From: Marinobacter alexandrii
GTDB taxonomy: Bacteria > Bacteroidota > Bacteroidia > Cytophagales > Cyclobacteriaceae
Length of the DNA: 64,000 bases
Assembly (NCBI GenBank): GCA_039984955.1
Contig: JBDWTN010000007.1
Span: forward strand, 1,372,501 to 1,436,500
Direction of reading: 5' to 3'
The first letter of the stretch is position 1. The number at the start of each line of letters is the position of its first letter. The position numbers and the translations under genes are program-made. The notes below the pieces were generated by a model. It searched no databases. It had not been told where the DNA came from and saw nothing but the letters and a program-made list of their open reading frames with translations. Of this stretch, positions 1 to 64,000 are shown one piece after another.

Positions 1-459
1 ATCGCTTTAACTATCTCCTTCGCATGTTTATCATGCTCCGAAGACTCAGAACCAGAAATCGAAGAGGTTCCAGAAAAAGAGTTTGTCGAACAAACATTCA
101 CTGGTAGATACATCGGCGGATGGTGGTCTAATGCTTCAAATGGAAGTGTTTATAAAAACTATCCAGCCTCTGCTATCATTAAAGAAACAGAAGACGAGAA
201 TAAATGGGTCGGTGAGTTTTTCTATACCAGAACACATACGTCTTGTTGTAGCAGCAATCCGAATGACGGGACTATTAGTTTTACCCTAAAAGACGGTATA
301 ATATCAGATTTTAAGTATGCCGGAACAATTCCTGATTGCAGTAGTGATTTTAGAGGGGAGGGTAAGGTAGAAGACTCTGGAAAAATAATTATTAATCTCA
401 CTGCTGGACGTGATTGTGAAGGTGATCACACCAATGCGCGTATCGAGCTCTCTAAGTAA
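1..459 (+). CDS. Lipoprotein, C-terminal part (5' end outside window)
   Basis: The frame is open from the first base and ends with TAA at 457-459. Near the visible start is a hydrophobic stretch with a lipobox-like CLSC followed by acidic residues (SEDSEPEIEE), typical of a Bacteroidota surface-exposed lipoprotein. The remaining roughly 130 residues are polar, with several Trp/Tyr residues and a Cys pair (TSCCSS), and match no family I recognise. The true start codon lies upstream of the window. An internal ATG in another frame at 83 gives a 68-residue reading that is a shadow of this gene. A strong terminator follows at 479-513. Confidence 0.75.
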   Translation: MALTISFACLSCSEDSEPEIEEVPEKEFVEQTFTGRYIGGWWSNASNGSVYKNYPASAIIKETEDENKWVGEFFYTRTHTSCCSSNPNDGTISFTLKDGIISDFKYAGTIPDCSSDFRGEGKVEDSGKIIINLTAGRDCEGDHTNARIELSK

Positions 460-478
460 ATCAACAATTCTTCTTATT

Positions 479-513
479 GTCCTTGACACTTATGTGTTGA
501 GGACTTTTATTTT
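479..513 (+). terminator. Rho-independent terminator after the lipoprotein gene
   Basis: GTCCTTGACAC (479-489) and GTGTTGAGGAC (494-504) form an 11-bp stem with two G-U pairs and a TTAT loop, followed by TTTTATTTT. It separates the lipoprotein gene from pheT. Confidence 0.8.
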
Positions 514-555
514 CAACTTAATCACAAGTTCTTCAAGCCTGCTCAGCAGATTCTT

Positions 556-563
556 TATTTTTG
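556..563 (+). promoter_or_regulatory. Putative -7 promoter element for pheT
   Basis: TATTTTTG matches the Bacteroidota -7 consensus TAnnTTTG and lies 28 bases before the pheT ATG. No clear TTTG/TTG box is visible 19-21 bases upstream, so this rests on the -7 element only. Confidence 0.45.
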
Positions 564-591
564 CTTACTTAATTCAGAGATAGAGTAGCGC

Positions 592-3003
592 ATGAAGATT
601 TCGTACAATTGGCTTAAAGAATTCATCGATTTCAAAGAAAGCCCAGAACAACTTGGAGATATTCTTACCCAAACAGGGTTAGAAGTTGAGGGTATTGAAA
701 AAGTAGAGAAAATTCCCGGAGGACTTGAAGGAATTGTGGTAGGCGAAGTATTAGAATGCGCGCAACATCCCAATGCAGACAAACTCAAGGTAACCAAAGT
801 TGATATTGGAACAGCAGAACCTTCTGATATTGTTTGCGGAGCTCCTAATGTGTCTAGTGGACAAAAAGTTTTAGTCGCAACAATTAATTCCACCATCCAT
901 CCGACTCAAGGCGACTCTTTCAAAATCAAGAAAGCTAAAATTAGAGGTGAAGTCTCCGAAGGAATGATCTGTGCAGAAGATGAAGTAGGTCTTGGCACAA
1001 GCCATGACGGCATTATGATTCTAGATACAGACAAACCGAACGGAACTCCCGCTATTGAACTTTTTGAGACCGGAGAAGATCATATTTTCGAAATTGGACT
1101 TACACCTAATCGTGGAGATGCGACTTCACATATGGGAGCTGCTCGCGATTTAAAAGCCCACTTTCAAAAAGAACTTAGGGTGCCTAAGCCAAACTCATTT
1201 GATATTAAGCCAGATAGACCTATCGAGGTGAAAGTGGAAAATAGCGAAAGGTGTCCTAGATTTTCTGGTATTACCATCAGAGGATTACAAGTCAAAGACT
1301 CTCCTGGTTGGCTACAGTGGAAGCTGAGATCTCTTGGTCTTGAACCAATCAATAACATAGTTGATATTACCAACTATGTTCTACATGCTATTGGTCAACC
1401 CATGCATGCATATGACGCTTCTCTTATAAAAAGAGATAAAATAATCGTCAAAACCCTCAAGGAGAAAACGCCATTCACAACACTTGAAGGTAAAGAAAGG
1501 AAGCTCACCAATGAAGACTTAATGGTTTGCAATGGCGAGGAAGAAGGCATGTGTATGGCTGGTGTTTTAGGTGGCTTAAAATCTGGAGTAACTGAAAGTA
1601 CAACGGACATTTTTCTGGAAAGCGCTTACTGGGAAGCTGACGGAATCAGGTCTACAGCTCAAAGGCATACAATTTCTACTGATGCTTCCTTTAGATATGA
1701 AAGAGGCGCTGATCCAGAAATGACAATTCCAGCAATTGAGCTGGCTACTTCGCTAATTCTTGAAATAGCTGGAGGATATGTAGCCTCTGATATTGTAGAC
1801 ATCTATCCAAATCCCATTTTAGAAAAAGAAATTGAGATTACTTTTCAAAACTTTCATTGGTTGATTGGGAAGGAATTAGATCATAATCTGATCATAGAAA
1901 CTCTGAACTGGTTGGATATCAGAACAGAAAGTATTTCTAAGTCGAGCTTCAGGGCAATAGTACCAGCTTACAGAAGTGATGTTACTCGTCCTGCCGATTT
2001 AGTAGAAGAGGTTCTTAGAATTTACGGATTCAATGAAGTGGAGCTGGATGAAGAGTTTTCAGCAGATTATTTGGCTGAATTCAATGAATTTGAACCTTAC
2101 AGAGTTCAAGAAGACATCTCCCGTTTTCTCTCTGGTCGTGGTTACTCGGAGATTCTTACGAACTCTTTGACCAACCCTAAGTATCATGAAAAATTTCCAC
2201 TTGGTGGCGAGCCAGTGAAGATGCTCAATCCTTCTAGCGAAGAGTTAATGATCATGAAGACCTCTCCTGTTTATACAGCATTAGAGTCTGTCGCCTATAA
2301 TATCAACCGTAGAAATCCGAATTTGAAATTTTTCGAGTTTGGACGGTCCTACAAAAAAGAAAATGCTAAATACGTAGAAGACGAATGGTTGTCATTCTAT
2401 CTTACTGGTAATACTACTGAAGAGAATTGGTTAGATCAATCTCGTAAAAGTTCATTTCACGATTTAAGCACTTCAGTTATGGGGATGTTAAAATATGCTG
2501 GAATCCGGAAAACAGAGATTATACCTTCAGAAAAAGACTCACTTTATGAATACGGTGTGGTAATTAAGAAAGAAGGAAGAATGCTTGGGATTCTTGGTAA
2601 GCTAAAAAAAGAATTACTTTCAATCTACGGAATCAAACAAGAAGTCTTTCACTCTCAATTAAGTTGGAATTCTATCTTAAAACTCTATAAGTCTGATATC
2701 GCATACGAACCAATTCCGAAATACCCAGAAGTAAAAAGAGATCTTTCGTTAGTATTAGATAAAAAAATCTCATATTCGGATATTCAACAACTTGCTTTTA
2801 AACAAGAAAAGAAATTATTGAACAGAATGGACCTTTTCAGTATCTATGAGGGCGATAAAATAGAAAAAGGAAAAAAAGCTTACGCAATTAGTTTTTTTCT
2901 TCAAGATAAATTCAAAACTTTAACAGATAAACAGATCGATAAAAGTATGAACAGTCTGATGAACTTGTATGAAAAAGAGTTCGGAGCGGTTATACGAAAA
3001 TAA
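592..3003 (+). CDS. pheT: Phenylalanine--tRNA ligase beta subunit
   Basis: At 803 residues this is full length for bacterial PheT. It charges tRNA-Phe as a heterotetramer with PheS, which is not in this window. The N-terminus (MKISYNWLKEF) is characteristic. An EMAP-like tRNA-binding domain follows at about residues 42-150 (HPNADKLKVTKV), then the B3/B4 editing region, the B5 domain, the catalytic-like core, and a C-terminal FDX-ACB anticodon-binding domain (YPEVKRDLSLVLDK). The next gene starts two bases after the stop, so pheT probably heads an operon with the coiled-coil gene, zapA and rny. Confidence 0.97.
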   Translation: MKISYNWLKEFIDFKESPEQLGDILTQTGLEVEGIEKVEKIPGGLEGIVVGEVLECAQHPNADKLKVTKVDIGTAEPSDIVCGAPNVSSGQKVLVATINSTIHPTQGDSFKIKKAKIRGEVSEGMICAEDEVGLGTSHDGIMILDTDKPNGTPAIELFETGEDHIFEIGLTPNRGDATSHMGAARDLKAHFQKELRVPKPNSFDIKPDRPIEVKVENSERCPRFSGITIRGLQVKDSPGWLQWKLRSLGLEPINNIVDITNYVLHAIGQPMHAYDASLIKRDKIIVKTLKEKTPFTTLEGKERKLTNEDLMVCNGEEEGMCMAGVLGGLKSGVTESTTDIFLESAYWEADGIRSTAQRHTISTDASFRYERGADPEMTIPAIELATSLILEIAGGYVASDIVDIYPNPILEKEIEITFQNFHWLIGKELDHNLIIETLNWLDIRTESISKSSFRAIVPAYRSDVTRPADLVEEVLRIYGFNEVELDEEFSADYLAEFNEFEPYRVQEDISRFLSGRGYSEILTNSLTNPKYHEKFPLGGEPVKMLNPSSEELMIMKTSPVYTALESVAYNINRRNPNLKFFEFGRSYKKENAKYVEDEWLSFYLTGNTTEENWLDQSRKSSFHDLSTSVMGMLKYAGIRKTEIIPSEKDSLYEYGVVIKKEGRMLGILGKLKKELLSIYGIKQEVFHSQLSWNSILKLYKSDIAYEPIPKYPEVKRDLSLVLDKKISYSDIQQLAFKQEKKLLNRMDLFSIYEGDKIEKGKKAYAISFFLQDKFKTLTDKQIDKSMNSLMNLYEKEFGAVIRK

Positions 3004-3005
3004 GA

Positions 3006-3302
3006 ATGCCTAGCGAAAAACTATATCGTGAATTTCAAAACCTGGAGAGAAAGGTTCAACTTATCCTTAGTGAAAATAAACGCTTAAAGGACGAATTGAA
3101 TGATACTAGAACAGAAAATGGCATGCTGAAAGATAAGATGAAGAGCCAAGAGGCAAATCTTAATACCTTTCAGGATCAAGTGAAAATAAATAAACTAGTT
3201 AATAACACGGTAGTCAGTGAAGGAGATTCAGCACAGCTGAAAGAAGCGATAGATAGCTACGTCAAGGAGATAGATAAATGTATTGCCCATTTGGCAGAAT
3301 AA
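3006..3302 (+). CDS. Small coiled-coil protein, probable ZapA partner
   Basis: A 98-residue soluble protein with no signal peptide. Residues 1-60 are almost wholly heptad-like (LYREFQNLERKVQLILSENKRLKDEL), so a coiled coil is nearly certain. It sits two bases after pheT and 13 bases before zapA. From that position I infer a role in Z-ring organisation similar to ZapB, but there is no sequence motif that proves it. The order pheT / coiled-coil / zapA / rny is common in Bacteroidota. Confidence 0.75.
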   Translation: MPSEKLYREFQNLERKVQLILSENKRLKDELNDTRTENGMLKDKMKSQEANLNTFQDQVKINKLVNNTVVSEGDSAQLKEAIDSYVKEIDKCIAHLAE

Positions 3303-3315
3303 ATAAATTAACCGA

Positions 3316-3600
3316 ATGGCAGAACTATCCATAAAAATCAGAATTGGGAATCGGGAATATCCCATGAGAGTAAAGGCAGAGGACGAAGAGAGAATTAGAA
3401 GAGCCGGAAAATTATTAAACGAGAAAATAAAAAACTACCAAAACCAGTTCGGTATAGACGACACGCAGGATTTGTCGGCCATGGTAGCTTTTGATTGTCT
3501 TGTAGAGAAACTAAAACGAGAGGAATCATCAGAAGCATCTGATGATTTTGCACTTGGAGAGATTTCGAAACTAAACCAACTCATCACAGACTCTATCTGA
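3316..3600 (+). CDS. zapA: Cell division protein ZapA
   Basis: A 94-residue protein with the ZapA pattern: an N-terminal beta-rich part (LSIKIRIGNREYPMRVKAEDEERIRRAGKLLNEKI is its core, residues 3-38) followed by a long helix that dimerises. ZapA binds FtsZ and bundles protofilaments at mid-cell. It follows the coiled-coil gene closely and precedes rny by 60 bases. The name rests on family likeness and on this conserved neighbourhood. Confidence 0.85.
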   Translation: MAELSIKIRIGNREYPMRVKAEDEERIRRAGKLLNEKIKNYQNQFGIDDTQDLSAMVAFDCLVEKLKREESSEASDDFALGEISKLNQLITDSI

Positions 3601-3660
3601 TATATAACTTGATTTAGCTGACCTGACTGTCCTGTTATTTGAATAATCAAATATACGCAC

Positions 3661-5226
3661 ATGGACACCACGACAATAATTATAATAGGATCTATCATAT
3701 CCTTAGCAATAGGATTTTTAGTTGGTAGAGCACTACAAGGCAAAGGAGCCAGTAAAAAAATTAAAGAAGCTGAAGAGCAAAGTAAGCTTATCCTTAAAGA
3801 GGCCGAAGTATCAGCGGAAAACATCAAGAAAGATAAAATTCTCGAAGCAAAAGAGAATTTTCTTAAAAAGAAAAGTGAGTTTGAAGAAGAATCAAACCGC
3901 AAAAAAAATATCATCATCACTAATGAGCAAAAACTAAAACAGAAAGAAGCGAATCTTAATAAGCAGTTTGAACACGCGAAGCAAAAAGAAGATGAGGTAA
4001 ATCAACTCAAAGAAACACTTTCAACGCAAATGGAAATTGCTCGTCAGCGCAAAGACGAGTTTGAGAAAATGCAAAAACAACAAGTCGCTATTTTGGAAAA
4101 AGCGGCTAACCTCCCAGCAGAAGAAGCTAAAGCTCAATTGATGGAAGCACTACAAGATGAAGCTCGTACTAGTGCATCTGCTCACATCAAAGAAATAGTG
4201 GAAGAGGCAAAAATGACTGCTACAAAAGAAGCTAAAAAGGTTGTTATTGAAGCAATACAACGAACTGCCACAGAACATGCCATTGAAAATACAGTATCAG
4301 TTTTCAATATAGAAAGCGATGACATCAAGGGGAAAATAATTGGCCGAGAGGGGAGAAACATTCGTGCCTTGGAAGCGGCCACAGGCGTTGAGATTATAGT
4401 AGACGATACACCCGAAGCAATCATCATTTCTGGGTTCGATCCTGTGAGAAGAGAGATTGCTAGATTATCACTTCATAGGTTAGTTCAGGATGGGAGAATT
4501 CACCCAGCAAGAATAGAGGAAATCGTAAATAAGACTTCTAAAAATATCGATGAAGAAATAGTCGAGATTGGAGAACGTACTGTGATCGATTTAGGAATCC
4601 ATGGACTACACCCCGAATTGATTAAAATGATTGGGCGAATGAGGTTCAGGTCTTCATATGGCCAAAATCTATTGCAGCACTCAAGAGAAGTTGCGAATTT
4701 GTGTGCAACACTAGCATCGGAACTTGGACTTAACCCTAAGCTAGCTAAGCGAGCAGGCCTTCTTCATGATATCGGCAAAGTATGGCCAGAAGAACCTGAA
4801 AAACCTCATGCAATTATTGGAATGGAGCTTGCAAAAAAATATAAGGAGAACGGTGAAGTCTGTAATGCAATCGGCGCACATCATGATGAAATTGAAATGA
4901 CTTCTATGATCTCGCCTATCGTTCAGGCATGTGATGCGATCTCTGGCTCTCGTCCAGGAGCAAGACGTGAAATCATGGAACAGTACTTGAAAAGGCTAAA
5001 AGATTTGGAAAGTATAGCGCATAACTTTGATGGTGTAAATAAATGCTATGCTATTCAAGCAGGTCGTGAACTACGAGTATTGGTTGATGCAGAAAATGTA
5101 GATGACAAGCAGGCCAGTGACTTATCATTTAATATCTCTCAAAAAATAGAGAAAGACATGCAGTATCCTGGACAAATAAAGGTAACCGTAATCAGAGAAA
5201 CACGAGCTGTTGCGTTTGCGAAATAG
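3661..5226 (+). CDS. rny: Ribonuclease Y (membrane-anchored endoribonuclease)
   Basis: 521 residues in the standard RNase Y order: a single N-terminal membrane anchor (about residues 4-22), a long charged coiled coil (about 25-165), a KH RNA-binding domain ([15 protein letters not shown], about 220-275) and an HD domain with the metal-binding HD pair in LLHDIGKV (about 367-374) plus HHDEIEM downstream. It starts bulk mRNA decay at the inner membrane. The last 60 codons were copied in the tandem duplication that follows, and a decayed copy lies at 5999-6174. Confidence 0.95.
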
Positions 5227-5275
5227 TAAGTCAAAAAAATAAAAGACCTACCTTGATCAAACAAATTATATCATT

Positions 5276-5791
5276 ATGAAAAAGCTACTTTTATCAATCT
5301 CCATGCTATCCATTTTATTCATTTCATCTTGTGGTGATGATGACAGTGACGATACACCTAGCATAGGATTAAGTGGCACCCTCAATTTCGATGGTCAATC
5401 TTACGCCATAGCAAATGGTTTTTTTTCTCTATCAATGGAGGATGGTAATGCCGAAGGAGCGTTTTTCTTTGCTGATGGCACTATTGAACCTACGAATACA
5501 GGTGTTTCTAGTAGTGATAGTCAAATCATCATTTCCGTAGTAGCTACTTCAAGAGGCACTGCGACATTGGAAAGTGGTGAGTATGCAACTAGCACAAATG
5601 TTCCAGACTTGTATGCCGATGTAGCAGTTACGATTTTGGATAATGGAAATCCAGTAGGCAGAGAAGCCATTACAGGTGGGTCTGTAAGCATTTCAGGATC
5701 ACAAAACACCTACAATATAACATTCGATGTACCTTTTGGTCAAGGAGTTGAGCTTACTGGATCTGCAACGGGAACGTTCGAGAATCCATGA
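5276..5791 (+). CDS. Lipoprotein, paralogue 1 of a tandem pair
   Basis: A 171-residue protein with signal peptide and lipobox (FISSCGDDDSDD), so it is lipidated at Cys19 or thereabouts; the acidic residues after Cys resemble the Bacteroidota surface-export signal. The mature part is beta-rich, with the motifs LSGTLNFDGQSY, GTATLESGEYATSTN and TYNITFDVPF, all shared with the second copy at 6196. Function unknown. The gene lies inside a tandem duplication between rny and lysA. The two proteins have diverged considerably, mainly in the first half. Confidence 0.85.
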   Translation: MKKLLLSISMLSILFISSCGDDDSDDTPSIGLSGTLNFDGQSYAIANGFFSLSMEDGNAEGAFFFADGTIEPTNTGVSSSDSQIIISVVATSRGTATLESGEYATSTNVPDLYADVAVTILDNGNPVGREAITGGSVSISGSQNTYNITFDVPFGQGVELTGSATGTFENP

Positions 5792-5815
5792 GGATATTGT
5801 TAAATAGAAAAAAAC

Positions 5816-5823
5816 TATTTTTG
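5816..5823 (+). promoter_or_regulatory. -7 element in front of leader peptide copy 1
   Basis: TATTTTTG fits TAnnTTTG and lies exactly four bases before the ATG of the copy 1 leader peptide, the same distance as in copy 2. No good -33 box is visible; an ATTG at 5796-5799 is too close. The spacing implies that transcription starts at or next to the ATG. Confidence 0.5.
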
Positions 5824-5827
5824 CCCC

Positions 5828-5890
5828 ATGAATAAAACAAGCTGGATAAACAAGAAGAAATCTGACAAGAAGTCTAAGCGACTCCTGTAG
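5828..5890 (+). CDS. Lysine-rich leader peptide, duplicated copy
   Basis: A 20-codon frame reading MNKTSWINKKKSDKKSKRLL, with seven Lys codons. It differs from the lysA-proximal copy (6756-6818) at only four residues, all outside the Lys block. It is followed by an intact terminator at 5926-5954. This copy no longer precedes a whole gene: only the first codons of lysA follow, fused to a decayed rny end. The upstream half of the putative antiterminator has changed (TATGG here, TCCGG in copy 2). Confidence 0.55.
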   Translation: MNKTSWINKKKSDKKSKRLL

Positions 5891-5925
5891 ATATGGCTAT
5901 TGATAAATATTCATTAAGAATTTTC

Positions 5926-5954
5926 AAAACCGGAGTTAGCGCTTCGGTTTTTTT
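5926..5954 (+). terminator. Terminator of the duplicated leader (copy 1)
   Basis: AAAACCGGAG and CTTCGGTTTT form a 10-bp stem with loop TTAGCG followed by T residues. It is identical to the terminator at 6856-6884 in front of lysA. Confidence 0.8.
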
Positions 5955-5980
5955 GTTTAACCGTTTTACGAATTATTAGA

Positions 5981-6174
5981 ATGAAAAATGCAAGCTTAAC
6001 TCAGGCAGGACGTGAACTTAGTGTATAGGTAGAAGCTAAAATGTAGATCTTAAACATACCGGCGATCTATCCGTTAATATTTCACAAAAAAAATCGAAAA
6101 AAGTATGCATTCTCCCAAGTCAAATAAAAGTTGAATTAATAAGGTAGACCTGTGCAATGGCTTTTGCTATGTAG
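5981..6174 (+). pseudogene. Fused remnants: lysA 5' end joined to rny 3' end
   Basis: Bases 5981-6006 repeat the first codons of lysA (ATGAAAAATGCAAGCTT). From about 5999 the sequence instead follows the last 60 codons of rny, in the order of the real gene (GGACGTGAACT, GCTAAAATGTAGAT, ATATTTCACAAAAAA, CAAATAAAAGTTGA) and ending in TAG at 6172-6174 where rny ends in TAG. Many substitutions, in-frame stops and small indels show that it is not translated. The join is at an eight-base sequence shared by both parents (ATTCAAGC in rny 5053-5060 and lysA 6929-6936; now ACTCAGGC at 5999-6006). Confidence 0.85.
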
Positions 6175-6195
6175 TAATCAATTAAATTTTAGATC

Positions 6196-6720
6196 ATGAA
6201 AAAAACATTTTTACTGCTTTTAATTCTTTCGTTGCTGATTATTTCATCTTGTGGAGATGATGCCCCGGTACCAGATCCAAGTACCAATGAAGGCCTTAGT
6301 GGTACCCTAACCTATAATGGAAAGTCTTTCCGTATGAAGAGTGGTGTCTTTGCTAGCCAAGATGATGATGGAGATGCATTTGCTCAATTCTTTTTGGGTG
6401 ATGGTACCGTAGAATTGATTGAGCCAAATACAGTCTCATTTAGTAACAATAAAATTGAAATAAGGATGACTGCAGTTTCGAAGGGTACTGCCAGTCTTGA
6501 GAATGGAGATTATGCCACAACTACCAACGATCCTGATCTATATGTTAATCTTACCGTAACCACTATTGAGGGATTTAATACTGATACACGAGAGGCCCTT
6601 GCAAATGGGACGGTATCCATCTCCGGATCAGGAAATACCTATAGCTTAACATTTGATGTACCATTTGAGGAAGGCGTTAAGCTTACTGGCACTGTGACAG
6701 GAACATATGAAAATCCATAA
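6196..6720 (+). CDS. Lipoprotein, paralogue 2 of a tandem pair
   Basis: A 174-residue lipoprotein with lipobox IISSCGDDA and the same mature architecture as the gene at 5276: LSGTLTYNGKSF, GTASLENGDYATTTN, TYSLTFDVPF and a shared C-terminus TGTxENP. It was made by the same duplication event as the pseudogene remnants and the second leader. Function unknown. The lysA leader promoter starts 24 bases after its stop codon, so the lipoprotein and lysA are probably separate transcripts. Confidence 0.85.
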   Translation: MKKTFLLLLILSLLIISSCGDDAPVPDPSTNEGLSGTLTYNGKSFRMKSGVFASQDDDGDAFAQFFLGDGTVELIEPNTVSFSNNKIEIRMTAVSKGTASLENGDYATTTNDPDLYVNLTVTTIEGFNTDTREALANGTVSISGSGNTYSLTFDVPFEEGVKLTGTVTGTYENP

Positions 6721-6743
6721 AGGATATAGAATAGAAAAATAAC

Positions 6744-6751
6744 TATTTTTG
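6744..6751 (+). promoter_or_regulatory. lysA: -7 element of the lysA leader
   Basis: TATTTTTG matches TAnnTTTG and ends four bases before the leader peptide ATG at 6756. As in copy 1 there is no convincing -33 box at the usual distance. Conservation of the box and of the four-base gap in both copies supports it. Transcription would begin at or beside the ATG, making the leader mRNA leaderless. Confidence 0.55.
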
Positions 6752-6755
6752 AGCC

Positions 6756-6818
6756 ATGAATAAATCAAGCTGGTCTAACAAGAAGAAATCTGACAAGAAG
6801 TCTAAACGACTCCAGTAG
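6756..6818 (+). CDS. Lysine-rich leader peptide of lysA (candidate attenuator)
   Basis: A 20-codon frame reading MNKSSWSNKKKSDKKSKRLQ, with Lys at 3, 9, 10, 11, 14, 15 and 17. It lies directly upstream of lysA, the last enzyme of lysine synthesis, with a rho-independent terminator between them (6856-6884). The TCCGG at 6820-6824, two bases after the TAG stop, can pair with CCGGA at 6860-6864 inside the terminator; ACTCC at 6809-6813 can pair with GGAGT at 6862-6866. A ribosome stalled at the Lys codons would leave these free to block the terminator, and one reaching the stop would cover them. This is the classical attenuator arrangement; the function is inferred. Confidence 0.65.
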   Translation: MNKSSWSNKKKSDKKSKRLQ

Positions 6819-6855
6819 ATCCGGCTATTGATAAATATTTATATAAAGAATTTTC

Positions 6856-6884
6856 AAAACCGGAGTTAGCGCTTCGGTTTTTTT
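6856..6884 (+). terminator. Attenuator terminator upstream of lysA
   Basis: AAAACCGGAG (6856-6865), loop TTAGCG, CTTCGGTTTT (6872-6881), then T to 6884. It ends 26 bases before the lysA ATG, so readthrough is required for lysA expression from the leader promoter. The 3' arm can also pair with AACCG at 6889-6893, giving a further alternative fold. Confidence 0.8.
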
Positions 6885-6910
6885 GTTTAACCGTTTTACG
6901 AATTATTAAA

Positions 6911-8119
6911 ATGAAAAATGCAAGCTTGATTCAAGCCGCTGAGTCTCATGGCTCCCCTTTGTATGTGTATGATGCTGATCAAATGAAAAAAAACTACAAA
7001 CAGTTTATTGAAGCATTTAAAGTTGACAAACTAAAAGTACACTATGCATGTAAAGCGCTGAATAATCAAGCTGTATTAAAACTTTTCAAATCATTGGGTG
7101 CTGGTCTTGACTGTGTTTCTTTAGGAGAAGTCCAACTTGGACTTAATGCTGGTTTTACCGCTGAGGATATACTTTTTACACCCAATAATATCTCCATTGA
7201 TGAATATGAGGAAGCCATTGCTCTGGGAGTAAAAATAAATGTGGATAATCTTTACACACTTGAATATTTTGGACTTAATCATCCAGAGATCCCTCTCTAC
7301 GTACGAATCAATCCTCATTTAATGGCTGGTGGAAATCAGAATATTTCTGTTGGACATATTGATTCAAAGTTTGGGATATCCATACATCAAGTTCCAAATA
7401 TTGAGCGAATTGTGAAAAAACTGAATATTAATGTTATGGGTGTGCATGTTCATACCGGTTCAGATATTTTAGATGCAGACGTTTTCATAAAAGCTGCGGA
7501 ACTAGTATTCAGTGTCGTAGAAAAGTTTGATACAGTCACTCATATCGATTTTGGTAGCGGATTTAAGGTCGCATATAAGCCTGATGATTTGCATACTGAT
7601 ATTACCGCATTTGGAAAAAAATTCAGCAAATCTTTCAAAGACTTTTGTACAAAGCAAGGAAAAGAATACACACTAGAATTTGAGCCCGGAAAATTCATGG
7701 TAAGTAATGCCGGATATTTTGTAACCAAAGCAAATCTTATCAAGCAGACTACTTCGTGTACGTTTGTTGGTGTGGACAGTGGCTTCAATCATTTCGTTAG
7801 ACCAATGTTTTACAATGCTCACCACGAAATAGAAAATATTTCTAATCCTGATGGCGAAAGAAAAGTGTATAATGTGGTAGGATACATCTGTGAGACGGAC
7901 TCCTTTGCCTCTGACAGAATTATTTCAGAAGTAAGAAAAGGTGATTATTTAGTTTTCAAAAATGCGGGAGCATACTGCGCTACCATGGCATCAAACTATA
8001 ACTCCAGACCTAGACCTGCAGAAGTTTTGATAGTTGACGGAAAAGACCACTTAATAAAGAGAAGAGAAACAATAGATGATTTACTCAGTACGCAAGTAGA
8101 ACTAAATCTTTTTGAATGA
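6911..8119 (+). CDS. lysA: Diaminopimelate decarboxylase
   Basis: 402 residues, usual length. LysA removes CO2 from meso-diaminopimelate to make L-lysine and needs PLP. The PLP lysine is K48 in HYACKALNN; HVHTGSDI and EPGKFMVSNAG are phosphate and substrate loops, and CETDSFASD carries the Cys-Glu pair from the other subunit. The first codons are also present as a remnant at 5981. Expression is probably controlled by the lysine-rich leader and terminator directly upstream. The stop overlaps the start of the next gene by four bases (ATGA), so the GNAT gene is translationally coupled. Confidence 0.95.
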   Translation: MKNASLIQAAESHGSPLYVYDADQMKKNYKQFIEAFKVDKLKVHYACKALNNQAVLKLFKSLGAGLDCVSLGEVQLGLNAGFTAEDILFTPNNISIDEYEEAIALGVKINVDNLYTLEYFGLNHPEIPLYVRINPHLMAGGNQNISVGHIDSKFGISIHQVPNIERIVKKLNINVMGVHVHTGSDILDADVFIKAAELVFSVVEKFDTVTHIDFGSGFKVAYKPDDLHTDITAFGKKFSKSFKDFCTKQGKEYTLEFEPGKFMVSNAGYFVTKANLIKQTTSCTFVGVDSGFNHFVRPMFYNAHHEIENISNPDGERKVYNVVGYICETDSFASDRIISEVRKGDYLVFKNAGAYCATMASNYNSRPRPAEVLIVDGKDHLIKRRETIDDLLSTQVELNLFE

Positions 8120-8568
8120 TGGAGGTAAGGAGCGCAATTAAAGACGACCTGTTATCATTGGCCACCTTATTCAATAGCTATAGGGTTTGGTATAAGAAGG
8201 GTTCAGATGTAGACGGTGCTAAAAAGTTTTTAGAAGAAAGAATGCATAAACAAGATTCAGAAGTTTATGTATGCGAAGATCAGGGTCAGCTCATTGGATT
8301 TGTTCAATTATATCCTCTCTTCTCTTCCACTAGAATGAGCAAGTTTTGGCTTCTTAATGATTTGTTTGTCAATGAAGATTATCGGGGAAAAGGAGTTTCC
8401 ATTAAGTTAATTGATAGAGCAAAAAAACTAGTTAAGGATAGTGGGGCTTGCGGGATGTATTTAGAAACTGATAAAACCAATTTCGTTGGCAACAAACTAT
8501 ATCCCAAAACTGGATTTCAGCTAAACGAAACTTCTAACTTTTATGAATGGGAGTTAACTAATGGTTAG
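8116..8568 (+). CDS. GNAT family N-acetyltransferase
   Basis: 150 residues with the GNAT fold: the acetyl-CoA binding motif A is visible in NDLFVNEDYRGKGVSIKLIDRAK (Q/RxxGxG/A as RGKGVS), followed by YLETDKTN and the C-terminal GNKLYPKTGFQ. It overlaps lysA by four bases, so it is co-expressed with lysine synthesis, but its substrate is unknown. Its 3' end overlaps the convergent ada gene by four bases, with no terminator between them. Confidence 0.9.
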   Translation: MMEVRSAIKDDLLSLATLFNSYRVWYKKGSDVDGAKKFLEERMHKQDSEVYVCEDQGQLIGFVQLYPLFSSTRMSKFWLLNDLFVNEDYRGKGVSIKLIDRAKKLVKDSGACGMYLETDKTNFVGNKLYPKTGFQLNETSNFYEWELTNG

Positions 8569-9605
8569 TTGTTTTCAAACTCATGTTTGAGAAGCCATTG
8601 TTTGCGGTGAATACCTCCACCATAACCAACAATGCTACCATCAGATCCTATAATGCGGTGGCACGGAATAATAATAGAGATACGATTTTCTCCATTTGCA
8701 CGTGCCACTGCCCTTACCGCTTTGACATCTCCTACCACATTGGCTTGCTGTTTGTAAGAACGCGTAACCCCATATGGAATCTTGTTTAATGCGTCCCACA
8801 CTTTTTGTTGGAATTCAGTTCCAGGAACAACCATTTTCACATCAAACTCTTTTCTTCTCCCCTCAAAATATTCATTCAACTGCTCACTTACTTTATCAAT
8901 CATTGGATGTTGTCCAGTAACCATCTCAGATCTCATTCTCTTTTTAAGCCTTTCAATTTGAGTCTCAAGCATTTTTCTATCCGTAAACTCGAGAAGACAT
9001 AATCCCTCATCAGTCACCCCTATCATCATGGGTCCCAATGGTGTTGCTATTCGATTGATTGTAATTATTTGACCTTCCATACCTGGTGTAAATCCTGTTA
9101 TGTTCTTAAAAGTTTCTGAAAAACCACTCAGCGAATCATATCCTTGCTCAAACGCTGATTTTGTCACCGTTTGTCCTTCCCTAATTTTTAAAAAAGCCCC
9201 ATTAATTCTACTCATCCGAAGATACGTTTGAAATGTTATTCCATGAGTCTTATTGAAATATCGTCGTACTCTAGAGGGGCTATAGCCCATTAGACTAAGT
9301 TCAAAATCTTTCCACTTTTTTTCGGGCTTAGCTTCAACCTCTTTGAGTAATGGAACCAACCAATCTGGAGCAGATTGATAATTTTTCATAGGTCTGCAAA
9401 TTTTACACGCTCGGTATCCATTTGCAAGTGCATCTTTTGTCGAGGGGAAAAATTCCACATTTTCATATTTTGGCTTACGCGCAGAGCATGTGGGCCTGCA
9501 GAAAATACCAGTGGTCCTTACTCCCACAATAAAAACACCTTCATATTGAGAATTTTTGTCCAAAAGAGCTTGATACATTTCGTTAGTTGAAGGAACACTA
9601 GTCAT
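8565..9605 (-). CDS. ada: Ada-type DNA alkylation repair protein and regulator
   Basis: 346 residues with three parts. An N-terminal zinc domain with Cys36, Cys40, Cys67 and Cys70 (GIFCRPTC, ACKIC), where Cys36 corresponds to the methylphosphotriester acceptor; an AraC-type helix-turn-helix (about 90-170, FQTYLRMSRINGAF); and a C-terminal O6-methylguanine methyltransferase with the acceptor Cys in IIPCHRIIG (about Cys315). Methylated Ada would activate repair genes, including itself. The start is ATG at 9605, with a promoter whose -7 box ends four bases upstream, so the mRNA seems leaderless. It converges on the GNAT gene with a four-base overlap. Confidence 0.95.
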   Translation of the reverse strand: MTSVPSTNEMYQALLDKNSQYEGVFIVGVRTTGIFCRPTCSARKPKYENVEFFPSTKDALANGYRACKICRPMKNYQSAPDWLVPLLKEVEAKPEKKWKDFELSLMGYSPSRVRRYFNKTHGITFQTYLRMSRINGAFLKIREGQTVTKSAFEQGYDSLSGFSETFKNITGFTPGMEGQIITINRIATPLGPMMIGVTDEGLCLLEFTDRKMLETQIERLKKRMRSEMVTGQHPMIDKVSEQLNEYFEGRRKEFDVKMVVPGTEFQQKVWDALNKIPYGVTRSYKQQANVVGDVKAVRAVARANGENRISIIIPCHRIIGSDGSIVGYGGGIHRKQWLLKHEFENN

Positions 9606-9609
9606 AATT

Positions 9610-9642
9610 CAAAAGTAGAATGGATTGTGATGTGAAAACAAC
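9610..9642 (-). promoter_or_regulatory. ada promoter (leaderless type)
   Basis: On the minus strand TTG (complement of 9639-9641), 21 bases, then TACTTTTG (complement of 9610-9617), a full match to the Bacteroidota consensus. The box is followed by AATT and then the ada ATG. With the usual distance to the start site, transcription begins at the ATG. Confidence 0.7.
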
Positions 9643-9677
9643 CGAAAATTGAACACGTATTTTTTAATTTAGTAAAT

Positions 9678-10019
9678 ATGGCTTTTAACGAACATTTAGC
9701 TGACAAACTACGCATAGAGTTAAACAGAAGAAATATTCTATTTGAAGAAAAAAAGATGATGGGTGGATTATGTATCATGGTTGATGATAAAATGTGTGTA
9801 GGAGTAATTAAAGATGACCTAATGGCACGTGTCGGTCCGCATGCTTATAATGATTATTTACAAAAAATAGGTGCCCGGCTCATGGACTTCACAAAAAGAC
9901 CTATGAAAGGTTATCTATATGTTGATTCAGAGGGCTGGGATAATGACACTCAATTAGCTCATTGGGTCGACCAATGCTTGGAGTTCAACAAAGAAGCCAT
10001 ATCCTCCAAAAAGAAATGA
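9678..10019 (+). CDS. TfoX N-terminal domain family protein
   Basis: 113 residues matching the TfoX_N family: EKKMMGGLCIMVDDKMCVGVIKDDLMARVGPHAYND contains the typical MFGG/MMGG motif (here about residues 27-30). These small proteins share the N-terminal half of the competence regulator TfoX/Sxy but lack the C-terminal half; their role in Bacteroidota is not established. It is divergent from ada, with 72 bases between the starts. A terminator overlaps the stop codon. Confidence 0.85.
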   Translation: MAFNEHLADKLRIELNRRNILFEEKKMMGGLCIMVDDKMCVGVIKDDLMARVGPHAYNDYLQKIGARLMDFTKRPMKGYLYVDSEGWDNDTQLAHWVDQCLEFNKEAISSKKK

Positions 10020-10047
10020 TCACCCAAACGGGTGATTTTTATTTTTC
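10019..10047 (+). terminator. Terminator after the TfoX-like gene
   Basis: ATCACCC (10019-10025), loop AAAC, GGGTGAT (10030-10036), then TTTTATTTTT. The stem begins inside the stop codon TGA of the preceding gene. Confidence 0.85.
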
Positions 10048-10107
10048 TTGATTTTGAAAGTTTTCAATCTTGCCTCATTCCCCTAACATTGGTGAAAACT
10101 ACGAATC

Positions 10108-10557
10108 ATGAAATATACATGCGAAATCACTATCAATCGGCCTAAGAATGAAGTAGGCAAGCTTTTCGGTGACCCTGAAAATATGAAGTTTTGGCAAAAA
10201 GGCTTTCAAAGCAAGGAAGTCCTTTCGGGTGATGCTGGGAAAGTAGGTGCTAAAACTAAATTAAAGTACGAACTAGGTAAGAGAAGCTTGACAATGATAG
10301 AAACCATCACGCATCGTAATCCTCCTGAAGAATTTCATGGAATATATGAAACCAAGGGAGTGAGAAATCTACAGAAAAACTTTTTTAAAGAGGAAGATGG
10401 AAGTACAAAGTGGATTTCCGAGTCAGAGTTTAATTGCTCAGGATTCATGAAAGTAATGGCCTTCTTCATGGGCAAATCTGCTTTTAAAAAACAAAGCAAA
10501 GTCTACATGGAGGACTTCAAATCCTTTGCAGAAGGAAATCCGAAGTACGGGGGGTAA
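10108..10557 (+). CDS. SRPBCC family protein
   Basis: 149 residues with the START/SRPBCC helix-grip pattern: an N-terminal strand (MKYTCEITINRPKNEVGKLFGDPENMKFWQ region, residues 1-29), a glycine-rich strand with AKTKLKYELG, and a long C-terminal helix (KKQSKVYMEDFKSFAE). Such proteins bind hydrophobic ligands or act as cyclases; nothing here shows which. It has its own gene space, 90 bases after the TfoX-like gene and before the sensor gene. Confidence 0.8.
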   Translation: MKYTCEITINRPKNEVGKLFGDPENMKFWQKGFQSKEVLSGDAGKVGAKTKLKYELGKRSLTMIETITHRNPPEEFHGIYETKGVRNLQKNFFKEEDGSTKWISESEFNCSGFMKVMAFFMGKSAFKKQSKVYMEDFKSFAEGNPKYGG

Positions 10558-10639
10558 CAAAGAGGTTAAATAGAATTAGTCTCGTAATTAAGTATTTGCT
10601 TGTTTCCGAAATTGTGTATAATTAAGTATCAATTGCATA

Positions 10640-13246
10640 ATTCAAGGACTTTATTGCAGGACTGAGAAGAAGGCCTTTTTAAAGTATATACTCATCTTCC
10701 TCTCTATACCTCTGCTGTCGCAAGACTATCAATACACCCAATATACGACTTCAAATGGCTTACCTAGTTCTGAAGTATATGATATCATTCAAGATGATTG
10801 GGGTTATTTATGGCTTTCTACAGACAATGGGCTCTGCCGATATGATGGGTATGATTTTAAACATTACAGTATAAAGGATGGGTTGCCAGATAATACCACC
10901 TTTAATTTTTTTAAAAATGAAAATGGTGAAATATGGTGCTCGGCATTTAATCAAACAATGTTCATCATCTCAGGAGAATCACCCTCTTTCCGCCCTTATG
11001 AATATAACGAAGTACTACAAAACCTCCCCCAAGGTCATATTATAAACAATCTCACTTTTGATTCAGAAGGCACCCTCTATTTCACTTTCCTGCATCATAC
11101 CGGATATTTAAAAATTCTACCCAATGGAGCTCATGAAAACTATTTAGGGAGTATTGAGAGAGGCCACATAGAAATTAATTATATACAAAAATTAAATCCC
11201 GATGGGTTCACTTATTATGATCGTCCTAAATCAAAATATCCTAAACCTACTGGACTGATAAACAAGTCGTTTCATTCTAGCGTAGAAAAAACCCCTCGCA
11301 ACATTGATGGTGCCTATTTTGATGCTTCGGGAAACAATTTTTTCACCCTTGAAAACGGTATTACACAAATAGATAGTGTAGGAAAAGTTCGTTCCATTCC
11401 AATTTCCCGTTTCATTCTGGAAATTTCAAAATTAGATGAATCACACTTTTGGGTGTCATCCATTTCTGGTGGTGTCAGAATATTTGATCAATATGGAAAT
11501 CTCACTCGTCATATTTTAGATGGCCTTTCCATTTCTATGATTTATGCTGATCATGAAGGAGGTTTGTGGATCTCTACTCTTCGAAATGGGGTATTTTATG
11601 TTAAGAATAAAAAAATGTTAAACTTCAGCCTGCCTAACGGCAAGGTAGGGATTTCTGACCTTGCTGTAGATAACTCTAAAAATCTTTGGGTGGGTCTGCG
11701 TAATGGAGATATTTACAGAAAATTCCACGGTTCTTTTAAGCTCGTGCATGAAGCTACCGAACATTCGATAAACGCTCACCTTTTTCAGGATCCATCAAGA
11801 GAGACTTTATACTATAGTTCAGACTTCTATTTACATAATGATCAAAGCCAAGATAGTATGTTCATAGGTTCGAACATAGGCTTCCAAATTGTACACGATT
11901 CATCAAACAAACTAGCTTATGTCAACAACCACTTTGGAGTTAGTTCAATAACTGAAGAAAATGGTGAACTAAAAAGTGAGCTCTCCGGAATCAGAGTATA
12001 TGATCTGGACTTCTTCAATGAAGAAATGTATTTAGCCTGCAAAACTGGACTTTTTGTGAAGAAAAATGATAGAGCTATACGCAAGGATAGTAGCAATGCC
12101 ATTTTATCCTCACGCCTAAATGATCTATGTATTTTAAACGACTACCTGGTTTTAGCATCAAGTGGGTATGGTACGATATTTTACGATGAGCATACTATGT
12201 GGACGATATCTCAAAAGCAAGGGCTTACTGGCGACTTTGTATCAAAACTGTATGTAGAAGATAGCCACACATTATGGGTATGTACGAATACTGGCTTGAA
12301 TCGGATTAAATTCCACCAAGACAATTCATACGAAATTGAAACCATTGAATTTAACGATGGGCTAATTAGTAATGAAGTAACGGACATTGAAATAACTAGA
12401 GATACTGTTTGGGTAGCCACAAGAGAAGGGTTGAGTTGCTTCTCTAAAAACTTGCTATCTCAACCAAAAAAAACTATCAATTATTTTCTTAAAAGCCAGG
12501 GAGTTTTAATCAATGAAAAAGTCTTGAATAAGGAAAAATCTCTTTTCCTTCCGTATGATAAGAATCGTGTCGAGTTCAGGTTTTCAGGAATTTCATTCAA
12601 TGAATCCGAAAAATTGATTTACAGATACAAACTTGAAGGACTTGAAGATAATTGGAATTATACCGAAAGCAGAACCGCTTTATATTCCACACTACCAGAT
12701 GGTGAATATCACTTCATTGTTGAATTAAAAGGAAGGAATAAAACATGGCAATCAGAAAGGTTGAATACCCTCATTACAATATATCCTCCCTATTGGAAAA
12801 CATGGTGGTTTATCCTAGCCAGCGTCATAGCCATCTTTTTGCTAGCCTATTTGTTTTTCCGTTACCGAGTCTTTGCCAGAAATCGTGACCTGATAAGAGA
12901 ACTCTTAAGACAGGGCCTCAAGAAAGTAAATAGAAATCCATCGCATATTCTAATAAAAGACGCAGGGAAAGAAATCAAAATACAAACGAAAGATATTCTT
13001 TTCGTTAAGTCTGAAGGAAATTATTTAAAAGTAGTAACTGAAAAAGACAACTATCTTTTTAGAGAAAAAATCGGAAATTTTTTTAAACTAACTCCTGACC
13101 CACTTGAATTTATAAGAGTCAGAAGATCATACATTGTTAGAATAGATAAAGTCACCCAAAAAGGGAGAAAACACTTATTGATAGGCGACCACAAAATCCA
13201 GATCGGGGAAACCTACCTCAAGGAATTAAATAAAATTGTATTATAA
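10640..13246 (+). CDS. Membrane sensor with Reg_prop, Y_Y_Y and LytTR domains
   Basis: The frame is open from the stop at 10619 to TAA at 13244-13246. It encodes a signal peptide (KKAFLKYILIFLSIPLLSQ), beta-propeller repeats of the ligand-binding sensor type (DDWGYLWLSTDNGLCRYDG), a Y_Y_Y domain (YRYKLEGLEDNWNY), one membrane helix (WWFILASVIAIFLLAYLFF) and a cytoplasmic LytTR DNA-binding domain (ILFVKSEGNYLKV, FIRVRRSYIVRIDKV). It is therefore a one-component membrane regulator without a histidine kinase. No ATG, GTG or TTG occurs before the signal peptide; the first TTG (10883) would remove it and the first repeat. I place the start at ATT 10640 as the best guess. Confidence 0.75.
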   Translation: MQGLYCRTEKKAFLKYILIFLSIPLLSQDYQYTQYTTSNGLPSSEVYDIIQDDWGYLWLSTDNGLCRYDGYDFKHYSIKDGLPDNTTFNFFKNENGEIWCSAFNQTMFIISGESPSFRPYEYNEVLQNLPQGHIINNLTFDSEGTLYFTFLHHTGYLKILPNGAHENYLGSIERGHIEINYIQKLNPDGFTYYDRPKSKYPKPTGLINKSFHSSVEKTPRNIDGAYFDASGNNFFTLENGITQIDSVGKVRSIPISRFILEISKLDESHFWVSSISGGVRIFDQYGNLTRHILDGLSISMIYADHEGGLWISTLRNGVFYVKNKKMLNFSLPNGKVGISDLAVDNSKNLWVGLRNGDIYRKFHGSFKLVHEATEHSINAHLFQDPSRETLYYSSDFYLHNDQSQDSMFIGSNIGFQIVHDSSNKLAYVNNHFGVSSITEENGELKSELSGIRVYDLDFFNEEMYLACKTGLFVKKNDRAIRKDSSNAILSSRLNDLCILNDYLVLASSGYGTIFYDEHTMWTISQKQGLTGDFVSKLYVEDSHTLWVCTNTGLNRIKFHQDNSYEIETIEFNDGLISNEVTDIEITRDTVWVATREGLSCFSKNLLSQPKKTINYFLKSQGVLINEKVLNKEKSLFLPYDKNRVEFRFSGISFNESEKLIYRYKLEGLEDNWNYTESRTALYSTLPDGEYHFIVELKGRNKTWQSERLNTLITIYPPYWKTWWFILASVIAIFLLAYLFFRYRVFARNRDLIRELLRQGLKKVNRNPSHILIKDAGKEIKIQTKDILFVKSEGNYLKVVTEKDNYLFREKIGNFFKLTPDPLEFIRVRRSYIVRIDKVTQKGRKHLLIGDHKIQIGETYLKELNKIVL

Positions 13247-13323
13247 CACTTTGGTTTATCACTTTTTCACGGTGTTTCGTCACAAGTCGTTGATTATGAA
13301 TCACTTTAAATAACTCTCAATCA

Positions 13324-13331
13324 TAGGTTTG
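13324..13331 (+). promoter_or_regulatory. Putative -7 element before the T9SS-secreted protein
   Basis: TAGGTTTG fits TAnnTTTG, 25 bases before the ATG at 13357. No -33 box at the correct spacing. Confidence 0.35.
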
Positions 13332-13356
13332 GAAATGTTTACAAAACAAAACACCT

Positions 13357-15651
13357 ATGAAAATTACGGAATTAAAAAATTTAATACTACTTATCCTACT
13401 GTTTGAGGGATCGGTAAGTTTAGCTCAGCAACCTCAGTGGTTTATTAAAAATCAAACTGAGTTAGGTTCTAAAATCGTGGACCTCAGGCCCAATTTAGGA
13501 CCAGTCCTGCAAGCTCCACCTTCTCTATTAATGCCACCGTCCAATAGCTGGTTGTACTCTTTCAAGGAAGCTGACAATGCGATATATGACGAAAATGGAG
13601 ATTTGGAAATTTATATTGCGCATGATGAGGTATTTGACGCTAGCGGGAATAATATTTTCACGTTGGTTGATCAATCCTATTCACCCTTTTACGAACTTGA
13701 TTACGATCATCTTCATGATCAGGATTTAGCAATCGCTCGGGTACCATATGACTGTAGCAAGTACTACATTTTTAGATACGCTTGGGAGAATCAAGCGGTC
13801 AAAATTCACTATTGGATATATGACATCAGTCTTAACACATTCCTGGTGGATACAAATGGAACACTCTATCCGAATGGTGTTAATTGGATTCCAGGAAACC
13901 AAGTGTACTCCAATGTATCTAATAACAATGGGGAAAATTCAGTTCGAAACATATCGATTTCTAAAATAAATAATAGTGGAGAACGACTCGTTTTATTTGA
14001 AGACGATGAATGGGTTCATAAGATAACTCTGAGTCAATCGGGGATTACTTATGATGGCCAATTTTTTCAAAAATCCGGATCTGGAGGAGACTACCTACAT
14101 GAAGCAGAAGTAGTAAAACTCATAGATGGAAGTTATCGCTATGCAACCATGTCACAGGAGTCTAATGTATCATTCGGCGAACTACTCAGCATAGATAACG
14201 CTGGAAACCTGGTTAGTAACTCCATATTCACAACAAACGGACTGATTAAAGGGGTAGAGTTTTCCATTGATGGAAACTACCTGTATTTCACCAAAAACGT
14301 TTATCCATATTTACAATATGTCGATGTGTCTACTTCGTCTGTTATTAATTCACTAGCTCCTTCTTTTCTGAATGCAGGCGAAGCAAATACTTTCGCTCAG
14401 CAGAGAAGTTCTTTCGAATCTGCATCCATTGAAGTAGCTCATGATGGAAAAATGTATTTTGCAGGAGGGATTGGCATGAGCTCGCTGGCAGATTCCAACG
14501 ATCCAAACTCATTGTGGATTAACCTAGACATGCCATTAATTGTGGATGAATACTCAGTCGGTATTTCAGAAAAATTTAGACCACTGCCAAGCCAGGTGGA
14601 TGGAGAATTACTGTATACGCCTATCACGTTACCTTCAGTCGTTACAGCATGCGGAAACAATTTTCCACAAGTATGTGTGGAAGATTATCCAGGATTCACA
14701 TATTACTGGTCTTTGTCAGGATCACAGCTCAGTCAAGGTTTTGGCTCTTGTTTTAATCCAAACCAGTATGGACAATACAATCTCAAAGTGACAGATGAAA
14801 ACTTATGTGAGAAATGGTATAGTATCGAAGTTCAGAATGATTTACCAAACATTCCTCCTATCAAATATTATAGCTATTGTTCATTGAAAGGTAAATATCC
14901 TGCCTTTGTTGGATGGGGGTCAAATCCAATGCTTGGTTATCAGGGTTTTTATGGAATTGAGTGGACGTATGAAGGAAATCCAATATCCAGTGGTGGATCC
15001 GATTATCAGATTCCCAATCAGGGAGATGGCACTTACACGGCGACCGTGCACACCATATGCGGATCTCAAACATTTACGTTCACTGTTTATGACCAATTGT
15101 CGAATTACTCTTCGCATCCTTTCGCTTTATCTCAGTTTGATGGATTTTATTCGCTCCCTCCTTCAAACGCTAATTATGCACGATTTAAGCGAGTAGGAAC
15201 AAATCCGTGGATCAATGACCATTTTTGGACAATTTCGGATGGCACTACCACAGTCAATTCGGTAGATCAGCTGATCTACTTCCCATATACACCGGGCTCT
15301 GGAGTCGTATTAACATTAACTCTAAAGCTTACAGATCATGAGAATTGCACCATCTACACGAATACAACTACTTGGTCGGATCCTCCAGGAGATATTATCG
15401 ATGATAGTGAAATTGCTGTTGTCGTTACTCCTAATCCTACCGATGGAAACACATCTGTTCTGATAGAGAATTTTGATTCTGACAAAAACTACACGTTAGA
15501 AGTCACACGATTAGACGGAAGAAGTTTCTTAAAACAAGAGATCTCTTCTGAAAGGACTGCTTTAGACCTTAGTAGATTTGAACAAGGCATGTACTTAGTG
15601 AAAGTTTCCAATGAAACATGGGCTTCTACTGTGCGAGTTATAAAAGAATAG
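13357..15651 (+). CDS. Large secreted protein with T9SS C-terminal sorting domain
   Basis: 764 residues. The N-terminus is a signal peptide (NLILLILLFEGSVSLAQ). The last 80 residues match the type A T9SS sorting domain: VVVTPNPTDGNTSVLIEN, YTLEVTRLDG, LDLSRFEQGMYLVKV. The middle has no domain I can name for certain; one part (CGNNFPQVCVEDYPGFTYYW) resembles PKD-like or gliding-motility-type adhesin repeats, and the N-terminal 400 residues may form a propeller. It follows the LytTR sensor gene by 110 bases on the same strand, so the sensor may control it. A strong terminator follows. Confidence 0.85.
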   Translation: MKITELKNLILLILLFEGSVSLAQQPQWFIKNQTELGSKIVDLRPNLGPVLQAPPSLLMPPSNSWLYSFKEADNAIYDENGDLEIYIAHDEVFDASGNNIFTLVDQSYSPFYELDYDHLHDQDLAIARVPYDCSKYYIFRYAWENQAVKIHYWIYDISLNTFLVDTNGTLYPNGVNWIPGNQVYSNVSNNNGENSVRNISISKINNSGERLVLFEDDEWVHKITLSQSGITYDGQFFQKSGSGGDYLHEAEVVKLIDGSYRYATMSQESNVSFGELLSIDNAGNLVSNSIFTTNGLIKGVEFSIDGNYLYFTKNVYPYLQYVDVSTSSVINSLAPSFLNAGEANTFAQQRSSFESASIEVAHDGKMYFAGGIGMSSLADSNDPNSLWINLDMPLIVDEYSVGISEKFRPLPSQVDGELLYTPITLPSVVTACGNNFPQVCVEDYPGFTYYWSLSGSQLSQGFGSCFNPNQYGQYNLKVTDENLCEKWYSIEVQNDLPNIPPIKYYSYCSLKGKYPAFVGWGSNPMLGYQGFYGIEWTYEGNPISSGGSDYQIPNQGDGTYTATVHTICGSQTFTFTVYDQLSNYSSHPFALSQFDGFYSLPPSNANYARFKRVGTNPWINDHFWTISDGTTTVNSVDQLIYFPYTPGSGVVLTLTLKLTDHENCTIYTNTTTWSDPPGDIIDDSEIAVVVTPNPTDGNTSVLIENFDSDKNYTLEVTRLDGRSFLKQEISSERTALDLSRFEQGMYLVKVSNETWASTVRVIKE

Positions 15652-15662
15652 TCCATCAATTC

Positions 15663-15706
15663 AAAAACAGAAGCCCTACCTAAAAAAGGTAGGGCTTCTG
15701 TTTTTT
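15663..15706 (+). terminator. Strong bidirectional terminator
   Basis: AAACAGAAGCCCTACCT and AGGTAGGGCTTCTGTTT form a 17-bp stem with a short A loop, with T residues on the plus strand to 15706 and A residues on the left giving T on the minus strand. It serves both the secreted-protein gene and the convergent symporter gene. Confidence 0.9.
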
Positions 15707-15725
15707 CCACTCATTACTTGAAGCT

Positions 15726-17399
15726 CTACTCAGGTGCTTTCTCGTCAGGATATTCTTTTTTGAATCCATCCCAAAATTCAGCAATCGTCTGTTTCATATC
15801 TTTTCTGAGCATCAGAATACCCACAAGGTTCGGTAAAGTCATTACCGCTATTGTGATTCCGGAGAGTGTCCAAATAATCGTTGTATCAGCGAAAGAAGCA
15901 ACGAAAAATGCCACCACATAAACCAATCTATAATATTTCACTGATTTAGGTCCAAAGAGATAAGTCATGGCTCTGTCACCATAGTAAGACCAGCTAATAG
16001 CCGTACTAAACGCAAACATGAGGAGTCCAATAGAAACGATATACTTCCCTGATTCTCCAAAAAAGCTTCTGGTAAATGCTTCTGCTGTAAGTGGTGCACT
16101 GTGAACCAAAGATTTGCCTTCAAATATCAGGTCTAAGTTTTCAGGCTTTCCGTTAATTATGTTTACAGATCCATTCATAGGAGTTCCCTCACTTGAAATT
16201 CTTACTTCCTCCGCAAGTGATCGTGCATTAATGATTGATACTTCGTTTTGAATTTCTCCATCTACCACATCAAGTGATCCATTGAATAGTGGTAACGAAT
16301 TAGTTTCACTTATATGACCATAGAGCTCTTGTTTACCCACATCAGTAGCGTCTGAATAAATACCCTGAACGATCGACATGTCTGTGTAATCAAACTGATT
16401 GGGGAGTTTCTCATTCCACACACCTGATGAAAGTAGAACCAAAGCAGTAACTGTACAAATCACAATAGTATCAATGAATGGCTCAAGTATAGCTACAAAG
16501 CCTTCCGAAACGGGCTCATGTCCCTTCGCTGCTGCATGGGCAATCGGCGCACTACCTTGACCAGCTTCATTGGAAAAAAGACCTCTTCCCACTCCTTTAT
16601 TAAAAGCAAACGCAATAGATGCTCCTAAGAAACCACCTGTAGCAGCAGAACCCGAAAACAAGTCTGCGAAAATGGAGACGAATGATGGAACAATGTTTCC
16701 AATATTGTAGAAAATCACCGCAAAAGCTCCAATGAAGTATATCAATGCCATTGCAGGCACAAGTCTTGAGGTTACAGCAGCTATTCGCTTGATTCCTCCG
16801 ATGATTACCAGACCTAATAAAACAGCTAGTACTCCTCCTACCAGCATTTCATCAAAACCAAAAGTAGCATTCAGAGAATCCGCTATACTATTTATCTGAG
16901 GTAAAGAACCTGTACCAAAAGAAGATAAGACTGTTGCTCCCGCAAAAATTGCAGCCAACCATCCCATATTCAATTTATTTTTCATGTAGTACATAGGTCC
17001 TCCAGCCATTGTACCATCAGCTGTCTTCTCTCTGTATTTATGTGATAAGGTGACTTCCACAAATTTTGTACACATACCCACTGCAGCTGTCATAAGCATC
17101 CAAAAAACAGCCGCTGGTCCTCCAATGTGAACTGCAAGCGCTACTCCTGCAATATTTCCCGTCCCAACGGTACCCGAAAGTGCAGTAGTTAGTGCCTGGA
17201 AATGGTTTGTGTCTCCTTCGTCATCTTCCTTATCAAATTTTCCTTTTACTACTTTAAAAGCAAATCTGAAATATCTTATCTGAGGAAACTTTAAGTAAAT
17301 AGTGAAGAATAGCCCTGTTCCCAACAAAGCATATGGAAACCACATAGAGCTACCAATGTAGCTATCTATTAGAGAAAGAAAATCGTTAAGCTCTCGCAT
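15726..17399 (-). CDS. AGCS family sodium:amino acid symporter with an extra loop
   Basis: 557 residues, about 100 longer than the usual alanine/glycine:cation symporter. The family signature is visible in [19 protein letters not shown] and in [25 protein letters not shown]. Several membrane helices follow. An insertion of about 110 mostly polar residues (about 322-434, genome 16100-16436) interrupts the region after [10 protein letters not shown] and before [13 protein letters not shown]; it contains [10 protein letters not shown] and [10 protein letters not shown] repeats. It imports small neutral amino acids with Na+. The insertion probably sits outside the membrane. Confidence 0.92.
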
Positions 17400-17429
17400 G
17401 AATTAATTTTTTCGGTTTTCTGAATCCGA

Positions 17430-17437
17430 CAAAAATA
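17430..17437 (-). promoter_or_regulatory. -7 element for the AGCS symporter gene
   Basis: TATTTTTG on the minus strand (complement of 17430-17437), about 30 bases before the ATG. A TTTG further upstream is too far for a standard -33 box. Confidence 0.4.
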
Positions 17438-17575
17438 GCCTTTTTAATGAATCACACTAATTTCAAAACAAGTCATTACGCAGCTTTTAGTTTAAGCGGA
17501 ATATTTAGCCTCAAAAAGGTCAATTTCTGTATCTTTCTCCATAGAACACTATTAAAACTTAAAACCTAAACACAC

Positions 17576-18400
17576 ATGGAAGAAATGATTAATGATGCCT
17601 CTGAACATTCAGAGCAACTGATTGATCTTATATGGACCTGGGGTCCGAAAGTCGTTACCGCCATTTTAACTCTAATTATTGGCCTTTGGATCATCGGTGC
17701 TCTTGTTCGAACGTTTGGAAAAACATTGAATAAGCGAAATGTAGATCCTTCACTGAGTCCATTCTTAAAATCACTCCTAGGAGCTATACTAAAAATTATG
17801 CTTTTCATCTCTGTGATTGGCATGGTGGGTATTCAAGCAACAAGCTTTGTAGCTGTATTAGGAGCTGCTGGTTTAGCTGTAGGTTTTGCGCTACAGGGGA
17901 CTCTTCAAAATTTTGCCGGTGGAGTTATTATCCTGTTATTGAAACCTTTCAAGGTGGGTGATTGGATTGACACAGGTAGTTACTCTGGAACTGTACATGC
18001 TATTCAAATTTTCAACACTTTCTTGAAGACTCCCGATAATAAAACAATCATTATTCCAAATGGAGGCTTAGCCAATTCAGCACTAACCAATTATTCAACA
18101 GAGCCCAGAAGAAGAGTTGATTTCACATTTGGTGTTGGTTATGGTGACAGTACTGATAAGACCAGGGAAACTCTTATGACATTGATAAATGCTGATGACA
18201 GAATTTTAAAAGATCCAGAACCCTTTATTGCGGTATCTGAACTAGCTGATAGCTCCGTGAATTTTGTGGTTCGAATTTGGGTAGAAGCTGCCGACTATTG
18301 GGGAGTTCACTTTGATATGAATGAGAAAGTATATAATAAGTTTAATGAGGTTGGGCTCAACATTCCCTTCCCTCAGATGGATGTTCATGTTCACAAATAG
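17576..18400 (+). CDS. mscS: Small-conductance mechanosensitive channel (MscS)
   Basis: 274 residues, typical short MscS. Three N-terminal helices (about residues 18-40, 60-85, 90-115), with the pore helix TM3 showing the Gly/Ala packing AAGLAVGFALQGTLQNFAGG. The cytoplasmic beta domain follows (PFKVGDWIDTGSYSGTVHAI, IPNGGLANSALTNYS). It opens under membrane tension and releases solutes on osmotic downshock. Single gene with its own terminator at 18431-18460. Confidence 0.93.
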   Translation: MEEMINDASEHSEQLIDLIWTWGPKVVTAILTLIIGLWIIGALVRTFGKTLNKRNVDPSLSPFLKSLLGAILKIMLFISVIGMVGIQATSFVAVLGAAGLAVGFALQGTLQNFAGGVIILLLKPFKVGDWIDTGSYSGTVHAIQIFNTFLKTPDNKTIIIPNGGLANSALTNYSTEPRRRVDFTFGVGYGDSTDKTRETLMTLINADDRILKDPEPFIAVSELADSSVNFVVRIWVEAADYWGVHFDMNEKVYNKFNEVGLNIPFPQMDVHVHK

Positions 18401-18430
18401 GGCTGATCAAAGTCAATGAAATAAAACACT

Positions 18431-18460
18431 AAAAGTCCGGTTTTCGAATCGGACTTTTTT
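18431..18460 (+). terminator. Terminator after mscS
   Basis: AAAAGTCCG (18431-18439), loop of ten, CGGACTTTT (18450-18458) and further T residues. The RidA gene starts 13 bases later. Confidence 0.85.
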
Positions 18461-18472
18461 ATTTTTATACTA

Positions 18473-18850
18473 ATGAGACAAAATATTTCTTCAGGAGCTC
18501 CATGGGAAGACCAAGTTGGATACTGCAGAGCAGTACGAGTTGGCAATACCATAGAAGTATCAGGGACTGCACCTGTGCGTGATGGTAAAACCATGGGTGA
18601 CAATGCGTATGAACAAACCAAAGTATGTCTGGAAATCATAAAAGAAGCCATAGAAAAAGCTGGAGGGAAAATAGAGGATGTAGTGCGCACAAGAATGTTC
18701 GTTACCGATATATCTCAGTGGGTAGCTATTGGTAAAGCACACGGTGAAGTTTTCAAAAACATCAAACCTGCTACCACGATGGTTGAGGTGAACGCCTTGA
18801 TTGAACCAGATATGTTTATTGAGATCGAAGCAACTGCTATACTTAGCTAA
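18473..18850 (+). CDS. RidA/YjgF family protein
   Basis: 125 residues. The family signature is in VGNTIEVSGTAPV, YEQTKVCLEIIKEAIEKAGGKIEDVVRTRMFVTDI (as parts) and EVNALIEPDMFIEIEATAI, including the conserved Arg in VRTRMFVTD and the Glu near the end. RidA proteins hydrolyse reactive enamine/imine products of amino-acid metabolism; this member has an N-terminal ASGAPWED form (SSGAPWED) seen in a separate subfamily, so the exact substrate is uncertain. The 3' end overlaps the convergent hutG by eight bases. Confidence 0.9.
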   Translation: MRQNISSGAPWEDQVGYCRAVRVGNTIEVSGTAPVRDGKTMGDNAYEQTKVCLEIIKEAIEKAGGKIEDVVRTRMFVTDISQWVAIGKAHGEVFKNIKPATTMVEVNALIEPDMFIEIEATAILS

Positions 18851-19763
18851 TTATATCATAAATGAAACTTGCAGCTAGCTTAGCTGTACGCCCATCATCG
18901 TATTTTGGGTTCATCTCTGCTACATCAAAACTCACTACTTTTTCAGATTTTAGTATTTCACTCATCAGTGGTTTGATATGATGTGGAAGTATTCCGTATG
19001 GATTTACTGCACTTACTCCAGGAGCTACTCCCGATGAAAATACATCTAAATCAAGAGTAATTGCAATATGATCAACCTTATCCATGAAGTAACTAATCTT
19101 CGCTAACAAGTCATCTTTAGGTTCTTCCAATAATTCCTCCATTGTGATGTATGACTGGTTCTTATCACGCATTAAATCAAACATAGGAGCAATGTTGACA
19201 GCTTTATTTATCCCTATTGGCATGTACTGAAAATTTTCGCGTGTTTCTAGCAGTTGACGTGCCCAACTTCCCGAATGAGGACCTTGTGGATATGTTCTCA
19301 AATCAAAATGAGGATCAAAGTTGATCATGCCTATTTTTCTTTCTGGATGAGCATTTAACACACCCATTCCATGACCAAAACTTATTTCATGACCTCCACC
19401 AAGTATGATAGGAAAAGATCCGTTTCTCAATATACCCTCTACGTATCGAGCTAGTTCTTTTTGTGCATTCTCCAATTGATCTCCACTTACAATCACGTCC
19501 CCAACATCAGTTAAATCAACCTTATCATCGAAATGAACTGCTAAGTTCGCCATCGCCTTTCGAATAGCCTCTGGCCCTTCCACAGCTCCTGTTCTACCTT
19601 GATTCCGTTTAACCCCAACATCTGAACAAAGTCCTAAAAAGCAGAAACCTTGAGGAATTTGGGTATTCAGATCTCCAACATTCATCACTTGATGCCAGAC
19701 ATCTCTAGTAGATCCAGGGTCTTGTCTTCCCTTCCAAATTGTCTTATTACCTGGTTTATACAT
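18843..19763 (-). CDS. hutG: Formimidoylglutamase
   Basis: 306 residues of the arginase/ureohydrolase fold. Manganese ligands are visible in GGGHEISFGHG (His), NFDPHFDLR (Asp, His, Asp) and LDLDVFSSG (Asp, Asp). It hydrolyses N-formimidoyl-L-glutamate to glutamate and formamide, the last step of one histidine degradation route. It begins directly after the stop of hutI and is surely co-transcribed. The hutH and hutU genes are not in the window. Assignment over other ureohydrolases rests on the hutI neighbour. Confidence 0.88.
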   Translation of the reverse strand: MYKPGNKTIWKGRQDPGSTRDVWHQVMNVGDLNTQIPQGFCFLGLCSDVGVKRNQGRTGAVEGPEAIRKAMANLAVHFDDKVDLTDVGDVIVSGDQLENAQKELARYVEGILRNGSFPIILGGGHEISFGHGMGVLNAHPERKIGMINFDPHFDLRTYPQGPHSGSWARQLLETRENFQYMPIGINKAVNIAPMFDLMRDKNQSYITMEELLEEPKDDLLAKISYFMDKVDHIAITLDLDVFSSGVAPGVSAVNPYGILPHHIKPLMSEILKSEKVVSFDVAEMNPKYDDGRTAKLAASFIYDIIS

Positions 19764-20981
19764 CTAAACTAAATTCCCATTTTTCCAAACCATATCAGGC
19801 TTTAACTTCCCTTGATTATAAAGTATCTCTTGATAATCGCCAATAGGAAAAGCTATCATATCAGCTATCATACCTTCAGCTATTCTCCCACGATCATTGA
19901 GTCCCAACGCTTTTGCCGCTCTGAAGGTGATCCCAGATAAAATCTCTGCTGTTGACAATTTTTCATATATCCCAAGTATTGATGCTTGAACTAGCAAATC
20001 TCCCATTGGACCTGAACCTGGATTCCAATCTGTAGAGATAGCAAGTGATGCTCCCGCATCTAGCAGTTTCCGTGCTGGAGTAAAATTCATTCCTAAACCA
20101 AGACTAGCCCCTGGCAGTGCAACAGCTACCGTTTCGGATTTTGCTAATAATTCCACCTCATTATCTGTACTTGCTTCTAGATGATCAGCACTTTTTGCTC
20201 CTAGTTCAACTGCGATTTTGCTCCCTCCTGTGTGAAATTGATCTGCATGTACCGTTAAATCAAATCCAAGATTCTTAGCTGCAAGCATATATTCTTTCGC
20301 TATTTCCATCGGGAAGGCTGACGGCTCTACAAAAATATCCACACGCCTAGTCAAATCCTTAGCTAGTAATTGTGGAAGCAGCTCACTTTCCAGGTACCTC
20401 AAAAATTCTTGCTTATCATCAAACTCTTTTGGGCAAACATGAGCTGCCAAGCAAGTAGAGATTAAGTCTGCCTTAACATCAAGCTTAGAATTTTTTATTA
20501 CTTCTAAAATTTTGATTTCATTCTCTAGATCAAGTCCATACCCACTTTTTACTTCTATGGTAGTCACACCGTCCTTCAAGTGACGGTTTGCTCTCCGCAT
20601 CAGTCCTTCCTTAAGTTCTTCAAAAGATGCACCCCTGGTTTTGGTTACAGAATCAAATATGCCACCTCCTTGTTCAAGGATTAGTTCATAGGATTCACCT
20701 GACATTCGAAGAGTATAATCACGTGCACGAGTTCCCCCCCATACTAGATGAGTATGGCAGTCTATCAAACCTGGCATTAAAACATGATCACCTTCAACTC
20801 GAATAAGTTCATCAGCTTCTGATTTTAACCGATCGAAATCGTCAACTTGCAAAATATTTTCTCCATCAATAATTACCCCTCCATTTTTTAAAATATCTAG
20901 CTTAGAGTCGCCTAAAGCTCCCTTTTCAGAAGTTGATGCGAGTGTGATGATCTCCTTGAATGGACCAATAAGTTTCGACAT
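19764..20981 (-). CDS. hutI: Imidazolonepropionase
   Basis: 405 residues of the amidohydrolase fold. Metal ligands: DCHTHLVWGG near residue 75, HADQFHTGG near 245 and STDWNPGS near 320; the downstream LGLGMNFTPARKLLDAGA part is typical of HutI. It opens the imidazolone ring to give formimidoylglutamate, which hutG then uses. First gene of the hutI-hutG operon on the minus strand. The upstream 167-base gap is shared with a divergent outer-membrane protein gene and contains an inverted repeat. Confidence 0.95.
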   Translation of the reverse strand: MSKLIGPFKEIITLASTSEKGALGDSKLDILKNGGVIIDGENILQVDDFDRLKSEADELIRVEGDHVLMPGLIDCHTHLVWGGTRARDYTLRMSGESYELILEQGGGIFDSVTKTRGASFEELKEGLMRRANRHLKDGVTTIEVKSGYGLDLENEIKILEVIKNSKLDVKADLISTCLAAHVCPKEFDDKQEFLRYLESELLPQLLAKDLTRRVDIFVEPSAFPMEIAKEYMLAAKNLGFDLTVHADQFHTGGSKIAVELGAKSADHLEASTDNEVELLAKSETVAVALPGASLGLGMNFTPARKLLDAGASLAISTDWNPGSGPMGDLLVQASILGIYEKLSTAEILSGITFRAAKALGLNDRGRIAEGMIADMIAFPIGDYQEILYNQGKLKPDMVWKNGNLV

Positions 20982-21071
20982 GGTACGAAAATTGAATTAT
21001 GTTGAAATAGATATTAAAATTCAAAAGTGATATTTATTATTAAATACTGATGAATTTTAATTGAAGATTTC

Positions 21072-21103
21072 ATGTCACATTATAAAAATTATAAATGTGC
21101 ATG
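21072..21103. repeat. Inverted repeat between hutI and the divergent OMP gene
   Basis: CACATTATAA and TTATAAATGTG face each other (21076-21099) with CATG on both outer sides, giving about ten pairs with one bulged base. It sits about 90 bases before hutI and 50 before the OMP gene. No T-run follows, so an operator is more likely than a terminator. Confidence 0.45.
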
Positions 21104-21148
21104 AAAAGTTACCACTTTTGTACATTGTATGACTAAACCACGATCCAA

Positions 21149-21916
21149 ATGAAAAAGTATTACCTATCACTGATCTTAACCTGCGGTTTCTTATTATCAA
21201 GTGCCCAAATGGGAAGTTTCGCTTTATCCCTAGGACTACCTCAAAATGACTTCAAAGCAAATACAGATGCCACTGGATTTGGCGCAGATCTTTCCCTTGC
21301 ATTCCCATTTCAAAAAGGAGTACCTGTCTATCTAGGGTTAGATTTTAACTACATGGTTTATGGTAGAAATGCCCAGGACGAAGACTTATTCGCAACGATC
21401 AACGATCAAAATGGAGCAGAGCTCGCCAGGCTTGACATCCCGCTAAGAATTGTCAACACAAATAGCATCTTCGGAACACATGCTTTTATAAGAGGCATTA
21501 TCCCACTGGATATGATTCAGCCATACGGAGAAGTCCTTTTTGGCTTTCGGTATATATCAACCAATACAAAAATTCTTGATCGATCAAACGATAGAAGATG
21601 GGCAACAGAAGAAGATTCAGACGTAATTTCAAGAGAAACGGTATTGGACGATTGGATACTTAGCTATGGATTTGGTGGGGGGTTTCTTATAAAAGTTAGC
21701 TCTAATTTCTTTGTTGATCTCCGTGCCAATTTCTTTAAAGGTCAGCGAGCTCAATATTTTGACGGTAACGATACTGAATCTTGGGAGGTAACTTTTTCAG
21801 GCTCCAATTTTGATGAAGCGACTGTAACTGGAGATGACTTACAATTTGAGACACAACCCCGTGAATCAACCACTGATATGCTGGTAATCAAATTAGGAGT
21901 TGCCTTTAAAATCTAA
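21149..21916 (+). CDS. Outer-membrane beta-barrel protein
   Basis: 255 residues with a signal peptide ending at LLSSAQ. The rest alternates hydrophobic and polar residues with aromatic girdle positions (YLGLDFNYMVYGRN, YGEVLFGFRYIS, ILSYGFGGGFLIKV, FFVDLRANFFKG) and ends in a hydrophobic strand (MLVIKLGVAFKI) as barrels do. Cargo or function unknown. It is divergent from hutI and its last bases overlap the convergent rarA gene by four. Confidence 0.8.
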   Translation: MKKYYLSLILTCGFLLSSAQMGSFALSLGLPQNDFKANTDATGFGADLSLAFPFQKGVPVYLGLDFNYMVYGRNAQDEDLFATINDQNGAELARLDIPLRIVNTNSIFGTHAFIRGIIPLDMIQPYGEVLFGFRYISTNTKILDRSNDRRWATEEDSDVISRETVLDDWILSYGFGGGFLIKVSSNFFVDLRANFFKGQRAQYFDGNDTESWEVTFSGSNFDEATVTGDDLQFETQPRESTTDMLVIKLGVAFKI

Positions 21917-23181
21917 TAACCGTACTTATCCTTCCATCTTGTCCGAAGAAACTTTCTTAATTCTTCTTCGCGAGCATTTTGACCAGGATCGTAAAGTTTA
22001 GTTTGCGTGATTTCGTCCGGCAAAAATTCCATTTCTGCAAAATTCATTGGATGATCATGGGCGTATTTGTAGCCTTTGCCATAGCCTTGATCCTTCATGA
22101 GTTTTGTAGGCGAGTTTCTAATCGCCATTGGAACGGGTAAATCACCTGTCTTTTGTACCAATGCCTGGGCCTGATTGATTGCCATATAACTTGCATTACT
22201 TTTCGGAGAAGATGCGAGATATGTAACACACTGAGAGAGAATGATTCTAGATTCAGGGTATCCGATAAGGTTTACTGCTTGAAACGCGTTTGTGGCCATC
22301 ACCAATGCCGTGGGGTTAGCGTTTCCAATATCTTCTGAAGCCAGAATGACCAGTCTTCGTGCAATAAACTTCACGTCTTCACCCCCTTCAATCATCCTTG
22401 CTAAGTAGTAAACAGCGGCATTGGGATCGCTACCCCTTATTGATTTAATGAATGCGGAAATGACATCATAGTGCATTTCTCCCTTCTTATCGTACAGGAC
22501 AGTTTTTCGCTGAGCTGCTTCTATCACTTTGTCGTCAGTGATGACCTTTTTCTTAGCCTCATCACTTTTAACAACTAACTCCAGCAGATTCAAAAGTTTA
22601 CGACCATCCCCTCCAGAAAGATTGAAGAGTGCTTCTGTTTCTTTCAGATCAACTTGCTCATTCCTTAGATCTTCATCATTTTCCAAGGCTTTGTTTACAA
22701 GTGTTAGAAGGTTTTCTTTCGTTAAAGCGTTAAGCGTATATACCTGAGATCTTGATATAAGAGCTGAATTTACTTCGAAGCTTGGATTCTCTGTTGTTGC
22801 CCCGATCAAGGTTATTACTCCTTTTTCAACTGCCCCAAGTAGTGCATCTTGCTGAGCCTTATTAAAACGATGGATTTCATCAATAAATAGAATTGCCTTA
22901 TTTCCTCGGCTAGCTGTCTGGATAACTTCTCTTACTTCTTTTACTCCAGCACTAATAGCACTCAACGTATGAAATGGCCTTTTCACTTCATTTGCAATGA
23001 TATTTGCAATGGTTGTTTTACCAGTCCCAGGAGGACCCCATAAAATCATTGATGGCACTTGACCTGTACCAATTGCCCTTCTGAGCACACCATTTTCTCC
23101 TACTAAATGCTCTTGTCCCACCAAGTCTGATAGCCTGGAGGGTCGCATACGTTCTGCAAGAGGAGAATTATCCTGAAACAT
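21913..23181 (-). CDS. rarA: Replication-associated recombination protein RarA (MgsA)
   Basis: 422 residues of the AAA+ clamp-loader-like family. Walker A GPPGTGKTT, Walker B LFIDEIHRF, sensor TTENPSF, and the C-terminal tetramerisation domain (RSDPNAAVYYLARMIEGGED region, GYKYAHDHP). RarA acts at stalled replication forks and binds SSB. The start overlaps the stop of the small lipoprotein gene by one base (TAATG), so the two are coupled. Confidence 0.95.
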   Translation of the reverse strand: MFQDNSPLAERMRPSRLSDLVGQEHLVGENGVLRRAIGTGQVPSMILWGPPGTGKTTIANIIANEVKRPFHTLSAISAGVKEVREVIQTASRGNKAILFIDEIHRFNKAQQDALLGAVEKGVITLIGATTENPSFEVNSALISRSQVYTLNALTKENLLTLVNKALENDEDLRNEQVDLKETEALFNLSGGDGRKLLNLLELVVKSDEAKKKVITDDKVIEAAQRKTVLYDKKGEMHYDVISAFIKSIRGSDPNAAVYYLARMIEGGEDVKFIARRLVILASEDIGNANPTALVMATNAFQAVNLIGYPESRIILSQCVTYLASSPKSNASYMAINQAQALVQKTGDLPVPMAIRNSPTKLMKDQGYGKGYKYAHDHPMNFAEMEFLPDEITQTKLYDPGQNAREEELRKFLRTRWKDKYGY

Positions 23182-23462
23182 TATTTACAGTTTTCTAATT
23201 TTTTTATCGCACTTTTCAATTGAGCACTCTGCTTATTAGCCTCTTCAAGGTTAAGATTAGCCATTTCTGCTTGTTTTTCAGCTTCTGCTTGAGCCATCCT
23301 TGCTTCAGCAGCAGCTTGTAGTGCCAATTCTGTTTGCTTTTCAGCTTCCGCTTTTAGTTCTAGATTTTCAGTTTTAAGAAGCTCATTTTCTTCAATCAAT
23401 TTCTGATTTGGACTGCAAGAGCTAAAAGCAATCAATAAAACTATCGTTGCAAAGTATTTCAT
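23181..23462 (-). CDS. Small coiled-coil lipoprotein
   Basis: 93 residues: signal peptide with lipobox (LIAFSSCS), then an Ala/Glu/Lys-rich helix (EAEKQTELALQAAAEARMAQAEAEKQAEMANLN parts) that is a coiled coil in full, ending NCK. Resembles the small Lpp-like or alanine-zipper lipoproteins. It precedes rarA with a one-base overlap, though their functions look unrelated. Confidence 0.8.
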   Translation of the reverse strand: MKYFATIVLLIAFSSCSPNQKLIEENELLKTENLELKAEAEKQTELALQAAAEARMAQAEAEKQAEMANLNLEEANKQSAQLKSAIKKLENCK

Positions 23463-23524
23463 AATTTTTAGCTAAAAGTACGAAATACATAGTTGCAATT
23501 CCGAAGATTAATCTCCTCAGAATA

Positions 23525-24397
23525 TCATTTTTTTAGAACGATTATGTTACCGCCTAAGATTAGGATCATACCAACTATAAGATGCCATCCAAACAAGTAA
23601 TCTTCAAAGACTACAGAAAGTGATACAGCAATAACCGGTATCACTAAGAGCACATAGCCAGCTTTATCCGCACCTATTTTTCCTATGAGCGTCAGGTAAG
23701 ATCCAAAAGCGATAATAGATCCGAAAATAGATAGATAAAGCAAAGAAGAAAGGTAGCTGAAGCTGATATCTATTGACATTTCAGAACCGGTTACAAGTGC
23801 CATGATAGCTATGATTATTCCGCCATATAACATACCAAAGGCATTTGTTTGAATGACGGGCATGCTTTTCTTTTGATTAAAAGCTGAGGCAATATTTCCT
23901 AACGAGGCAATGATTACAGATACAAAACAGATGGTTAAGTGAAAAGCTTTAAAGTCTGCTTTACCCAATCCTAATAGCTCTTGCCTGAATAGTAAAAGAG
24001 TTCCTAATATTCCAAGTAAAGCACCAATGTATACCTTTTTCTCTGCAAGTTTTTTTAGGAATATTCTACCAAAAAAAACATTTAGAAAAATGATGCATGA
24101 AAACATTACCGCCACAAGAGCACTAACCAATTCTTGCTCTGCGATGTAGACAAACCAATAATTAAATCCGAAAAGTAGAGAACCTTGCAAAGCCATCCTC
24201 AAATGCTCTCTGCTTGAGAAGTTAAGATTCAGTTTTCTAAGTTTAGAATAAATCAATAAGATTACTCCAGCTAAAACAAATCGATAGCTTACGGACCAGG
24301 TTGGGTCTACTTCACCAAGCTGAAATTTGATAACAAAAAAGGTCGAACCCCATATTAATGCCGGGATAGCAAACAAGGATGTAGAACTCAATCTCAT
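23525..24397 (-). CDS. EamA/DMT family transporter (first of a divergent pair)
   Basis: 290 residues with ten predicted membrane helices in two EamA repeats (about 1-140 and 150-290), starting PALIWGSTFFVIKFQLGEVDPTWSVSYRF, of which the WGSTF motif is typical. Exports small metabolites such as amino acids; substrate unknown. It is divergent from a second EamA gene at 24524. TAGCTTCG, close to the -7 consensus, ends four bases before its ATG. Confidence 0.9.
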   Translation of the reverse strand: MRLSSTSLFAIPALIWGSTFFVIKFQLGEVDPTWSVSYRFVLAGVILLIYSKLRKLNLNFSSREHLRMALQGSLLFGFNYWFVYIAEQELVSALVAVMFSCIIFLNVFFGRIFLKKLAEKKVYIGALLGILGTLLLFRQELLGLGKADFKAFHLTICFVSVIIASLGNIASAFNQKKSMPVIQTNAFGMLYGGIIIAIMALVTGSEMSIDISFSYLSSLLYLSIFGSIIAFGSYLTLIGKIGADKAGYVLLVIPVIAVSLSVVFEDYLFGWHLIVGMILILGGNIIVLKK

Positions 24398-24401
24398 GCC
24401 T

Positions 24402-24409
24402 CGAAGCTA
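24402..24409 (-). promoter_or_regulatory. Possible -7 element, four bases before the EamA start
   Basis: TAGCTTCG on the minus strand, one base off TAnnTTTG, then AGGC and the ATG. No -33 box is seen. Listed because of the same four-base gap as at ada, the lysine leader and the gene at 24524. Confidence 0.3.
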
Positions 24410-24489
24410 GTTGTTTACCTACCATTATTATTCTAAGAAGTATGAAGATTTTTAATCAACATATGGATTATTCTTAATGCATTTAATCC

Positions 24490-24519
24490 TTGAATCACAA
24501 GTACAACGTGATAGATTTG
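24490..24519 (+). promoter_or_regulatory. Promoter of the second EamA gene (leaderless type)
   Basis: TTG at 24490-24492, 19 bases, TAGATTTG at 24512-24519: a full Bacteroidota promoter. The start codon GTG follows after four bases (CCGC), so the transcript should begin at or next to it. Confidence 0.7.
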
Positions 24520-24523
24520 CCGC

Positions 24524-25411
24524 GTGAATTGGTCCAGCCTTAAAACATATTCCGCACTTACACTTGTCAGCCTCTTCTATGGCATAAACTACAGTGTTTT
24601 AAAAATTGTGGTTCCTCAATATGTTGGTCCTTATGGGTTCATTGTTTTTAGAGTCATCATCGCTTCAGGTGTTTTTTGGATGATCCATTCATTCAACCGT
24701 GAAAAAATTAATTGGAAGAAAGATGGTTTGACCTTGACACTTTGCGCACTTACTGGAGTAGCCGTTAATCAACTACTTTTTTATAAAGGCATTAGTTTGA
24801 CTTCAGCAGTAAATGGCTCTATTATTATGACCTTAACACCCGTTTTGGTGTTAATGTGGGCATTTCTTTTGATCGGAGAAAAAATAACAAGAACGAAAGT
24901 AATAGGTATAGTTCTTGGGCTAATCGGAGCGGTTATTATTCTTTATCAGCCTGATGCACTGTTAAACGCGGGGGATTGGCGTGGTGATATTTTAGTCCTG
25001 ATTAATAGTGCTAGCTACTCATGCTACTTAGTCCTCGTCAAACCACTTATGAAGAAGTACAAACCCATGACTGTTGTTACTTGGGTTTTCACCATCGCTA
25101 TTTTATTTGTAATTCCTGTGGGAATGTCTCAAGCAAGCAGCGTCGAATTCAGCAGCCTACCACCCAAGGTTTGGTGGAGTATGGGGTATGCAATAATCAT
25201 TGTCACAGTAGTGGTTTATTTTCTAAATGCATGGACGCTTGTCAAAGTAGATTCTTCTGTCGTTGGTGCCTTTATATACTTGCAGCCTCTTTTCGCCACC
25301 GGTACTGCCATTCTCTTTTTTGATGAAGTCTTCTTACTGAAACACTTACTTGCGGCGATTTTCGTATTTACCGGAGTTTGGCTGGTGACTATGAATAAGA
25401 AATCTTCTTAA
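24524..25411 (+). CDS. EamA/DMT family transporter (second of a divergent pair)
   Basis: 295 residues, ten membrane helices in two EamA repeats (FYGINYSVLKIVVP, ALTGVAVNQLLFYKGISLTSA, VYFLNAWTLVKVDSSVVGAFIYLQP). Export of an unknown small metabolite. The start is GTG: the promoter -7 box ends four bases before it, and the next in-frame Met lies inside the first helix. Its 3' end overlaps the convergent threonine aldolase gene by 23 bases. It is clearly different in sequence from the neighbouring EamA gene at 23525, so this is not a recent duplication. Confidence 0.9.
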   Translation: MNWSSLKTYSALTLVSLFYGINYSVLKIVVPQYVGPYGFIVFRVIIASGVFWMIHSFNREKINWKKDGLTLTLCALTGVAVNQLLFYKGISLTSAVNGSIIMTLTPVLVLMWAFLLIGEKITRTKVIGIVLGLIGAVIILYQPDALLNAGDWRGDILVLINSASYSCYLVLVKPLMKKYKPMTVVTWVFTIAILFVIPVGMSQASSVEFSSLPPKVWWSMGYAIIIVTVVVYFLNAWTLVKVDSSVVGAFIYLQPLFATGTAILFFDEVFLLKHLLAAIFVFTGVWLVTMNKKSS

Positions 25412-26420
25412 CAGCTTGAGAAAGCAATTCTAAATCGTCTTCTTTGAAATCAAGATGAGTAACAAACCGGACCAATCCTTTTCCAAAACCAACCGCCAAA
25501 ATTTCATTTCTTTCTAATTCGTCCAAAAACCATTTTTCAGATTTTCCTTCATTGAGTTTTGCAATAACAATGTTGGTATCTACCGGCATAATTTCTTCTA
25601 TGAAAGGCAATTCGTCTAAAAGATTACCAATTTTTTTAGCACGTATATGATCTTCATTTAAGCGATCTACATGATGATCCAATGCATGGATGCACGCAGC
25701 AGCCAAATAACCTGCTTGTCTCATTCCTCCACCCATAACCTTCCTAACACGCCTGGCTTCTTTAATTTTTTCTTTTGATCCTAGTAGAACTGAGCCTACA
25801 GGTGCTCCTAGTCCTTTCGAGAAACAAATTGAAATCGAATCAAATAAAGACCCATATTCTTGAGGGTCTTCACCTGTTTCCACCAAGGCATTAAAGAATC
25901 GTGCTCCATCTAAATGAAGCAATAAATTATGTTCATCGCAAACCTTACGAATCTTTTTTATTTCTTCAATATCATAAATGGCACCTCCCCCCTTATTCAT
26001 GGTATTCTCCAACACAACTAGCTTTGAGTTCGGAAAATGAATATCATCTGGATTAATACTTTCCTTAATCATTTCGGCTGTTACTCTGCCTCTTTTTCCT
26101 TCCAATAATTTTGGAGAAAGCATTGAGTTATACATCATCCCACCACCTTCATACAAGTAAACATGTGAATACTTATGACATATTACTTCATCCTGAGGAC
26201 GAGTATGAATACGCATGGCTATTTGATTAGTCATGGTCCCGGATGGACAGTATATCGCCTCTTCCATTCCGAACAATAATGCAACTTTACTTTGTAGGGC
26301 ATTTACAGTAGGATCATCAGAAAATACATCATCTCCGACCTCAGCGGTCATCATGGCTTGAAGCATCTCAGGAGTAGGTTTAGTAATGGTATCGCTTCTT
26401 AAATCAATCATTGTCCTCAT
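25389..26420 (-). CDS. ltaE: Low-specificity L-threonine aldolase
   Basis: 343 residues of PLP fold type I. IDLRSDTITKPTPEM at the start is diagnostic; the PLP lysine is in ICFSKGLGAPVGS, and HLDGARFFNA carries the Asp and Arg that bind the cofactor. It cleaves threonine and allo-threonine to glycine and acetaldehyde. The start could be the ATG at 26420 or the one three codons on (26411), which is closer to the family start. Either way it overlaps the end of the upstream gamma-carboxylase-like gene (26404), so translation is coupled. Confidence 0.93.
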   Translation of the reverse strand: MRTMIDLRSDTITKPTPEMLQAMMTAEVGDDVFSDDPTVNALQSKVALLFGMEEAIYCPSGTMTNQIAMRIHTRPQDEVICHKYSHVYLYEGGGMMYNSMLSPKLLEGKRGRVTAEMIKESINPDDIHFPNSKLVVLENTMNKGGGAIYDIEEIKKIRKVCDEHNLLLHLDGARFFNALVETGEDPQEYGSLFDSISICFSKGLGAPVGSVLLGSKEKIKEARRVRKVMGGGMRQAGYLAAACIHALDHHVDRLNEDHIRAKKIGNLLDELPFIEEIMPVDTNIVIAKLNEGKSEKWFLDELERNEILAVGFGKGLVRFVTHLDFKEDDLELLSQAVKKISYS

Positions 26421-27720
26421 TTATTAAAATCCAATCTGAATGATGAAATGGTTCCCATGTCACACTTCCTAAATCAATTTTCGGATCTATCAAATCCTTT
26501 TTTTGATGACCATTTAATGATACTTGAGCGGTAGCATAAATGGATACGGCCTTACCTTTATTGGCATATTCCTTTTTTAACCGTTGAGCAAGTTGCCATA
26601 TCATGTCTGGTTGTCCAGATATATGAGATCTTTGATCTCTGAATAAATAGTCTTTAAGATTAACTCGTTTCCTATTTCCTTCTTCATCTTCAACATACAT
26701 GACCAAAAATCCAGATTTTGCACGGAGCATCATTCTCCAGGAAAGACGATGACCCTCTTCTGTAAAAGCGACGTTACCATTAAATAAATGATGACGTATT
26801 GGAAGCAATATTTGAACTAAAAAATAGATTCCTAAAACATACGTCCAGCCCAATGATAGTCTATTTCTAACAGGAAATATTTTAGGTTTATTTTTAAAAA
26901 AAATACTCCTAATCTTATCTGGGGGGAAAAAGAAGACAGTAAGACCTATCATGAGATACGGAAAAATCCCGATCTGGAAAACGAAAGAATTGAAAAGATT
27001 AAAGAAAATAGATAATCCAAATCCAAGCCTCCTAGTCTTAGGATGAAGAAGCAGAAAAACAATGGAGCCATCATAAATAACTCCGCCCCAAGCTATGGCC
27101 ATCTGAAACCATTTTTCCTGAAGCAACGAGCCAATTAAGAAATAATCAGCTTTGTATTTAAACCATATCCCAAGAGGTTTGGCAAGTAGCCAATCCATAT
27201 GAACTTTATGCAAGCTGGCATATAGGTAAACGATCAGAATTTGAATAATAAAAAACCAGTGGCATACTCGAGCGCATGTATCTGAAGATTTAGTAAGTCC
27301 CCATTTGGCATCCAAAGAACGGCTCTTATGTGCCGGTAAAAACAGCATTGCGGCACTTAAGAGCACGAGAAGGTAGTAATGATTATTGTAATGCGTTTTC
27401 TGCATTACATAAACAACTGTCCACATACTCAAGAAAATAAAAGTTGAGGCGCGATAAAATAAACCAAGCATGATACACAATGCGGCAGTACCCATTATGA
27501 TGAAATAATAAATCATGCCATTGCCATCAAGCGGCTGAAGCCATTCTAGTCCAATCAAAGTAAATGTGAACTCCGGAGCGATAAATGTTTTATTTACCCA
27601 TCCCGTAAGTATTGCTCCATAGCTTTCAGCAGCAGCAAGAAATCCAAAAACCATCCTGAATAGCACCAAAGGACTATTGTCAACCTGTGTACCAAGAAAA
27701 GCTCGAGCTGATAGTAGCAT
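26404..27720 (-). CDS. Vitamin K-dependent gamma-carboxylase homologue (HTTM domain)
   Basis: 438 residues. The N-terminal half is an HTTM/VKGC membrane domain with multiple helices. QKTHYNNHYYLLVLL (Lys at about 108) lines up with the catalytic-base Lys segment of animal gamma-glutamyl carboxylase (KTSWNNHSYL), and the C-terminal part GNVAFTEEGHRLSWRMMLRAKSG is the conserved family signature. The animal enzyme adds CO2 to protein glutamates using reduced vitamin K; Bacteroidota make menaquinone, which could serve. Substrate and activity here are unknown. Its 3' end overlaps threonine aldolase by 17 bases. Confidence 0.85.
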   Translation of the reverse strand: MLLSARAFLGTQVDNSPLVLFRMVFGFLAAAESYGAILTGWVNKTFIAPEFTFTLIGLEWLQPLDGNGMIYYFIIMGTAALCIMLGLFYRASTFIFLSMWTVVYVMQKTHYNNHYYLLVLLSAAMLFLPAHKSRSLDAKWGLTKSSDTCARVCHWFFIIQILIVYLYASLHKVHMDWLLAKPLGIWFKYKADYFLIGSLLQEKWFQMAIAWGGVIYDGSIVFLLLHPKTRRLGFGLSIFFNLFNSFVFQIGIFPYLMIGLTVFFFPPDKIRSIFFKNKPKIFPVRNRLSLGWTYVLGIYFLVQILLPIRHHLFNGNVAFTEEGHRLSWRMMLRAKSGFLVMYVEDEEGNRKRVNLKDYLFRDQRSHISGQPDMIWQLAQRLKKEYANKGKAVSIYATAQVSLNGHQKKDLIDPKIDLGSVTWEPFHHSDWILINEDND

Positions 27721-27736
27721 ATTAAAAGAAATCCGC

Positions 27737-27789
27737 TGCGCTAATTAATTTTTGTAAAATGACAAAAAACTAAATTACTAATTAGCGCA
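27737..27789. repeat. Nested inverted repeat (cruciform-like)
   Basis: Outer arms TGCGCTAATTA (27737-27747) and TAATTAGCGCA (27779-27789), 11 perfect pairs; inner arms TTTTTGT (27749-27755) and ACAAAAA (27762-27768), 7 pairs around AAAATG. It lies 17 bases before the gamma-carboxylase start. It could be an operator, a hairpin in the 5' leader, or a small mobile-element relic. Confidence 0.7.
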
Positions 27790-27830
27790 ACGGGTTAAAA
27801 GACTTTCTAAAGATTGGTTATAAAATAGAA

Positions 27831-27850
27831 AAGGAGCCCAAGAGCTCCTT
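27831..27850 (-). terminator. Terminator-like hairpin, minus strand
   Basis: AAGGAGC (27831-27837) and GCTCCTT (27844-27850) with a six-base loop. Read on the minus strand it is followed by TTCTATTTTA; on the plus strand there is no T-run. It would end a minus-strand transcript from the 27.9-28.1 kb region. Confidence 0.5.
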
Positions 27851-28135
27851 ATTCTAAACCTAAGTAAATATGAAGAGGATATTACTTACATACTGATACG
27901 TTGATGATGCCAAGAGGTTATTCGTATTAACGATCTTTAACTATTTGACACCTATGTTGGTCGAAAGTTTAAGGTCTCAACCGCATAACCCACAAGCGAA
28001 AAGTGTGCCAATTCATGGATAGGCTTGATAGAATCTAATTTTGTTTGGACAACTCATATTTCAATTACCTGTCAGGTGAAAGACCTGAAATGGAAACTTA
28101 AATCATCGTTTATTTGCTAGTATTTGCTCAAGTAA

Positions 28136-28165
28136 TTGGCAGACAGTTTTAATCATATATTTTTG
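28136..28165 (+). promoter_or_regulatory. sucD promoter
   Basis: TTG at 28136-28138, 19 bases, TATTTTTG at 28158-28165. Full match to the Bacteroidota consensus; the ATG follows 17 bases later, leaving a short 5' leader. Confidence 0.75.
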
Positions 28166-28182
28166 CGGAAAATCTAATAGAA

Positions 28183-29055
28183 ATGAGTGTTCTTGTAAAT
28201 AAAGATTCTAAGATTATCGTACAGGGCTTTACAGGTTCTGAGGGTACTTTTCATGCCGGTCAAATGATTGAATACGGCTCAAACGTTGTTGGTGGAGTAA
28301 CACCAGGAAAAGGTGGCCAGACACACCTGGACAAGCCTGTTTTCAACACAGTCAAAGAAGCGGTTGATAAAACCGGTGCTGATGTAACTATCATCTTCGT
28401 ACCTCCAGCATTTGCAGCGGATGCCATCATGGAAGCCGCGGATGCCGGCATCAAGGTAATTGTAACAATTACTGAAGGAATTCCAGTTAAGGATATGATG
28501 TCAGCTAAACCTTATGCGAAATCAAGAGGTGCCATATTAGTTGGACCGAACTGTCCAGGAGTAATTACCCCAGAAGAAGCTAAGGTTGGGATTATGCCAG
28601 GGTTTGTGTTTAAGAAAGGGAAAGTTGGGATTGTATCAAAATCTGGAACGCTTACTTATGAAGCAGCTGATCAGGTTGTAAAAGCAGGAATGGGAATCTC
28701 AACAGCAATTGGTATAGGTGGTGATCCAATTATTGGAACCTCAACGAAAGAAGCTGTTCAAATGCTCATGGAAGATCCTGAGACAGAAGGGATCGTTATG
28801 ATTGGAGAGATTGGAGGCTCATATGAAGCTGATGCAGCTAAGTGGATCCAGGAAAATGGAAACAAAAAACCTGTAGTTGGATTTATTGCTGGACAAACAG
28901 CTCCTCCAGGAAGAAGAATGGGCCATGCGGGAGCGATTATTGGAGGCAAAGATGATACTGCGGAAGCTAAGATGCGGATCATGGGTGAGTGTGGGCTTCA
29001 TGTAGTTGACTCTCCTGCTGATATCGGCGAAACGATGAAAAAAGCTTTAAGCTAG
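28183..29055 (+). CDS. sucD: Succinate--CoA ligase (ADP/GDP-forming) alpha subunit
   Basis: 290 residues, usual length. CoA-binding [18 protein letters not shown] at the N-terminus, VGPNCPGVI in the middle, and the phosphorylated His in [10 protein letters not shown] (about residue 247). With the beta subunit SucC, which is not next to it, it converts succinyl-CoA to succinate with nucleotide phosphorylation in the TCA cycle. Separate sucC and sucD loci are usual in Bacteroidota. It has its own promoter and terminator. Confidence 0.97.
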
Positions 29056-29076
29056 TTTTAACCTCAAGAAAAATTG

Positions 29077-29109
29077 AAACCCTGGCGATCTTCTCGTCAG
29101 GGTTTTTTT
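29077..29109 (+). terminator. sucD terminator
   Basis: AAACCCTGGCGA and TCGTCAGGGTTT pair around TCTTC, then T residues to 29109. Confidence 0.88.
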
Positions 29110-29251
29110 ATTGGTAATAAAAAATAAACACTGACTTAAAATACTGTTTATCAAATAGTTAATTTAATGATTATTGTTTCTAATTAAATATTCCCCCAAC
29201 TGGTGAAAAAGTAAATCTGCCGAAGTAATACTATCATTTATCGAATTAATA

Positions 29252-29265
29252 TTATCAGTTGATAA
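29252..29265. promoter_or_regulatory. Perfect dyad upstream of the redox cluster (possible operator)
   Basis: TTATCA-GT-TGATAA, 64 bases before the reductase gene. It lies just upstream of a possible promoter (TTTG at 29269-29272 and TATTTCG at 29290-29296), a position suited to an activator. The sequence vaguely resembles CRP/FNR-type half sites (TGATAA) but the spacing is not standard. Confidence 0.4.
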
Positions 29266-29328
29266 ATATTTGACGACATTTGATGTTGTTATTTCGCCTA
29301 TTCACAAAATCTAACCGTCAAAATTGTT

Positions 29329-30420
29329 ATGGAAGCAAAATTTCATTCTCTCGTTGTATCGAGGGTATTAAAAGAAACTTTTGAATCTCATTCAATTACC
29401 TTCAAAATACCCCCAGCCCTCAAAGACAAATTTGATTTCAAGCCCGGACAATTTGTTGTAATAAAATTGATGATTGAAGGTATGGAATACAATAGACCTT
29501 ATTCCATGTCTTCAGCTCCATATGAAGATAATCTAACCATAACTGTCAAAAGATTAAGAGGTGGTATTGTCTCAAATTACTTAATAGATCATGCAAAAGT
29601 TGGATTAAGTCTTTTAGTAAAAGAGCCAGAAGGTGACTTTTATTATAAAACAAGTACTGAATCTAGAAATCATTTTGTGATTTCAGCAGGTAGTGGCATC
29701 ACTCCGATGCTTTCCATTATTAAAGCTATACTCTTAGATGAACCGCTAAGTAAAGTACATCTACTTTATGGAAACCGGTCAGAAGAAACCATCATCTTCG
29801 AAAGTGATTTTCTTAACCTTGAAAAATTACATAAAGATCAATTTTTTGTAGACTTTATTCTAAGTGCACCTAAAAAGCATCGGAAGCCTGGACTTATGGG
29901 TTTTCTTTCCAAATCCGAAATAAAATGGAAAGGGATGAAGGGGCATATTAAGCACGATACATTGTCTGACTTTACATCTAGATATCCAGTAAATCCTAAT
30001 TCCGTGGTATACATATGCGGCCCAAGTGGAATGATTGAGGGGGCCGAAGATTTTTTTAGAAAAAAGGGGGTTCAGGAAAAAAATATCATTAGCGAAAGCT
30101 TCTATGTAGAAAATCATGATCTACCTGGTGGTAAAATAAAAGAATGCCAAGTCAAAGTTCATTACAAAAAAGAAGTATACGAAGTAGTCATCGACGATGA
30201 AAGGTCGATTTTAGACAATCTTTTGAAAACTGATGTGGTGATTCCATTTGCCTGTAAGTCAGGCTTATGCTCTTCATGTATTACGAAAGTAATTGATGGT
30301 GACGTCCACTCAAGGGTAACAAAGGGGCTTACCGCCAGTCAGAGAAAAGACAAACATGTACTATCCTGTCAATCGATTCCAACTACAGATACTTTAGAAA
30401 TAAGCTACGACATTAAATAG
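29329..30420 (+). CDS. Ferredoxin-NADP reductase-type flavoprotein with C-terminal 2Fe-2S domain
   Basis: 363 residues in the PaaE/HCP-reductase order: FAD domain with RPYSMSS (about residue 58), NAD(P)H domain with SAGSGITPML and YICGPSGMIEGAE, and a plant-type 2Fe-2S domain with cluster cysteines in CKSGLCSSC and a fourth Cys in LSCQS. It passes electrons from NAD(P)H through FAD and the iron-sulfur cluster to a partner. In this cluster the partner may be the downstream haem proteins, though that is inference. The usual PaaABCD genes are absent, so a role in phenylacetate breakdown is unsupported. Confidence 0.9.
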   Translation: MEAKFHSLVVSRVLKETFESHSITFKIPPALKDKFDFKPGQFVVIKLMIEGMEYNRPYSMSSAPYEDNLTITVKRLRGGIVSNYLIDHAKVGLSLLVKEPEGDFYYKTSTESRNHFVISAGSGITPMLSIIKAILLDEPLSKVHLLYGNRSEETIIFESDFLNLEKLHKDQFFVDFILSAPKKHRKPGLMGFLSKSEIKWKGMKGHIKHDTLSDFTSRYPVNPNSVVYICGPSGMIEGAEDFFRKKGVQEKNIISESFYVENHDLPGGKIKECQVKVHYKKEVYEVVIDDERSILDNLLKTDVVIPFACKSGLCSSCITKVIDGDVHSRVTKGLTASQRKDKHVLSCQSIPTTDTLEISYDIK

Positions 30421-30431
30421 ACTTACCCATA

Positions 30432-31094
30432 ATGGAAATGACTGAAGCTATACTTTTAGCACACATTTTTTTCTCCATCTCCGCTGTTGCTTCTGGGACA
30501 GCTGTGATAATCCTTAGGAAAGCATATTCACTCCATAAGATTCTGGGGAAGTTCTATTTCTACGCAATATTATTGACAGTATTTTCTGCTTTCGTACTTA
30601 TGTGTTTTCCTGATTATACAAACCCGATGATGATATTCATAGGGTTTTTCATGCTCTATTTAGCATTATCAGGATATAGGTCACTAAAATTTAAAACCAT
30701 ATTCTCTCCTGATAAAGTTAAAAGATTTGATAAGCTGATTTCTTTAATAATGGGAATCATTTCTGTAGGAATGCTTCTATATGGCATATATATGATCAAC
30801 TCAAGCGATCTCTGGGGGATTCCACTCATTGTTTATGGTATTGTAGGAGTTATAAATGTATGGGCTGATTTCAAATTTTTTAAGGTTCCAAGCAATGAAT
30901 TTATGTGGTTAAAATATCATTCATCTAAAATGATCGGAAGCTACATAGGTTCTGTCACCGCTGTGCTAGTTACCCAGTTTGACAATGCCCTCGGAATCTA
31001 TTCTTGGTTCATTACAATGGTTTTTGGACTCTTGTATATGGCCTTTTGGGTGAAAAAAATAAAAGATGAACCCTCGTCTGTTTTCAACTGGTAG
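30432..31094 (+). CDS. Seven-helix membrane protein, DUF2306-like
   Basis: 220 residues with about six or seven hydrophobic helices (EAILLAHIFFSISAVASGTAVIILRK with an early His; KILGKFYFYAILLTVFSAFVLMC parts). The early HIFF and HKILGKFYFYAI histidines resemble DUF2306/cytochrome b561-like small membrane proteins, which could hold haem, but I cannot confirm this. It follows the reductase gene by 11 bases and precedes the peroxidase gene by 20. Confidence 0.65.
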   Translation: MEMTEAILLAHIFFSISAVASGTAVIILRKAYSLHKILGKFYFYAILLTVFSAFVLMCFPDYTNPMMIFIGFFMLYLALSGYRSLKFKTIFSPDKVKRFDKLISLIMGIISVGMLLYGIYMINSSDLWGIPLIVYGIVGVINVWADFKFFKVPSNEFMWLKYHSSKMIGSYIGSVTAVLVTQFDNALGIYSWFITMVFGLLYMAFWVKKIKDEPSSVFNW

Positions 31095-31114
31095 AACTAT
31101 TAAATAATTAACCG

Positions 31115-32104
31115 ATGAAAAATTTAACATGCTTAATCCTTGTGGTACTCTTAGGAGTCGGGTGTAAATCAGAATCTTCAAAGAGTGAATCAAATCTGAT
31201 TCAACTTGCAAACGATAATTTCGAGTCAATTTCTAAATCAAGCTTGGATAAGAATAACCCCAAGGTAGTACTTGGAAAAGCTTTGTTTTTTGAAAAGAGA
31301 CTATCAATAGACAATTCAATTAGCTGTAATTCTTGCCATGATATTAAAAAATTCGGGGTTGATAACCTTGATTTTTCAAATGGCGCAAGAGGAGCTCTTA
31401 CCAAAAGAAATTCTCCAACCATTCTTAATACACATCTCCAATCTTCTCAATTCTGGGATGGAAGAGCCCAAACGTTACAAGAACAAATAAGAATGCCAAT
31501 GCTGACAGATGTTGAGATGTCCATGCCAAGTGAAGAATTCATTGTTAAGAAAGTGAGCAAGATTGAGTTCTATGCTAAATCCTTTGGCGAGGTATATCCA
31601 AATCAAGATGTTTCTATGGAAAACATCTCCGAGGCTATTGCAAACTATATTGAAAGCTTAACTACGCCATCCAAATTTGATGATTTCTTGGCTGGTAACG
31701 CAGTTCTCTCTTCAAGCGAAACAAGAGGAATGAAGGTTTTTATTGATAAGGGATGCGCCGAATGTCATTCCGGAAAATTGCTAGGAGATGGATTTGAGGA
31801 GTTTGGTGTATTTGACAGTTACTGGAAATATACAAAGAGCCAAAAAATAGATTCAGGTAGATACTCAGTCACTAAAAATGAGGATGATCTATTTGTGTTC
31901 AAGGTACCATCTCTAAGAAATGTAACTGAAACATATCCCTATTTTCATGATGGCAGCATAAAAACTCTTAAGGAGGCAGTGAAAATCATGGCTCAGGTTC
32001 AACTCGATGAACAAATTTCAGAAAGGGAAACAGATGATATCATCAGCTTTTTAAACTCATTAAAACAAAGTCAAAGCACGGGAAGTGCGTCATCAACACA
32101 ATAA
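31115..32104 (+). CDS. Di-haem cytochrome c peroxidase/MauG family lipoprotein
   Basis: 329 residues. Signal peptide with lipobox (LLGVGCKSES). Two haem c motifs: CNSCH (about residue 70) and CAECH (about 215). Family regions include GARGALTKRNSPTILNT, FWDGRAQTLQEQ and VPSLRNVTETYPYFHDGSIKTL. Such proteins reduce hydrogen peroxide or oxidise other substrates on the periplasmic side. It shares an operon with the 2Fe-2S reductase and a cytochrome c, suggesting an electron chain, which is inferred. Confidence 0.93.
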   Translation: MKNLTCLILVVLLGVGCKSESSKSESNLIQLANDNFESISKSSLDKNNPKVVLGKALFFEKRLSIDNSISCNSCHDIKKFGVDNLDFSNGARGALTKRNSPTILNTHLQSSQFWDGRAQTLQEQIRMPMLTDVEMSMPSEEFIVKKVSKIEFYAKSFGEVYPNQDVSMENISEAIANYIESLTTPSKFDDFLAGNAVLSSSETRGMKVFIDKGCAECHSGKLLGDGFEEFGVFDSYWKYTKSQKIDSGRYSVTKNEDDLFVFKVPSLRNVTETYPYFHDGSIKTLKEAVKIMAQVQLDEQISERETDDIISFLNSLKQSQSTGSASSTQ

Positions 32105-32134
32105 ATATCAATATAATAACTAACCAATATCAAT

Positions 32135-32632
32135 ATGAAACATCTATTTTTATTAGCCATTGTATTTGGAATAAGTGCCACAACCATTGCTCAGAATAAG
32201 CTTGGTGGACATTTTGGAATGGTACACCCATTGATCACATTTAGCGATGGAGAAACTACTTCTATCTCAGATAACTATGTTGTTGGGTTTCCTACGGGGA
32301 TCAACATCGGAATCAAAGAAAATTTAGCGTTCGACGTAGAGATTGTTCCATTTATAGAAGATGGAAAGATGAATAACCTGTTATTCCACCCAGGTGTATT
32401 ATTTGGGCTTGGTTCCGGTTTTACCTTTGGGAATAGACTTGCATTTGAGACAGGGTCTCAAGCTTATGGCTTCACACCATTACTTAACAAATCGTTTTCT
32501 CTTGGTGAAAATGGGGCTTTCTTCTTAGAACTTGTTTTGCCAGTTAGATTCGGAAAAATTGAATTGCCTTTAGGTGGCGAAGATAGGTTTAGTGCCCTTA
32601 CCGTTGGTCTTCATACAGGTATTGCATTTTAA
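32135..32632 (+). CDS. Periplasmic or outer-membrane protein of unknown function
   Basis: 165 residues with signal peptide ending TTIAQ. The rest has alternating strands with aromatic and Gly positions (GGHFGMVHPLITFSDGE, NLAFDVEIVPFIEDGKMN, LTVGLHTGIAF at the end), suggesting a small beta barrel. No family recognised. It lies between the peroxidase and cytochrome c genes with short gaps, so it is likely part of that operon. Confidence 0.75.
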   Translation: MKHLFLLAIVFGISATTIAQNKLGGHFGMVHPLITFSDGETTSISDNYVVGFPTGINIGIKENLAFDVEIVPFIEDGKMNNLLFHPGVLFGLGSGFTFGNRLAFETGSQAYGFTPLLNKSFSLGENGAFFLELVLPVRFGKIELPLGGEDRFSALTVGLHTGIAF

Positions 32633-32645
32633 ACCAATAATTAAG

Positions 32646-32993
32646 ATGAAACGCGTTTTTAATGGGTTTTACGTTATCCTGTCCATTTTTATAATTTTCA
32701 ATGTTCTTTTTTTGAAATGTGGAAATATATCAGCAAGTGATGTCTCAAAGAGCGAAAATATATATCGCACAAAGTGTGTAAGATGTCACGGAAAGGATGG
32801 AAAAAAGGGACGGAAAGGGGCAAAAGACCTTACTATATCAACTAAATCACTTAGTTATAGAATTAATCAGTTAAAAAATGGCAAGGGAAAGATGCCCTCC
32901 TTCTCTGAACGATTGACTGACGAGCAAATTGAAATGGTTGCTAAATATTCTATTACTCAGTTTATGAATGATAGTACTCTGCTTAAGAAATAG
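32646..32993 (+). CDS. Small c-type cytochrome
   Basis: 115 residues from ATG 32646. N-terminal hydrophobic anchor (FYVILSIFIIFNVLFLKCG, which may be a lipobox), one haem c motif CVRCH (about residue 44), GKDGKKGRKGAKDLT following, and the axial Met region in GKMPSFSERLTDEQ. An upstream in-frame GTG/TTG start at 32574 would overlap the previous gene and spoil the signal sequence, so I chose the ATG. It probably carries electrons to or from the peroxidase. Confidence 0.85.
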   Translation: MKRVFNGFYVILSIFIIFNVLFLKCGNISASDVSKSENIYRTKCVRCHGKDGKKGRKGAKDLTISTKSLSYRINQLKNGKGKMPSFSERLTDEQIEMVAKYSITQFMNDSTLLKK

Positions 32994-33046
32994 GAAATAA
33001 TAACCTTATGCAATGGATATTCATTGTCCAATTCAATTAGATATGG

Positions 33047-33078
33047 AAACCTTGGCAATAATGTCAAGGTTTTTTTTA
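33047..33078 (+). terminator. Terminator of the redox cluster
   Basis: AAACCTTG (33047-33054) and CAAGGTTT (33065-33072) with a ten-base loop and eight or more T residues. Confidence 0.85.
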
Positions 33079-33168
33079 TTAATCAAAGTAACCATTTCAA
33101 AATATGGCTGTCCTTCTTTCTATATAAACAGGTAAATACAACTCTTTACTGACAAAATTTCGAATACT

Positions 33169-33813
33169 ATGAAAAAGTTGACGTTCGTTTTACTAATCCT
33201 CGCAATTACAGCCTCGTGTAATGATGATCCAGTAAGTCAAAAGAATCTTACTGGAGATTTTTTAAATACTTACCATCTAAAGGGAGTAATCCAATATTAC
33301 ACGGCTGGAAACCTTACTGAAACTATTAGCTTGGATGAGGGCAAAAATCCACACTTTGGATCATTTGCAGGAGTCAATTCTGGTGGTTTTGTCTCTTCAT
33401 TTAGCAAAAACATTGACATCTATTTTGGATTAGTACAGAGCGAAAAAATAGATCCCTTGAATGTTACGATTTATGAAGTCCCTAGTGAATTCAATCCGGA
33501 TGATTATCCTATTGTTCCTACAAATTCTTTTTTCAAAAGTGAAGAAAATTTTTCAAGCATATCAATGTTAATTGAAGGCCCAGATAAAAATTATAATTAC
33601 TCATCTCTCCAAGGGACGTCTTTTGAATTAGATAGCATTTACTTATCAAGGGAATCTGTCTTTAGGACAAATACCGAAATTGATGATGTATGTATTTTTG
33701 TAGGGAGTTTTTCCACAACACTAATCCCAGAGTTAGTACGCCCTAACCCTCTATTAGATATACCAGACTCAATAAAACTTAATGTTTCGTCCGTAAAAGG
33801 GTTTCTTAGATAG
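33169..33813 (+). CDS. Lipoprotein of unknown function
   Basis: 214 residues; signal peptide and lipobox (LAITASCNDDP). No repeats, membrane helices or known motifs in the mature part (LTGDFLNTYHLKGVIQYYTAGNL at the start, SIKLNVSSVKGFLR at the end). It has its own terminators on both sides, so it is a single-gene unit. Confidence 0.75.
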   Translation: MKKLTFVLLILAITASCNDDPVSQKNLTGDFLNTYHLKGVIQYYTAGNLTETISLDEGKNPHFGSFAGVNSGGFVSSFSKNIDIYFGLVQSEKIDPLNVTIYEVPSEFNPDDYPIVPTNSFFKSEENFSSISMLIEGPDKNYNYSSLQGTSFELDSIYLSRESVFRTNTEIDDVCIFVGSFSTTLIPELVRPNPLLDIPDSIKLNVSSVKGFLR

Positions 33814-33820
33814 TCAAAAC

Positions 33821-33853
33821 AAAGCCTTGATGATTGAACGTCAAGGTTTTTTT
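33821..33853 (+). terminator. Terminator after the lipoprotein gene
   Basis: AAAGCCTTGA and TCAAGGTTTT pair (ten pairs, one G-U) around a ten-base loop, then T residues. It shares its stem sequence CCTTG/CAAGG with the terminator at 33047. Confidence 0.85.
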
Positions 33854-33869
33854 ATCGCCCACCTCCCTC

Positions 33870-33885
33870 AACTAAAAAATTAGTT
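33870..33885. promoter_or_regulatory. BlaI-type operator 1
   Basis: AACTAA-AAAA-TTAGTT, a perfect dyad just upstream of the -33 box of the blaI promoter. Same core (ACTAA-N4-TTAGT) as operators 2 and 3. Confidence 0.6.
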
Positions 33886-33893
33886 TGAAAGTA

Positions 33894-33924
33894 TTTGTAT
33901 GTTAAAACTAAATCATTAGTTTTG
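33894..33924 (+). promoter_or_regulatory. blaI promoter
   Basis: TTTG at 33894-33897, 19 bases, TAGTTTTG at 33917-33924: full consensus. The -7 box lies inside operator 2, so bound repressor would block RNA polymerase. Confidence 0.75.
33905..33922. promoter_or_regulatory. BlaI-type operator 2
   Basis: AAACTAA-ATCA-TTAGTTT, a perfect seven-base dyad that overlaps the spacer and -7 element of the promoter. Confidence 0.65.
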
Positions 33925-33941
33925 AAACTAATAAATTAGTT
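33925..33941. promoter_or_regulatory. BlaI-type operator 3
   Basis: AACTAA-TAAA-TTAGTT (33926-33941) covering the expected start site. Centre-to-centre distance to operator 2 is 20 bases, about two helical turns. Confidence 0.6.
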
Positions 33942-33950
33942 CAAAGCTAT

Positions 33951-34313
33951 ATGAAGCCGTTAACACAAGCAGAAGAGGAGATCATGCAAATTCTTTGGGG
34001 TTTAGAAAAAGCCTTTGTCAAGGACATCATTGAGCAATACAATGATCCTAAACCAGCATACAACACAATCTCCACTCTCATTCGAATCATGGAAAAAAAA
34101 GGCTTTGTTGGATACGAAGCTTTTGGGAAATCTCACCGCTATTATCCCCTAATAGACAAAGAAGATTACAGTAAAAAATATCTTGGACGATTTGTAGATA
34201 AATATTTCAGTGGGTCCTATAAAGATCTGGTATCATTCTTTACCAAGGAAAAGGAAATGAGTGTGAAAGATTTAGAAAGACTTCTGGAAGAACTTAAAAA
34301 AGATCAATCATGA
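33951..34313 (+). CDS. blaI: BlaI/MecI family transcriptional repressor
   Basis: 120 residues: winged helix in residues 1-75 (LTQAEEEIMQILWGLEKAFVKDIIEQY, YNTISTLIRIMEKKGFV, HRYYPLI) and a C-terminal dimer helix. The name is for the family; no beta-lactamase gene is near. The promoter in front of it carries three ACTAA-N4-TTAGT dyads, so it most likely represses itself and the following sensor. Its stop overlaps the next start by four bases (ATGA). Confidence 0.92.
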   Translation: MKPLTQAEEEIMQILWGLEKAFVKDIIEQYNDPKPAYNTISTLIRIMEKKGFVGYEAFGKSHRYYPLIDKEDYSKKYLGRFVDKYFSGSYKDLVSFFTKEKEMSVKDLERLLEELKKDQS

Positions 34314-35743
34314 TAACGTATATCATCGAATTTTCAATTCTGCATCTGCTATTCTTCGGAATTTATAAAGTGATGCTTGCCAAGGAAACACAGCTAGGGT
34401 TTCTGCGATTTTTCCTCGTCGGATCAACGATTTTAAGCTTGATACTTCCAGTCATTGAAATTCCGACTAAGGCTAACATCCCTACCATAGATATGGAAGC
34501 GGTTATTCTTCCAGTATTTTCAACTGCAATCGAGCGAGAGTCAATTGAATTACCCTGGCACCTAATCCTCATAGGAATAATAAGCACCATTTTCGTCCTT
34601 AAGCTAATCCTGACGCTTATGCAGATATATGGCTGGTACCTGCAAAGTGAAACTGATTCACTAGATGAGATCGCTATTCGAAAAGTCTCTGGATTGAAAA
34701 ATAGTTTTACATTTTTCAAATTGATTTTTATTGATCCTAAAAACTTTGAAAATCCTGCTGACATTCTTAGGCACGAGCAGGGACATGCCAAAAGACTACA
34801 CACGATTGATCTTTTGCTATTCCATACTCTCACCATTTTCTTTTGGTGGCTTCCTTCGGTGTGGCTCATGATCAAAGAATTAAAAATTGTACATGAGTAT
34901 GAGGCGGATAATTATGCACTAAAGATTAATGATACCACATACACAAAGACCTTGGTGCAGTGCACCTTGAAAGCGCATGGAATGGACCTGGCCAGTTCAT
35001 TCGATGACGCTCCCATTTTTAACCGATTAAATTTTATGAAAAAGATGAAAAAGAAAATCAGTATTTGGAAAGTAGCTAGTATAGCTACTTTGGTGGCCGT
35101 CTCTGGAGCCATGTTTGCCTGCGAAGATGAGCTCGAGTCAGAAATTAAGCGAATCGCTGAAGAAAGTAATCAACAGATTGACTATTCCGCAGATGTGAAA
35201 GCAGCCTTGGGTGAGTTGAAAAAAAACAACCCTGGAGTAAAGTACGCAGTGATAGAAACCACTTTAGAAAACGAATCAAGTATTGAAAAACTGAATTCAT
35301 ACGATCCTGGACAGATTGCGAAAATTTTTGTCAACAAAGAAGGCGACAGTAATAATGTGATAATGATTGTCAGTCAAGATTCGGATTTATTCTCAAAAAC
35401 TATCGAAGTTCAAGAACTGGGTGGCGATGTATTTACCGTGGTTGAAGAATCCGCTTCATTTCCAGGTGGAATAGAAGCTTTTTATGAATACATGTCTACT
35501 GATCTTAAATATCCGAAAGATGCTTATGAAGCTAAGAAGGAAGGCCGAGTATTTGTTCAATTCATTGTAGAGACAGACGGTAGCCTCTCCGATGTTCATG
35601 TGGTGAAAGGAATGGGCGGATCATGTGATAAGGAGGCTGTTCGTGTGTTGATGAATTCACCTAAGTGGGTTCCAGCCAAAGTGAATGGAGAAAATGTAAG
35701 GCAAAAGATGATTCAAAATATCCTATTCAAGATACCTAGTTAA
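34310..35743 (+). CDS. M56 (BlaR1-like) membrane metallopeptidase with TonB C-terminal domain
   Basis: 477 residues. Four hydrophobic helices in the first 270 residues, with the zinc motif HEQGH (about residue 155) between helices, and EYEAD (EYEADNYAL) downstream as third ligand. A short helix (VASIATLVAVSGAMFACE) is followed by a periplasmic part ending in a TonB C-terminal domain (about 390-477: GRVFVQFIVETDGSLSDVHVVKGMGG, WVPAKVNGENVRQKM). In place of the penicillin-binding sensor of BlaR1 there is a TonB-like domain. It presumably cleaves BlaI when triggered from outside. Such M56-TonB fusions are common in Bacteroidota. Confidence 0.9.
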   Translation: MITYIIEFSILHLLFFGIYKVMLAKETQLGFLRFFLVGSTILSLILPVIEIPTKANIPTIDMEAVILPVFSTAIERESIELPWHLILIGIISTIFVLKLILTLMQIYGWYLQSETDSLDEIAIRKVSGLKNSFTFFKLIFIDPKNFENPADILRHEQGHAKRLHTIDLLLFHTLTIFFWWLPSVWLMIKELKIVHEYEADNYALKINDTTYTKTLVQCTLKAHGMDLASSFDDAPIFNRLNFMKKMKKKISIWKVASIATLVAVSGAMFACEDELESEIKRIAEESNQQIDYSADVKAALGELKKNNPGVKYAVIETTLENESSIEKLNSYDPGQIAKIFVNKEGDSNNVIMIVSQDSDLFSKTIEVQELGGDVFTVVEESASFPGGIEAFYEYMSTDLKYPKDAYEAKKEGRVFVQFIVETDGSLSDVHVVKGMGGSCDKEAVRVLMNSPKWVPAKVNGENVRQKMIQNILFKIPS

Positions 35744-35767
35744 CAAATATTTTTAATTATTTAATTT

Positions 35768-35789
35768 AAAGCCCCACACGGGGCTTTTT
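35768..35789 (+). terminator. Terminator after the M56-TonB gene
   Basis: AAAGCCCC, loop ACAC, GGGGCTTTTT. It lies between this gene and the convergent MaoC gene. Confidence 0.9.
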
Positions 35790-35793
35790 GCAT

Positions 35794-36255
35794 TTATTCA
35801 AAATGATATAAGAAAACCATCGTAGCGGTAAATGCTGGTTTCTTCTCTCCTTTAATCTCCAATAGAGCATTCACTTCAGCCTTAGATATACCCCGCAAGT
35901 TCGCAAGTGATTTAAGAGTAGCAGTTAACATGATCTCGTCATTGACCTTCACCGCTTGGCCAAATTTCAACTTATCAATTCCATAATTCACGAGCATCTT
36001 CACATTGTTAAATTGAGCTATCTGCTCCCATAGATAAGGCATAAGAGAAAGTGTCAAATATCCATGTGCAATTGTAGTTCCAAAAGGTCCTTCCTTCGCT
36101 TTTTCGGGATCGGTATGAATCCATTGGTGATCTAAAGTTGCATCCGCAAACTTATTGATCTGCTCTTGAGTGATTTGGTGAAATTCTGATTCTCCCATCA
36201 CCTTTCCCAGGTGCGCTTCAAACTCAGCGTGATTATTGATGATTAGTTTACCCAT
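35794..36255 (-). CDS. MaoC-like (R)-hydratase family protein
   Basis: 153 residues from the ATG at 36255 (GKLIINNHAEFEAHLG). The hot-dog hydratase signature is complete: FADATLDHQWIHTDPEKA with catalytic Asp and His, then PFGTTIAHGYLTLSL. It hydrates or dehydrates acyl-CoA or acyl-ACP thioesters. An in-frame ATG at 36324 would add 23 hydrophobic residues that the family lacks, so I reject it. It is followed by argB on the same strand (96 bases), but a common operon with arginine genes is doubtful. Confidence 0.9.
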   Translation of the reverse strand: MGKLIINNHAEFEAHLGKVMGESEFHQITQEQINKFADATLDHQWIHTDPEKAKEGPFGTTIAHGYLTLSLMPYLWEQIAQFNNVKMLVNYGIDKLKFGQAVKVNDEIMLTATLKSLANLRGISKAEVNALLEIKGEKKPAFTATMVFLYHFE

Positions 36256-36351
36256 AATTTTGTATTGAAGATGTGAATTTAGGCTATGCAGCAATTCAAG
36301 CCAACTTAAACCAAGAATACTCATTCTAGAATTCAGCTTTGAGCCCGCTAT

Positions 36352-37143
36352 TCAATGAATAGTGGTAAACTCATCATAATATTCCTTTTCAAGTTTTGAA
36401 ATGGACCGATGATTCATGATTCGTACTCCTTTTACTCCTTTTTGAATTGCATCAAATGCATTTTCAAGTTTTGGTACCATGCCTTGAACTATCACTCCGT
36501 TTTTTTTAAGAATCTGGTATTTCTCATAAGTGATGTCTTTAATCAATGTAGATTGATTATGAATATCTTCAAGTACACCATTGAGCTCAAAGCAATAATT
36601 GATAGAAACATCAAAAAAAGAACTCAACGCCACTCCTACTACATTCGCGATAGTATCAGCATTGGTATTCAACAGGTTTCCCTTGCCATCATGCGTTAAA
36701 GGAGCAATAATCGGAACTAGCTCTTCCATGATCAAGCTTCTGAGCCATTTGCCATTCACTTGTTTTGGATCTCCTACCCAACCAAAATCAATATCATCTT
36801 TCTTTGATCTCTTTTCAGAAAGAATCAAATTTCCATCTGCACCTGATAAACCCACAGCATTTATTCCATAGCATTGCATTTGGCTCACTATTTTTTTGTT
36901 GATTAATCCTCCGTACGTCATGGTGATTACATCGATCATGTGATCATCTGTGATCCGCCTGCCTTCTATCATTTTGGTTTTTAAATGAAGATTTTCTGCC
37001 ATTTTGGTAGCGATTTTTCCGCCTCCATGAACGAGTAATTTGTATCCTTCTAGCTTAGAAAATGCGAGTATAAATTCATTTAACGCATCTTGATTGTCAA
37101 TTACATTTCCACCAATTTTCACAATGTTTAAGCTCTTCATCAC
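36352..37143 (-). CDS. argB: Acetylglutamate (or succinylglutamate) kinase
   Basis: 263 residues of the amino-acid kinase family. KIGGNVID and VHGGGKIATKMAENLHLKTK bind ATP phosphate and the acyl-amino acid; ITDDHMIDVITM and NTNADTIANVVGVAL are typical ArgB. It makes acyl-glutamyl phosphate, step two of arginine synthesis. In several Bacteroidota the pathway uses N-succinyl instead of N-acetyl; the sequence alone does not tell me which. It lies 76 bases after argD. Confidence 0.92.
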   Translation of the reverse strand: MMKSLNIVKIGGNVIDNQDALNEFILAFSKLEGYKLLVHGGGKIATKMAENLHLKTKMIEGRRITDDHMIDVITMTYGGLINKKIVSQMQCYGINAVGLSGADGNLILSEKRSKKDDIDFGWVGDPKQVNGKWLRSLIMEELVPIIAPLTHDGKGNLLNTNADTIANVVGVALSSFFDVSINYCFELNGVLEDIHNQSTLIKDITYEKYQILKKNGVIVQGMVPKLENAFDAIQKGVKGVRIMNHRSISKLEKEYYDEFTTIH

Positions 37144-37219
37144 AATTCTCTTAAGGTTTTTTCACAAAAAGAAGTAGTTAAATGATGGCCACTTGAGCCT
37201 TCAAAAAAGTGTAAATATT

Positions 37220-38347
37220 TCACGATTTTATCAGTTTGTTAATAGCACCAACCGCTTGATCTACTTGGTTATTTGACAAACAAAGTGGTGGTAAGAGTCT
37301 TACCGTATTTGGATTGTCAGAAGATCCCGTAAAAATGTGATGCTCAAAAAGCAATTGTCTCCGCACTTCTTTTGACGGAATTTCTAGCTCAACTCCAATC
37401 ATTAACCCTTTTCCTCTCACTTCAACAACCTCTTCAATTTCATTTAGAGAGGATATCAGATACTCCCCAGTTTGCTTCGCATTATCGATCAAGTTTTCTT
37501 TTTCCAAAACTTCTAGTGTAGCAAGACCTGCTGCACAAGCAAGGTGATTTCCACCAAATGTCGTACCTAGCATTCCAAACCAGGCCTTTATTTCCGGGGA
37601 AATCAGTACTCCGCCAATTGGAAATCCATTTCCCATTCCTTTTCCAGTGGTAATTATATCAGGTGTAACTCCATAGTGCTGATGAGCAAAGAATTTACCC
37701 GATCTTCCATATCCAGATTGCACTTCGTCAACAATCAATAGAGATCCATTTGATTCGCACAATTTTTTCAGTCCATTCAAAAATTCTGATGTTGGCTCAT
37801 ATACACCAGCAATTCCTTGTATTCCTTCTACTATCACTCCTGCTACTGTTTCATCAAGTTCTTTTTCTACTGATTTCAAATCATTTAGTGGCAACCTCTT
37901 TACGTTCCCATTTTGATTAACCTTCGCAAGAATTTTTGGATTATCAGTTGCTTCCAATGCTAACGAAGTACGTCCATGAAAACCCTTATCAAATGCAATA
38001 ATCTTCTTTCTTCCTGTATGAAATGAAGCTAGTTTCATTGCATTTTCAGTCGCTTCTGCTCCTGAATTGCATAGAAAAAGATTATAGCTTGAATAGCCAG
38101 ATAATTCTCCTAATTTATCAGCCAGTTCTTCTTGCATAGAGATCCTTACTGAATTGGAATAAAATCCAAGTTTCGATAGCTGCTCCGCTACCTTTGAAAC
38201 ATAGTGTGGATGAGAATGGCCGACTGAAACAACAGCATGGCCGCAATACAGGTCCAGGTATTTAGTTCCTGTGGTATCCCACACATAGCAGCCTTCCCCT
38301 TTTATAGGTTCAATATCATATCTTGGATATACGTCAAATAACTCCAT
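37220..38347 (-). CDS. argD: Acetylornithine (or succinylornithine) aminotransferase
   Basis: 375 residues, PLP class III. GEGCYVWDTTGTKYLDLYCGHAVVSVGHSHP is typical for the family start; FLCNSGAEATENAMKLAS binds phosphate; PLP lysine in TTGKGMGNGFPIGG; FGGNHLACAAG follows. It transfers the amino group to acyl-glutamate semialdehyde. Its start overlaps proC by 14 bases, so the two are coupled. Confidence 0.94.
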   Translation of the reverse strand: MELFDVYPRYDIEPIKGEGCYVWDTTGTKYLDLYCGHAVVSVGHSHPHYVSKVAEQLSKLGFYSNSVRISMQEELADKLGELSGYSSYNLFLCNSGAEATENAMKLASFHTGRKKIIAFDKGFHGRTSLALEATDNPKILAKVNQNGNVKRLPLNDLKSVEKELDETVAGVIVEGIQGIAGVYEPTSEFLNGLKKLCESNGSLLIVDEVQSGYGRSGKFFAHQHYGVTPDIITTGKGMGNGFPIGGVLISPEIKAWFGMLGTTFGGNHLACAAGLATLEVLEKENLIDNAKQTGEYLISSLNEIEEVVEVRGKGLMIGVELEIPSKEVRRQLLFEHHIFTGSSDNPNTVRLLPPLCLSNNQVDQAVGAINKLIKS

Positions 38348-39173
38348 CTACTTTCTTGTTTATTCCAGCAATGCTGGTCATGTTGGTGATTAGGTTAAAG
38401 GAAGTCATGATGCCTTGGATGAGCGCTGAGCTAAATCCTTTGTGTTCCATCTCGTTTAGCCCAGCAATAGTGCATCCTTGTGGAGTAGTGACTTTATCTA
38501 TTTCCACCTCAGGGTGAGATTCTTGTTCTAGAATCAAAGATGCTGCTCCTTTAGCAGTCTGGACAGCTATTAATTGTGCATCCTTAGCATCAAAACCCAT
38601 TTGAATTCCACCCTGAGTAGCGGCTCTGAGGTAGCGCATAAAAAACGCTACTCCGCTCGCTCCAAGAACAGTTGCTGCTTGCATCAATTCTTCATTAATC
38701 ACCAATGTTTTACCCAGAGCTCCAAAAAGTAATTCTACTTGTGCAATAATCTCTTTGGGTTGATCAACAGCGGAAATACAAGTCATTGACTCTCCAATAG
38801 CTACGGCGGTGTTTGGCATAGCTCTAATCAATGCCGCTTTGCTTCCTAACAATGCTTCAATCTTCTTGATCGAAATCCCAGTAATAACAGAAACAACCAC
38901 TTGCCCACTTTTGAGGTGAGGTTTGATCTCAACAGAAAGTAGTTCCAATTGACTGGGCTGAACACATAGCACAACAATTCCAGCATCTGCTACTGCTTTA
39001 TTATTTTGATTTGAAACGTTAAAGCCATTGGCTTCCATGATTGAAAGGGGTTGCATGCTTCGCCTTGTGAGAGTGATTTTATCTGAGCTAGACAGCCCTT
39101 TTTCGACCAGTCCCTTTGCAATTGCAATTCCCAAATTACCCGCACCAATAATTGCTATTTTTTCCTTAATCAT
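38334..39173 (-). CDS. proC: Pyrroline-5-carboxylate reductase
   Basis: 279 residues. Rossmann motif IIGAGNLGIAIAKGLVEKGL at the N-terminus, AMPNTAVAIGESMTCIS in the middle, and the C-terminal helix domain with SPQGCTIAGLNEMEHKGF (here TTPQGCTIAGLNEME). It makes proline from P5C. Its location inside the arginine operon is a known Bacteroidota arrangement, where glutamate semialdehyde chemistry is shared. Confidence 0.93.
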   Translation of the reverse strand: MIKEKIAIIGAGNLGIAIAKGLVEKGLSSSDKITLTRRSMQPLSIMEANGFNVSNQNNKAVADAGIVVLCVQPSQLELLSVEIKPHLKSGQVVVSVITGISIKKIEALLGSKAALIRAMPNTAVAIGESMTCISAVDQPKEIIAQVELLFGALGKTLVINEELMQAATVLGASGVAFFMRYLRAATQGGIQMGFDAKDAQLIAVQTAKGAASLILEQESHPEVEIDKVTTPQGCTIAGLNEMEHKGFSSALIQGIMTSFNLITNMTSIAGINKKVDGVI

Positions 39174-39175
39174 AT

Positions 39176-40162
39176 TTAGAATGCCGAAGCTTTAAGATTG
39201 AGTCCTGTTTTTTCGTCCAGATTAAATAGAAGATTCATATTTTGCACCGCCTGTCCAGAAGCTCCTTTGAGAAGGTTATCAATTACTGAAATAACCATCC
39301 CTTGACCTCCTATTACTTTTGGATAAACTATAGCTTTATTTGTATTGACCACCATTTTCAGATCTGGATTATGATCACTTACATAGGTAAAAGGATGACT
39401 TTCATAAGCCTCTTCGTAGGCAACTCGTAAGTCTTCATCACTTACCTCTGTCGCGAAATAAGAAGTTGTTATAATTCCGCGTGAAAAAGCCCCTCGATAA
39501 GGAACAAAATTGATTCGACCATTCCACTGATCATCTAGAAGTACACAACTTTCACCAATTTCATTTAGATGTTGATGAACAAAAGGCTTATACACACTTG
39601 CATTGTTGGTTCTCCAACTAAAATGTGAAGTAGTTGAGAATGATTGCCCAGCGCCTGTTGAGCCAGTTATCCCAGAAACATGGATATCTCCATCGATGAA
39701 AGAAGCTTTAATAGCGGGCAAAATACCTAATTGAATTCCTGTAGCAAAGCAACCAGGATTAGCGATATGTGTCGCAGATTTGATTTGAGCTCGATTGATT
39801 TCGGGCAGCCCATATACAAAATCATGATTTCCTTGCAATCGATAATCTTGACTTAAATCTATCACTTTGATATTCAATAAATCAGGACTTGATTCAATAA
39901 GCCTCAGCGATTTTCCATGTCCTTTACACAGAAAAACTACGTCTAAGTCATCCGACTTAATAGTTGCTGAGAAGGCAAACTCCGAATCCCCAATTAAGTC
40001 TGTATGTACCGTTGACACTTTCTTTCCTGCCTGACTTTGACTTTGCAAAGTGACTATCTCCACATTTGGATGATGGATAAGGATTCGCAATAAATCACCT
40101 GCAGTATACCCGGCCGCACCTATGATTCCCACTCTAATTTTTTCCATAATCATTACTTTCAA
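39176..40162 (-). CDS. argC: N-acetyl-gamma-glutamyl-phosphate reductase
   Basis: 328 residues. NADP-binding VGIIGAAGYTAGDLLRILIHHP, catalytic Cys in NPGCFATGIQLGILPA, and VSGITGSTGAGQ after it. The ATG at 40162 or the one at 40147 (MEKIRVGIIG) is the true start; the second fits the family better. It reduces acyl-glutamyl phosphate to the semialdehyde. Two bases separate it from proC. Confidence 0.94.
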   Translation of the reverse strand: MKVMIMEKIRVGIIGAAGYTAGDLLRILIHHPNVEIVTLQSQSQAGKKVSTVHTDLIGDSEFAFSATIKSDDLDVVFLCKGHGKSLRLIESSPDLLNIKVIDLSQDYRLQGNHDFVYGLPEINRAQIKSATHIANPGCFATGIQLGILPAIKASFIDGDIHVSGITGSTGAGQSFSTTSHFSWRTNNASVYKPFVHQHLNEIGESCVLLDDQWNGRINFVPYRGAFSRGIITTSYFATEVSDEDLRVAYEEAYESHPFTYVSDHNPDLKMVVNTNKAIVYPKVIGGQGMVISVIDNLLKGASGQAVQNMNLLFNLDEKTGLNLKASAF

Positions 40163-40168
40163 AAAAAT

Positions 40169-40810
40169 TTAAACTGAATTTGATCTTACACTTTTGGTTA
40201 ATCGAGTCCTTTTCATTTTCATAAATCGTCCATAGAGTTTGGACTTCTTCACGACATTCCAGCGATTTTTAGATTTCTTTTTAGGATCAAAAAGCATTGC
40301 TGTACACATGCAGTTGCCTTTATTTTTACTCATTAAAATTTCATAATTCACACAGCTTTGGCACCCGTTCCAAAAGGCATCATCGGTCGTAAGCTTGTCG
40401 TAGGTGACAGGTTGATATCCTAGTTCAGAATTAATTTTCATCACAGGCAGAGAGGTGGTCAAACCAAATAATTTAGCACTCGGAAACATTTTTTTTGAGT
40501 GCTCAAATGCAAGCTTTTTAATCTTAGTTGCAATACCAGTTGAACGGTATTCAGGCTTGACTATCAAGCCCGAATTTGCAACATATTGCTTGTCGCCCCA
40601 TGTTTCAATGTAGCAAAAGCCAACTAGCATATTTTTATCTAAAACAGCTATAATGGCCTTTTTTTCGACCATTTTTTGTACGATATAGTCCGATGATCGC
40701 TTTGCGATACCGGTTCCTCTTAGCTTGGCGCTTTTTTCGATCAGCTCACAAATCTCAAAGGCAAAATGAGTATGATCAGAAGAAGCAACCTGAACGATGA
40801 ACGAGTTCAT
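40169..40810 (-). CDS. GNAT acetyltransferase heading the arginine operon
   Basis: 213 residues. GNAT motif A lies in LIVKPEYRSTGIATKIKKLAFEHS (about residues 82-105). The C-terminal third has conserved Cys residues (GCQSC, CMCTAM) and a basic tail (KKSKNRW, RFMKMKRTRLTKSVR). In many Bacteroidota a GNAT of this type opens the arg operon and is a candidate for the first, glutamate-acylating step that ArgA or ArgJ performs elsewhere; this is a link by context. It is six bases from argC and the first gene of the operon. Confidence 0.85.
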   Translation of the reverse strand: MNSFIVQVASSDHTHFAFEICELIEKSAKLRGTGIAKRSSDYIVQKMVEKKAIIAVLDKNMLVGFCYIETWGDKQYVANSGLIVKPEYRSTGIATKIKKLAFEHSKKMFPSAKLFGLTTSLPVMKINSELGYQPVTYDKLTTDDAFWNGCQSCVNYEILMSKNKGNCMCTAMLFDPKKKSKNRWNVVKKSKLYGRFMKMKRTRLTKSVRSNSV

Positions 40811-40884
40811 TGTAGAAGTTGAAAAGTGAATAAATTATTGGAAGATTGCGGAGTACGGTTGCCTCGTAGACAACACTAAATTAT

Positions 40885-40953
40885 ATGGCAGGCAGAAGCC
40901 TGGCCGGTGCTGCAGCTGGCCTGAAAAAATTGGGTACTATCGTAATTGATTGA
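40885..40953 (+). other. Possible small reading frame in a GC-rich hairpin patch
   Basis: ATG at 40885 opens a 22-codon frame (AGRSLAGAAAGLKKLG core). On the opposite strand a 34-codon frame (40985 to 40881) ends FFRPAAAPARLLPAI and lies in the leader of the arg operon. The DNA is much richer in G+C than its surroundings and folds well (GGCCGG/CTGGCC; GGC-AGGC/GCCT-GCC). I cannot decide whether either frame is translated; low confidence for both. Confidence 0.25.
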
Positions 40954-41020
40954 TTCAATTCTTTTTCAGATGTACAAAGTTTCATCAAATCAATCCAGAA
41001 AAAAAAATCTTTTCGTAAAA

Positions 41021-41053
41021 TTTGGTAAAACCAAAATTCCTTCTCTACGTTTG
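41021..41053 (+). promoter_or_regulatory. Promoter of the methionine operon
   Basis: TTTG at 41021-41024, 21 bases, TACGTTTG at 41046-41053: full Bacteroidota consensus. The start site would be near 41058, about 16 bases before the riboswitch. Confidence 0.8.
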
Positions 41054-41073
41054 CATCATCAAATCGATCATGT

Positions 41074-41169
41074 ATCGATTTATAAAGAAGCGCCGAGAGA
41101 CAGGCTTTATGACGCGCTAGCAACCCCCCGAAAATCGGAACGGTGCTAATTCCTGAAATATAAATTGAT
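41074..41169 (+). promoter_or_regulatory. SAM-I riboswitch (S-box)
   Basis: P1 is formed by ATCGATTTATA (41074-41084) and TATAAATTGAT (41159-41169), 11 pairs with one G-U. Inside are the S-box core blocks AGAAGCGCCGAGAGA, TATGACGCGCTAGCAACC and CGGTGCTAATTCCTG, with the P3 hairpin CCGA/TCGG. This is the S-adenosylmethionine aptamer of the SAM-I class. It precedes OsmC-metY-metX-hom and should lower their expression when SAM is plentiful. The 3' strand of P1 ends five bases before the leader-peptide ATG. Confidence 0.93.
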
Positions 41170-41173
41170 TGCT

Positions 41174-41284
41174 ATGAACCAATTCAAACATTTCAGAAAA
41201 AAAACATCGGGTTTCTTAACCCGCAAATCTTCATTTATTTATTGCGCCAACGCCGGTCGGTGTTGCTGTTATAGCTGCTGCTAA
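41174..41284 (+). CDS. Cysteine-rich leader peptide of the met operon (candidate)
   Basis: A 36-codon frame, starting ATG 41174 just after the riboswitch and ending TAA 41282-41284. The first part is basic (FKHFRKKTSG, LTRKSS), the end is YCANAGRCCCYSCC: six Cys in the last 13 residues. Two hairpins lie within it: CGGGTT-TCTT-AACCCG (41208-41223) and CAACGCC-GGTC-GGTGTTG (41248-41265), the second ending at the Cys codons. A ribosome slowed at Cys codons would alter these folds. AATTG (41163-41167), part of P1, can also pair with CAATT (41180-41184), which would hide the leader ATG when P1 is open. Leader function is inferred. Confidence 0.6.
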   Translation: MNQFKHFRKKTSGFLTRKSSFIYCANAGRCCCYSCC

Positions 41285-41402
41285 TTTTCATTTGATCCAT
41301 CTGGGTTTGTGATCATCTTAGGACGAAGTGCGCCTTCATCCGGAAAAATCCATTCTATTAATTGTCTTGATCAGTTATTTACGATAAATCCATCTTTTTC
41401 AA

Positions 41403-41439
41403 ACGGTAGATCCTAGATTTTAGAATCTATCGTCCTTTT
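41403..41439 (+). terminator. Terminator-like hairpin in the met leader
   Basis: ACGGTAGAT (41403-41411) and ATCTATCGT (41425-41433) pair with one G-U, with CTA/TAG inside the loop region, followed by CCTTTT. A weak T-run makes it a candidate attenuator rather than a sure terminator. Confidence 0.5.
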
Positions 41440-41440
41440 C

Positions 41441-41475
41441 ATGACTCTGAAATGATGATCTATCATCTTGAGTCA
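41441..41475 (+). repeat. Nested dyad directly before the OsmC gene
   Basis: TGACTC and GAGTCA (outer) enclose GATGA and TCATC (inner), just 21 bases before the ATG at 41497. Could block the ribosome site or serve as an operator. Confidence 0.5.
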
Positions 41476-41496
41476 AACATCTAAAGTCTAAAGAAC

Positions 41497-41934
41497 ATGT
41501 CAAAAGAATTAAAATTTTCCGTGAGTTCTGTCAGTGAATCTTCCGCTAAAACTAAAGTACAAACACGAGGATTCGACCTGATAGTGGATGAGCCTGAGGC
41601 ACTTGGAGGTACGAATGAAGCACCAAATCCAGTAGAGTACGTTCTCGCTGGATATGCAGGGTGTATAAATGTTGTTGCACACATAGTTGCTGAGGAATTC
41701 AAAATTCGTCTTGAAAATTTCAAGGTAGATATTGACGGATACCTTAACCCCAACAGACTCTTCGGAAAGTCATTAAAAGATCGAGCCGGATATAAAAATA
41801 TTGATGTTAGACTTCACACTACATCAAACATCGATCCTGAATTAAAAAAGAAATGGTTAGCCGAAATCAATCACAGATGCCCTGTGAATGATAATCTGAC
41901 TAATACAACTCCAATCTCATTTTCAATCAACTAA
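41497..41934 (+). CDS. OsmC family protein
   Basis: 145 residues. The two family Cys residues are visible: VLAGYAGCINVVAHIVAEE and NHRCPVNDNLTN. Known OsmC/Ohr members reduce organic peroxides with this pair; here the gene starts the methionine operon 12 bases before metY, so it may handle a sulfur compound or protect the pathway. That last point is inference. Confidence 0.88.
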   Translation: MSKELKFSVSSVSESSAKTKVQTRGFDLIVDEPEALGGTNEAPNPVEYVLAGYAGCINVVAHIVAEEFKIRLENFKVDIDGYLNPNRLFGKSLKDRAGYKNIDVRLHTTSNIDPELKKKWLAEINHRCPVNDNLTNTTPISFSIN

Positions 41935-44220
<2,286 letters not shown>

Positions 44221-44224
<4 letters not shown>

Positions 44225-45198
44225 AAAATCATAAAAAAATAGGATTATTTGGATTTGGCACTGTAGGTCAAGGCTTCACTGAAGCTCTGAAAAAGCATCC
44301 TCACTTGCCTGTTGACATTGAAAAAATATGTGTGAAGAGATTGGACCTTCCTCGCATCAATCATGAATTGTATTTCACGGATAATCCTTCTGAAATTTTG
44401 GATGACTCGGATATAGATATTGTGATTGAACTAATTGATGATGCTAATGCTGCAAAGCAATTTGTTGAAAGCGCGCTAATTAACAAAAAACATGTTATTA
44501 GTGCCAATAAAAAGATGATTGGAGAATCTTTGGATCAGGTTGCCCTATGGCATACTGAGCATTCCACTTCATTTCTTTATGAAGCTGCAGTAGGAGGTGG
44601 AATCCCTATTGTTCATTCGGTAGATGGATTTCTGAAAAATCAGGAAATAACAAAGATTAGAGGTATCCTCAATGGGTCTTCCAATTACATTCTTACCCAG
44701 ATGCAACAAAATAAATGGACTTATGAAAAAGCTTTAAACGATGCTCAAAAAAAAGGTTTTGCTGAAAGTAATCCCGTATTGGATGTAAGTGGTATGGATG
44801 CCTCGAACAAGCTCTCTATTCTTGCCTATCATGCATTTGGTGAAGTTACTTCTATGAAAAGCTGCGAACTGAAAAGTATTGAAGAGGTCACCGAAACAGA
44901 TATCAAAAAGGCCAAGCATCAAGGAAAAAAAATCAAACCGATAGCTACCATTGAGAAGATAAATGGAGGAATTCATTGCTCTGTTAAGCCGGAAAAAGTT
45001 GGGCCACAGGATTATCTTTTCAGTGTTGATTTTGAGAATAATGCTATCAGCATTGATACATTGACAAGCGGCCAACATATCGCTATTGGTAAAGGAGCTG
45101 GAGCATTACCTACTGGATCTGCTGTATTAGAAGACTTGAAGCGGGTATTAAGTGGGCATAGATATGCTGTGAAAGAAGCTAAAAAAGTACTGGCATAA
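44221..45198 (+). CDS. hom: Homoserine dehydrogenase
   Basis: 325 residues: NAD(P) domain GLFGFGTVGQGFTEAL, catalytic part with EAAVGGGIPIVHSVDG, LNGSSNYILTQM and KGFAESNPVLDVSGMDASNKL. The C-terminal ACT domain of longer homoserine dehydrogenases is absent, so feedback by threonine through that domain is not expected. It reduces aspartate semialdehyde to homoserine. The order hom last, after metX and metY, is typical of the Bacteroidota methionine operon. Confidence 0.94.
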
Positions 45199-45222
45199 AA
45201 AAGCCCTGAATAATCAAGGCCT
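45197..45222. terminator. Bidirectional terminator between hom and lpd
   Basis: GCCCTG (45203-45208) and CAAGGC (45215-45220) pair with one G-U; the minus strand has six T residues after it, the plus strand a weaker CTTATGTTTT. It ends the lpd transcript and possibly the met operon. Confidence 0.65.
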
Positions 45223-45244
45223 TATGTTTTGTTGCGTTTAGAGC

Positions 45245-46639
45245 TTACAAGTGAATAACTTCATCGTAAGCTGCCGCTGCAGCTTCCATCACTGCCTCAC
45301 TCATTGTTGGGTGAGGATGTACAGTTTTAATGATTTCGTGACCAGTTGTTTCAAGTTTTCTTGCAGATACTGCCTCAGCAATCATTTCAGTTACATTAGC
45401 TCCAATCATATGAGCTCCTAGCCACTCACCATACTTCGCATCAAAGACAAGCTTCACAAATCCATCAGATGCTCCAGCTGCCTTAGCTTTGCCTGAAGCC
45501 GAAAAGGGAAATTTACCAACTTTCACTTCATAGCCTGCATCCTTAGCGGCTTTCTCTGTATATCCAACAGAGGCAATTTCCGGAGAACAGTAGGTACACC
45601 CAGGAATATTATTATAATCCAATGGGTCAACATGCATTCCCTTAATCTTCTCAACGCAAATAATTCCTTCGGCTGAAGCTACGTGAGCAAGTGCTTGCCC
45701 TTTAACGATATCACCAATAGCATAAACGCCATCTATATTTGTTTTATAGTAATCATCAATCAGCACTTTCCCTTTTTCAGTCTTCACTCCAACATCCTCA
45801 AGTCCAAGATTCTCAATATTTGTAGCTACACCTACCGCTGAAAGAACAACATCACAATCAAGTTGTTCTTCACCTTTCTTAGTTTTAACCGTCACCTTAC
45901 AGCCAGCACCTTTCGTATCTACTTTCGTTACTTCAGAACTGGTCATAATCTTCATTCCTGACTTCTTGTAAGTTCTTTCCAGTTGCTTGCTTACCTCCTC
46001 ATCTTCTACTGGCACAATTCTATCCATGAACTCTACGATTGTTACTTCAGTACCAATTGATTTGTAGAAATAAGCGAACTCGACTCCAATCGCTCCAGAA
46101 CCAACTACCACCATTTTTTTCGGCTGCTTATCCAAAACCATTGCCTCTCTGTATCCAATGATTTTCTTCCCATCTATTGGTAGGTTGGAAAGCTCACGAG
46201 CTCTTCCACCAGTAGCTAGAATAATATGATTAGCATCATAAGTTGTCACTTTTCCTTCTGCATCCTTTACCTCTACTTTCTTACCTTTCTTAAGAGTACC
46301 GTGTCCCGCTATATGATCAATCTTGTTTTTCTTAAATAAGAATTGAATTCCTTTACTCATTCCTCCGGCAACATCCCTACTTCTCTTCACCATCCCAGTA
46401 AAATCAGCTTTGGCATCCTTTACCTTAATACCGTAATCCTCCGCATGATTGATATATTCAAAAACTTGTGCACTCTTTAGGAGAGCTTTTGTCGGAATAC
46501 AACCCCAGTTCAAACAAACACCACCAAGCTCTGACTTTTCAACTACTCCTACCTTCATCCCGAGCTGCGAAGCTCTAATCGCGGCTACATATCCGCCTGG
46601 TCCACTACCTATTACAATTAGATCATATTTAGATGCCAT
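45245..46639 (-). CDS. lpdA: Dihydrolipoyl dehydrogenase
   Basis: 464 residues from ATG 46639 (MASKYDLIVIGSGPGGYVAAI). FAD motif GSGPGG, redox-active disulfide in GGVCLNWGCIPTKALL, NAD motif VVGSGAIGVEFAYFY, and the His-Glu pair in HPHPTMSEAVMEA. It is the E3 component of 2-oxoacid dehydrogenase complexes and the glycine cleavage system. An in-frame TTG six codons upstream (46657) lies next to the -7 box and is unlikely. No E1 or E2 genes are adjacent. Confidence 0.96.
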   Translation of the reverse strand: MASKYDLIVIGSGPGGYVAAIRASQLGMKVGVVEKSELGGVCLNWGCIPTKALLKSAQVFEYINHAEDYGIKVKDAKADFTGMVKRSRDVAGGMSKGIQFLFKKNKIDHIAGHGTLKKGKKVEVKDAEGKVTTYDANHIILATGGRARELSNLPIDGKKIIGYREAMVLDKQPKKMVVVGSGAIGVEFAYFYKSIGTEVTIVEFMDRIVPVEDEEVSKQLERTYKKSGMKIMTSSEVTKVDTKGAGCKVTVKTKKGEEQLDCDVVLSAVGVATNIENLGLEDVGVKTEKGKVLIDDYYKTNIDGVYAIGDIVKGQALAHVASAEGIICVEKIKGMHVDPLDYNNIPGCTYCSPEIASVGYTEKAAKDAGYEVKVGKFPFSASGKAKAAGASDGFVKLVFDAKYGEWLGAHMIGANVTEMIAEAVSARKLETTGHEIIKTVHPHPTMSEAVMEAAAAAYDEVIHL

Positions 46640-46669
46640 AGTTATTTTTTTCGGCAAAAATAATCTTCT
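46639..46669. other. Short gap between lpdA start and the secreted-protein gene
   Basis: Contains the lpdA -7 element. The secreted-protein gene at 46669 ends right upstream on the same strand, so the lpdA promoter begins inside its last codons. Confidence 0.5.
46655..46662 (-). promoter_or_regulatory. -7 element of lpdA
   Basis: TATTTTTG on the minus strand (complement of 46655-46662), 15 bases before the ATG at 46639. No -33 box at the usual spacing. Confidence 0.5.
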
Positions 46670-47313
46670 TATTGATCTTTTGGTCTTGAAATATGAGCTG
46701 AGTTAGCATTTTGTCCATTAGAACCTATTACAGCGCTACGATCCTGTGTGTTAACTCCTGTGCTGGAACCTATTTGACCACTACTCCCTATAAAAGTAGG
46801 CTTAACATGAACAGAAGGTCCATTAGCTATGTGTTTAAGATTTTGTCTCCTTCTATATTTGTTGCTTTCTCTATTGAATCGATTCGTATCAAACGCATAA
46901 CTGCGAACATCTAGACTTTCTCCATTACCTAAGTCCACCCGAATTGTAGGTAATATGCCTCCTCGATGGAAATTAAATACGAAATCCATCATAGCAAAAT
47001 TATCTCCTGCCTGGTGGTAGTATTTATACAATTCAGCATTAAGATTAAACATATAAGAATATTTCTGAGTAAACCATAAATAGTAATCCGCCCAGGAAGT
47101 CACATGATAGTATCTATTATTATGAAAAAGAAACTCAGTTTTATAGATAGATTTCAAAGAATCACTATGCTCTCCAAATGCTTTTATTGTCGGTGTGGAA
47201 GAGTTTTGCCAGGCAACTGGATCATTCCATCTGCTTTGATTTATCAAAATAGATGACTGTGCATAAGCTGTTAAGGATAATACAACACTGAGGATACTTA
47301 TATAGATTTTCAT
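46669..47313 (-). CDS. Secreted protein of unknown function
   Basis: 214 residues from ATG 47313, a clear signal peptide (MKIYISILSVVLSLTAYAQ). The mature part has many Tyr and Asn residues (YYHVTSWADYYLWFTQKYSYMF, about residues 72-93) and a Ser/Gly-rich tail (FIGSSGQIGSSTGVNTQD). An earlier in-frame ATG at 47355 is possible but would break the signal peptide shape. No family recognised. Confidence 0.7.
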   Translation of the reverse strand: MKIYISILSVVLSLTAYAQSSILINQSRWNDPVAWQNSSTPTIKAFGEHSDSLKSIYKTEFLFHNNRYYHVTSWADYYLWFTQKYSYMFNLNAELYKYYHQAGDNFAMMDFVFNFHRGGILPTIRVDLGNGESLDVRSYAFDTNRFNRESNKYRRRQNLKHIANGPSVHVKPTFIGSSGQIGSSTGVNTQDRSAVIGSNGQNANSAHISRPKDQ

Positions 47314-47459
47314 ATTAAAATGGTTGGTACTATTTAAAATAGTTACCAAATTCATGCCATGATTGCCTCATTTTATTAACTAAACTCTATTCGAATCATC
47401 AAATTGCTCGCTAATGCCCCAAGTCGGGTTGCAATCAGAAAAATCATGGTTATTTACTA

Positions 47460-47483
47460 AGATCGGATAGTCATCTCCGATCT
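47460..47483 (-). terminator. Hairpin after the GT-C-like gene
   Basis: AGATCGGA and TCCGATCT, eight perfect pairs with an eight-base loop, 54 bases after the stop of the minus-strand gene at 47538. There is no strong T-run (TAGTAAAT), so this is a weak terminator or a processing/protection hairpin. Confidence 0.45.
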
Positions 47484-47537
47484 ACAGCAAAACATCTGTG
47501 TACGTCTTCTTAAGAATAAAATGAAATCGATAGTCCA

Positions 47538-48656
47538 TTAAGTATTCGAAAATAGACGTTGAGCAATCCAGAAGATATCATTATTGATTGCTCTTAGGAT
47601 TGTATATACTAAGAGGTAGAATATAAAAACATAATAAAAGTAATACCCTGTTTTACCAAAATCTTTCTTGAGGTGATTGAATAATCCAATTATCATCAAA
47701 ATAAAGATTGGGTACACAATACTTAAATACCTTTCTGACTCATGGAAATCTATATGAGAATAGTAAGATCTAAGTAATGTGTATCCAGAAAAAATAATTA
47801 CTATACCATGTATAGGAGTATCATATTTTTTAAATCTGAAGATGTAAGTAGTACATGCAATCAATATAAAAGCTCCCGTTAGAATTAAACGCAAGCCAGT
47901 GTTTACTTTCATTGGCATCAACCAAATAGAAATTACATTCAGGTAATTCCACCCAAAAAAATTCGTCCTGACAGCAATCTCACCTATTGAAGATTGACCA
48001 AAATAATATCTGTATACCTCAAATGCACCATAACATACTATTATATACAGTAAGGACCATAGCCACTTTGATTTCACTCGACTTACAACAACACCTGCAG
48101 AGGCAAAAACAGGAACCATGAGCATCATTCCATTTTTTGTAAGAATACTAATCAGACCAAACAGCGTAAGAAATATCATTTCCTTACTTCCTCTCCTCAT
48201 TTTGAAAAGTATGTTTAGCTGAGCTAAAACCAATAATATGATTAATCCTTCGGTCCATAAAAAGGCATGCACCAGATGCATAGTGACAGAAAATAAGATC
48301 AAAACTCTAGAGATCCACATATCCTCATTATCTGCAAAAAGCATTCTGGTCAATCGGAAAATGAGATAGCTGTTTATTGAATAGATTAATAAGCAGAGAA
48401 GAGTAAGACCATACTCTCCAAAGATGGTGAAAGGAGCAATAAGCACTGGATAAAATGGAGGACGGTTGATTATTTTGCCAAGTATTTCTTCTCGAAAAAA
48501 GAATTCTCTTAAGTTTTTTGCAGCATTAAAATAATCATAAGAATCATACGTGAAACCAACACCATTTATATTCGCTAAAAATAAGAAGAGAAACGAGATA
48601 CATATAAGTATTAATGGGATTGTTTTGTGTTTCTTAAAAAAATCTAAAAACTGCAT
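47538..48656 (-). CDS. Polytopic membrane protein, possible GT-C glycosyltransferase
   Basis: 372 residues with about nine or ten membrane helices. After the first helix comes GVGFTYDSYDYFNAAKNLREFF with acidic residues in the first outer loop and NRPPFYPVLIAPF after it, as in GT-C mannosyltransferase/PMT-type enzymes that use polyprenyl-phosphate sugars. The overall match is weak, so the assignment is tentative. The gene is divergent from fabG with 32 bases between starts. Confidence 0.6.
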   Translation of the reverse strand: MQFLDFFKKHKTIPLILICISFLFLFLANINGVGFTYDSYDYFNAAKNLREFFFREEILGKIINRPPFYPVLIAPFTIFGEYGLTLLCLLIYSINSYLIFRLTRMLFADNEDMWISRVLILFSVTMHLVHAFLWTEGLIILLVLAQLNILFKMRRGSKEMIFLTLFGLISILTKNGMMLMVPVFASAGVVVSRVKSKWLWSLLYIIVCYGAFEVYRYYFGQSSIGEIAVRTNFFGWNYLNVISIWLMPMKVNTGLRLILTGAFILIACTTYIFRFKKYDTPIHGIVIIFSGYTLLRSYYSHIDFHESERYLSIVYPIFILMIIGLFNHLKKDFGKTGYYFYYVFIFYLLVYTILRAINNDIFWIAQRLFSNT

Positions 48657-48688
48657 ATTTGAGGATTATTAAAAACCAATATTAGATA

Positions 48689-49435
48689 ATGCAACTACTA
48701 AAAGGAAAAACAGCGCTGATTACAGGTGCATCAAAAGGAATAGGTAAATCAATTGCTGAGCAATATGCTGAGCAGGGAGCAAATGTTGCATTCACTTACC
48801 TATCAAGTGTGGAAAAGGGTGAAGCACTTGAAAAAGAACTTGCTTCAAAAGGAGTTAAAGCTAAAGGGTATCGCTCAGATGCTTCCGATTATGAAGCCGC
48901 TCAAGAACTTATCACTAATGTTGTTGCTGATTTCGGTTCTTTGGACATTCTAATCAACAACGCAGGCATTACAAAAGATAATCTACTAATGAGGATGGGT
49001 GAAGCAGATTGGGATGCTATCATGAATATCAATCTTAAATCGTGCTTTAATACAGTTAAAGCTGCCTGCAGAACAATGATGAAGCAGCGAAGCGGATCCA
49101 TTATTAATATGTCTTCCGTGGTGGGAGTGAAAGGAAATGCAGGACAAGCAAACTATGCCGCATCCAAATCAGGGATTATCGGGTTTACAAAGTCAGTAGC
49201 ATTGGAGCTTGGATCTAGAGGAATACGATGTAATGCAATAGCACCTGGCTTCATTGAAACTGAAATGACAGATGCATTAGATGAAAAAACGGTTCAAAGC
49301 TGGAGAGATGCCATTCCATTGAAAAGAGGTGGAGCTCCAGAAGACGTGGCAAATGCCTGCATATTTTTAGGATCTGATATGTCCTCTTATATTACAGGAC
49401 AAACTATCCAAGTAGATGGAGGAATGTTGACTTAA
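48689..49435 (+). CDS. fabG: 3-oxoacyl-ACP reductase
   Basis: 248 residues, classical SDR. NADP motif TGASKGIGKSIAE, NNAG at about residue 89, catalytic Ser-Tyr-Lys in INMSSVVGVKGNAGQANYAASKSG, and the C-terminal AIAPGFIETEMTDAL and ITGQTIQVDGGM. It reduces 3-oxoacyl-ACP in fatty-acid elongation. Single gene; the other fab genes are elsewhere. Confidence 0.96.
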   Translation: MQLLKGKTALITGASKGIGKSIAEQYAEQGANVAFTYLSSVEKGEALEKELASKGVKAKGYRSDASDYEAAQELITNVVADFGSLDILINNAGITKDNLLMRMGEADWDAIMNINLKSCFNTVKAACRTMMKQRSGSIINMSSVVGVKGNAGQANYAASKSGIIGFTKSVALELGSRGIRCNAIAPGFIETEMTDALDEKTVQSWRDAIPLKRGGAPEDVANACIFLGSDMSSYITGQTIQVDGGMLT

Positions 49436-49574
49436 ATCTCATTTCTAAAAATCTAGAAAAGGAGCGAAATACTGAAATCACACCCTCCTTTAAGGACTTT
49501 TTGACAAACTTATTCCTCTGCTGACAAGCTTATTACTCAGTTAATGATAAGGATGTTGCGAGTGTTCAACTACT

Positions 49575-50168
49575 TTAATCTAAACTATTAATGTTTCTTT
49601 TAAGTGATTGCAAATAGTTTCCAAATTTTTTTTGATTGCTCCATTTAGTTAGTCGATAACTTATTGGAAGTACTATCAAAATTGAAGCTAAGTAAGGTAT
49701 CCAGGCTCTTATGTCATTGGCAACAAAGCGATCAGTCATAATCGCCCTAAAAAGAAAAGCCAAGACTACATTTCCACTCAAAACAGTAACAACGAAGGTT
49801 TGATTGGAAAGAATAGTCCTTATTTTCATATGGCATGAAAGGAGACTTTCTTTAAGGTTTCCAGCCAGGTTATTGTTAAGGATAAAATAAGCTCTTATGG
49901 ATAAAAGAAGACTACCTCCTAAAAATAGTAGGGAAGTTATATTGATAATGTAAGCTAATACATGATCCATCATAAACATGAAATAGGTTATAGTAGGAAT
50001 AGCTATTAAAGGACCAATAATATCAAAAATGAACTTATTTTTCATACGATTAATAATGTGCTTGGATTTCATATGTATAGATTTTATAATATAGTTTTCG
50101 TCTAGCTCTTTTTGAGGAATCTGTTTATGATCTGCTTCAATCCACAATTCTTTAAGTGATTCTTCCAT
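49575..50168 (-). CDS. Membrane protein, probable partner of the ECF sigma factor
   Basis: 197 residues. A short soluble N-terminus (EESLKELWIEADHKQIPQ) followed by about four membrane helices (FIFDIIGPLIAIPTITYFMFM; YIINITSLLFLGGSLLLSI; FVVTVLSGNVVLAFLF; WIPYLASILIVLPISY). It follows the sigma-factor gene by two bases, a place typical of anti-sigma factors, but it lacks a zinc-binding or other known anti-sigma domain. I infer the role from position only. Confidence 0.65.
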   Translation of the reverse strand: MEESLKELWIEADHKQIPQKELDENYIIKSIHMKSKHIINRMKNKFIFDIIGPLIAIPTITYFMFMMDHVLAYIINITSLLFLGGSLLLSIRAYFILNNNLAGNLKESLLSCHMKIRTILSNQTFVVTVLSGNVVLAFLFRAIMTDRFVANDIRAWIPYLASILIVLPISYRLTKWSNQKKFGNYLQSLKRNINSLD

Positions 50169-50170
50169 AT

Positions 50171-50686
50171 CTATTTTTTTTGTCGTTTCAATTTATCTGT
50201 CAGCAGTACCTTAACCCTATGAAGTTTTACTGATACATTGCCTTTACTCAGACCGGTGATCTGGGAAATTTCTTCGTTAGAGTAATCTTCCAAGTGGAGC
50301 ATGATTACTGTTTTATCAGTGTCATTCAACTTCTTGATAGCATTCATGAGTTTATCTGAATTTTCATTCGGTTTTGGAGTTTCATATTCCAACACATCCA
50401 ATGAATTCTTTAATTCAGCTATTCTAGTCTCTTTCCTCCTATAAGTCAAAACTGTGTTCAGTGCTACTCTATAAAGCCATGTGGAAAAAGTCGATTCTCT
50501 CTTAAATCGAGCAATTGACTTCCATGCTTGCAAAAGAACCTCCTGATAAAGATCTTTTTTATCCTGGGGGTGATCCACATATAGAAAAATCACTTTATGT
50601 ATTATTCCTGAGTGACGTTTAATTAGAAACAAGAACTCTTTTTCGTCCAATTTTGATGATTTTAATTGGTTAGTGTCATAAGACAT
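50171..50686 (-). CDS. ECF-type RNA polymerase sigma-70 factor
   Basis: 171 residues with region 2 (HPQDKKDLYQEVLLQAWKSIARFKRESTFSTWLYRVALNTVL, about 37-79) and region 4 (LEDYSNEEISQITGLSKGNVSVKLHRVKVLL, about 131-161). It directs RNA polymerase to an envelope or stress regulon. Coupled to the downstream membrane protein gene. It is divergent from the DUF1800 gene, with 187 bases between starts. Confidence 0.93.
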   Translation of the reverse strand: MSYDTNQLKSSKLDEKEFLFLIKRHSGIIHKVIFLYVDHPQDKKDLYQEVLLQAWKSIARFKRESTFSTWLYRVALNTVLTYRRKETRIAELKNSLDVLEYETPKPNENSDKLMNAIKKLNDTDKTVIMLHLEDYSNEEISQITGLSKGNVSVKLHRVKVLLTDKLKRQKK

Positions 50687-50873
50687 TCTTAGATTACAAG
50701 AAACGAAAAATCTTATTATAATCGGCTCAAAGTATCTTTGGCCATTTACATGAGACGAAATATTTTTCTATGGAGCCAATTTAAAATGACAATTAAACTA
50801 TTTATAGATTTTTTATCACTTATTTTATAATAAAAGAATTAATTTTCAAGTTATAAATTGAAAATTAGCATCT

Positions 50874-52688
50874 ATGCCTCTTACCCAATTAACCGGAACC
50901 CTTGGTATAAAAAGAGCTGCTCATTTATTAAGACGGGCTTGCTTAGGAGGATCTAAAACCGAAATAGATACTTTCGCAACACTTACCCCTACTGAAGCAG
51001 TCCAACGGCTTTTCAACAATGAATTGCCGGACCCAGGAATTCCCGTACCAAACCCGGCGGCAGAAGAAGAAAACCTTGAACAAGATTTTCTTACGTGGCA
51101 CCTTGGACAAATACTCGGCAATAACAGTAACTTGGAAGAAGCTCAAAAGCTCTCTTACATATTCAGAGAACGATTAGTATTTTTCTTTCATACCCATTTT
51201 ACTACCAAGCGATCAGTTGTAAGAGACTGGAAGGCCCTTTACTACCAACAAGCTTTGTTCAGACTATTCGCATTTGATCAAGAAGACTTAACAGTTCCTC
51301 CTGAAGATCCAGATGCTGATCCTGGAGATCCCAGATCAATGGAAACGATGGCTCCAAGAAATTTTAAACAGCTTACTAAAAAACTGTGCGTTGATAATGC
51401 AATGCTCCGCTTCCTAGACGGTAGACTCAACGTAAAAGATCGTGTAAATGAGAACTTTGCAAGAGAACTTTTGGAGTTGTACTCCATTGGGCGTGGACTC
51501 GAAGGAAACATACCTCCACCTGAATTTGACGGAGACTACTTCGTTTTCACAGAGCAGGATGTACAAGAAGGAGCCAAAGTAGTCTCTGGATTTGAATTAT
51601 TCATAGACTTTAATTCTTTGGAAGAGGCAGTACTGGATCGAGAGACAGGCCTTCCCAGAGGAAGAGTTAAGGGAATCAACACTACCATTCAAAATGAGTT
51701 TGGAGAAGACGAAATCGTAAGATTAGCCAGTCAGCACGAAGAGGGGATTAAAACATTCAGCGCAAGACTCAACAATGGCACTGTAACACCAAACGAAGAA
51801 CTTCAATTAGGTGGAAACCCCACGGAACAAAGTATTTTGGACGAAATCAGCCAATTTGTTGATTTGATTTATGAGCAGGAGCAAACGCCCATTGCGATTT
51901 GTCGAGAAATCTATCGCTTCTTCGTTTATCACGAAGTAACTCCAGCACTACAGGAAAGTATTATTCAGGATTTAGCAGACATATTTATTGCAAATGAGTT
52001 TAAAATACAGCCCGTCCTTGAAGCGCTCTTTACGAGCACACATTTTTACGAAGCAGAAGCAGGTGCCGTAGATAACAACTTTGGCTGTATTATAAAATCT
52101 CCAATTGATTTGGTTCTAGGATTTATGCGGAATTTCGAAATAGCCTTTCCGAATTACGAGACGGAGCTAGAGTTATACTATGCCTTTGCTGAAAATATTT
52201 TAGATGAAATCGGTAATCAAGGTATGAATTACTACGAGCCTTTTGAGGTAGCTGGCTATTCCGCATACCACCAATTTCCGATTTTTAACAGAAGCTGGAT
52301 TACGCCGAATTATCTAGCGAACCGATATGGTTCCATTCGAGAACGGATTTCGGATGGGAATGTCATGGAAATGGGACAAGTAGATATTGTGCAGTTTGTA
52401 AGGGACAATTTTGCAGATGTTGCTCCAAATGCCAACGAGCTTATGCTTACTGTGATACAATACTTTTTACCTGTATCCGATGATTTGAGTTTTGAAGATG
52501 ATTCGAGCGAAATTACAGTTGCCAGACTTAATTACTTTAAACGAGTCTTTTTGGATAATATTGATGAAGATCCTGAAGCACAATGGACAATAAGATGGAC
52601 CACTGGGCAAGATCCAACTACTGTAGCTACTCAGTTGACTAACCTATTCAATTCAATCCTGCAATCTCCTGAATATCAATTAATGTAA
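50874..52688 (+). CDS. DUF1800 family protein
   Basis: 604 residues. DUF1800 hallmarks are present: LRRACLGGSKTEIDTF at the N-terminus, HTHFTTKRSVV, and NENFARELLELYSIG with YTEQDVQEGAKVVSGF (here FTEQDVQEGAKVVSGF). No signal peptide is evident. DUF1800 genes nearly always precede a DUF1501 gene, as here (82 bases). Some members are secreted or surface hydrolase-like; the biochemical role is not established. Confidence 0.88.
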   Translation: MPLTQLTGTLGIKRAAHLLRRACLGGSKTEIDTFATLTPTEAVQRLFNNELPDPGIPVPNPAAEEENLEQDFLTWHLGQILGNNSNLEEAQKLSYIFRERLVFFFHTHFTTKRSVVRDWKALYYQQALFRLFAFDQEDLTVPPEDPDADPGDPRSMETMAPRNFKQLTKKLCVDNAMLRFLDGRLNVKDRVNENFARELLELYSIGRGLEGNIPPPEFDGDYFVFTEQDVQEGAKVVSGFELFIDFNSLEEAVLDRETGLPRGRVKGINTTIQNEFGEDEIVRLASQHEEGIKTFSARLNNGTVTPNEELQLGGNPTEQSILDEISQFVDLIYEQEQTPIAICREIYRFFVYHEVTPALQESIIQDLADIFIANEFKIQPVLEALFTSTHFYEAEAGAVDNNFGCIIKSPIDLVLGFMRNFEIAFPNYETELELYYAFAENILDEIGNQGMNYYEPFEVAGYSAYHQFPIFNRSWITPNYLANRYGSIRERISDGNVMEMGQVDIVQFVRDNFADVAPNANELMLTVIQYFLPVSDDLSFEDDSSEITVARLNYFKRVFLDNIDEDPEAQWTIRWTTGQDPTTVATQLTNLFNSILQSPEYQLM

Positions 52689-52770
52689 TGAGCATAATTA
52701 GAACAAAAATTATCCGACTCAAAAGTCTATTATGCGAATTCCATGTTGCTTTTAGAAAAAGACTAGAAAC

Positions 52771-54495
52771 ATGAAAAGAAGAAATTTTATAAAGAAACTG
52801 GGATTTGCAGCCGGAGCTCCAATTGCATTTCATGGAGTTCCATTAAAATTGATGGGTGCAAATAATGAGCTGCAAAGACTTGCTCAGCAGAGTACGAATG
52901 ACCGAGTAATGATCATTCTGCAGATGCACGGTGGAAATGATGGGCTAAACACAGTCATACCTATCGCAAACTATGATGAATATTATAGCAGGCGAGCAAA
53001 CATTGCCATCCCATACAAAGTGGGAAATAGAACGCTAATACCCTTAGATAGCACAGTTGCTTCAGAGGAGCAAGTGGGACTACACCCAGATATGAACGAC
53101 TTCAAGCACCTTTATGATACAGGTAAGGCTGCTGTTTTTCAAGGAGTTTCTTATGAAAGAAATAATGGATCTCACTTTCGCGGCAGAGACATCTGGTTTA
53201 TGGGTGGTGGTGCAGAAGATTACTTTTCTTCTGGCTGGATCGGTAGATATTTAGGAACAGAATATGCTCCACTTACGTATCCGGACGACTTTCCTTCAGA
53301 AGAGATGCCTGATCCTTTGGCACTAGAAATGGGGAACGATGTTTCCCTGCTTTTTCATCAAACAGGAAATATTCCAACTTCAATTTCTTTAGGAAACAGT
53401 CCACAAGGGTTACTTTCACAAATAAATGCCTTAGAGGGGTTTAAAGAAGAGGTCAATGAGGAAGGTTCTTTTACGGTGGATGATAGAGGGCTTCCTCCAG
53501 AATTCCTTGATGAGTCTCCCTATGGAAAGGAGATGGATTGGATCTTAGGGCTTGAGGATAAGTCGGAAACTTACATAAAAAGACTCGCAGAGATTTATGA
53601 GTCTTCTTCAGAATCTTCGGTAACATACCCCGAAAAATATCCATTTAATGCGCCAGAAGGATCGAAGAATAATGGACTATCTAACCAGCTAAAATTGGTG
53701 GCTCGCCTTTTGGCTGGGGGTGTAAAAACAAAAGTTTTCCTCGTCAAAATTGGAGGATTTGATACGCATGCCAACCAAGTGGAAAGTTATGATCCAACTA
53801 TGGGTAGTCATGCGGCCAAAATGTACCATATTAGCTCTGCTATGAGAGCTTTCCAAAAGGATCTAAGATCACGTGGCATAGAAGACAAAGCTTTAACCAT
53901 AACCATGTCCGAGTTCGGGCGTAGAGTAGGATCTAATGGTAGCTTTGGAACTGATCATGGTACCGGTGGTCCAATGATGATGTTCGGGTTGGGTGTAAAA
54001 CCAGGTATTTATGGCGTGAATCCAGATATGTCCTTAAGTAATGTTGGTTTACAGTTTGATTATAGACAAATTGCAGCAAATGTTCTTTTTGAATGGATGG
54101 GAGTAGAGAAATCAGTGATTGATAGCGAGATCTTTTACGGGGACTTCATTGACGGACCGAATCCGGCGGGAGGTAATTATGAGCCAATGGATCTCATAAA
54201 AGAGGTAATCCTAGGAGAAAAAGATTACGTAAAAGCCAAGTATAGGATCGATTCAGTCTATCCTAACCCAGCTTCAAATTATACTCAAGCAAAAATTTTA
54301 GTAAATAATTATCAGGATGTTAATGTTCAACTCATTAATGTTCGAGGAGATATCGTTTCTCAAATAAACAGAAGAGTGGCTCCAGGTGAGCATACCTTCT
54401 CTTTCGTCCTTGACTCATTGAGTCCAGGTTTCTATTTTATCAAAGCAAAATCTGAAATGTTAGATGATACAAAAAGACTCATCATCCGTAAGTAG
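52771..54495 (+). CDS. DUF1501 family protein with Tat-like signal and T9SS C-terminal domain
   Basis: 574 residues. The start MKRRNFIKKLGFAAGAPIAF is a Tat-type signal (RRNFIKK). The DUF1501 core follows (IILQMHGGNDGLNTVIPI, SHFRGRDIWFMGG, KIGGFDTHANQVESY, TMSEFGRRVGSNGSFGTDHGTGGPMMMFG), related to the alkaline-phosphatase/sulfatase superfamily. The last 75 residues are a T9SS sorting domain (IDSVYPNPASNYTQAKI, VNVQLINVRGD, LSPGFYFIKA). It is thus exported and probably surface-attached. Forms an operon with the DUF1800 gene and the outer-membrane protein gene, which overlaps it by 32 bases. Confidence 0.9.
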   Translation: MKRRNFIKKLGFAAGAPIAFHGVPLKLMGANNELQRLAQQSTNDRVMIILQMHGGNDGLNTVIPIANYDEYYSRRANIAIPYKVGNRTLIPLDSTVASEEQVGLHPDMNDFKHLYDTGKAAVFQGVSYERNNGSHFRGRDIWFMGGGAEDYFSSGWIGRYLGTEYAPLTYPDDFPSEEMPDPLALEMGNDVSLLFHQTGNIPTSISLGNSPQGLLSQINALEGFKEEVNEEGSFTVDDRGLPPEFLDESPYGKEMDWILGLEDKSETYIKRLAEIYESSSESSVTYPEKYPFNAPEGSKNNGLSNQLKLVARLLAGGVKTKVFLVKIGGFDTHANQVESYDPTMGSHAAKMYHISSAMRAFQKDLRSRGIEDKALTITMSEFGRRVGSNGSFGTDHGTGGPMMMFGLGVKPGIYGVNPDMSLSNVGLQFDYRQIAANVLFEWMGVEKSVIDSEIFYGDFIDGPNPAGGNYEPMDLIKEVILGEKDYVKAKYRIDSVYPNPASNYTQAKILVNNYQDVNVQLINVRGDIVSQINRRVAPGEHTFSFVLDSLSPGFYFIKAKSEMLDDTKRLIIRK

Positions 54496-55330
54496 GTTCG
54501 GGGGCTTAATTGTCCTTCTGTTGATTTCTTCTATGGTTCTCGCTCAAAAAAAGCCGCGTTCCAAGAATCCTCTCGAATCATTCCTAGACACCCAATTCTG
54601 GCTTGGATTGAAAATGGGTGTAAATTATACTCAGGCTTTTCCTGAAACAAGAAACACCGGATTCAGCCCTATAGACTATTCCGCAGATAGTTTACAAAAG
54701 AGCTACGATGATTTTGCCCTACCTGGAGCCCATATGGGACTTGAAATGAATTTTTATCATAGAGGTTTTTCAGCTTCATTTCAGCCTGCATATAAGAGGA
54801 GTAGATATAAATACAACAGTGCGTTAGAATGGATAGGGGAGCAATCAGCAAATAGATTCGAAACAAGGTACGATGTGGAGCAAAGACTCGATCTCATTGA
54901 ATTACCTCTAATGATTAAATATGATGTTATCCAATCAGGCAAAATACGTCCATTTGTAATGGTTGGAGGATTCCACACCTTGGTGATCTCGGCTCAAAAA
55001 GATGTTAAAATCACTCAAACTGATTACTCATCAGGCAATCCATTGACATCCTCAGGTGGAACGACAACCCTGGGAGTAAAAGACGCTTTCAAAAACTTCT
55101 CAGGAGTATCTGGAGGAATCGGAGTTAATCTAGATTATTGGAACATTAGAACCGTTTTTGAGATCAATTACAAACACTCTTTGACCTCAGCTACTCAACC
55201 TAATATTCAACAAAATGAACTTGCATCATTAGGAGAAACGAATGACGAAATATTCCTCAGGGATTTCAGCGTTTCTTTAGGATTTGTCTTCCCTTTCAGA
55301 TTTATTGATCAACAATTCAAAGCTTATTAA
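54464..55330 (+). CDS. Outer-membrane beta-barrel protein (porin-like, PorT family)
   Basis: 288 residues with an N-terminal hydrophobic signal (GGLIVLLLISSMVLAQ) and barrel-like strands (FWLGLKMGVNYTQAFPE, HRGFSASFQPAYKR, DLIELPLMIKYDVI, IRPFVMVGGFHTLV, FSVSLGFVFPF). Its ATG lies inside the end of the DUF1501 gene (32-base overlap). The family includes OmpA/PorT-like barrels; I expect it to work with the secreted DUF1800/DUF1501 pair. Confidence 0.82.
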   Translation: MIQKDSSSVSRFGGLIVLLLISSMVLAQKKPRSKNPLESFLDTQFWLGLKMGVNYTQAFPETRNTGFSPIDYSADSLQKSYDDFALPGAHMGLEMNFYHRGFSASFQPAYKRSRYKYNSALEWIGEQSANRFETRYDVEQRLDLIELPLMIKYDVIQSGKIRPFVMVGGFHTLVISAQKDVKITQTDYSSGNPLTSSGGTTTLGVKDAFKNFSGVSGGIGVNLDYWNIRTVFEINYKHSLTSATQPNIQQNELASLGETNDEIFLRDFSVSLGFVFPFRFIDQQFKAY

Positions 55331-55360
55331 AAATAGTCTCAATTGAGATAAATATTCGCA

Positions 55361-56626
55361 ATGAAAACTGTCACAAAATACATATCTAATTCAATTCGAT
55401 TATTTCCAAGTCTAATTGTGTTCATTGTTTTAACTGCATGCTCAGATGATGAACCCTCGTTAAGTGAGTCGTTTTTTAAAATTTACGATGACTCCAACTT
55501 TGACGTAGGATATGATCCAATTGACGTGATTGAGGTAAATAATGGTTACATTATTCTTTCCGCAACAGATCAGCCAAATTCTAATTTTGATGGTATACAA
55601 TTAATCAAATTAGATGATGAGGGCAACTTTGTTGATGAAGCTGAATCAGCATTCAATGACTATGAAGCTCCTATCGGAGATATGTATTTTGACGATTCTG
55701 ATAGCACAGCTTATTTTTTCGCTAAAAACTCCTCTTCTCTGGATGCCGTATTGATTTCTATTAATACTTCGCTAGAAGTCGTAGATGCCCGACTACTTGG
55801 AGGGGTCAATTACCCGCTAGCTGTATCAGAATCTAACAATGATAATGCGCTTGTAGTACTTAGCTACGACCCGGTAAATTTACAAACAGAATTGACTGAG
55901 GTATCAAATATTAATTCAGATCCTATCATTGGCAATATCGCTGAATACTCTATAGGAGCTGGGAACGATACCAATGTTGAAAATCTTGTTATTAACCATT
56001 TCACATCCAACAATGACTTTAAAATTCCGTTTTTCTGTGGCCAAACACCTCAAGGAAACTATTACTTCAACGGATTCACTGAATTCAGTATGTCTCTTGT
56101 AATATCAAGTCCTAATAATATTTTAGCAGAAGATAGAAGAGTTCTCGGTCAACCAATAAATGATCCACTCATACCAAACCCATTAAACGCAGGTATACGA
56201 TCAGTCATGCCGCTAGAGGATGGTAATTATGCTGTTGCAGGGTTTCAGTTCGAAGAAAACTATCAATTACATTCTAATCCGCTAACAATCGGATCAGTTG
56301 CTCAGTTAGATTTCGGAAATATGGCTGAAATACGCCCTTACTCAAAATCAAAAATCATTAGCTATACAACTAATGATGTCGATTACACTATTTTCGCCTC
56401 TGAAACCAAAGGCAACCAAGTTGTTTTACACTTTTATAATGCTAGCAGTGGATCCATAGACGGCATCCATTATGTCGGATTCTTGAACCCCTTTACTTTT
56501 TCATCTATCAAAGTCGGTTCTGATAATTCTCTCTTGATTTTAGGAACGACTTTCACTGCGGGGCGGTTCGAACGTATCTTTCTAACCAAAATTTCTGAAG
56601 GAGAGGTTTCCAGTTATTTAAATTAA
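55361..56626 (+). CDS. Lipoprotein, probably a beta-propeller
   Basis: 421 residues; lipobox VLTACSDDEPS after a signal peptide. The mature sequence has repeats of about 50 residues with GYIILSATDQPNSNFDG, DNALVVLSYDPVN, NYAVAGFQFEEN and NSLLILGTTF, as in propeller blades. It is 30 bases downstream of the barrel gene, likely the last gene of the DUF1800 operon. Function unknown. Confidence 0.75.
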   Translation: MKTVTKYISNSIRLFPSLIVFIVLTACSDDEPSLSESFFKIYDDSNFDVGYDPIDVIEVNNGYIILSATDQPNSNFDGIQLIKLDDEGNFVDEAESAFNDYEAPIGDMYFDDSDSTAYFFAKNSSSLDAVLISINTSLEVVDARLLGGVNYPLAVSESNNDNALVVLSYDPVNLQTELTEVSNINSDPIIGNIAEYSIGAGNDTNVENLVINHFTSNNDFKIPFFCGQTPQGNYYFNGFTEFSMSLVISSPNNILAEDRRVLGQPINDPLIPNPLNAGIRSVMPLEDGNYAVAGFQFEENYQLHSNPLTIGSVAQLDFGNMAEIRPYSKSKIISYTTNDVDYTIFASETKGNQVVLHFYNASSGSIDGIHYVGFLNPFTFSSIKVGSDNSLLILGTTFTAGRFERIFLTKISEGEVSSYLN

Positions 56627-56748
56627 ACTGCCGATTATAAAATAGTATCCTAAAAAGTTATTTCCCGTATTGTTCTTTTGAAGTAGCTTTCAAGTTTCAG
56701 TATCATAGGGCTGACTAAACTTCAATTAAAGAGCGAATTATAAATTTA

Positions 56749-58779
56749 ATGGGTACAAGTTTTCTGTATTTAGAATATTCTGGTTGGTGGGTACTTCTCA
56801 TCCTTATTTTCGCGGCAGCATTGTCCTATTTTCTTTACGTCAAAAAAAATGTTCCCTGGAATAAGACTCAAAATTTGATCTTGGCATCAATCCGCTTTCT
56901 TGCAATTAGCTCCATCCTGTTGCTCTTACTATCACCTAGCATACGAAAAGTCACCAATACTTTTGTAAAGCCCCTAATCACCATTGCATTTGATAACTCC
57001 CAGTCTATACCAGCCAGAGGAGATAGTCAGGAGAATTTAAGTACAAACCTTATTGAGCTGGCAGAAAAATTGAAAAAAAATGATTTAGAGGTAGTTACAA
57101 TTAGTCACGATGATTCTACAACTTTTAGTGCTCCGACCACTAACCTTTCTTCACTTATCAAAAAAGTAGAACTTGAGGCGCAGGACAAGAATCATGTTGG
57201 GATGATTTTAATTAGCGATGGAATCTATAATCGTGGGTACTCCCCTCTCTACAAAAACTACCTAGTCCCTGTATTTACAATAGGAATGGGAGATACGATA
57301 CCGCCGAAAGATATAAGCATTTCCAGAACTAGATATAATAAAGTCACCTTCAAAGGAAACGAAACACCTATTCAGCTTGAAATAACTCAAGACGGTTATC
57401 AAGATCAGGAAGTGAATATTCAGCTTAGAGAAAAAAATATTCTCATTGCCGAGCAAAAAATAAGACTTAAAAATAATCTTCAGGAGGTAGTGTTTAATGT
57501 GAAATCGGGGGAAGAGGGACTCAGGTACATTGTTGCTTCGGTCACTAGTGTAAGTGGAGAATCAACCTATGAAAACAATCGATCAAACATTTTCATGGAA
57601 GTGATAGACGGTCGTCAAAGGGTGTTAATTGTAGCTAATGCTCCTCACCCTGATATAAAATCAATAAGAAGCTCTTTAGCAGAAACTGGTAATTATCAAA
57701 CTGAAGTATATATCCCTGAAATCCATAAAGAAAAACCTAATGAGGTATTTGATGTGGTGATTTTTCATGGAGCATTCACTTCTGGAGTAACATATACACC
57801 AAAAGAAAATCCTGGAATATGGTATATTTTAAGCAATGAAAGCTCTATCACTTCGGTTAATAAAACACTCCCATACATAGAAATAGAACGCAGAGGTTCA
57901 CGTCCGGACAAAATTGTAGGGTCATTTAATCAATCATTTAGCAAGTTTAAAATTGAAAATGCTGAAGCTTTTGAGGAATATCCTCCTATAGAAGTTCCAT
58001 TCGGAAATTACAATTTGACAGGTCCCACAGAAGTTTTAATGTATCAGAAGCTAGGTAGCATCAAAACACAAAAACCTCTAATGGCAGTTTTTGATGATGG
58101 GACACAAAAAAGTGCCATTCTATTTGGTCAAAACATATGGAAATGGAAATTGCAAGAAGCTGCTATCACAGAGAATACAACCAACTTCAGTAGTTTAATT
58201 ACCAAGACGGTACAATTTCTAACGGTGAAGAATGATAAGAAACAGTTTCGATTCAATGTACGTCAAAGTAATTTTTCTAATACTGAACCAGTGATATTTG
58301 ATTCCGAAGTATACAATGACATTTATGAACGTATCTATGACAATGACATCACAATTAATATTTCAAAAGAAGGTGATGAATTTAAAACGTTCAATTTTAC
58401 CGATTCGGAATACAATACCACCTTCACATCACCAACATTCTCAGCAGGTATTTATAGATATGAAGCAACAGTAACTATAGGTGCGACAGAGCTAAAAGAC
58501 GTTGGTGAATTTTCTGTTCAGAATATTAATCCAGAATACCTCAATCTTACTGCAGACCATAGAATGTTGAAGAACCTAGCAAGCAAAACAGGAGGATTTC
58601 ATACACATTTCAACTCCATTGAAAATTTGGCAGAAGAAATAGAAAGCCGTGATTTCAAGTCAATCATAAAAAGTGAAGAAGATCTTAGTCCGTTGCATCA
58701 AGCATGGTGGTGGTATTTCATTATACTATTTCTCTTTTCAACGGAATGGGTTTTGCGGAAATATTGGGGAGGTTACTAA
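56749..58779 (+). CDS. VWA-like membrane protein
   Basis: 676 residues. Two N-terminal membrane helices (WWVLLILIFAAALSYFLYV; ILASIRFLAISSILLLLLS), then a VWA-like domain (PLITIAFDNSQSIPARGDSQ with a DxS-type start; VGMILISDGIYNRGYSP), a long extracytoplasmic part, and a C-terminal helix (HQAWWWYFIILFLFSTEWVLRKYWG). This is the layout of Bacteroidota membrane proteins next to BatA/BatB-type aerotolerance genes, but without those neighbours here. The last four bases overlap the convergent TonB-dependent receptor gene. Confidence 0.8.
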   Translation: MGTSFLYLEYSGWWVLLILIFAAALSYFLYVKKNVPWNKTQNLILASIRFLAISSILLLLLSPSIRKVTNTFVKPLITIAFDNSQSIPARGDSQENLSTNLIELAEKLKKNDLEVVTISHDDSTTFSAPTTNLSSLIKKVELEAQDKNHVGMILISDGIYNRGYSPLYKNYLVPVFTIGMGDTIPPKDISISRTRYNKVTFKGNETPIQLEITQDGYQDQEVNIQLREKNILIAEQKIRLKNNLQEVVFNVKSGEEGLRYIVASVTSVSGESTYENNRSNIFMEVIDGRQRVLIVANAPHPDIKSIRSSLAETGNYQTEVYIPEIHKEKPNEVFDVVIFHGAFTSGVTYTPKENPGIWYILSNESSITSVNKTLPYIEIERRGSRPDKIVGSFNQSFSKFKIENAEAFEEYPPIEVPFGNYNLTGPTEVLMYQKLGSIKTQKPLMAVFDDGTQKSAILFGQNIWKWKLQEAAITENTTNFSSLITKTVQFLTVKNDKKQFRFNVRQSNFSNTEPVIFDSEVYNDIYERIYDNDITINISKEGDEFKTFNFTDSEYNTTFTSPTFSAGIYRYEATVTIGATELKDVGEFSVQNINPEYLNLTADHRMLKNLASKTGGFHTHFNSIENLAEEIESRDFKSIIKSEEDLSPLHQAWWWYFIILFLFSTEWVLRKYWGGY

Positions 58780-60863
58780 AAATTAATAATAGCTCCCACA
58801 TAACCTGTCCTTCTTGAGTAAAAACTATCAGCTCGTTCTGAATAATCAAAATTATATACAAAGCTTCTTGTATTTCTAGTGTCCATAACATTATTCAAAC
58901 TTGCGAATGCAATGACATTTACCTTTTCCGAAAAGGTAAATATTTTACTCACTGAAAGTCCAATATTTGAATAGGATCCCAGTCTTACGAGATTTTCAGC
59001 AAATCTTGGCTCGTACACATCGAGGGAGTTATTATAATTAGCCGATTCCACCTCAGAAATTGTTGTTCCTTGCCTAGTTACCATTGTAGATTCAATTGTC
59101 CAGAATCTACCCGGTGAATATGCCAAATTGCCTCGTATAAAATACGAAAGATCGTACGCATAAGCTCCTTCAATACTACTGGCGTCTAAAAGAGTTATTG
59201 ATGTAGAAGCTCGCAATTTCGAAGAAAAGCGGTAGTCAGTAAATAACTCAATTCCTCTCGCACTATATTCAATATTGTTGATTTCACCTCTTTTATCAAA
59301 TATGCTCACTGCAATTTCAATCCCATTCTTTTCTCTTTTAATATCAAGTGATTTTTGAATACTTTCAGATGAAAATGGCTCACCCGTATTCTCTAAAAGA
59401 CTATGTTTATTATACTTACCTGCTCCCAAAGTGATTGTCCATGTATCATCTGTATAGGACAAGTTTGCTTGGCCGCTTATGTAATTTCTTACCTCGCCAT
59501 TTGGAATATTTTTTCTAACACTTGACCCAAAAGCAATCTTTTCAGAGAAAAAATATTTGAAGTAACCGTAACCCTCCAATACACTCATTCTCACTTCCTC
59601 ATTTAGTCTAATAGTCGGATGATTTTCGTCAAGTGCATAGGAAATTTCATGGAAGTTGCCATTTACCCGAGAGGATCGATGGTCATAACTAACTCCCGTT
59701 TTCAAACTGAATGACTCTTTTGATAATAGGTAGTTTGCCCCAAGAAAAAGATCCTTCTTTTTCACATTAAAAGCCACGTTGGAATAACTATAATTCCCAT
59801 TGCTAATGCTAAGGCCGCTGTTAAAACCTATCGAACCTATTTTGAATGGTTTTTCTAGTGAAGAAATGAGAAAGCTTCGCTGTTTTTCTTGATCAAAAAT
59901 TCCATTGAAACTAGGATGCTTGAAATTGAACTCATATTCTTCCGTAACAGAATAACTCAACACTTTCCAGTTTAAGAGTTCATTTTGACCATACCAATAC
60001 ACTCCTAAATCATTTGACGAGAAAGCTTTGATCTCTTCTAAAGCCTTTTCGTTCAATGATTTAATAGGTCCGCTCGGCTGCCAGTTGGTAAATATTTTAA
60101 AGCTTTGCTTGTCATTAATCTTCTGTTCTCTTGAAAAACCTATATTAGCCAAACTCAGAATCAAAGAGTTTGCATTTCCGTCAAGTATCCGATCATCCGT
60201 TTGCATAGAAATAATACCTGAAGTAGTATTTCCAAACTCCAGTGGTGGATTTCCAGGGAAAACTGTTACTCCCTTTATAATGGCCGTATTAAAGATGCTA
60301 AAGGTTCCAATTCCATTTAATTGAGAGTAACGTACAGCATCATATATTGGCACACTGTTTAGAAACACTCCCGTTTCAATCGGACTACTTCCTCTCAAAC
60401 TAATATTTGCAGACTCATCAGTTGTCGTTGATGCAGGCAATGAATTGACCGCAAGGATTGGATCTGCTTTTGCCGCCGGATTGGTATAAATGTCATTTTT
60501 TTTGATCTCCATATATTTAAATTCCTCAGAAATCAACGGTTTAGCAGTAACGACTACTGTTTGTCCTACAGTTTCAATTTCTCTAAGATTTATGATCATT
60601 TCAGTTTTAATTGGAATAATTTGCTCTTCAAACCCAACATAAGAAACCACAAGAGAGTCATTTAGGTCTTCTTTTGAAATGGATAAACTAAATCTTCCTG
60701 CTGTATCTGCAATAGCTCCCTTTCTCCAATTATTCAAAAGGTAAGTATGGGCTCCAATGAGCCCTTCTCCACTCTGAACGTCTACTATTCGGCCAGATAC
60801 AATTTCTTGACAAAGAGCAGAAAAGGAACCACTGAGGCAGAATATGACAGCAATGATCTTCAC
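58776..60863 (-). CDS. TonB-dependent receptor with carboxypeptidase-like domain
   Basis: 695 residues. Signal peptide to about residue 18, a CarboxypepD_reg-like domain (VSGRIVDVQSGEGLIGAHTYL, residues about 21-95), plug domain (about 105-225: ANISLRGSSPIETGVFLNSVPIYDA, TVFPGNPPLEFGNTTSGII) and a barrel ending in GYVGAIINF. It takes up a large or scarce ligand using TonB energy; no SusD partner is present, so a glycan role is not suggested. It follows the TPR gene with a four-base overlap. Confidence 0.92.
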   Translation of the reverse strand: MKIIAVIFCLSGSFSALCQEIVSGRIVDVQSGEGLIGAHTYLLNNWRKGAIADTAGRFSLSISKEDLNDSLVVSYVGFEEQIIPIKTEMIINLREIETVGQTVVVTAKPLISEEFKYMEIKKNDIYTNPAAKADPILAVNSLPASTTTDESANISLRGSSPIETGVFLNSVPIYDAVRYSQLNGIGTFSIFNTAIIKGVTVFPGNPPLEFGNTTSGIISMQTDDRILDGNANSLILSLANIGFSREQKINDKQSFKIFTNWQPSGPIKSLNEKALEEIKAFSSNDLGVYWYGQNELLNWKVLSYSVTEEYEFNFKHPSFNGIFDQEKQRSFLISSLEKPFKIGSIGFNSGLSISNGNYSYSNVAFNVKKKDLFLGANYLLSKESFSLKTGVSYDHRSSRVNGNFHEISYALDENHPTIRLNEEVRMSVLEGYGYFKYFFSEKIAFGSSVRKNIPNGEVRNYISGQANLSYTDDTWTITLGAGKYNKHSLLENTGEPFSSESIQKSLDIKREKNGIEIAVSIFDKRGEINNIEYSARGIELFTDYRFSSKLRASTSITLLDASSIEGAYAYDLSYFIRGNLAYSPGRFWTIESTMVTRQGTTISEVESANYNNSLDVYEPRFAENLVRLGSYSNIGLSVSKIFTFSEKVNVIAFASLNNVMDTRNTRSFVYNFDYSERADSFYSRRTGYVGAIINF

Positions 60864-61561
60864 GACTTCTCAAGCTCAGCTAATACTGATTTTGCCCAGT
60901 AAAATTCAGGCTCCATGGCTATCGCTTTTTCTAAAGTCTTCTTTGCCTCATCCTTTTTTCCAACTTTGTTATAGGCCATAGCTAGTCCCATAAATGTGTC
61001 TGCATACAACCATCTTTCACTTACACCTTCTCTCTCAAATAGTTCAATAGATTTTTCGAATGCAATCACTGCTTTATCTGGATCTCCGCCAAACATTTCA
61101 GGCGTGTAAAGCTTTGAGCCACCATGTAGTTTTTGAACTAAAGCAGATTCGGGTTCAAGACGTAATGCCTCATCCATGAGCGATGAACTCTTCATGCCAT
61201 ATAGCACCCCTTTCATAGGACTATATGCCATTACCAAACCATATATAGATGAAAGAACAGCTCGGGCTTCACCATTATCGGGGCTCTTATCCATTATTTC
61301 TTTCAGCAAATCCACCGCAGGATCTATATACTCATCAAAAGTATCTTCATCTTCAGTAGCCATAGTATTACTAAGTAGCCCATACATCGCTATTGCCTTG
61401 TCAAGGCTATTATCTCCACTTTCTTTTTCTGCTATAGAAATACTTCTTTCCCACATGGTTTTGCTCGCTTTTAAGTATGCCGCATATTGTGTTTCTTGTG
61501 ATGTTTGTGCAGTAACACTGACTGTCATTCCTATTAAAAAAATTGATATTAACTTTTTCAT
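60860..61561 (-). CDS. TPR repeat periplasmic protein
   Basis: 233 residues with signal peptide ending VSVTAQ. Repeats of the tetratricopeptide type are visible (YADTFMGLAMAYNKVGKKDEAKKTLEKAIAMEPEFYWAKSVLAEL, about residues 185-230). It starts the two-gene operon with the TonB-dependent receptor (overlap of four bases), so it may help the receptor or its ligand in the periplasm; this is inference. Confidence 0.85.
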   Translation of the reverse strand: MKKLISIFLIGMTVSVTAQTSQETQYAAYLKASKTMWERSISIAEKESGDNSLDKAIAMYGLLSNTMATEDEDTFDEYIDPAVDLLKEIMDKSPDNGEARAVLSSIYGLVMAYSPMKGVLYGMKSSSLMDEALRLEPESALVQKLHGGSKLYTPEMFGGDPDKAVIAFEKSIELFEREGVSERWLYADTFMGLAMAYNKVGKKDEAKKTLEKAIAMEPEFYWAKSVLAELEKS

Positions 61562-61585
61562 AATGTTATTGATTTAGTTATTCTG

Positions 61586-62715
61586 TTATTTAATTTTCTT
61601 TCCGCCAGCCCACATTGAATGAATTTTTTTGGTATCTGAAATCATCTTTGTAGGATCTCCATCTATTAAATTAAAATTGGCATCAAGGCCTCTTTGATTA
61701 TTCCAATGTCTTCAATGCCAAAGGTTTGACTTACATTGGAAGTGGCTGTTTTTAATGCTTCTACAGGGGTTAATCCTGCCTTTACAAAAAGGGCTAACTC
61801 GCTATGAATGCTACTACCATAATCGAGTCCAACGTTTGGCGGATCAGTTCCAGCTAAAAGCAAGATTCCAGCATTACTCAATCGCTTCACTTCTAAAAGA
61901 GTAGTTTCAAGCAATGAAAAACTAAGATCAATTCCCTCAGCTTCATAATATTTGATTACTCCTTGAATGACAGATAATGTTGGGATTATAAACAAGCCAT
62001 TCTCAATGATGACATCCAATTCTTCCTCAGCAATAGGACCATCTTTCCATAAATGGGCGAATCCATCTATTCCTGTTTTTGCTAGCTCAACAGCGTGATT
62101 CTTCCTGGATATATGAGCTACCGTTTTATACCCATACTTTTTGGAAGCCTTTACTATACTTGTTACCTGCGTAGGTGTTAATGTTGGCTTACTCGGCTCA
62201 TAGATGATCTTGATGTAATCCGACCCTCCTGTATATGCTTCATCCACGAACTGAGCAGGTGATCGAGCTTCACCAATAGTAGGAACCGGATATCCATATT
62301 GGGTACCATGACCATTCTCTACAGTAGCAGCAAATCCTGTGGAGTAGAATCGAGCATAACCTTCTTCTAACTTCAACGATTTTAGTTCATCAAGGTCCGC
62401 AGAAGTATTCATATCTAAGACCGCAAAAACTCCAAACTCCAGTGCATTTTTCAGGTGATAGGGAATCCAGGCATGCACATGACTATTGATAAGCCCTGGA
62501 ATGATCGTTTTCTTGGCCCCATCTATCAGACTCATGTCCGAGGTATGCTTGATTCTTTTAGCAATTCGGTCAATTCTACCATCTATGATAGAGACATCTA
62601 CTTTTTCGAAAACATGGTAACCATCAAATAACTTGACATCATTAATTAGATAGTTCTTTTGCGCTGTAGCATAATTACAAGCAACAAGATTTAATATTAT
62701 TAATATTGTTTTCAT
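61586..62715 (-). pseudogene. Amidohydrolase family gene with a 3' frameshift
   Basis: The first 340 residues are an amidohydrolase: signal peptide, NSHVHAWIPYHL, YIKIIYEPSKPTLTP, KTVAHISRKNHAVEL, FAHLWKDG, LLLAGTDPPNVG. In frame the protein stops early at 61666 after GIIKEALMPILI. Reading one base off from about 61689 gives GLDANFNLIDGDPTK and then IHSMWAGGKKIK, ending at TAA 61586-61588, which is the normal amidohydrolase C-terminus (GLxADFxLxDGDPL). A one-base loss in GAGGGCC is the simplest cause. Either the gene is damaged, the shift is bypassed, or it is a sequencing error. Confidence 0.8.
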
Positions 62716-62754
62716 GCAAACTAGTTTATTTTATAAACTTAAAATTCAAAAAAA

Positions 62755-63042
62755 TTATTCTATGTATTTTTTTAAGCTATTCACGTAGTTTTCGAAAGCT
62801 TTAATTCCAACCTTGGTTATACTACAAGTGGTAACTGGCTTCTTCCCTCTAAATGATTTGACCACACTGATATAACCTGCACTAGAAAGCTTATCTAATT
62901 GCACGCTTAAGTTTCCTGCCGTAGCTCCGGTTTTCTCTTTGATAAAGACAAATTCTGCAGAGTCCACACCAATCAAGAGCGACATTGTGGCTAATCGCAA
63001 TTGTGAATGAAGTAAAGGATCTAATTGTACAAAGTCACTCAT
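62755..63042 (-). CDS. Winged-helix transcriptional regulator
   Basis: 95 residues. Winged helix of the DUF/HTH_27 type: PLLHSQLRLATMSLLIG, FVFIKEKTGATAGNLSVQLDKLSSAGYISVVKSFRGKKPVTTCSITKVGIKAFENYV (as parts). Similar small regulators in Bacteroidota sit beside membrane proteins and transporter genes. It overlaps the upstream membrane protein gene by four bases. Confidence 0.88.
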   Translation of the reverse strand: MSDFVQLDPLLHSQLRLATMSLLIGVDSAEFVFIKEKTGATAGNLSVQLDKLSSAGYISVVKSFRGKKPVTTCSITKVGIKAFENYVNSLKKYIE

Positions 63043-63605
63043 TTTTCTGCCTTCCTAAGTAAATATCCAGGAACTAAATATCCTGCTAATATACCTATTG
63101 CACCTACCAGATATTGATCTATTGGATCCATATTAAAAGCAATAATACTTGCAACCCAAAGAGCTATTCCTCCCATCGTCAAGGGACTGAAACGCAGTGC
63201 CTGGCCGGATATGAATGTACCAATTCCAGCAAAAGTTAGAATAATCGCATTTGTATCATAATTTTCATTGGTTGTGAAAAAGAGAATAATTATCACTCCA
63301 ATGAAGACAGAAAGCCAAATCTGGCTATACATACGATCTAAATGGCTTCTCACTGAACCTTCTCTCTTAGCACCATAAATCATTGAAGCAATTGCAGCCG
63401 GTATAGTTAATACCCAAACAATGTAAGGGTGTTCATACCAATCATATTTTGCTATGAGATAGTGTCCTAGATTAGCAAGCATTACTACCCAACCCCATAG
63501 AAGAAAATAAAAACTTCCTCCCTTGGCTACATTTCTCTTAGCTTGCCCAATCATATCGGTTATCAATGCTAAACTTTCATCTTGTGACAATTCTTTGTTA
63601 CTCAT
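63039..63605 (-). CDS. Four- to five-helix membrane protein
   Basis: 188 residues from ATG 63605 (MSNKELSQDESLALITDMIGQAK). N-terminal soluble helix, then hydrophobic segments (GSFYFLLWGWVVMLANLGHYLI; HPYIVWVLTIPAAIASMIYG; IWLSVFIGVIIILFF; AIILTFAGIGTFISGQAL; IALWVASIIAFNM; LVGAIGILAGYLVPG). An earlier in-frame start at 63638 adds 11 residues that look non-coding. It is coupled with the winged-helix regulator. Function unknown. Confidence 0.75.
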   Translation of the reverse strand: MSNKELSQDESLALITDMIGQAKRNVAKGGSFYFLLWGWVVMLANLGHYLIAKYDWYEHPYIVWVLTIPAAIASMIYGAKREGSVRSHLDRMYSQIWLSVFIGVIIILFFTTNENYDTNAIILTFAGIGTFISGQALRFSPLTMGGIALWVASIIAFNMDPIDQYLVGAIGILAGYLVPGYLLRKAEK

Positions 63606-63708
63606 AATTTTATAGGTTTTACTATAAATACGATACAATTATAAATAAGTTTATTTTATAAACCAAAATCACAAAAATATAACGACCATATTAGCCGCCA
63701 TATTCAAT

Positions 63709-64000
63709 TTAATCTTCTTTCTTATCTGAAGTCTTACTTGCTTTTTTCTTTTTAAGCTTGATCGTAAGCTCTTCTTTTTTACCATCCCAGTCTGCAACAA
63801 GTGTATCTCCTTCTTGAATTTCTCCTTTTAGAATTTCTTCAGCAACAGGATCCTCCAAGTGCTTCTGAATGGCTCTTGCGAGTGGTCTAGCCCCATACTG
63901 TGGATCATAGCCTTTGTCCGACAAGAACTCCTTAGCTTTCTTAGTTAAGTCTACTGAGTATCCTAGATCTGTAATACGTGAGAAAAGCTTCCCTAACGTG
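63709..64000 (-). CDS. clpC: ClpC-type ATPase, C-terminal end (continues beyond window)
   Basis: The frame runs out of the window at its 5' side. The visible residues include GYSVDLTKKAKEFLSDKGYDPQYGARPLARAIQKHLEDPVAEEIL in part and end in a Lys-rich tail. GYDPQYGARPLxRxIQ is the D2 small-domain signature of ClpB/ClpC. The basic tail and short end favour ClpC (protease-associated unfoldase) over ClpB. Only about 97 residues are visible. Confidence 0.85.
   Translation of the reverse strand, partial: TLGKLFSRITDLGYSVDLTKKAKEFLSDKGYDPQYGARPLARAIQKHLEDPVAEEILKGEIQEGDTLVADWDGKKEELTIKLKKKKASKTSDKKED

Follow-up and report, generated by a model that had tools for sequence, protein, structure and literature searches.

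The methionine operon of the window (the whole 64-kb stretch of DNA analysed here) is quite probably tuned by a two-sensor 5′ leader, in which a SAM-I aptamer stands directly ahead of a leader peptide ending in cysteine and methionine codons and the two together would adjust osmC-metY-metX-hom. The aptamer and such a frame occur together widely: a terminal Cys cluster was found in 62 of 76 metY upstream regions with a SAM-I core in the family of the window's genome, and a Cys-ending frame in 29 of 31 SAM-I metY upstream regions elsewhere in the class. The initial annotation had predicted that metY in related genomes would be preceded, after P1, by a short Cys-coding frame and had read the combination as an arrangement sensing two signals. 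The first expectation was borne out by these counts, and the same conservation of the tandem makes the second probable. The absence of a Cys-rich frame in related genomes, which had been named as a finding that would overturn the idea, was looked for, and the frame proved to be widespread.

In the window, all elements of the locus lie on the forward strand. The aptamer (positions 41077–41166) scored 66.9 bits against the SAM-I covariance model RF00162 in cmscan, above the gathering score of 44.4, and was the sole Rfam match at gathering within the 64 kb. Its extended P1 helix joins ATCGATTTATA (41074–41084) with TATAAATTGAT (41159–41169) in 11 pairs, one of them G-U, and is present in the minimum-free-energy fold of 41074–41173. 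Four nucleotides past this helix opens a leader frame of 36 codons, MNQFKHFRKKTSGFLTRKSSFIYCANAGRCCCYSCC (41174–41284; ATG at 41174, TAA at 41282–41284), whose peptide ends in RCCCYSCC; homologs carry a Cys/Met-ending frame in the same place. Both the S-box with an 11-pair P1 and the Cys-ending 36-codon frame just after it had been described in the initial annotation, and both were confirmed. Cys codons 30–32 and 35–36 (41261–41281) are candidate regulatory codons, judging from the sequence and from homologs, which encode more Cys in the leader frame than in the other two; one more Cys is encoded at codon 24 (41243–41245). Upstream, TTTG (41021–41024) and TACGTTTG (41046–41053), with a 21-nt spacer, form a promoter-like pair (41021–41053) that matches the TTTG/TANNTTTG-type consensus, which we take to be that of Bacteroidota promoters. 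The pattern TTTG-N17..23-TANNTTTG precedes 42 of 98 homologous aptamers, and shuffles predict 0.4. The leader frame lies between the promoter-like pair and the start of osmC at 41497, the placement expected of a leader peptide.

Two hairpins had also been proposed within the frame. Both are present, CGGGTT (41208–41213) facing AACCCG (41218–41223), and CAACGCC (41248–41254) facing GGTGTTG (41259–41265); the latter arms are part of a hairpin at 41244–41269 (−10.5 kcal/mol) whose 3′ arm covers Cys codons 30–32, but the stretch around it (41225–41300) is no stabler than shuffles (z −0.90). Folding placed two other hairpins (41403–41433 and 41442–41475), which lack a canonical U-tract, between the leader stop and osmC, and no canonical terminator was called behind the window leader. 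The operon starts 212 nt after the leader stop. It encodes an OsmC-like protein (41497–41934; PF02566, 8.6e-18), the O-acetylhomoserine sulfhydrylase MetY (41947–43272; TIGR01326, 662 bits, cut-off 495), a MetX-like homoserine acetyltransferase with an uncertain start codon (43226–44224; TIGR01392, 283.6 bits, under the cut-off of 500) and homoserine dehydrogenase (44221–45198; NF004976, 302 bits, cut-off 205; PF00742). A divergent cluster lies upstream of the operon on the reverse strand (37220–40810); a GNAT N-acetyltransferase in it was recognized by profile scan, and argD, proC, and argC were named from reading alone. The window's genome has a second SAM-I element, before metH, which lacks a Cys-ending frame.

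A sample of 98 family genomes was searched with the window's MetY, which gave 78 places in 77 genomes, and all 78 upstream regions were read; SAM-I occurs in 96 of the 98 genomes. The leader was defined as the frame from the first ATG past the P1 3′ strand, with Cys ignored, which yielded 74 anchored frames, four of whose starts were re-chosen by length alone. In 60 of these 74 frames, two or more of the last 14 residues are Cys. The 62 cases given above also include G058 and G070, which stand outside the 74 since the anchor motif is absent, and in which SAM-I was found by cmscan and the Cys cluster is present. In the remaining upstream regions outside the 74, those of G005 and of the second metY of G090, cmscan detected no SAM-I. 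Three more family genomes, kept out of the family count, all have SAM-I, and one of them (G280, but not G206 or G288) has the cluster. The leaders are 19–60 residues long, with little common sequence outside the Cys/Met end. Their position is nearly constant: the ATG lies 8–13 nt past the P1 3′ strand motif in 62 of the 74 family leaders and in 18 of 24 elsewhere in the class. The genomes are related, and the leader counts are not independent events. In one relative, metY is preceded by a pair of SAM-I elements some 1.5 kb apart (G065:C3, 371546–371657 and 373101–373213).

Searches with MetY over the phylum and the class added 51 class upstream regions outside the family, 31 with SAM-I and 20 without; same-class matches from the phylum search were read down to 1e-190. 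Frames were taken here from the first ATG giving at least 15 codons, a rule slightly unlike that used for the family. An anchored frame is present in 24 of the 31 SAM-I regions, and in 23 of these 24 the last 14 residues include two or more Cys; eight families are represented. Five further SAM-I regions lack the anchor motif (SAM-I by cmscan in all five) and have a Cys-ending ATG frame, which in L239 and L264 is preceded by the opening of another ATG frame. At L291 the pattern missed the core, cmscan gave SAM-I at 56.7 bits, and the frame ends in CCCC, and at L246 SAM-I occurs without an ATG frame. Locus L254 of G272, which has no SAM-I, was left out of the class count. Eleven loci from other Bacteroidota classes, six of them with SAM-I, were read outside these counts, and none has a Cys-rich frame. 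The arrangement had been expected in Bacteroidota at large; the expectation holds within the window's class but not in the other classes sampled.

The composition of the leaders speaks for codons, rather than a nucleotide motif, as the target of selection. In the family, Cys accounts for 272 of 1036 residues in the last 14 positions versus 32 of 1746 in the rest, and Met for 90 of 1036 versus 18 of 1746. The leaders from other families show the same excess near the stop codon (Cys, 128 of 336 versus 7 of 598; Met, 49 of 336 versus 8 of 598). Over the two sets, Cys makes up 26–38% of the last 14 residues versus 1–2% elsewhere in the leader, and Met 9–15% versus 1%. The excess is confined largely to one reading frame: in the last 45 nt of the family leaders, counted before the four starts were re-chosen, Cys codons number 255, 86, and 21 in the three frames and Met codons 85, 12, and 13 (n = 1067 codons each). 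Both synonymous Cys codons are used (TGT 190, TGC 114), which, together with the in-frame excess of Cys and Met, argues for selection on the codons. A chance frame was ruled out by the counts in relatives and by this frame control. The proposal that the leader senses cysteine agrees with the enrichment of Cys codons and is incomplete, since Met codons are enriched as well. Fewer than two Cys in the last 14 residues were found in 14 of the 74 family leaders (one of which, in G041, has CCCC slightly earlier); with the two of three extra family genomes that lack the cluster, these leaders indicate that the Cys input is, as far as sequence can tell, dispensable in some lineages.

SAM-I elements at other genes served as a comparison. 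None of 21 such elements in the family is followed by a Cys-rich anchored frame, in a set where 11 lack the anchor motif and were examined over 120 nt only, and where the first ATG of several of the other 10 is that of the gene itself; five (L003, L006, L010, L016, and L022) precede distant MetY relatives (33–37% identity). Canonical terminators occur at 5 of the 21, with 0.2 expected. Behind SAM-I plus leader, terminators were found at 3 of 74 family loci (1.0 expected; the window is not among them) and at none of 24 elsewhere in the class, in a scan in which gaps over 350 nt were trimmed to 260. An intrinsic terminator after the leader, as in a classical attenuator, is therefore not found above chance. 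Like SAM-I elements in general, the window aptamer exceeds the gathering score of RF00162 and stands ahead of a methionine operon; unlike the five loci with terminators, it lacks that platform and has a leader frame rich in Cys and Met codons instead. Since terminators are present at control elements and near chance behind the leader, the leader class of SAM-I elements seems to have a different output. At five loci (L003, L005, L006, L007, and L028), SAM-I elements at other met genes carry a textbook terminator, in four of the five after the P1 3′ strand GATAAGT, and form another kind of expression platform, alongside the leader type.

The region between the leader and the genes was examined for other structures. 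It is stabler than shuffles (mean z −1.64, n = 60), yet no single universal hairpin was found for all homologs, and pairing of the Cys codons with downstream sequence across the stop codon was not above shuffles (mean z −0.01). In seven loci (L043, L046, L044, L049, L050, L039, and L040), the last Cys codons and the stop codon can pair downstream (UGUUGCU..AGCAACA) in a consensus fold, and a further hairpin, in which a GTGAC stretch is invariant, comes next; the six of these loci that were scanned have no Rfam match at gathering besides SAM. Sequestration of the metY start was not supported: the mean unpaired probability in the 40-nt stretch preceding the metY match was 0.56–0.74 in 90 rows.

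Because terminators are near chance behind SAM-I plus leader, the riboswitch probably acts through translation of the leader, and the leader would report charged tRNA-Cys and tRNA-Met. The nearly constant distance from the P1 3′ strand to the leader ATG means that the riboswitch overlaps the start region of the leader and not that of metY. The P1 3′ strand would be placed in the translation-initiation region of the short peptide, so that binding of SAM may set the state of this region; the terminal Cys and Met codons would pause the translating ribosome when charged tRNA-Cys or tRNA-Met is short, and the state of the leader ribosome would set the amount of osmC-metY-metX-hom mRNA or protein. 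An enzyme that fixes sulfide into homocysteine would in this way be tuned by SAM and by cysteine and methionine supply together. Translation of the leader, pausing or stalling of the ribosome, the output step, and the polarity are steps that we infer, and the feature set that they are meant to explain belongs to one class of SAM-I elements only.

As to polarity, we lean modestly toward a relay in which SAM closes P1 and silences the leader and expression falls. Translation of the leader, with pausing on the Cys codons, would then raise expression, for example by keeping Rho off a C-rich, G-poor leader. Rho is a candidate on grounds of composition: the gap after the leader has much C and little G (C/G 1.6), a bias found to the same degree in the leader frame (1.59), and the window's genome encodes Rho. 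The leaders with fewer than two terminal Cys (n = 15) bear on this polarity. Their open frames are longer than those of shuffles (combined p 9e-5; singly, only two fall below p 0.05, at 0.03 and 0.049), and they stop nearer metY than the other leaders, at a median of 81 versus 115 nt (p 3e-5, gaps of at least 350 nt left out); at most 50 nt separate the stop from the metY match in 6 of 15 low-Cys leaders versus 1 of 83 others. The retention of long frames that end near metY suggests that translation of the leader itself matters and may help metY.

The opposite polarity is less likely and would make the leader an either-shortage switch in which expression falls only when SAM and Cys/Met are both ample. 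When SAM is low, the P1 3′ strand would fold on the first leader codons, hiding the start and leaving the operon on by default. When SAM is bound, the leader would be translated; with Cys and Met ample the ribosome would finish and repress, and otherwise it would pause and the operon would stay on. The near-absence of terminators suits such a default-on leader, and an appropriate alternative hairpin can be drawn in the window. It spans 41153–41196 on the forward strand, with the leader ATG in its loop, and pairs a block of 7 (CTGAAAT, 41153–41159, with ATTTCAG, 41190–41196) and a block of 5 (AATTG, 41163–41167, with CAATT, 41180–41184); because it uses the P1 3′ strand, it excludes P1. Its predicted stability is −6.9 kcal/mol in a 69-nt fold and −5.4 kcal/mol for 41153–41196 alone (z −2.11). 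In a duplex test on 98 leaders, the P1 3′ strand was more complementary to the first 8–12 codons than in a swap control (z −5.0 at +1..+25); the signal fell to z −2.2 at +13 and was gone by +19. The initial annotation had suggested that the block of 5 could hide the ATG when P1 is open, and this pairing is strong in the window and in the duplex test but weak in a fuller folding test, where the gain was small (z 2.3) and confined to a GGTGCC sub-group (2.65 versus 0.06). Predicted access to the start codon drops only from 0.654 with P1 formed to 0.622 with P1 open, and is lower still in the swap control (0.604). The either-shortage switch also leaves unexplained why low-Cys leaders keep long frames ending near metY, which fits the relay.

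A further point in favor of the either-shortage switch comes from the sulfur physiology of the window's genome. No convincing serine acetyltransferase was found in this genome, which is 99.9% complete: the best of five TIGR01172 matches reached 41.5 bits, and the two best proteins matched the NeuD sugar acetyltransferase model better (72.8 bits, under the cut-off, and 175 bits). At E ≤ 1e-30, TIGR01172 matches occur in 66 of 98 family genomes and not in that of the window, although the model fits the family poorly, its curated cut-off being reached by none of the 98. A cystathionine beta-synthase is encoded (513 bits, cut-off 510), as are a cystathionine gamma-synthase/lyase-like enzyme and a second MetY-like enzyme. 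With cystathionine beta-synthase present and cysE not found, MetY may feed both methionine and cysteine in the window's genome. A link between cysE absence and leader Cys content across the family was not significant (p 0.37), so the reverse-transsulfuration argument applies to the window's genome and is not a general reason for the leader.

The metY genes without SAM-I provided insight into the leader on its own. Cmscan found SAM-I in none of the 20 class upstream regions of this kind. In ten of the 20, a short frame encodes three or more Cys close to its end, for the most part interspersed with Met, and strong or canonical terminators stand at five of these ten leaders. The Met/Cys leader is, on this comparison of upstream regions, not tied to SAM-I. 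The Met share of Met plus Cys is 45% in the SAM-less leaders versus 22% and 27% in the SAM-I classes (p 1.5e-4 versus all, 0.0045 versus non-family; the samples are small and related, and the SAM-less frames were picked by Cys), and SAM-I seems to replace one sensor. At L260, L267, L277, L281, and L283 (480 nt upstream of metY), two Met/Cys leader-terminator modules in tandem were recognized by eye, and the computed listing gives one terminator per locus. We give about an even chance to a design shared across Bacteroidia, in which the riboswitch controlling metY, whose product is the entry enzyme of organic sulfur, would have as its output translation of a bispecific Cys/Met leader rather than the gene itself, making a serial gate for SAM, tRNA-Cys, and tRNA-Met without an intrinsic terminator, and in which SAM-less lineages would use Met/Cys leader-terminator modules, often two in tandem and with more Met codons, as if the sensors shared the work.

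These SAM-less leaders, with Met and Cys codons and terminators, also speak against a SAM-I riboswitch with a single input, followed by a frame that is incidental or an untranslated structural element. The Cys cluster is missing in 14 of 74 relatives, and SAM-I at other genes stands without such a frame, as a single input would allow; the in-frame excess of Cys and Met codons, the mixed use of TGT and TGC, and the recurrence of the tandem in eight other families make this reading very improbable. Cys clusters can bind metal, so the peptide could act in trans as a metal-binding or as a sulfur or redox small protein rather than as a cis leader, but this is slightly less probable still, given the variable length, the scant shared sequence outside an end in which Cys and Met are intermixed, the lack of an NCBIfam match for the window peptide (one sub-threshold Pfam match was obtained), its place between SAM-I and the gene, and the terminators behind such frames in SAM-less lineages.

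In classical attenuators of the trp and his type, codons for the end product lie near the end of the leader peptide. The two-sensor leader resembles them in this respect and differs in that no terminators beyond chance stand behind SAM-I plus leader, those at half of the ten SAM-less metY leaders notwithstanding. A close likeness among published systems is to the Cys-run leaders before actinobacterial cys operons (PMC1262725), short frames with a Cys run near the stop and, in the accessible part of that paper, no obvious terminator and a suggested role for Rho; PMC13236596 cites Canestrari et al. 2020 on the polycysteine leader peptides of actinobacteria. Those leaders precede cys operons or cbs, and the part of PMC1262725 available mentions no riboswitch, whereas the leaders described here follow SAM-I immediately, have Met codons among the Cys codons, and belong to metY. 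The uORFC-8-2 motif (PMC8632094) is likewise an upstream frame with tandem Cys codons, before cysS in Rhodobacterales; as presented in the sections seen of that source, it has an apparent intrinsic terminator stem, no riboswitch is mentioned, and gene and phylum are different. Riboswitches for B12 that act with upstream frames are described in PMC11260477: at ppe2 of M. tuberculosis, the riboswitch controls the short frame uPPE2, on which the downstream gene depends. There the ligand is B12 and not SAM, the available excerpt of PMC11260477 does not describe the frame as an amino-acid sensor, and the main mode of control is termination-reinitiation at a 4-nt overlap. Leader peptides in Flavobacterium and Bacteroides are hinted at in excerpts of PMC9723704 and PMC7366714. 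Both SAM-I and polycysteine leaders are known individually, and no earlier report of the tandem of both was found among the matches listed from the literature searched, mostly without subscription papers. If the proposal is correct, the leader would be a natural two-input RNA gate, made of a metabolite aptamer and a ribosome-based amino-acid sensor, in many families of a major class; it would bear on how SAM-I acts in Bacteroidota without a terminator behind it, and on the tuning of metY where MetY may feed methionine and cysteine. The natural variants (SAM-I plus leader, leader plus terminator, tandem leaders, and Cys-less leaders) make the logic testable.

The breadth of the arrangement, as distinct from its frequency, was surveyed by a pattern scan of named genomes, which gave at least 120 stretches at loci preselected for three Cys codons. 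Among the stretches listed, 50 Bacteroidota loci were read by eye, and 32 of them have an S-box with a Cys-coding stretch behind it; they come from Mucilaginibacter, Pedobacter, Sphingobacterium, Fulvivirga, Hymenobacter, Lewinella, Haliscomenobacter, Saprospiraceae, Flavobacteriia, Cyclobacteriaceae, and others. Cmscan, run on 18 of the 32, found SAM-I in all 18. A 33rd locus (L182) has SAM-I with an unanchored Cys stretch. At the four Hymenobacter loci, an ATG frame of the usual type was not found, and a GTG start was read by eye in L127. Of the 32 loci, 19 are followed by MetY with an identity of at least 70%; at one other, in a Chitinophagales MAG, SAM-I and a Cys-rich leader precede cysH, which encodes a PAPS/APS reductase (L126, 6140–6862). 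SAM-I with Cys codons also stands at three non-met loci where the next frame of at least 120 residues encodes a SusC/RagA-type receptor (L112, 7184–7999), an amino-acid permease (L137, 3966–5414), or a protein with a weak RimK-like match (L127, 4427–5497).
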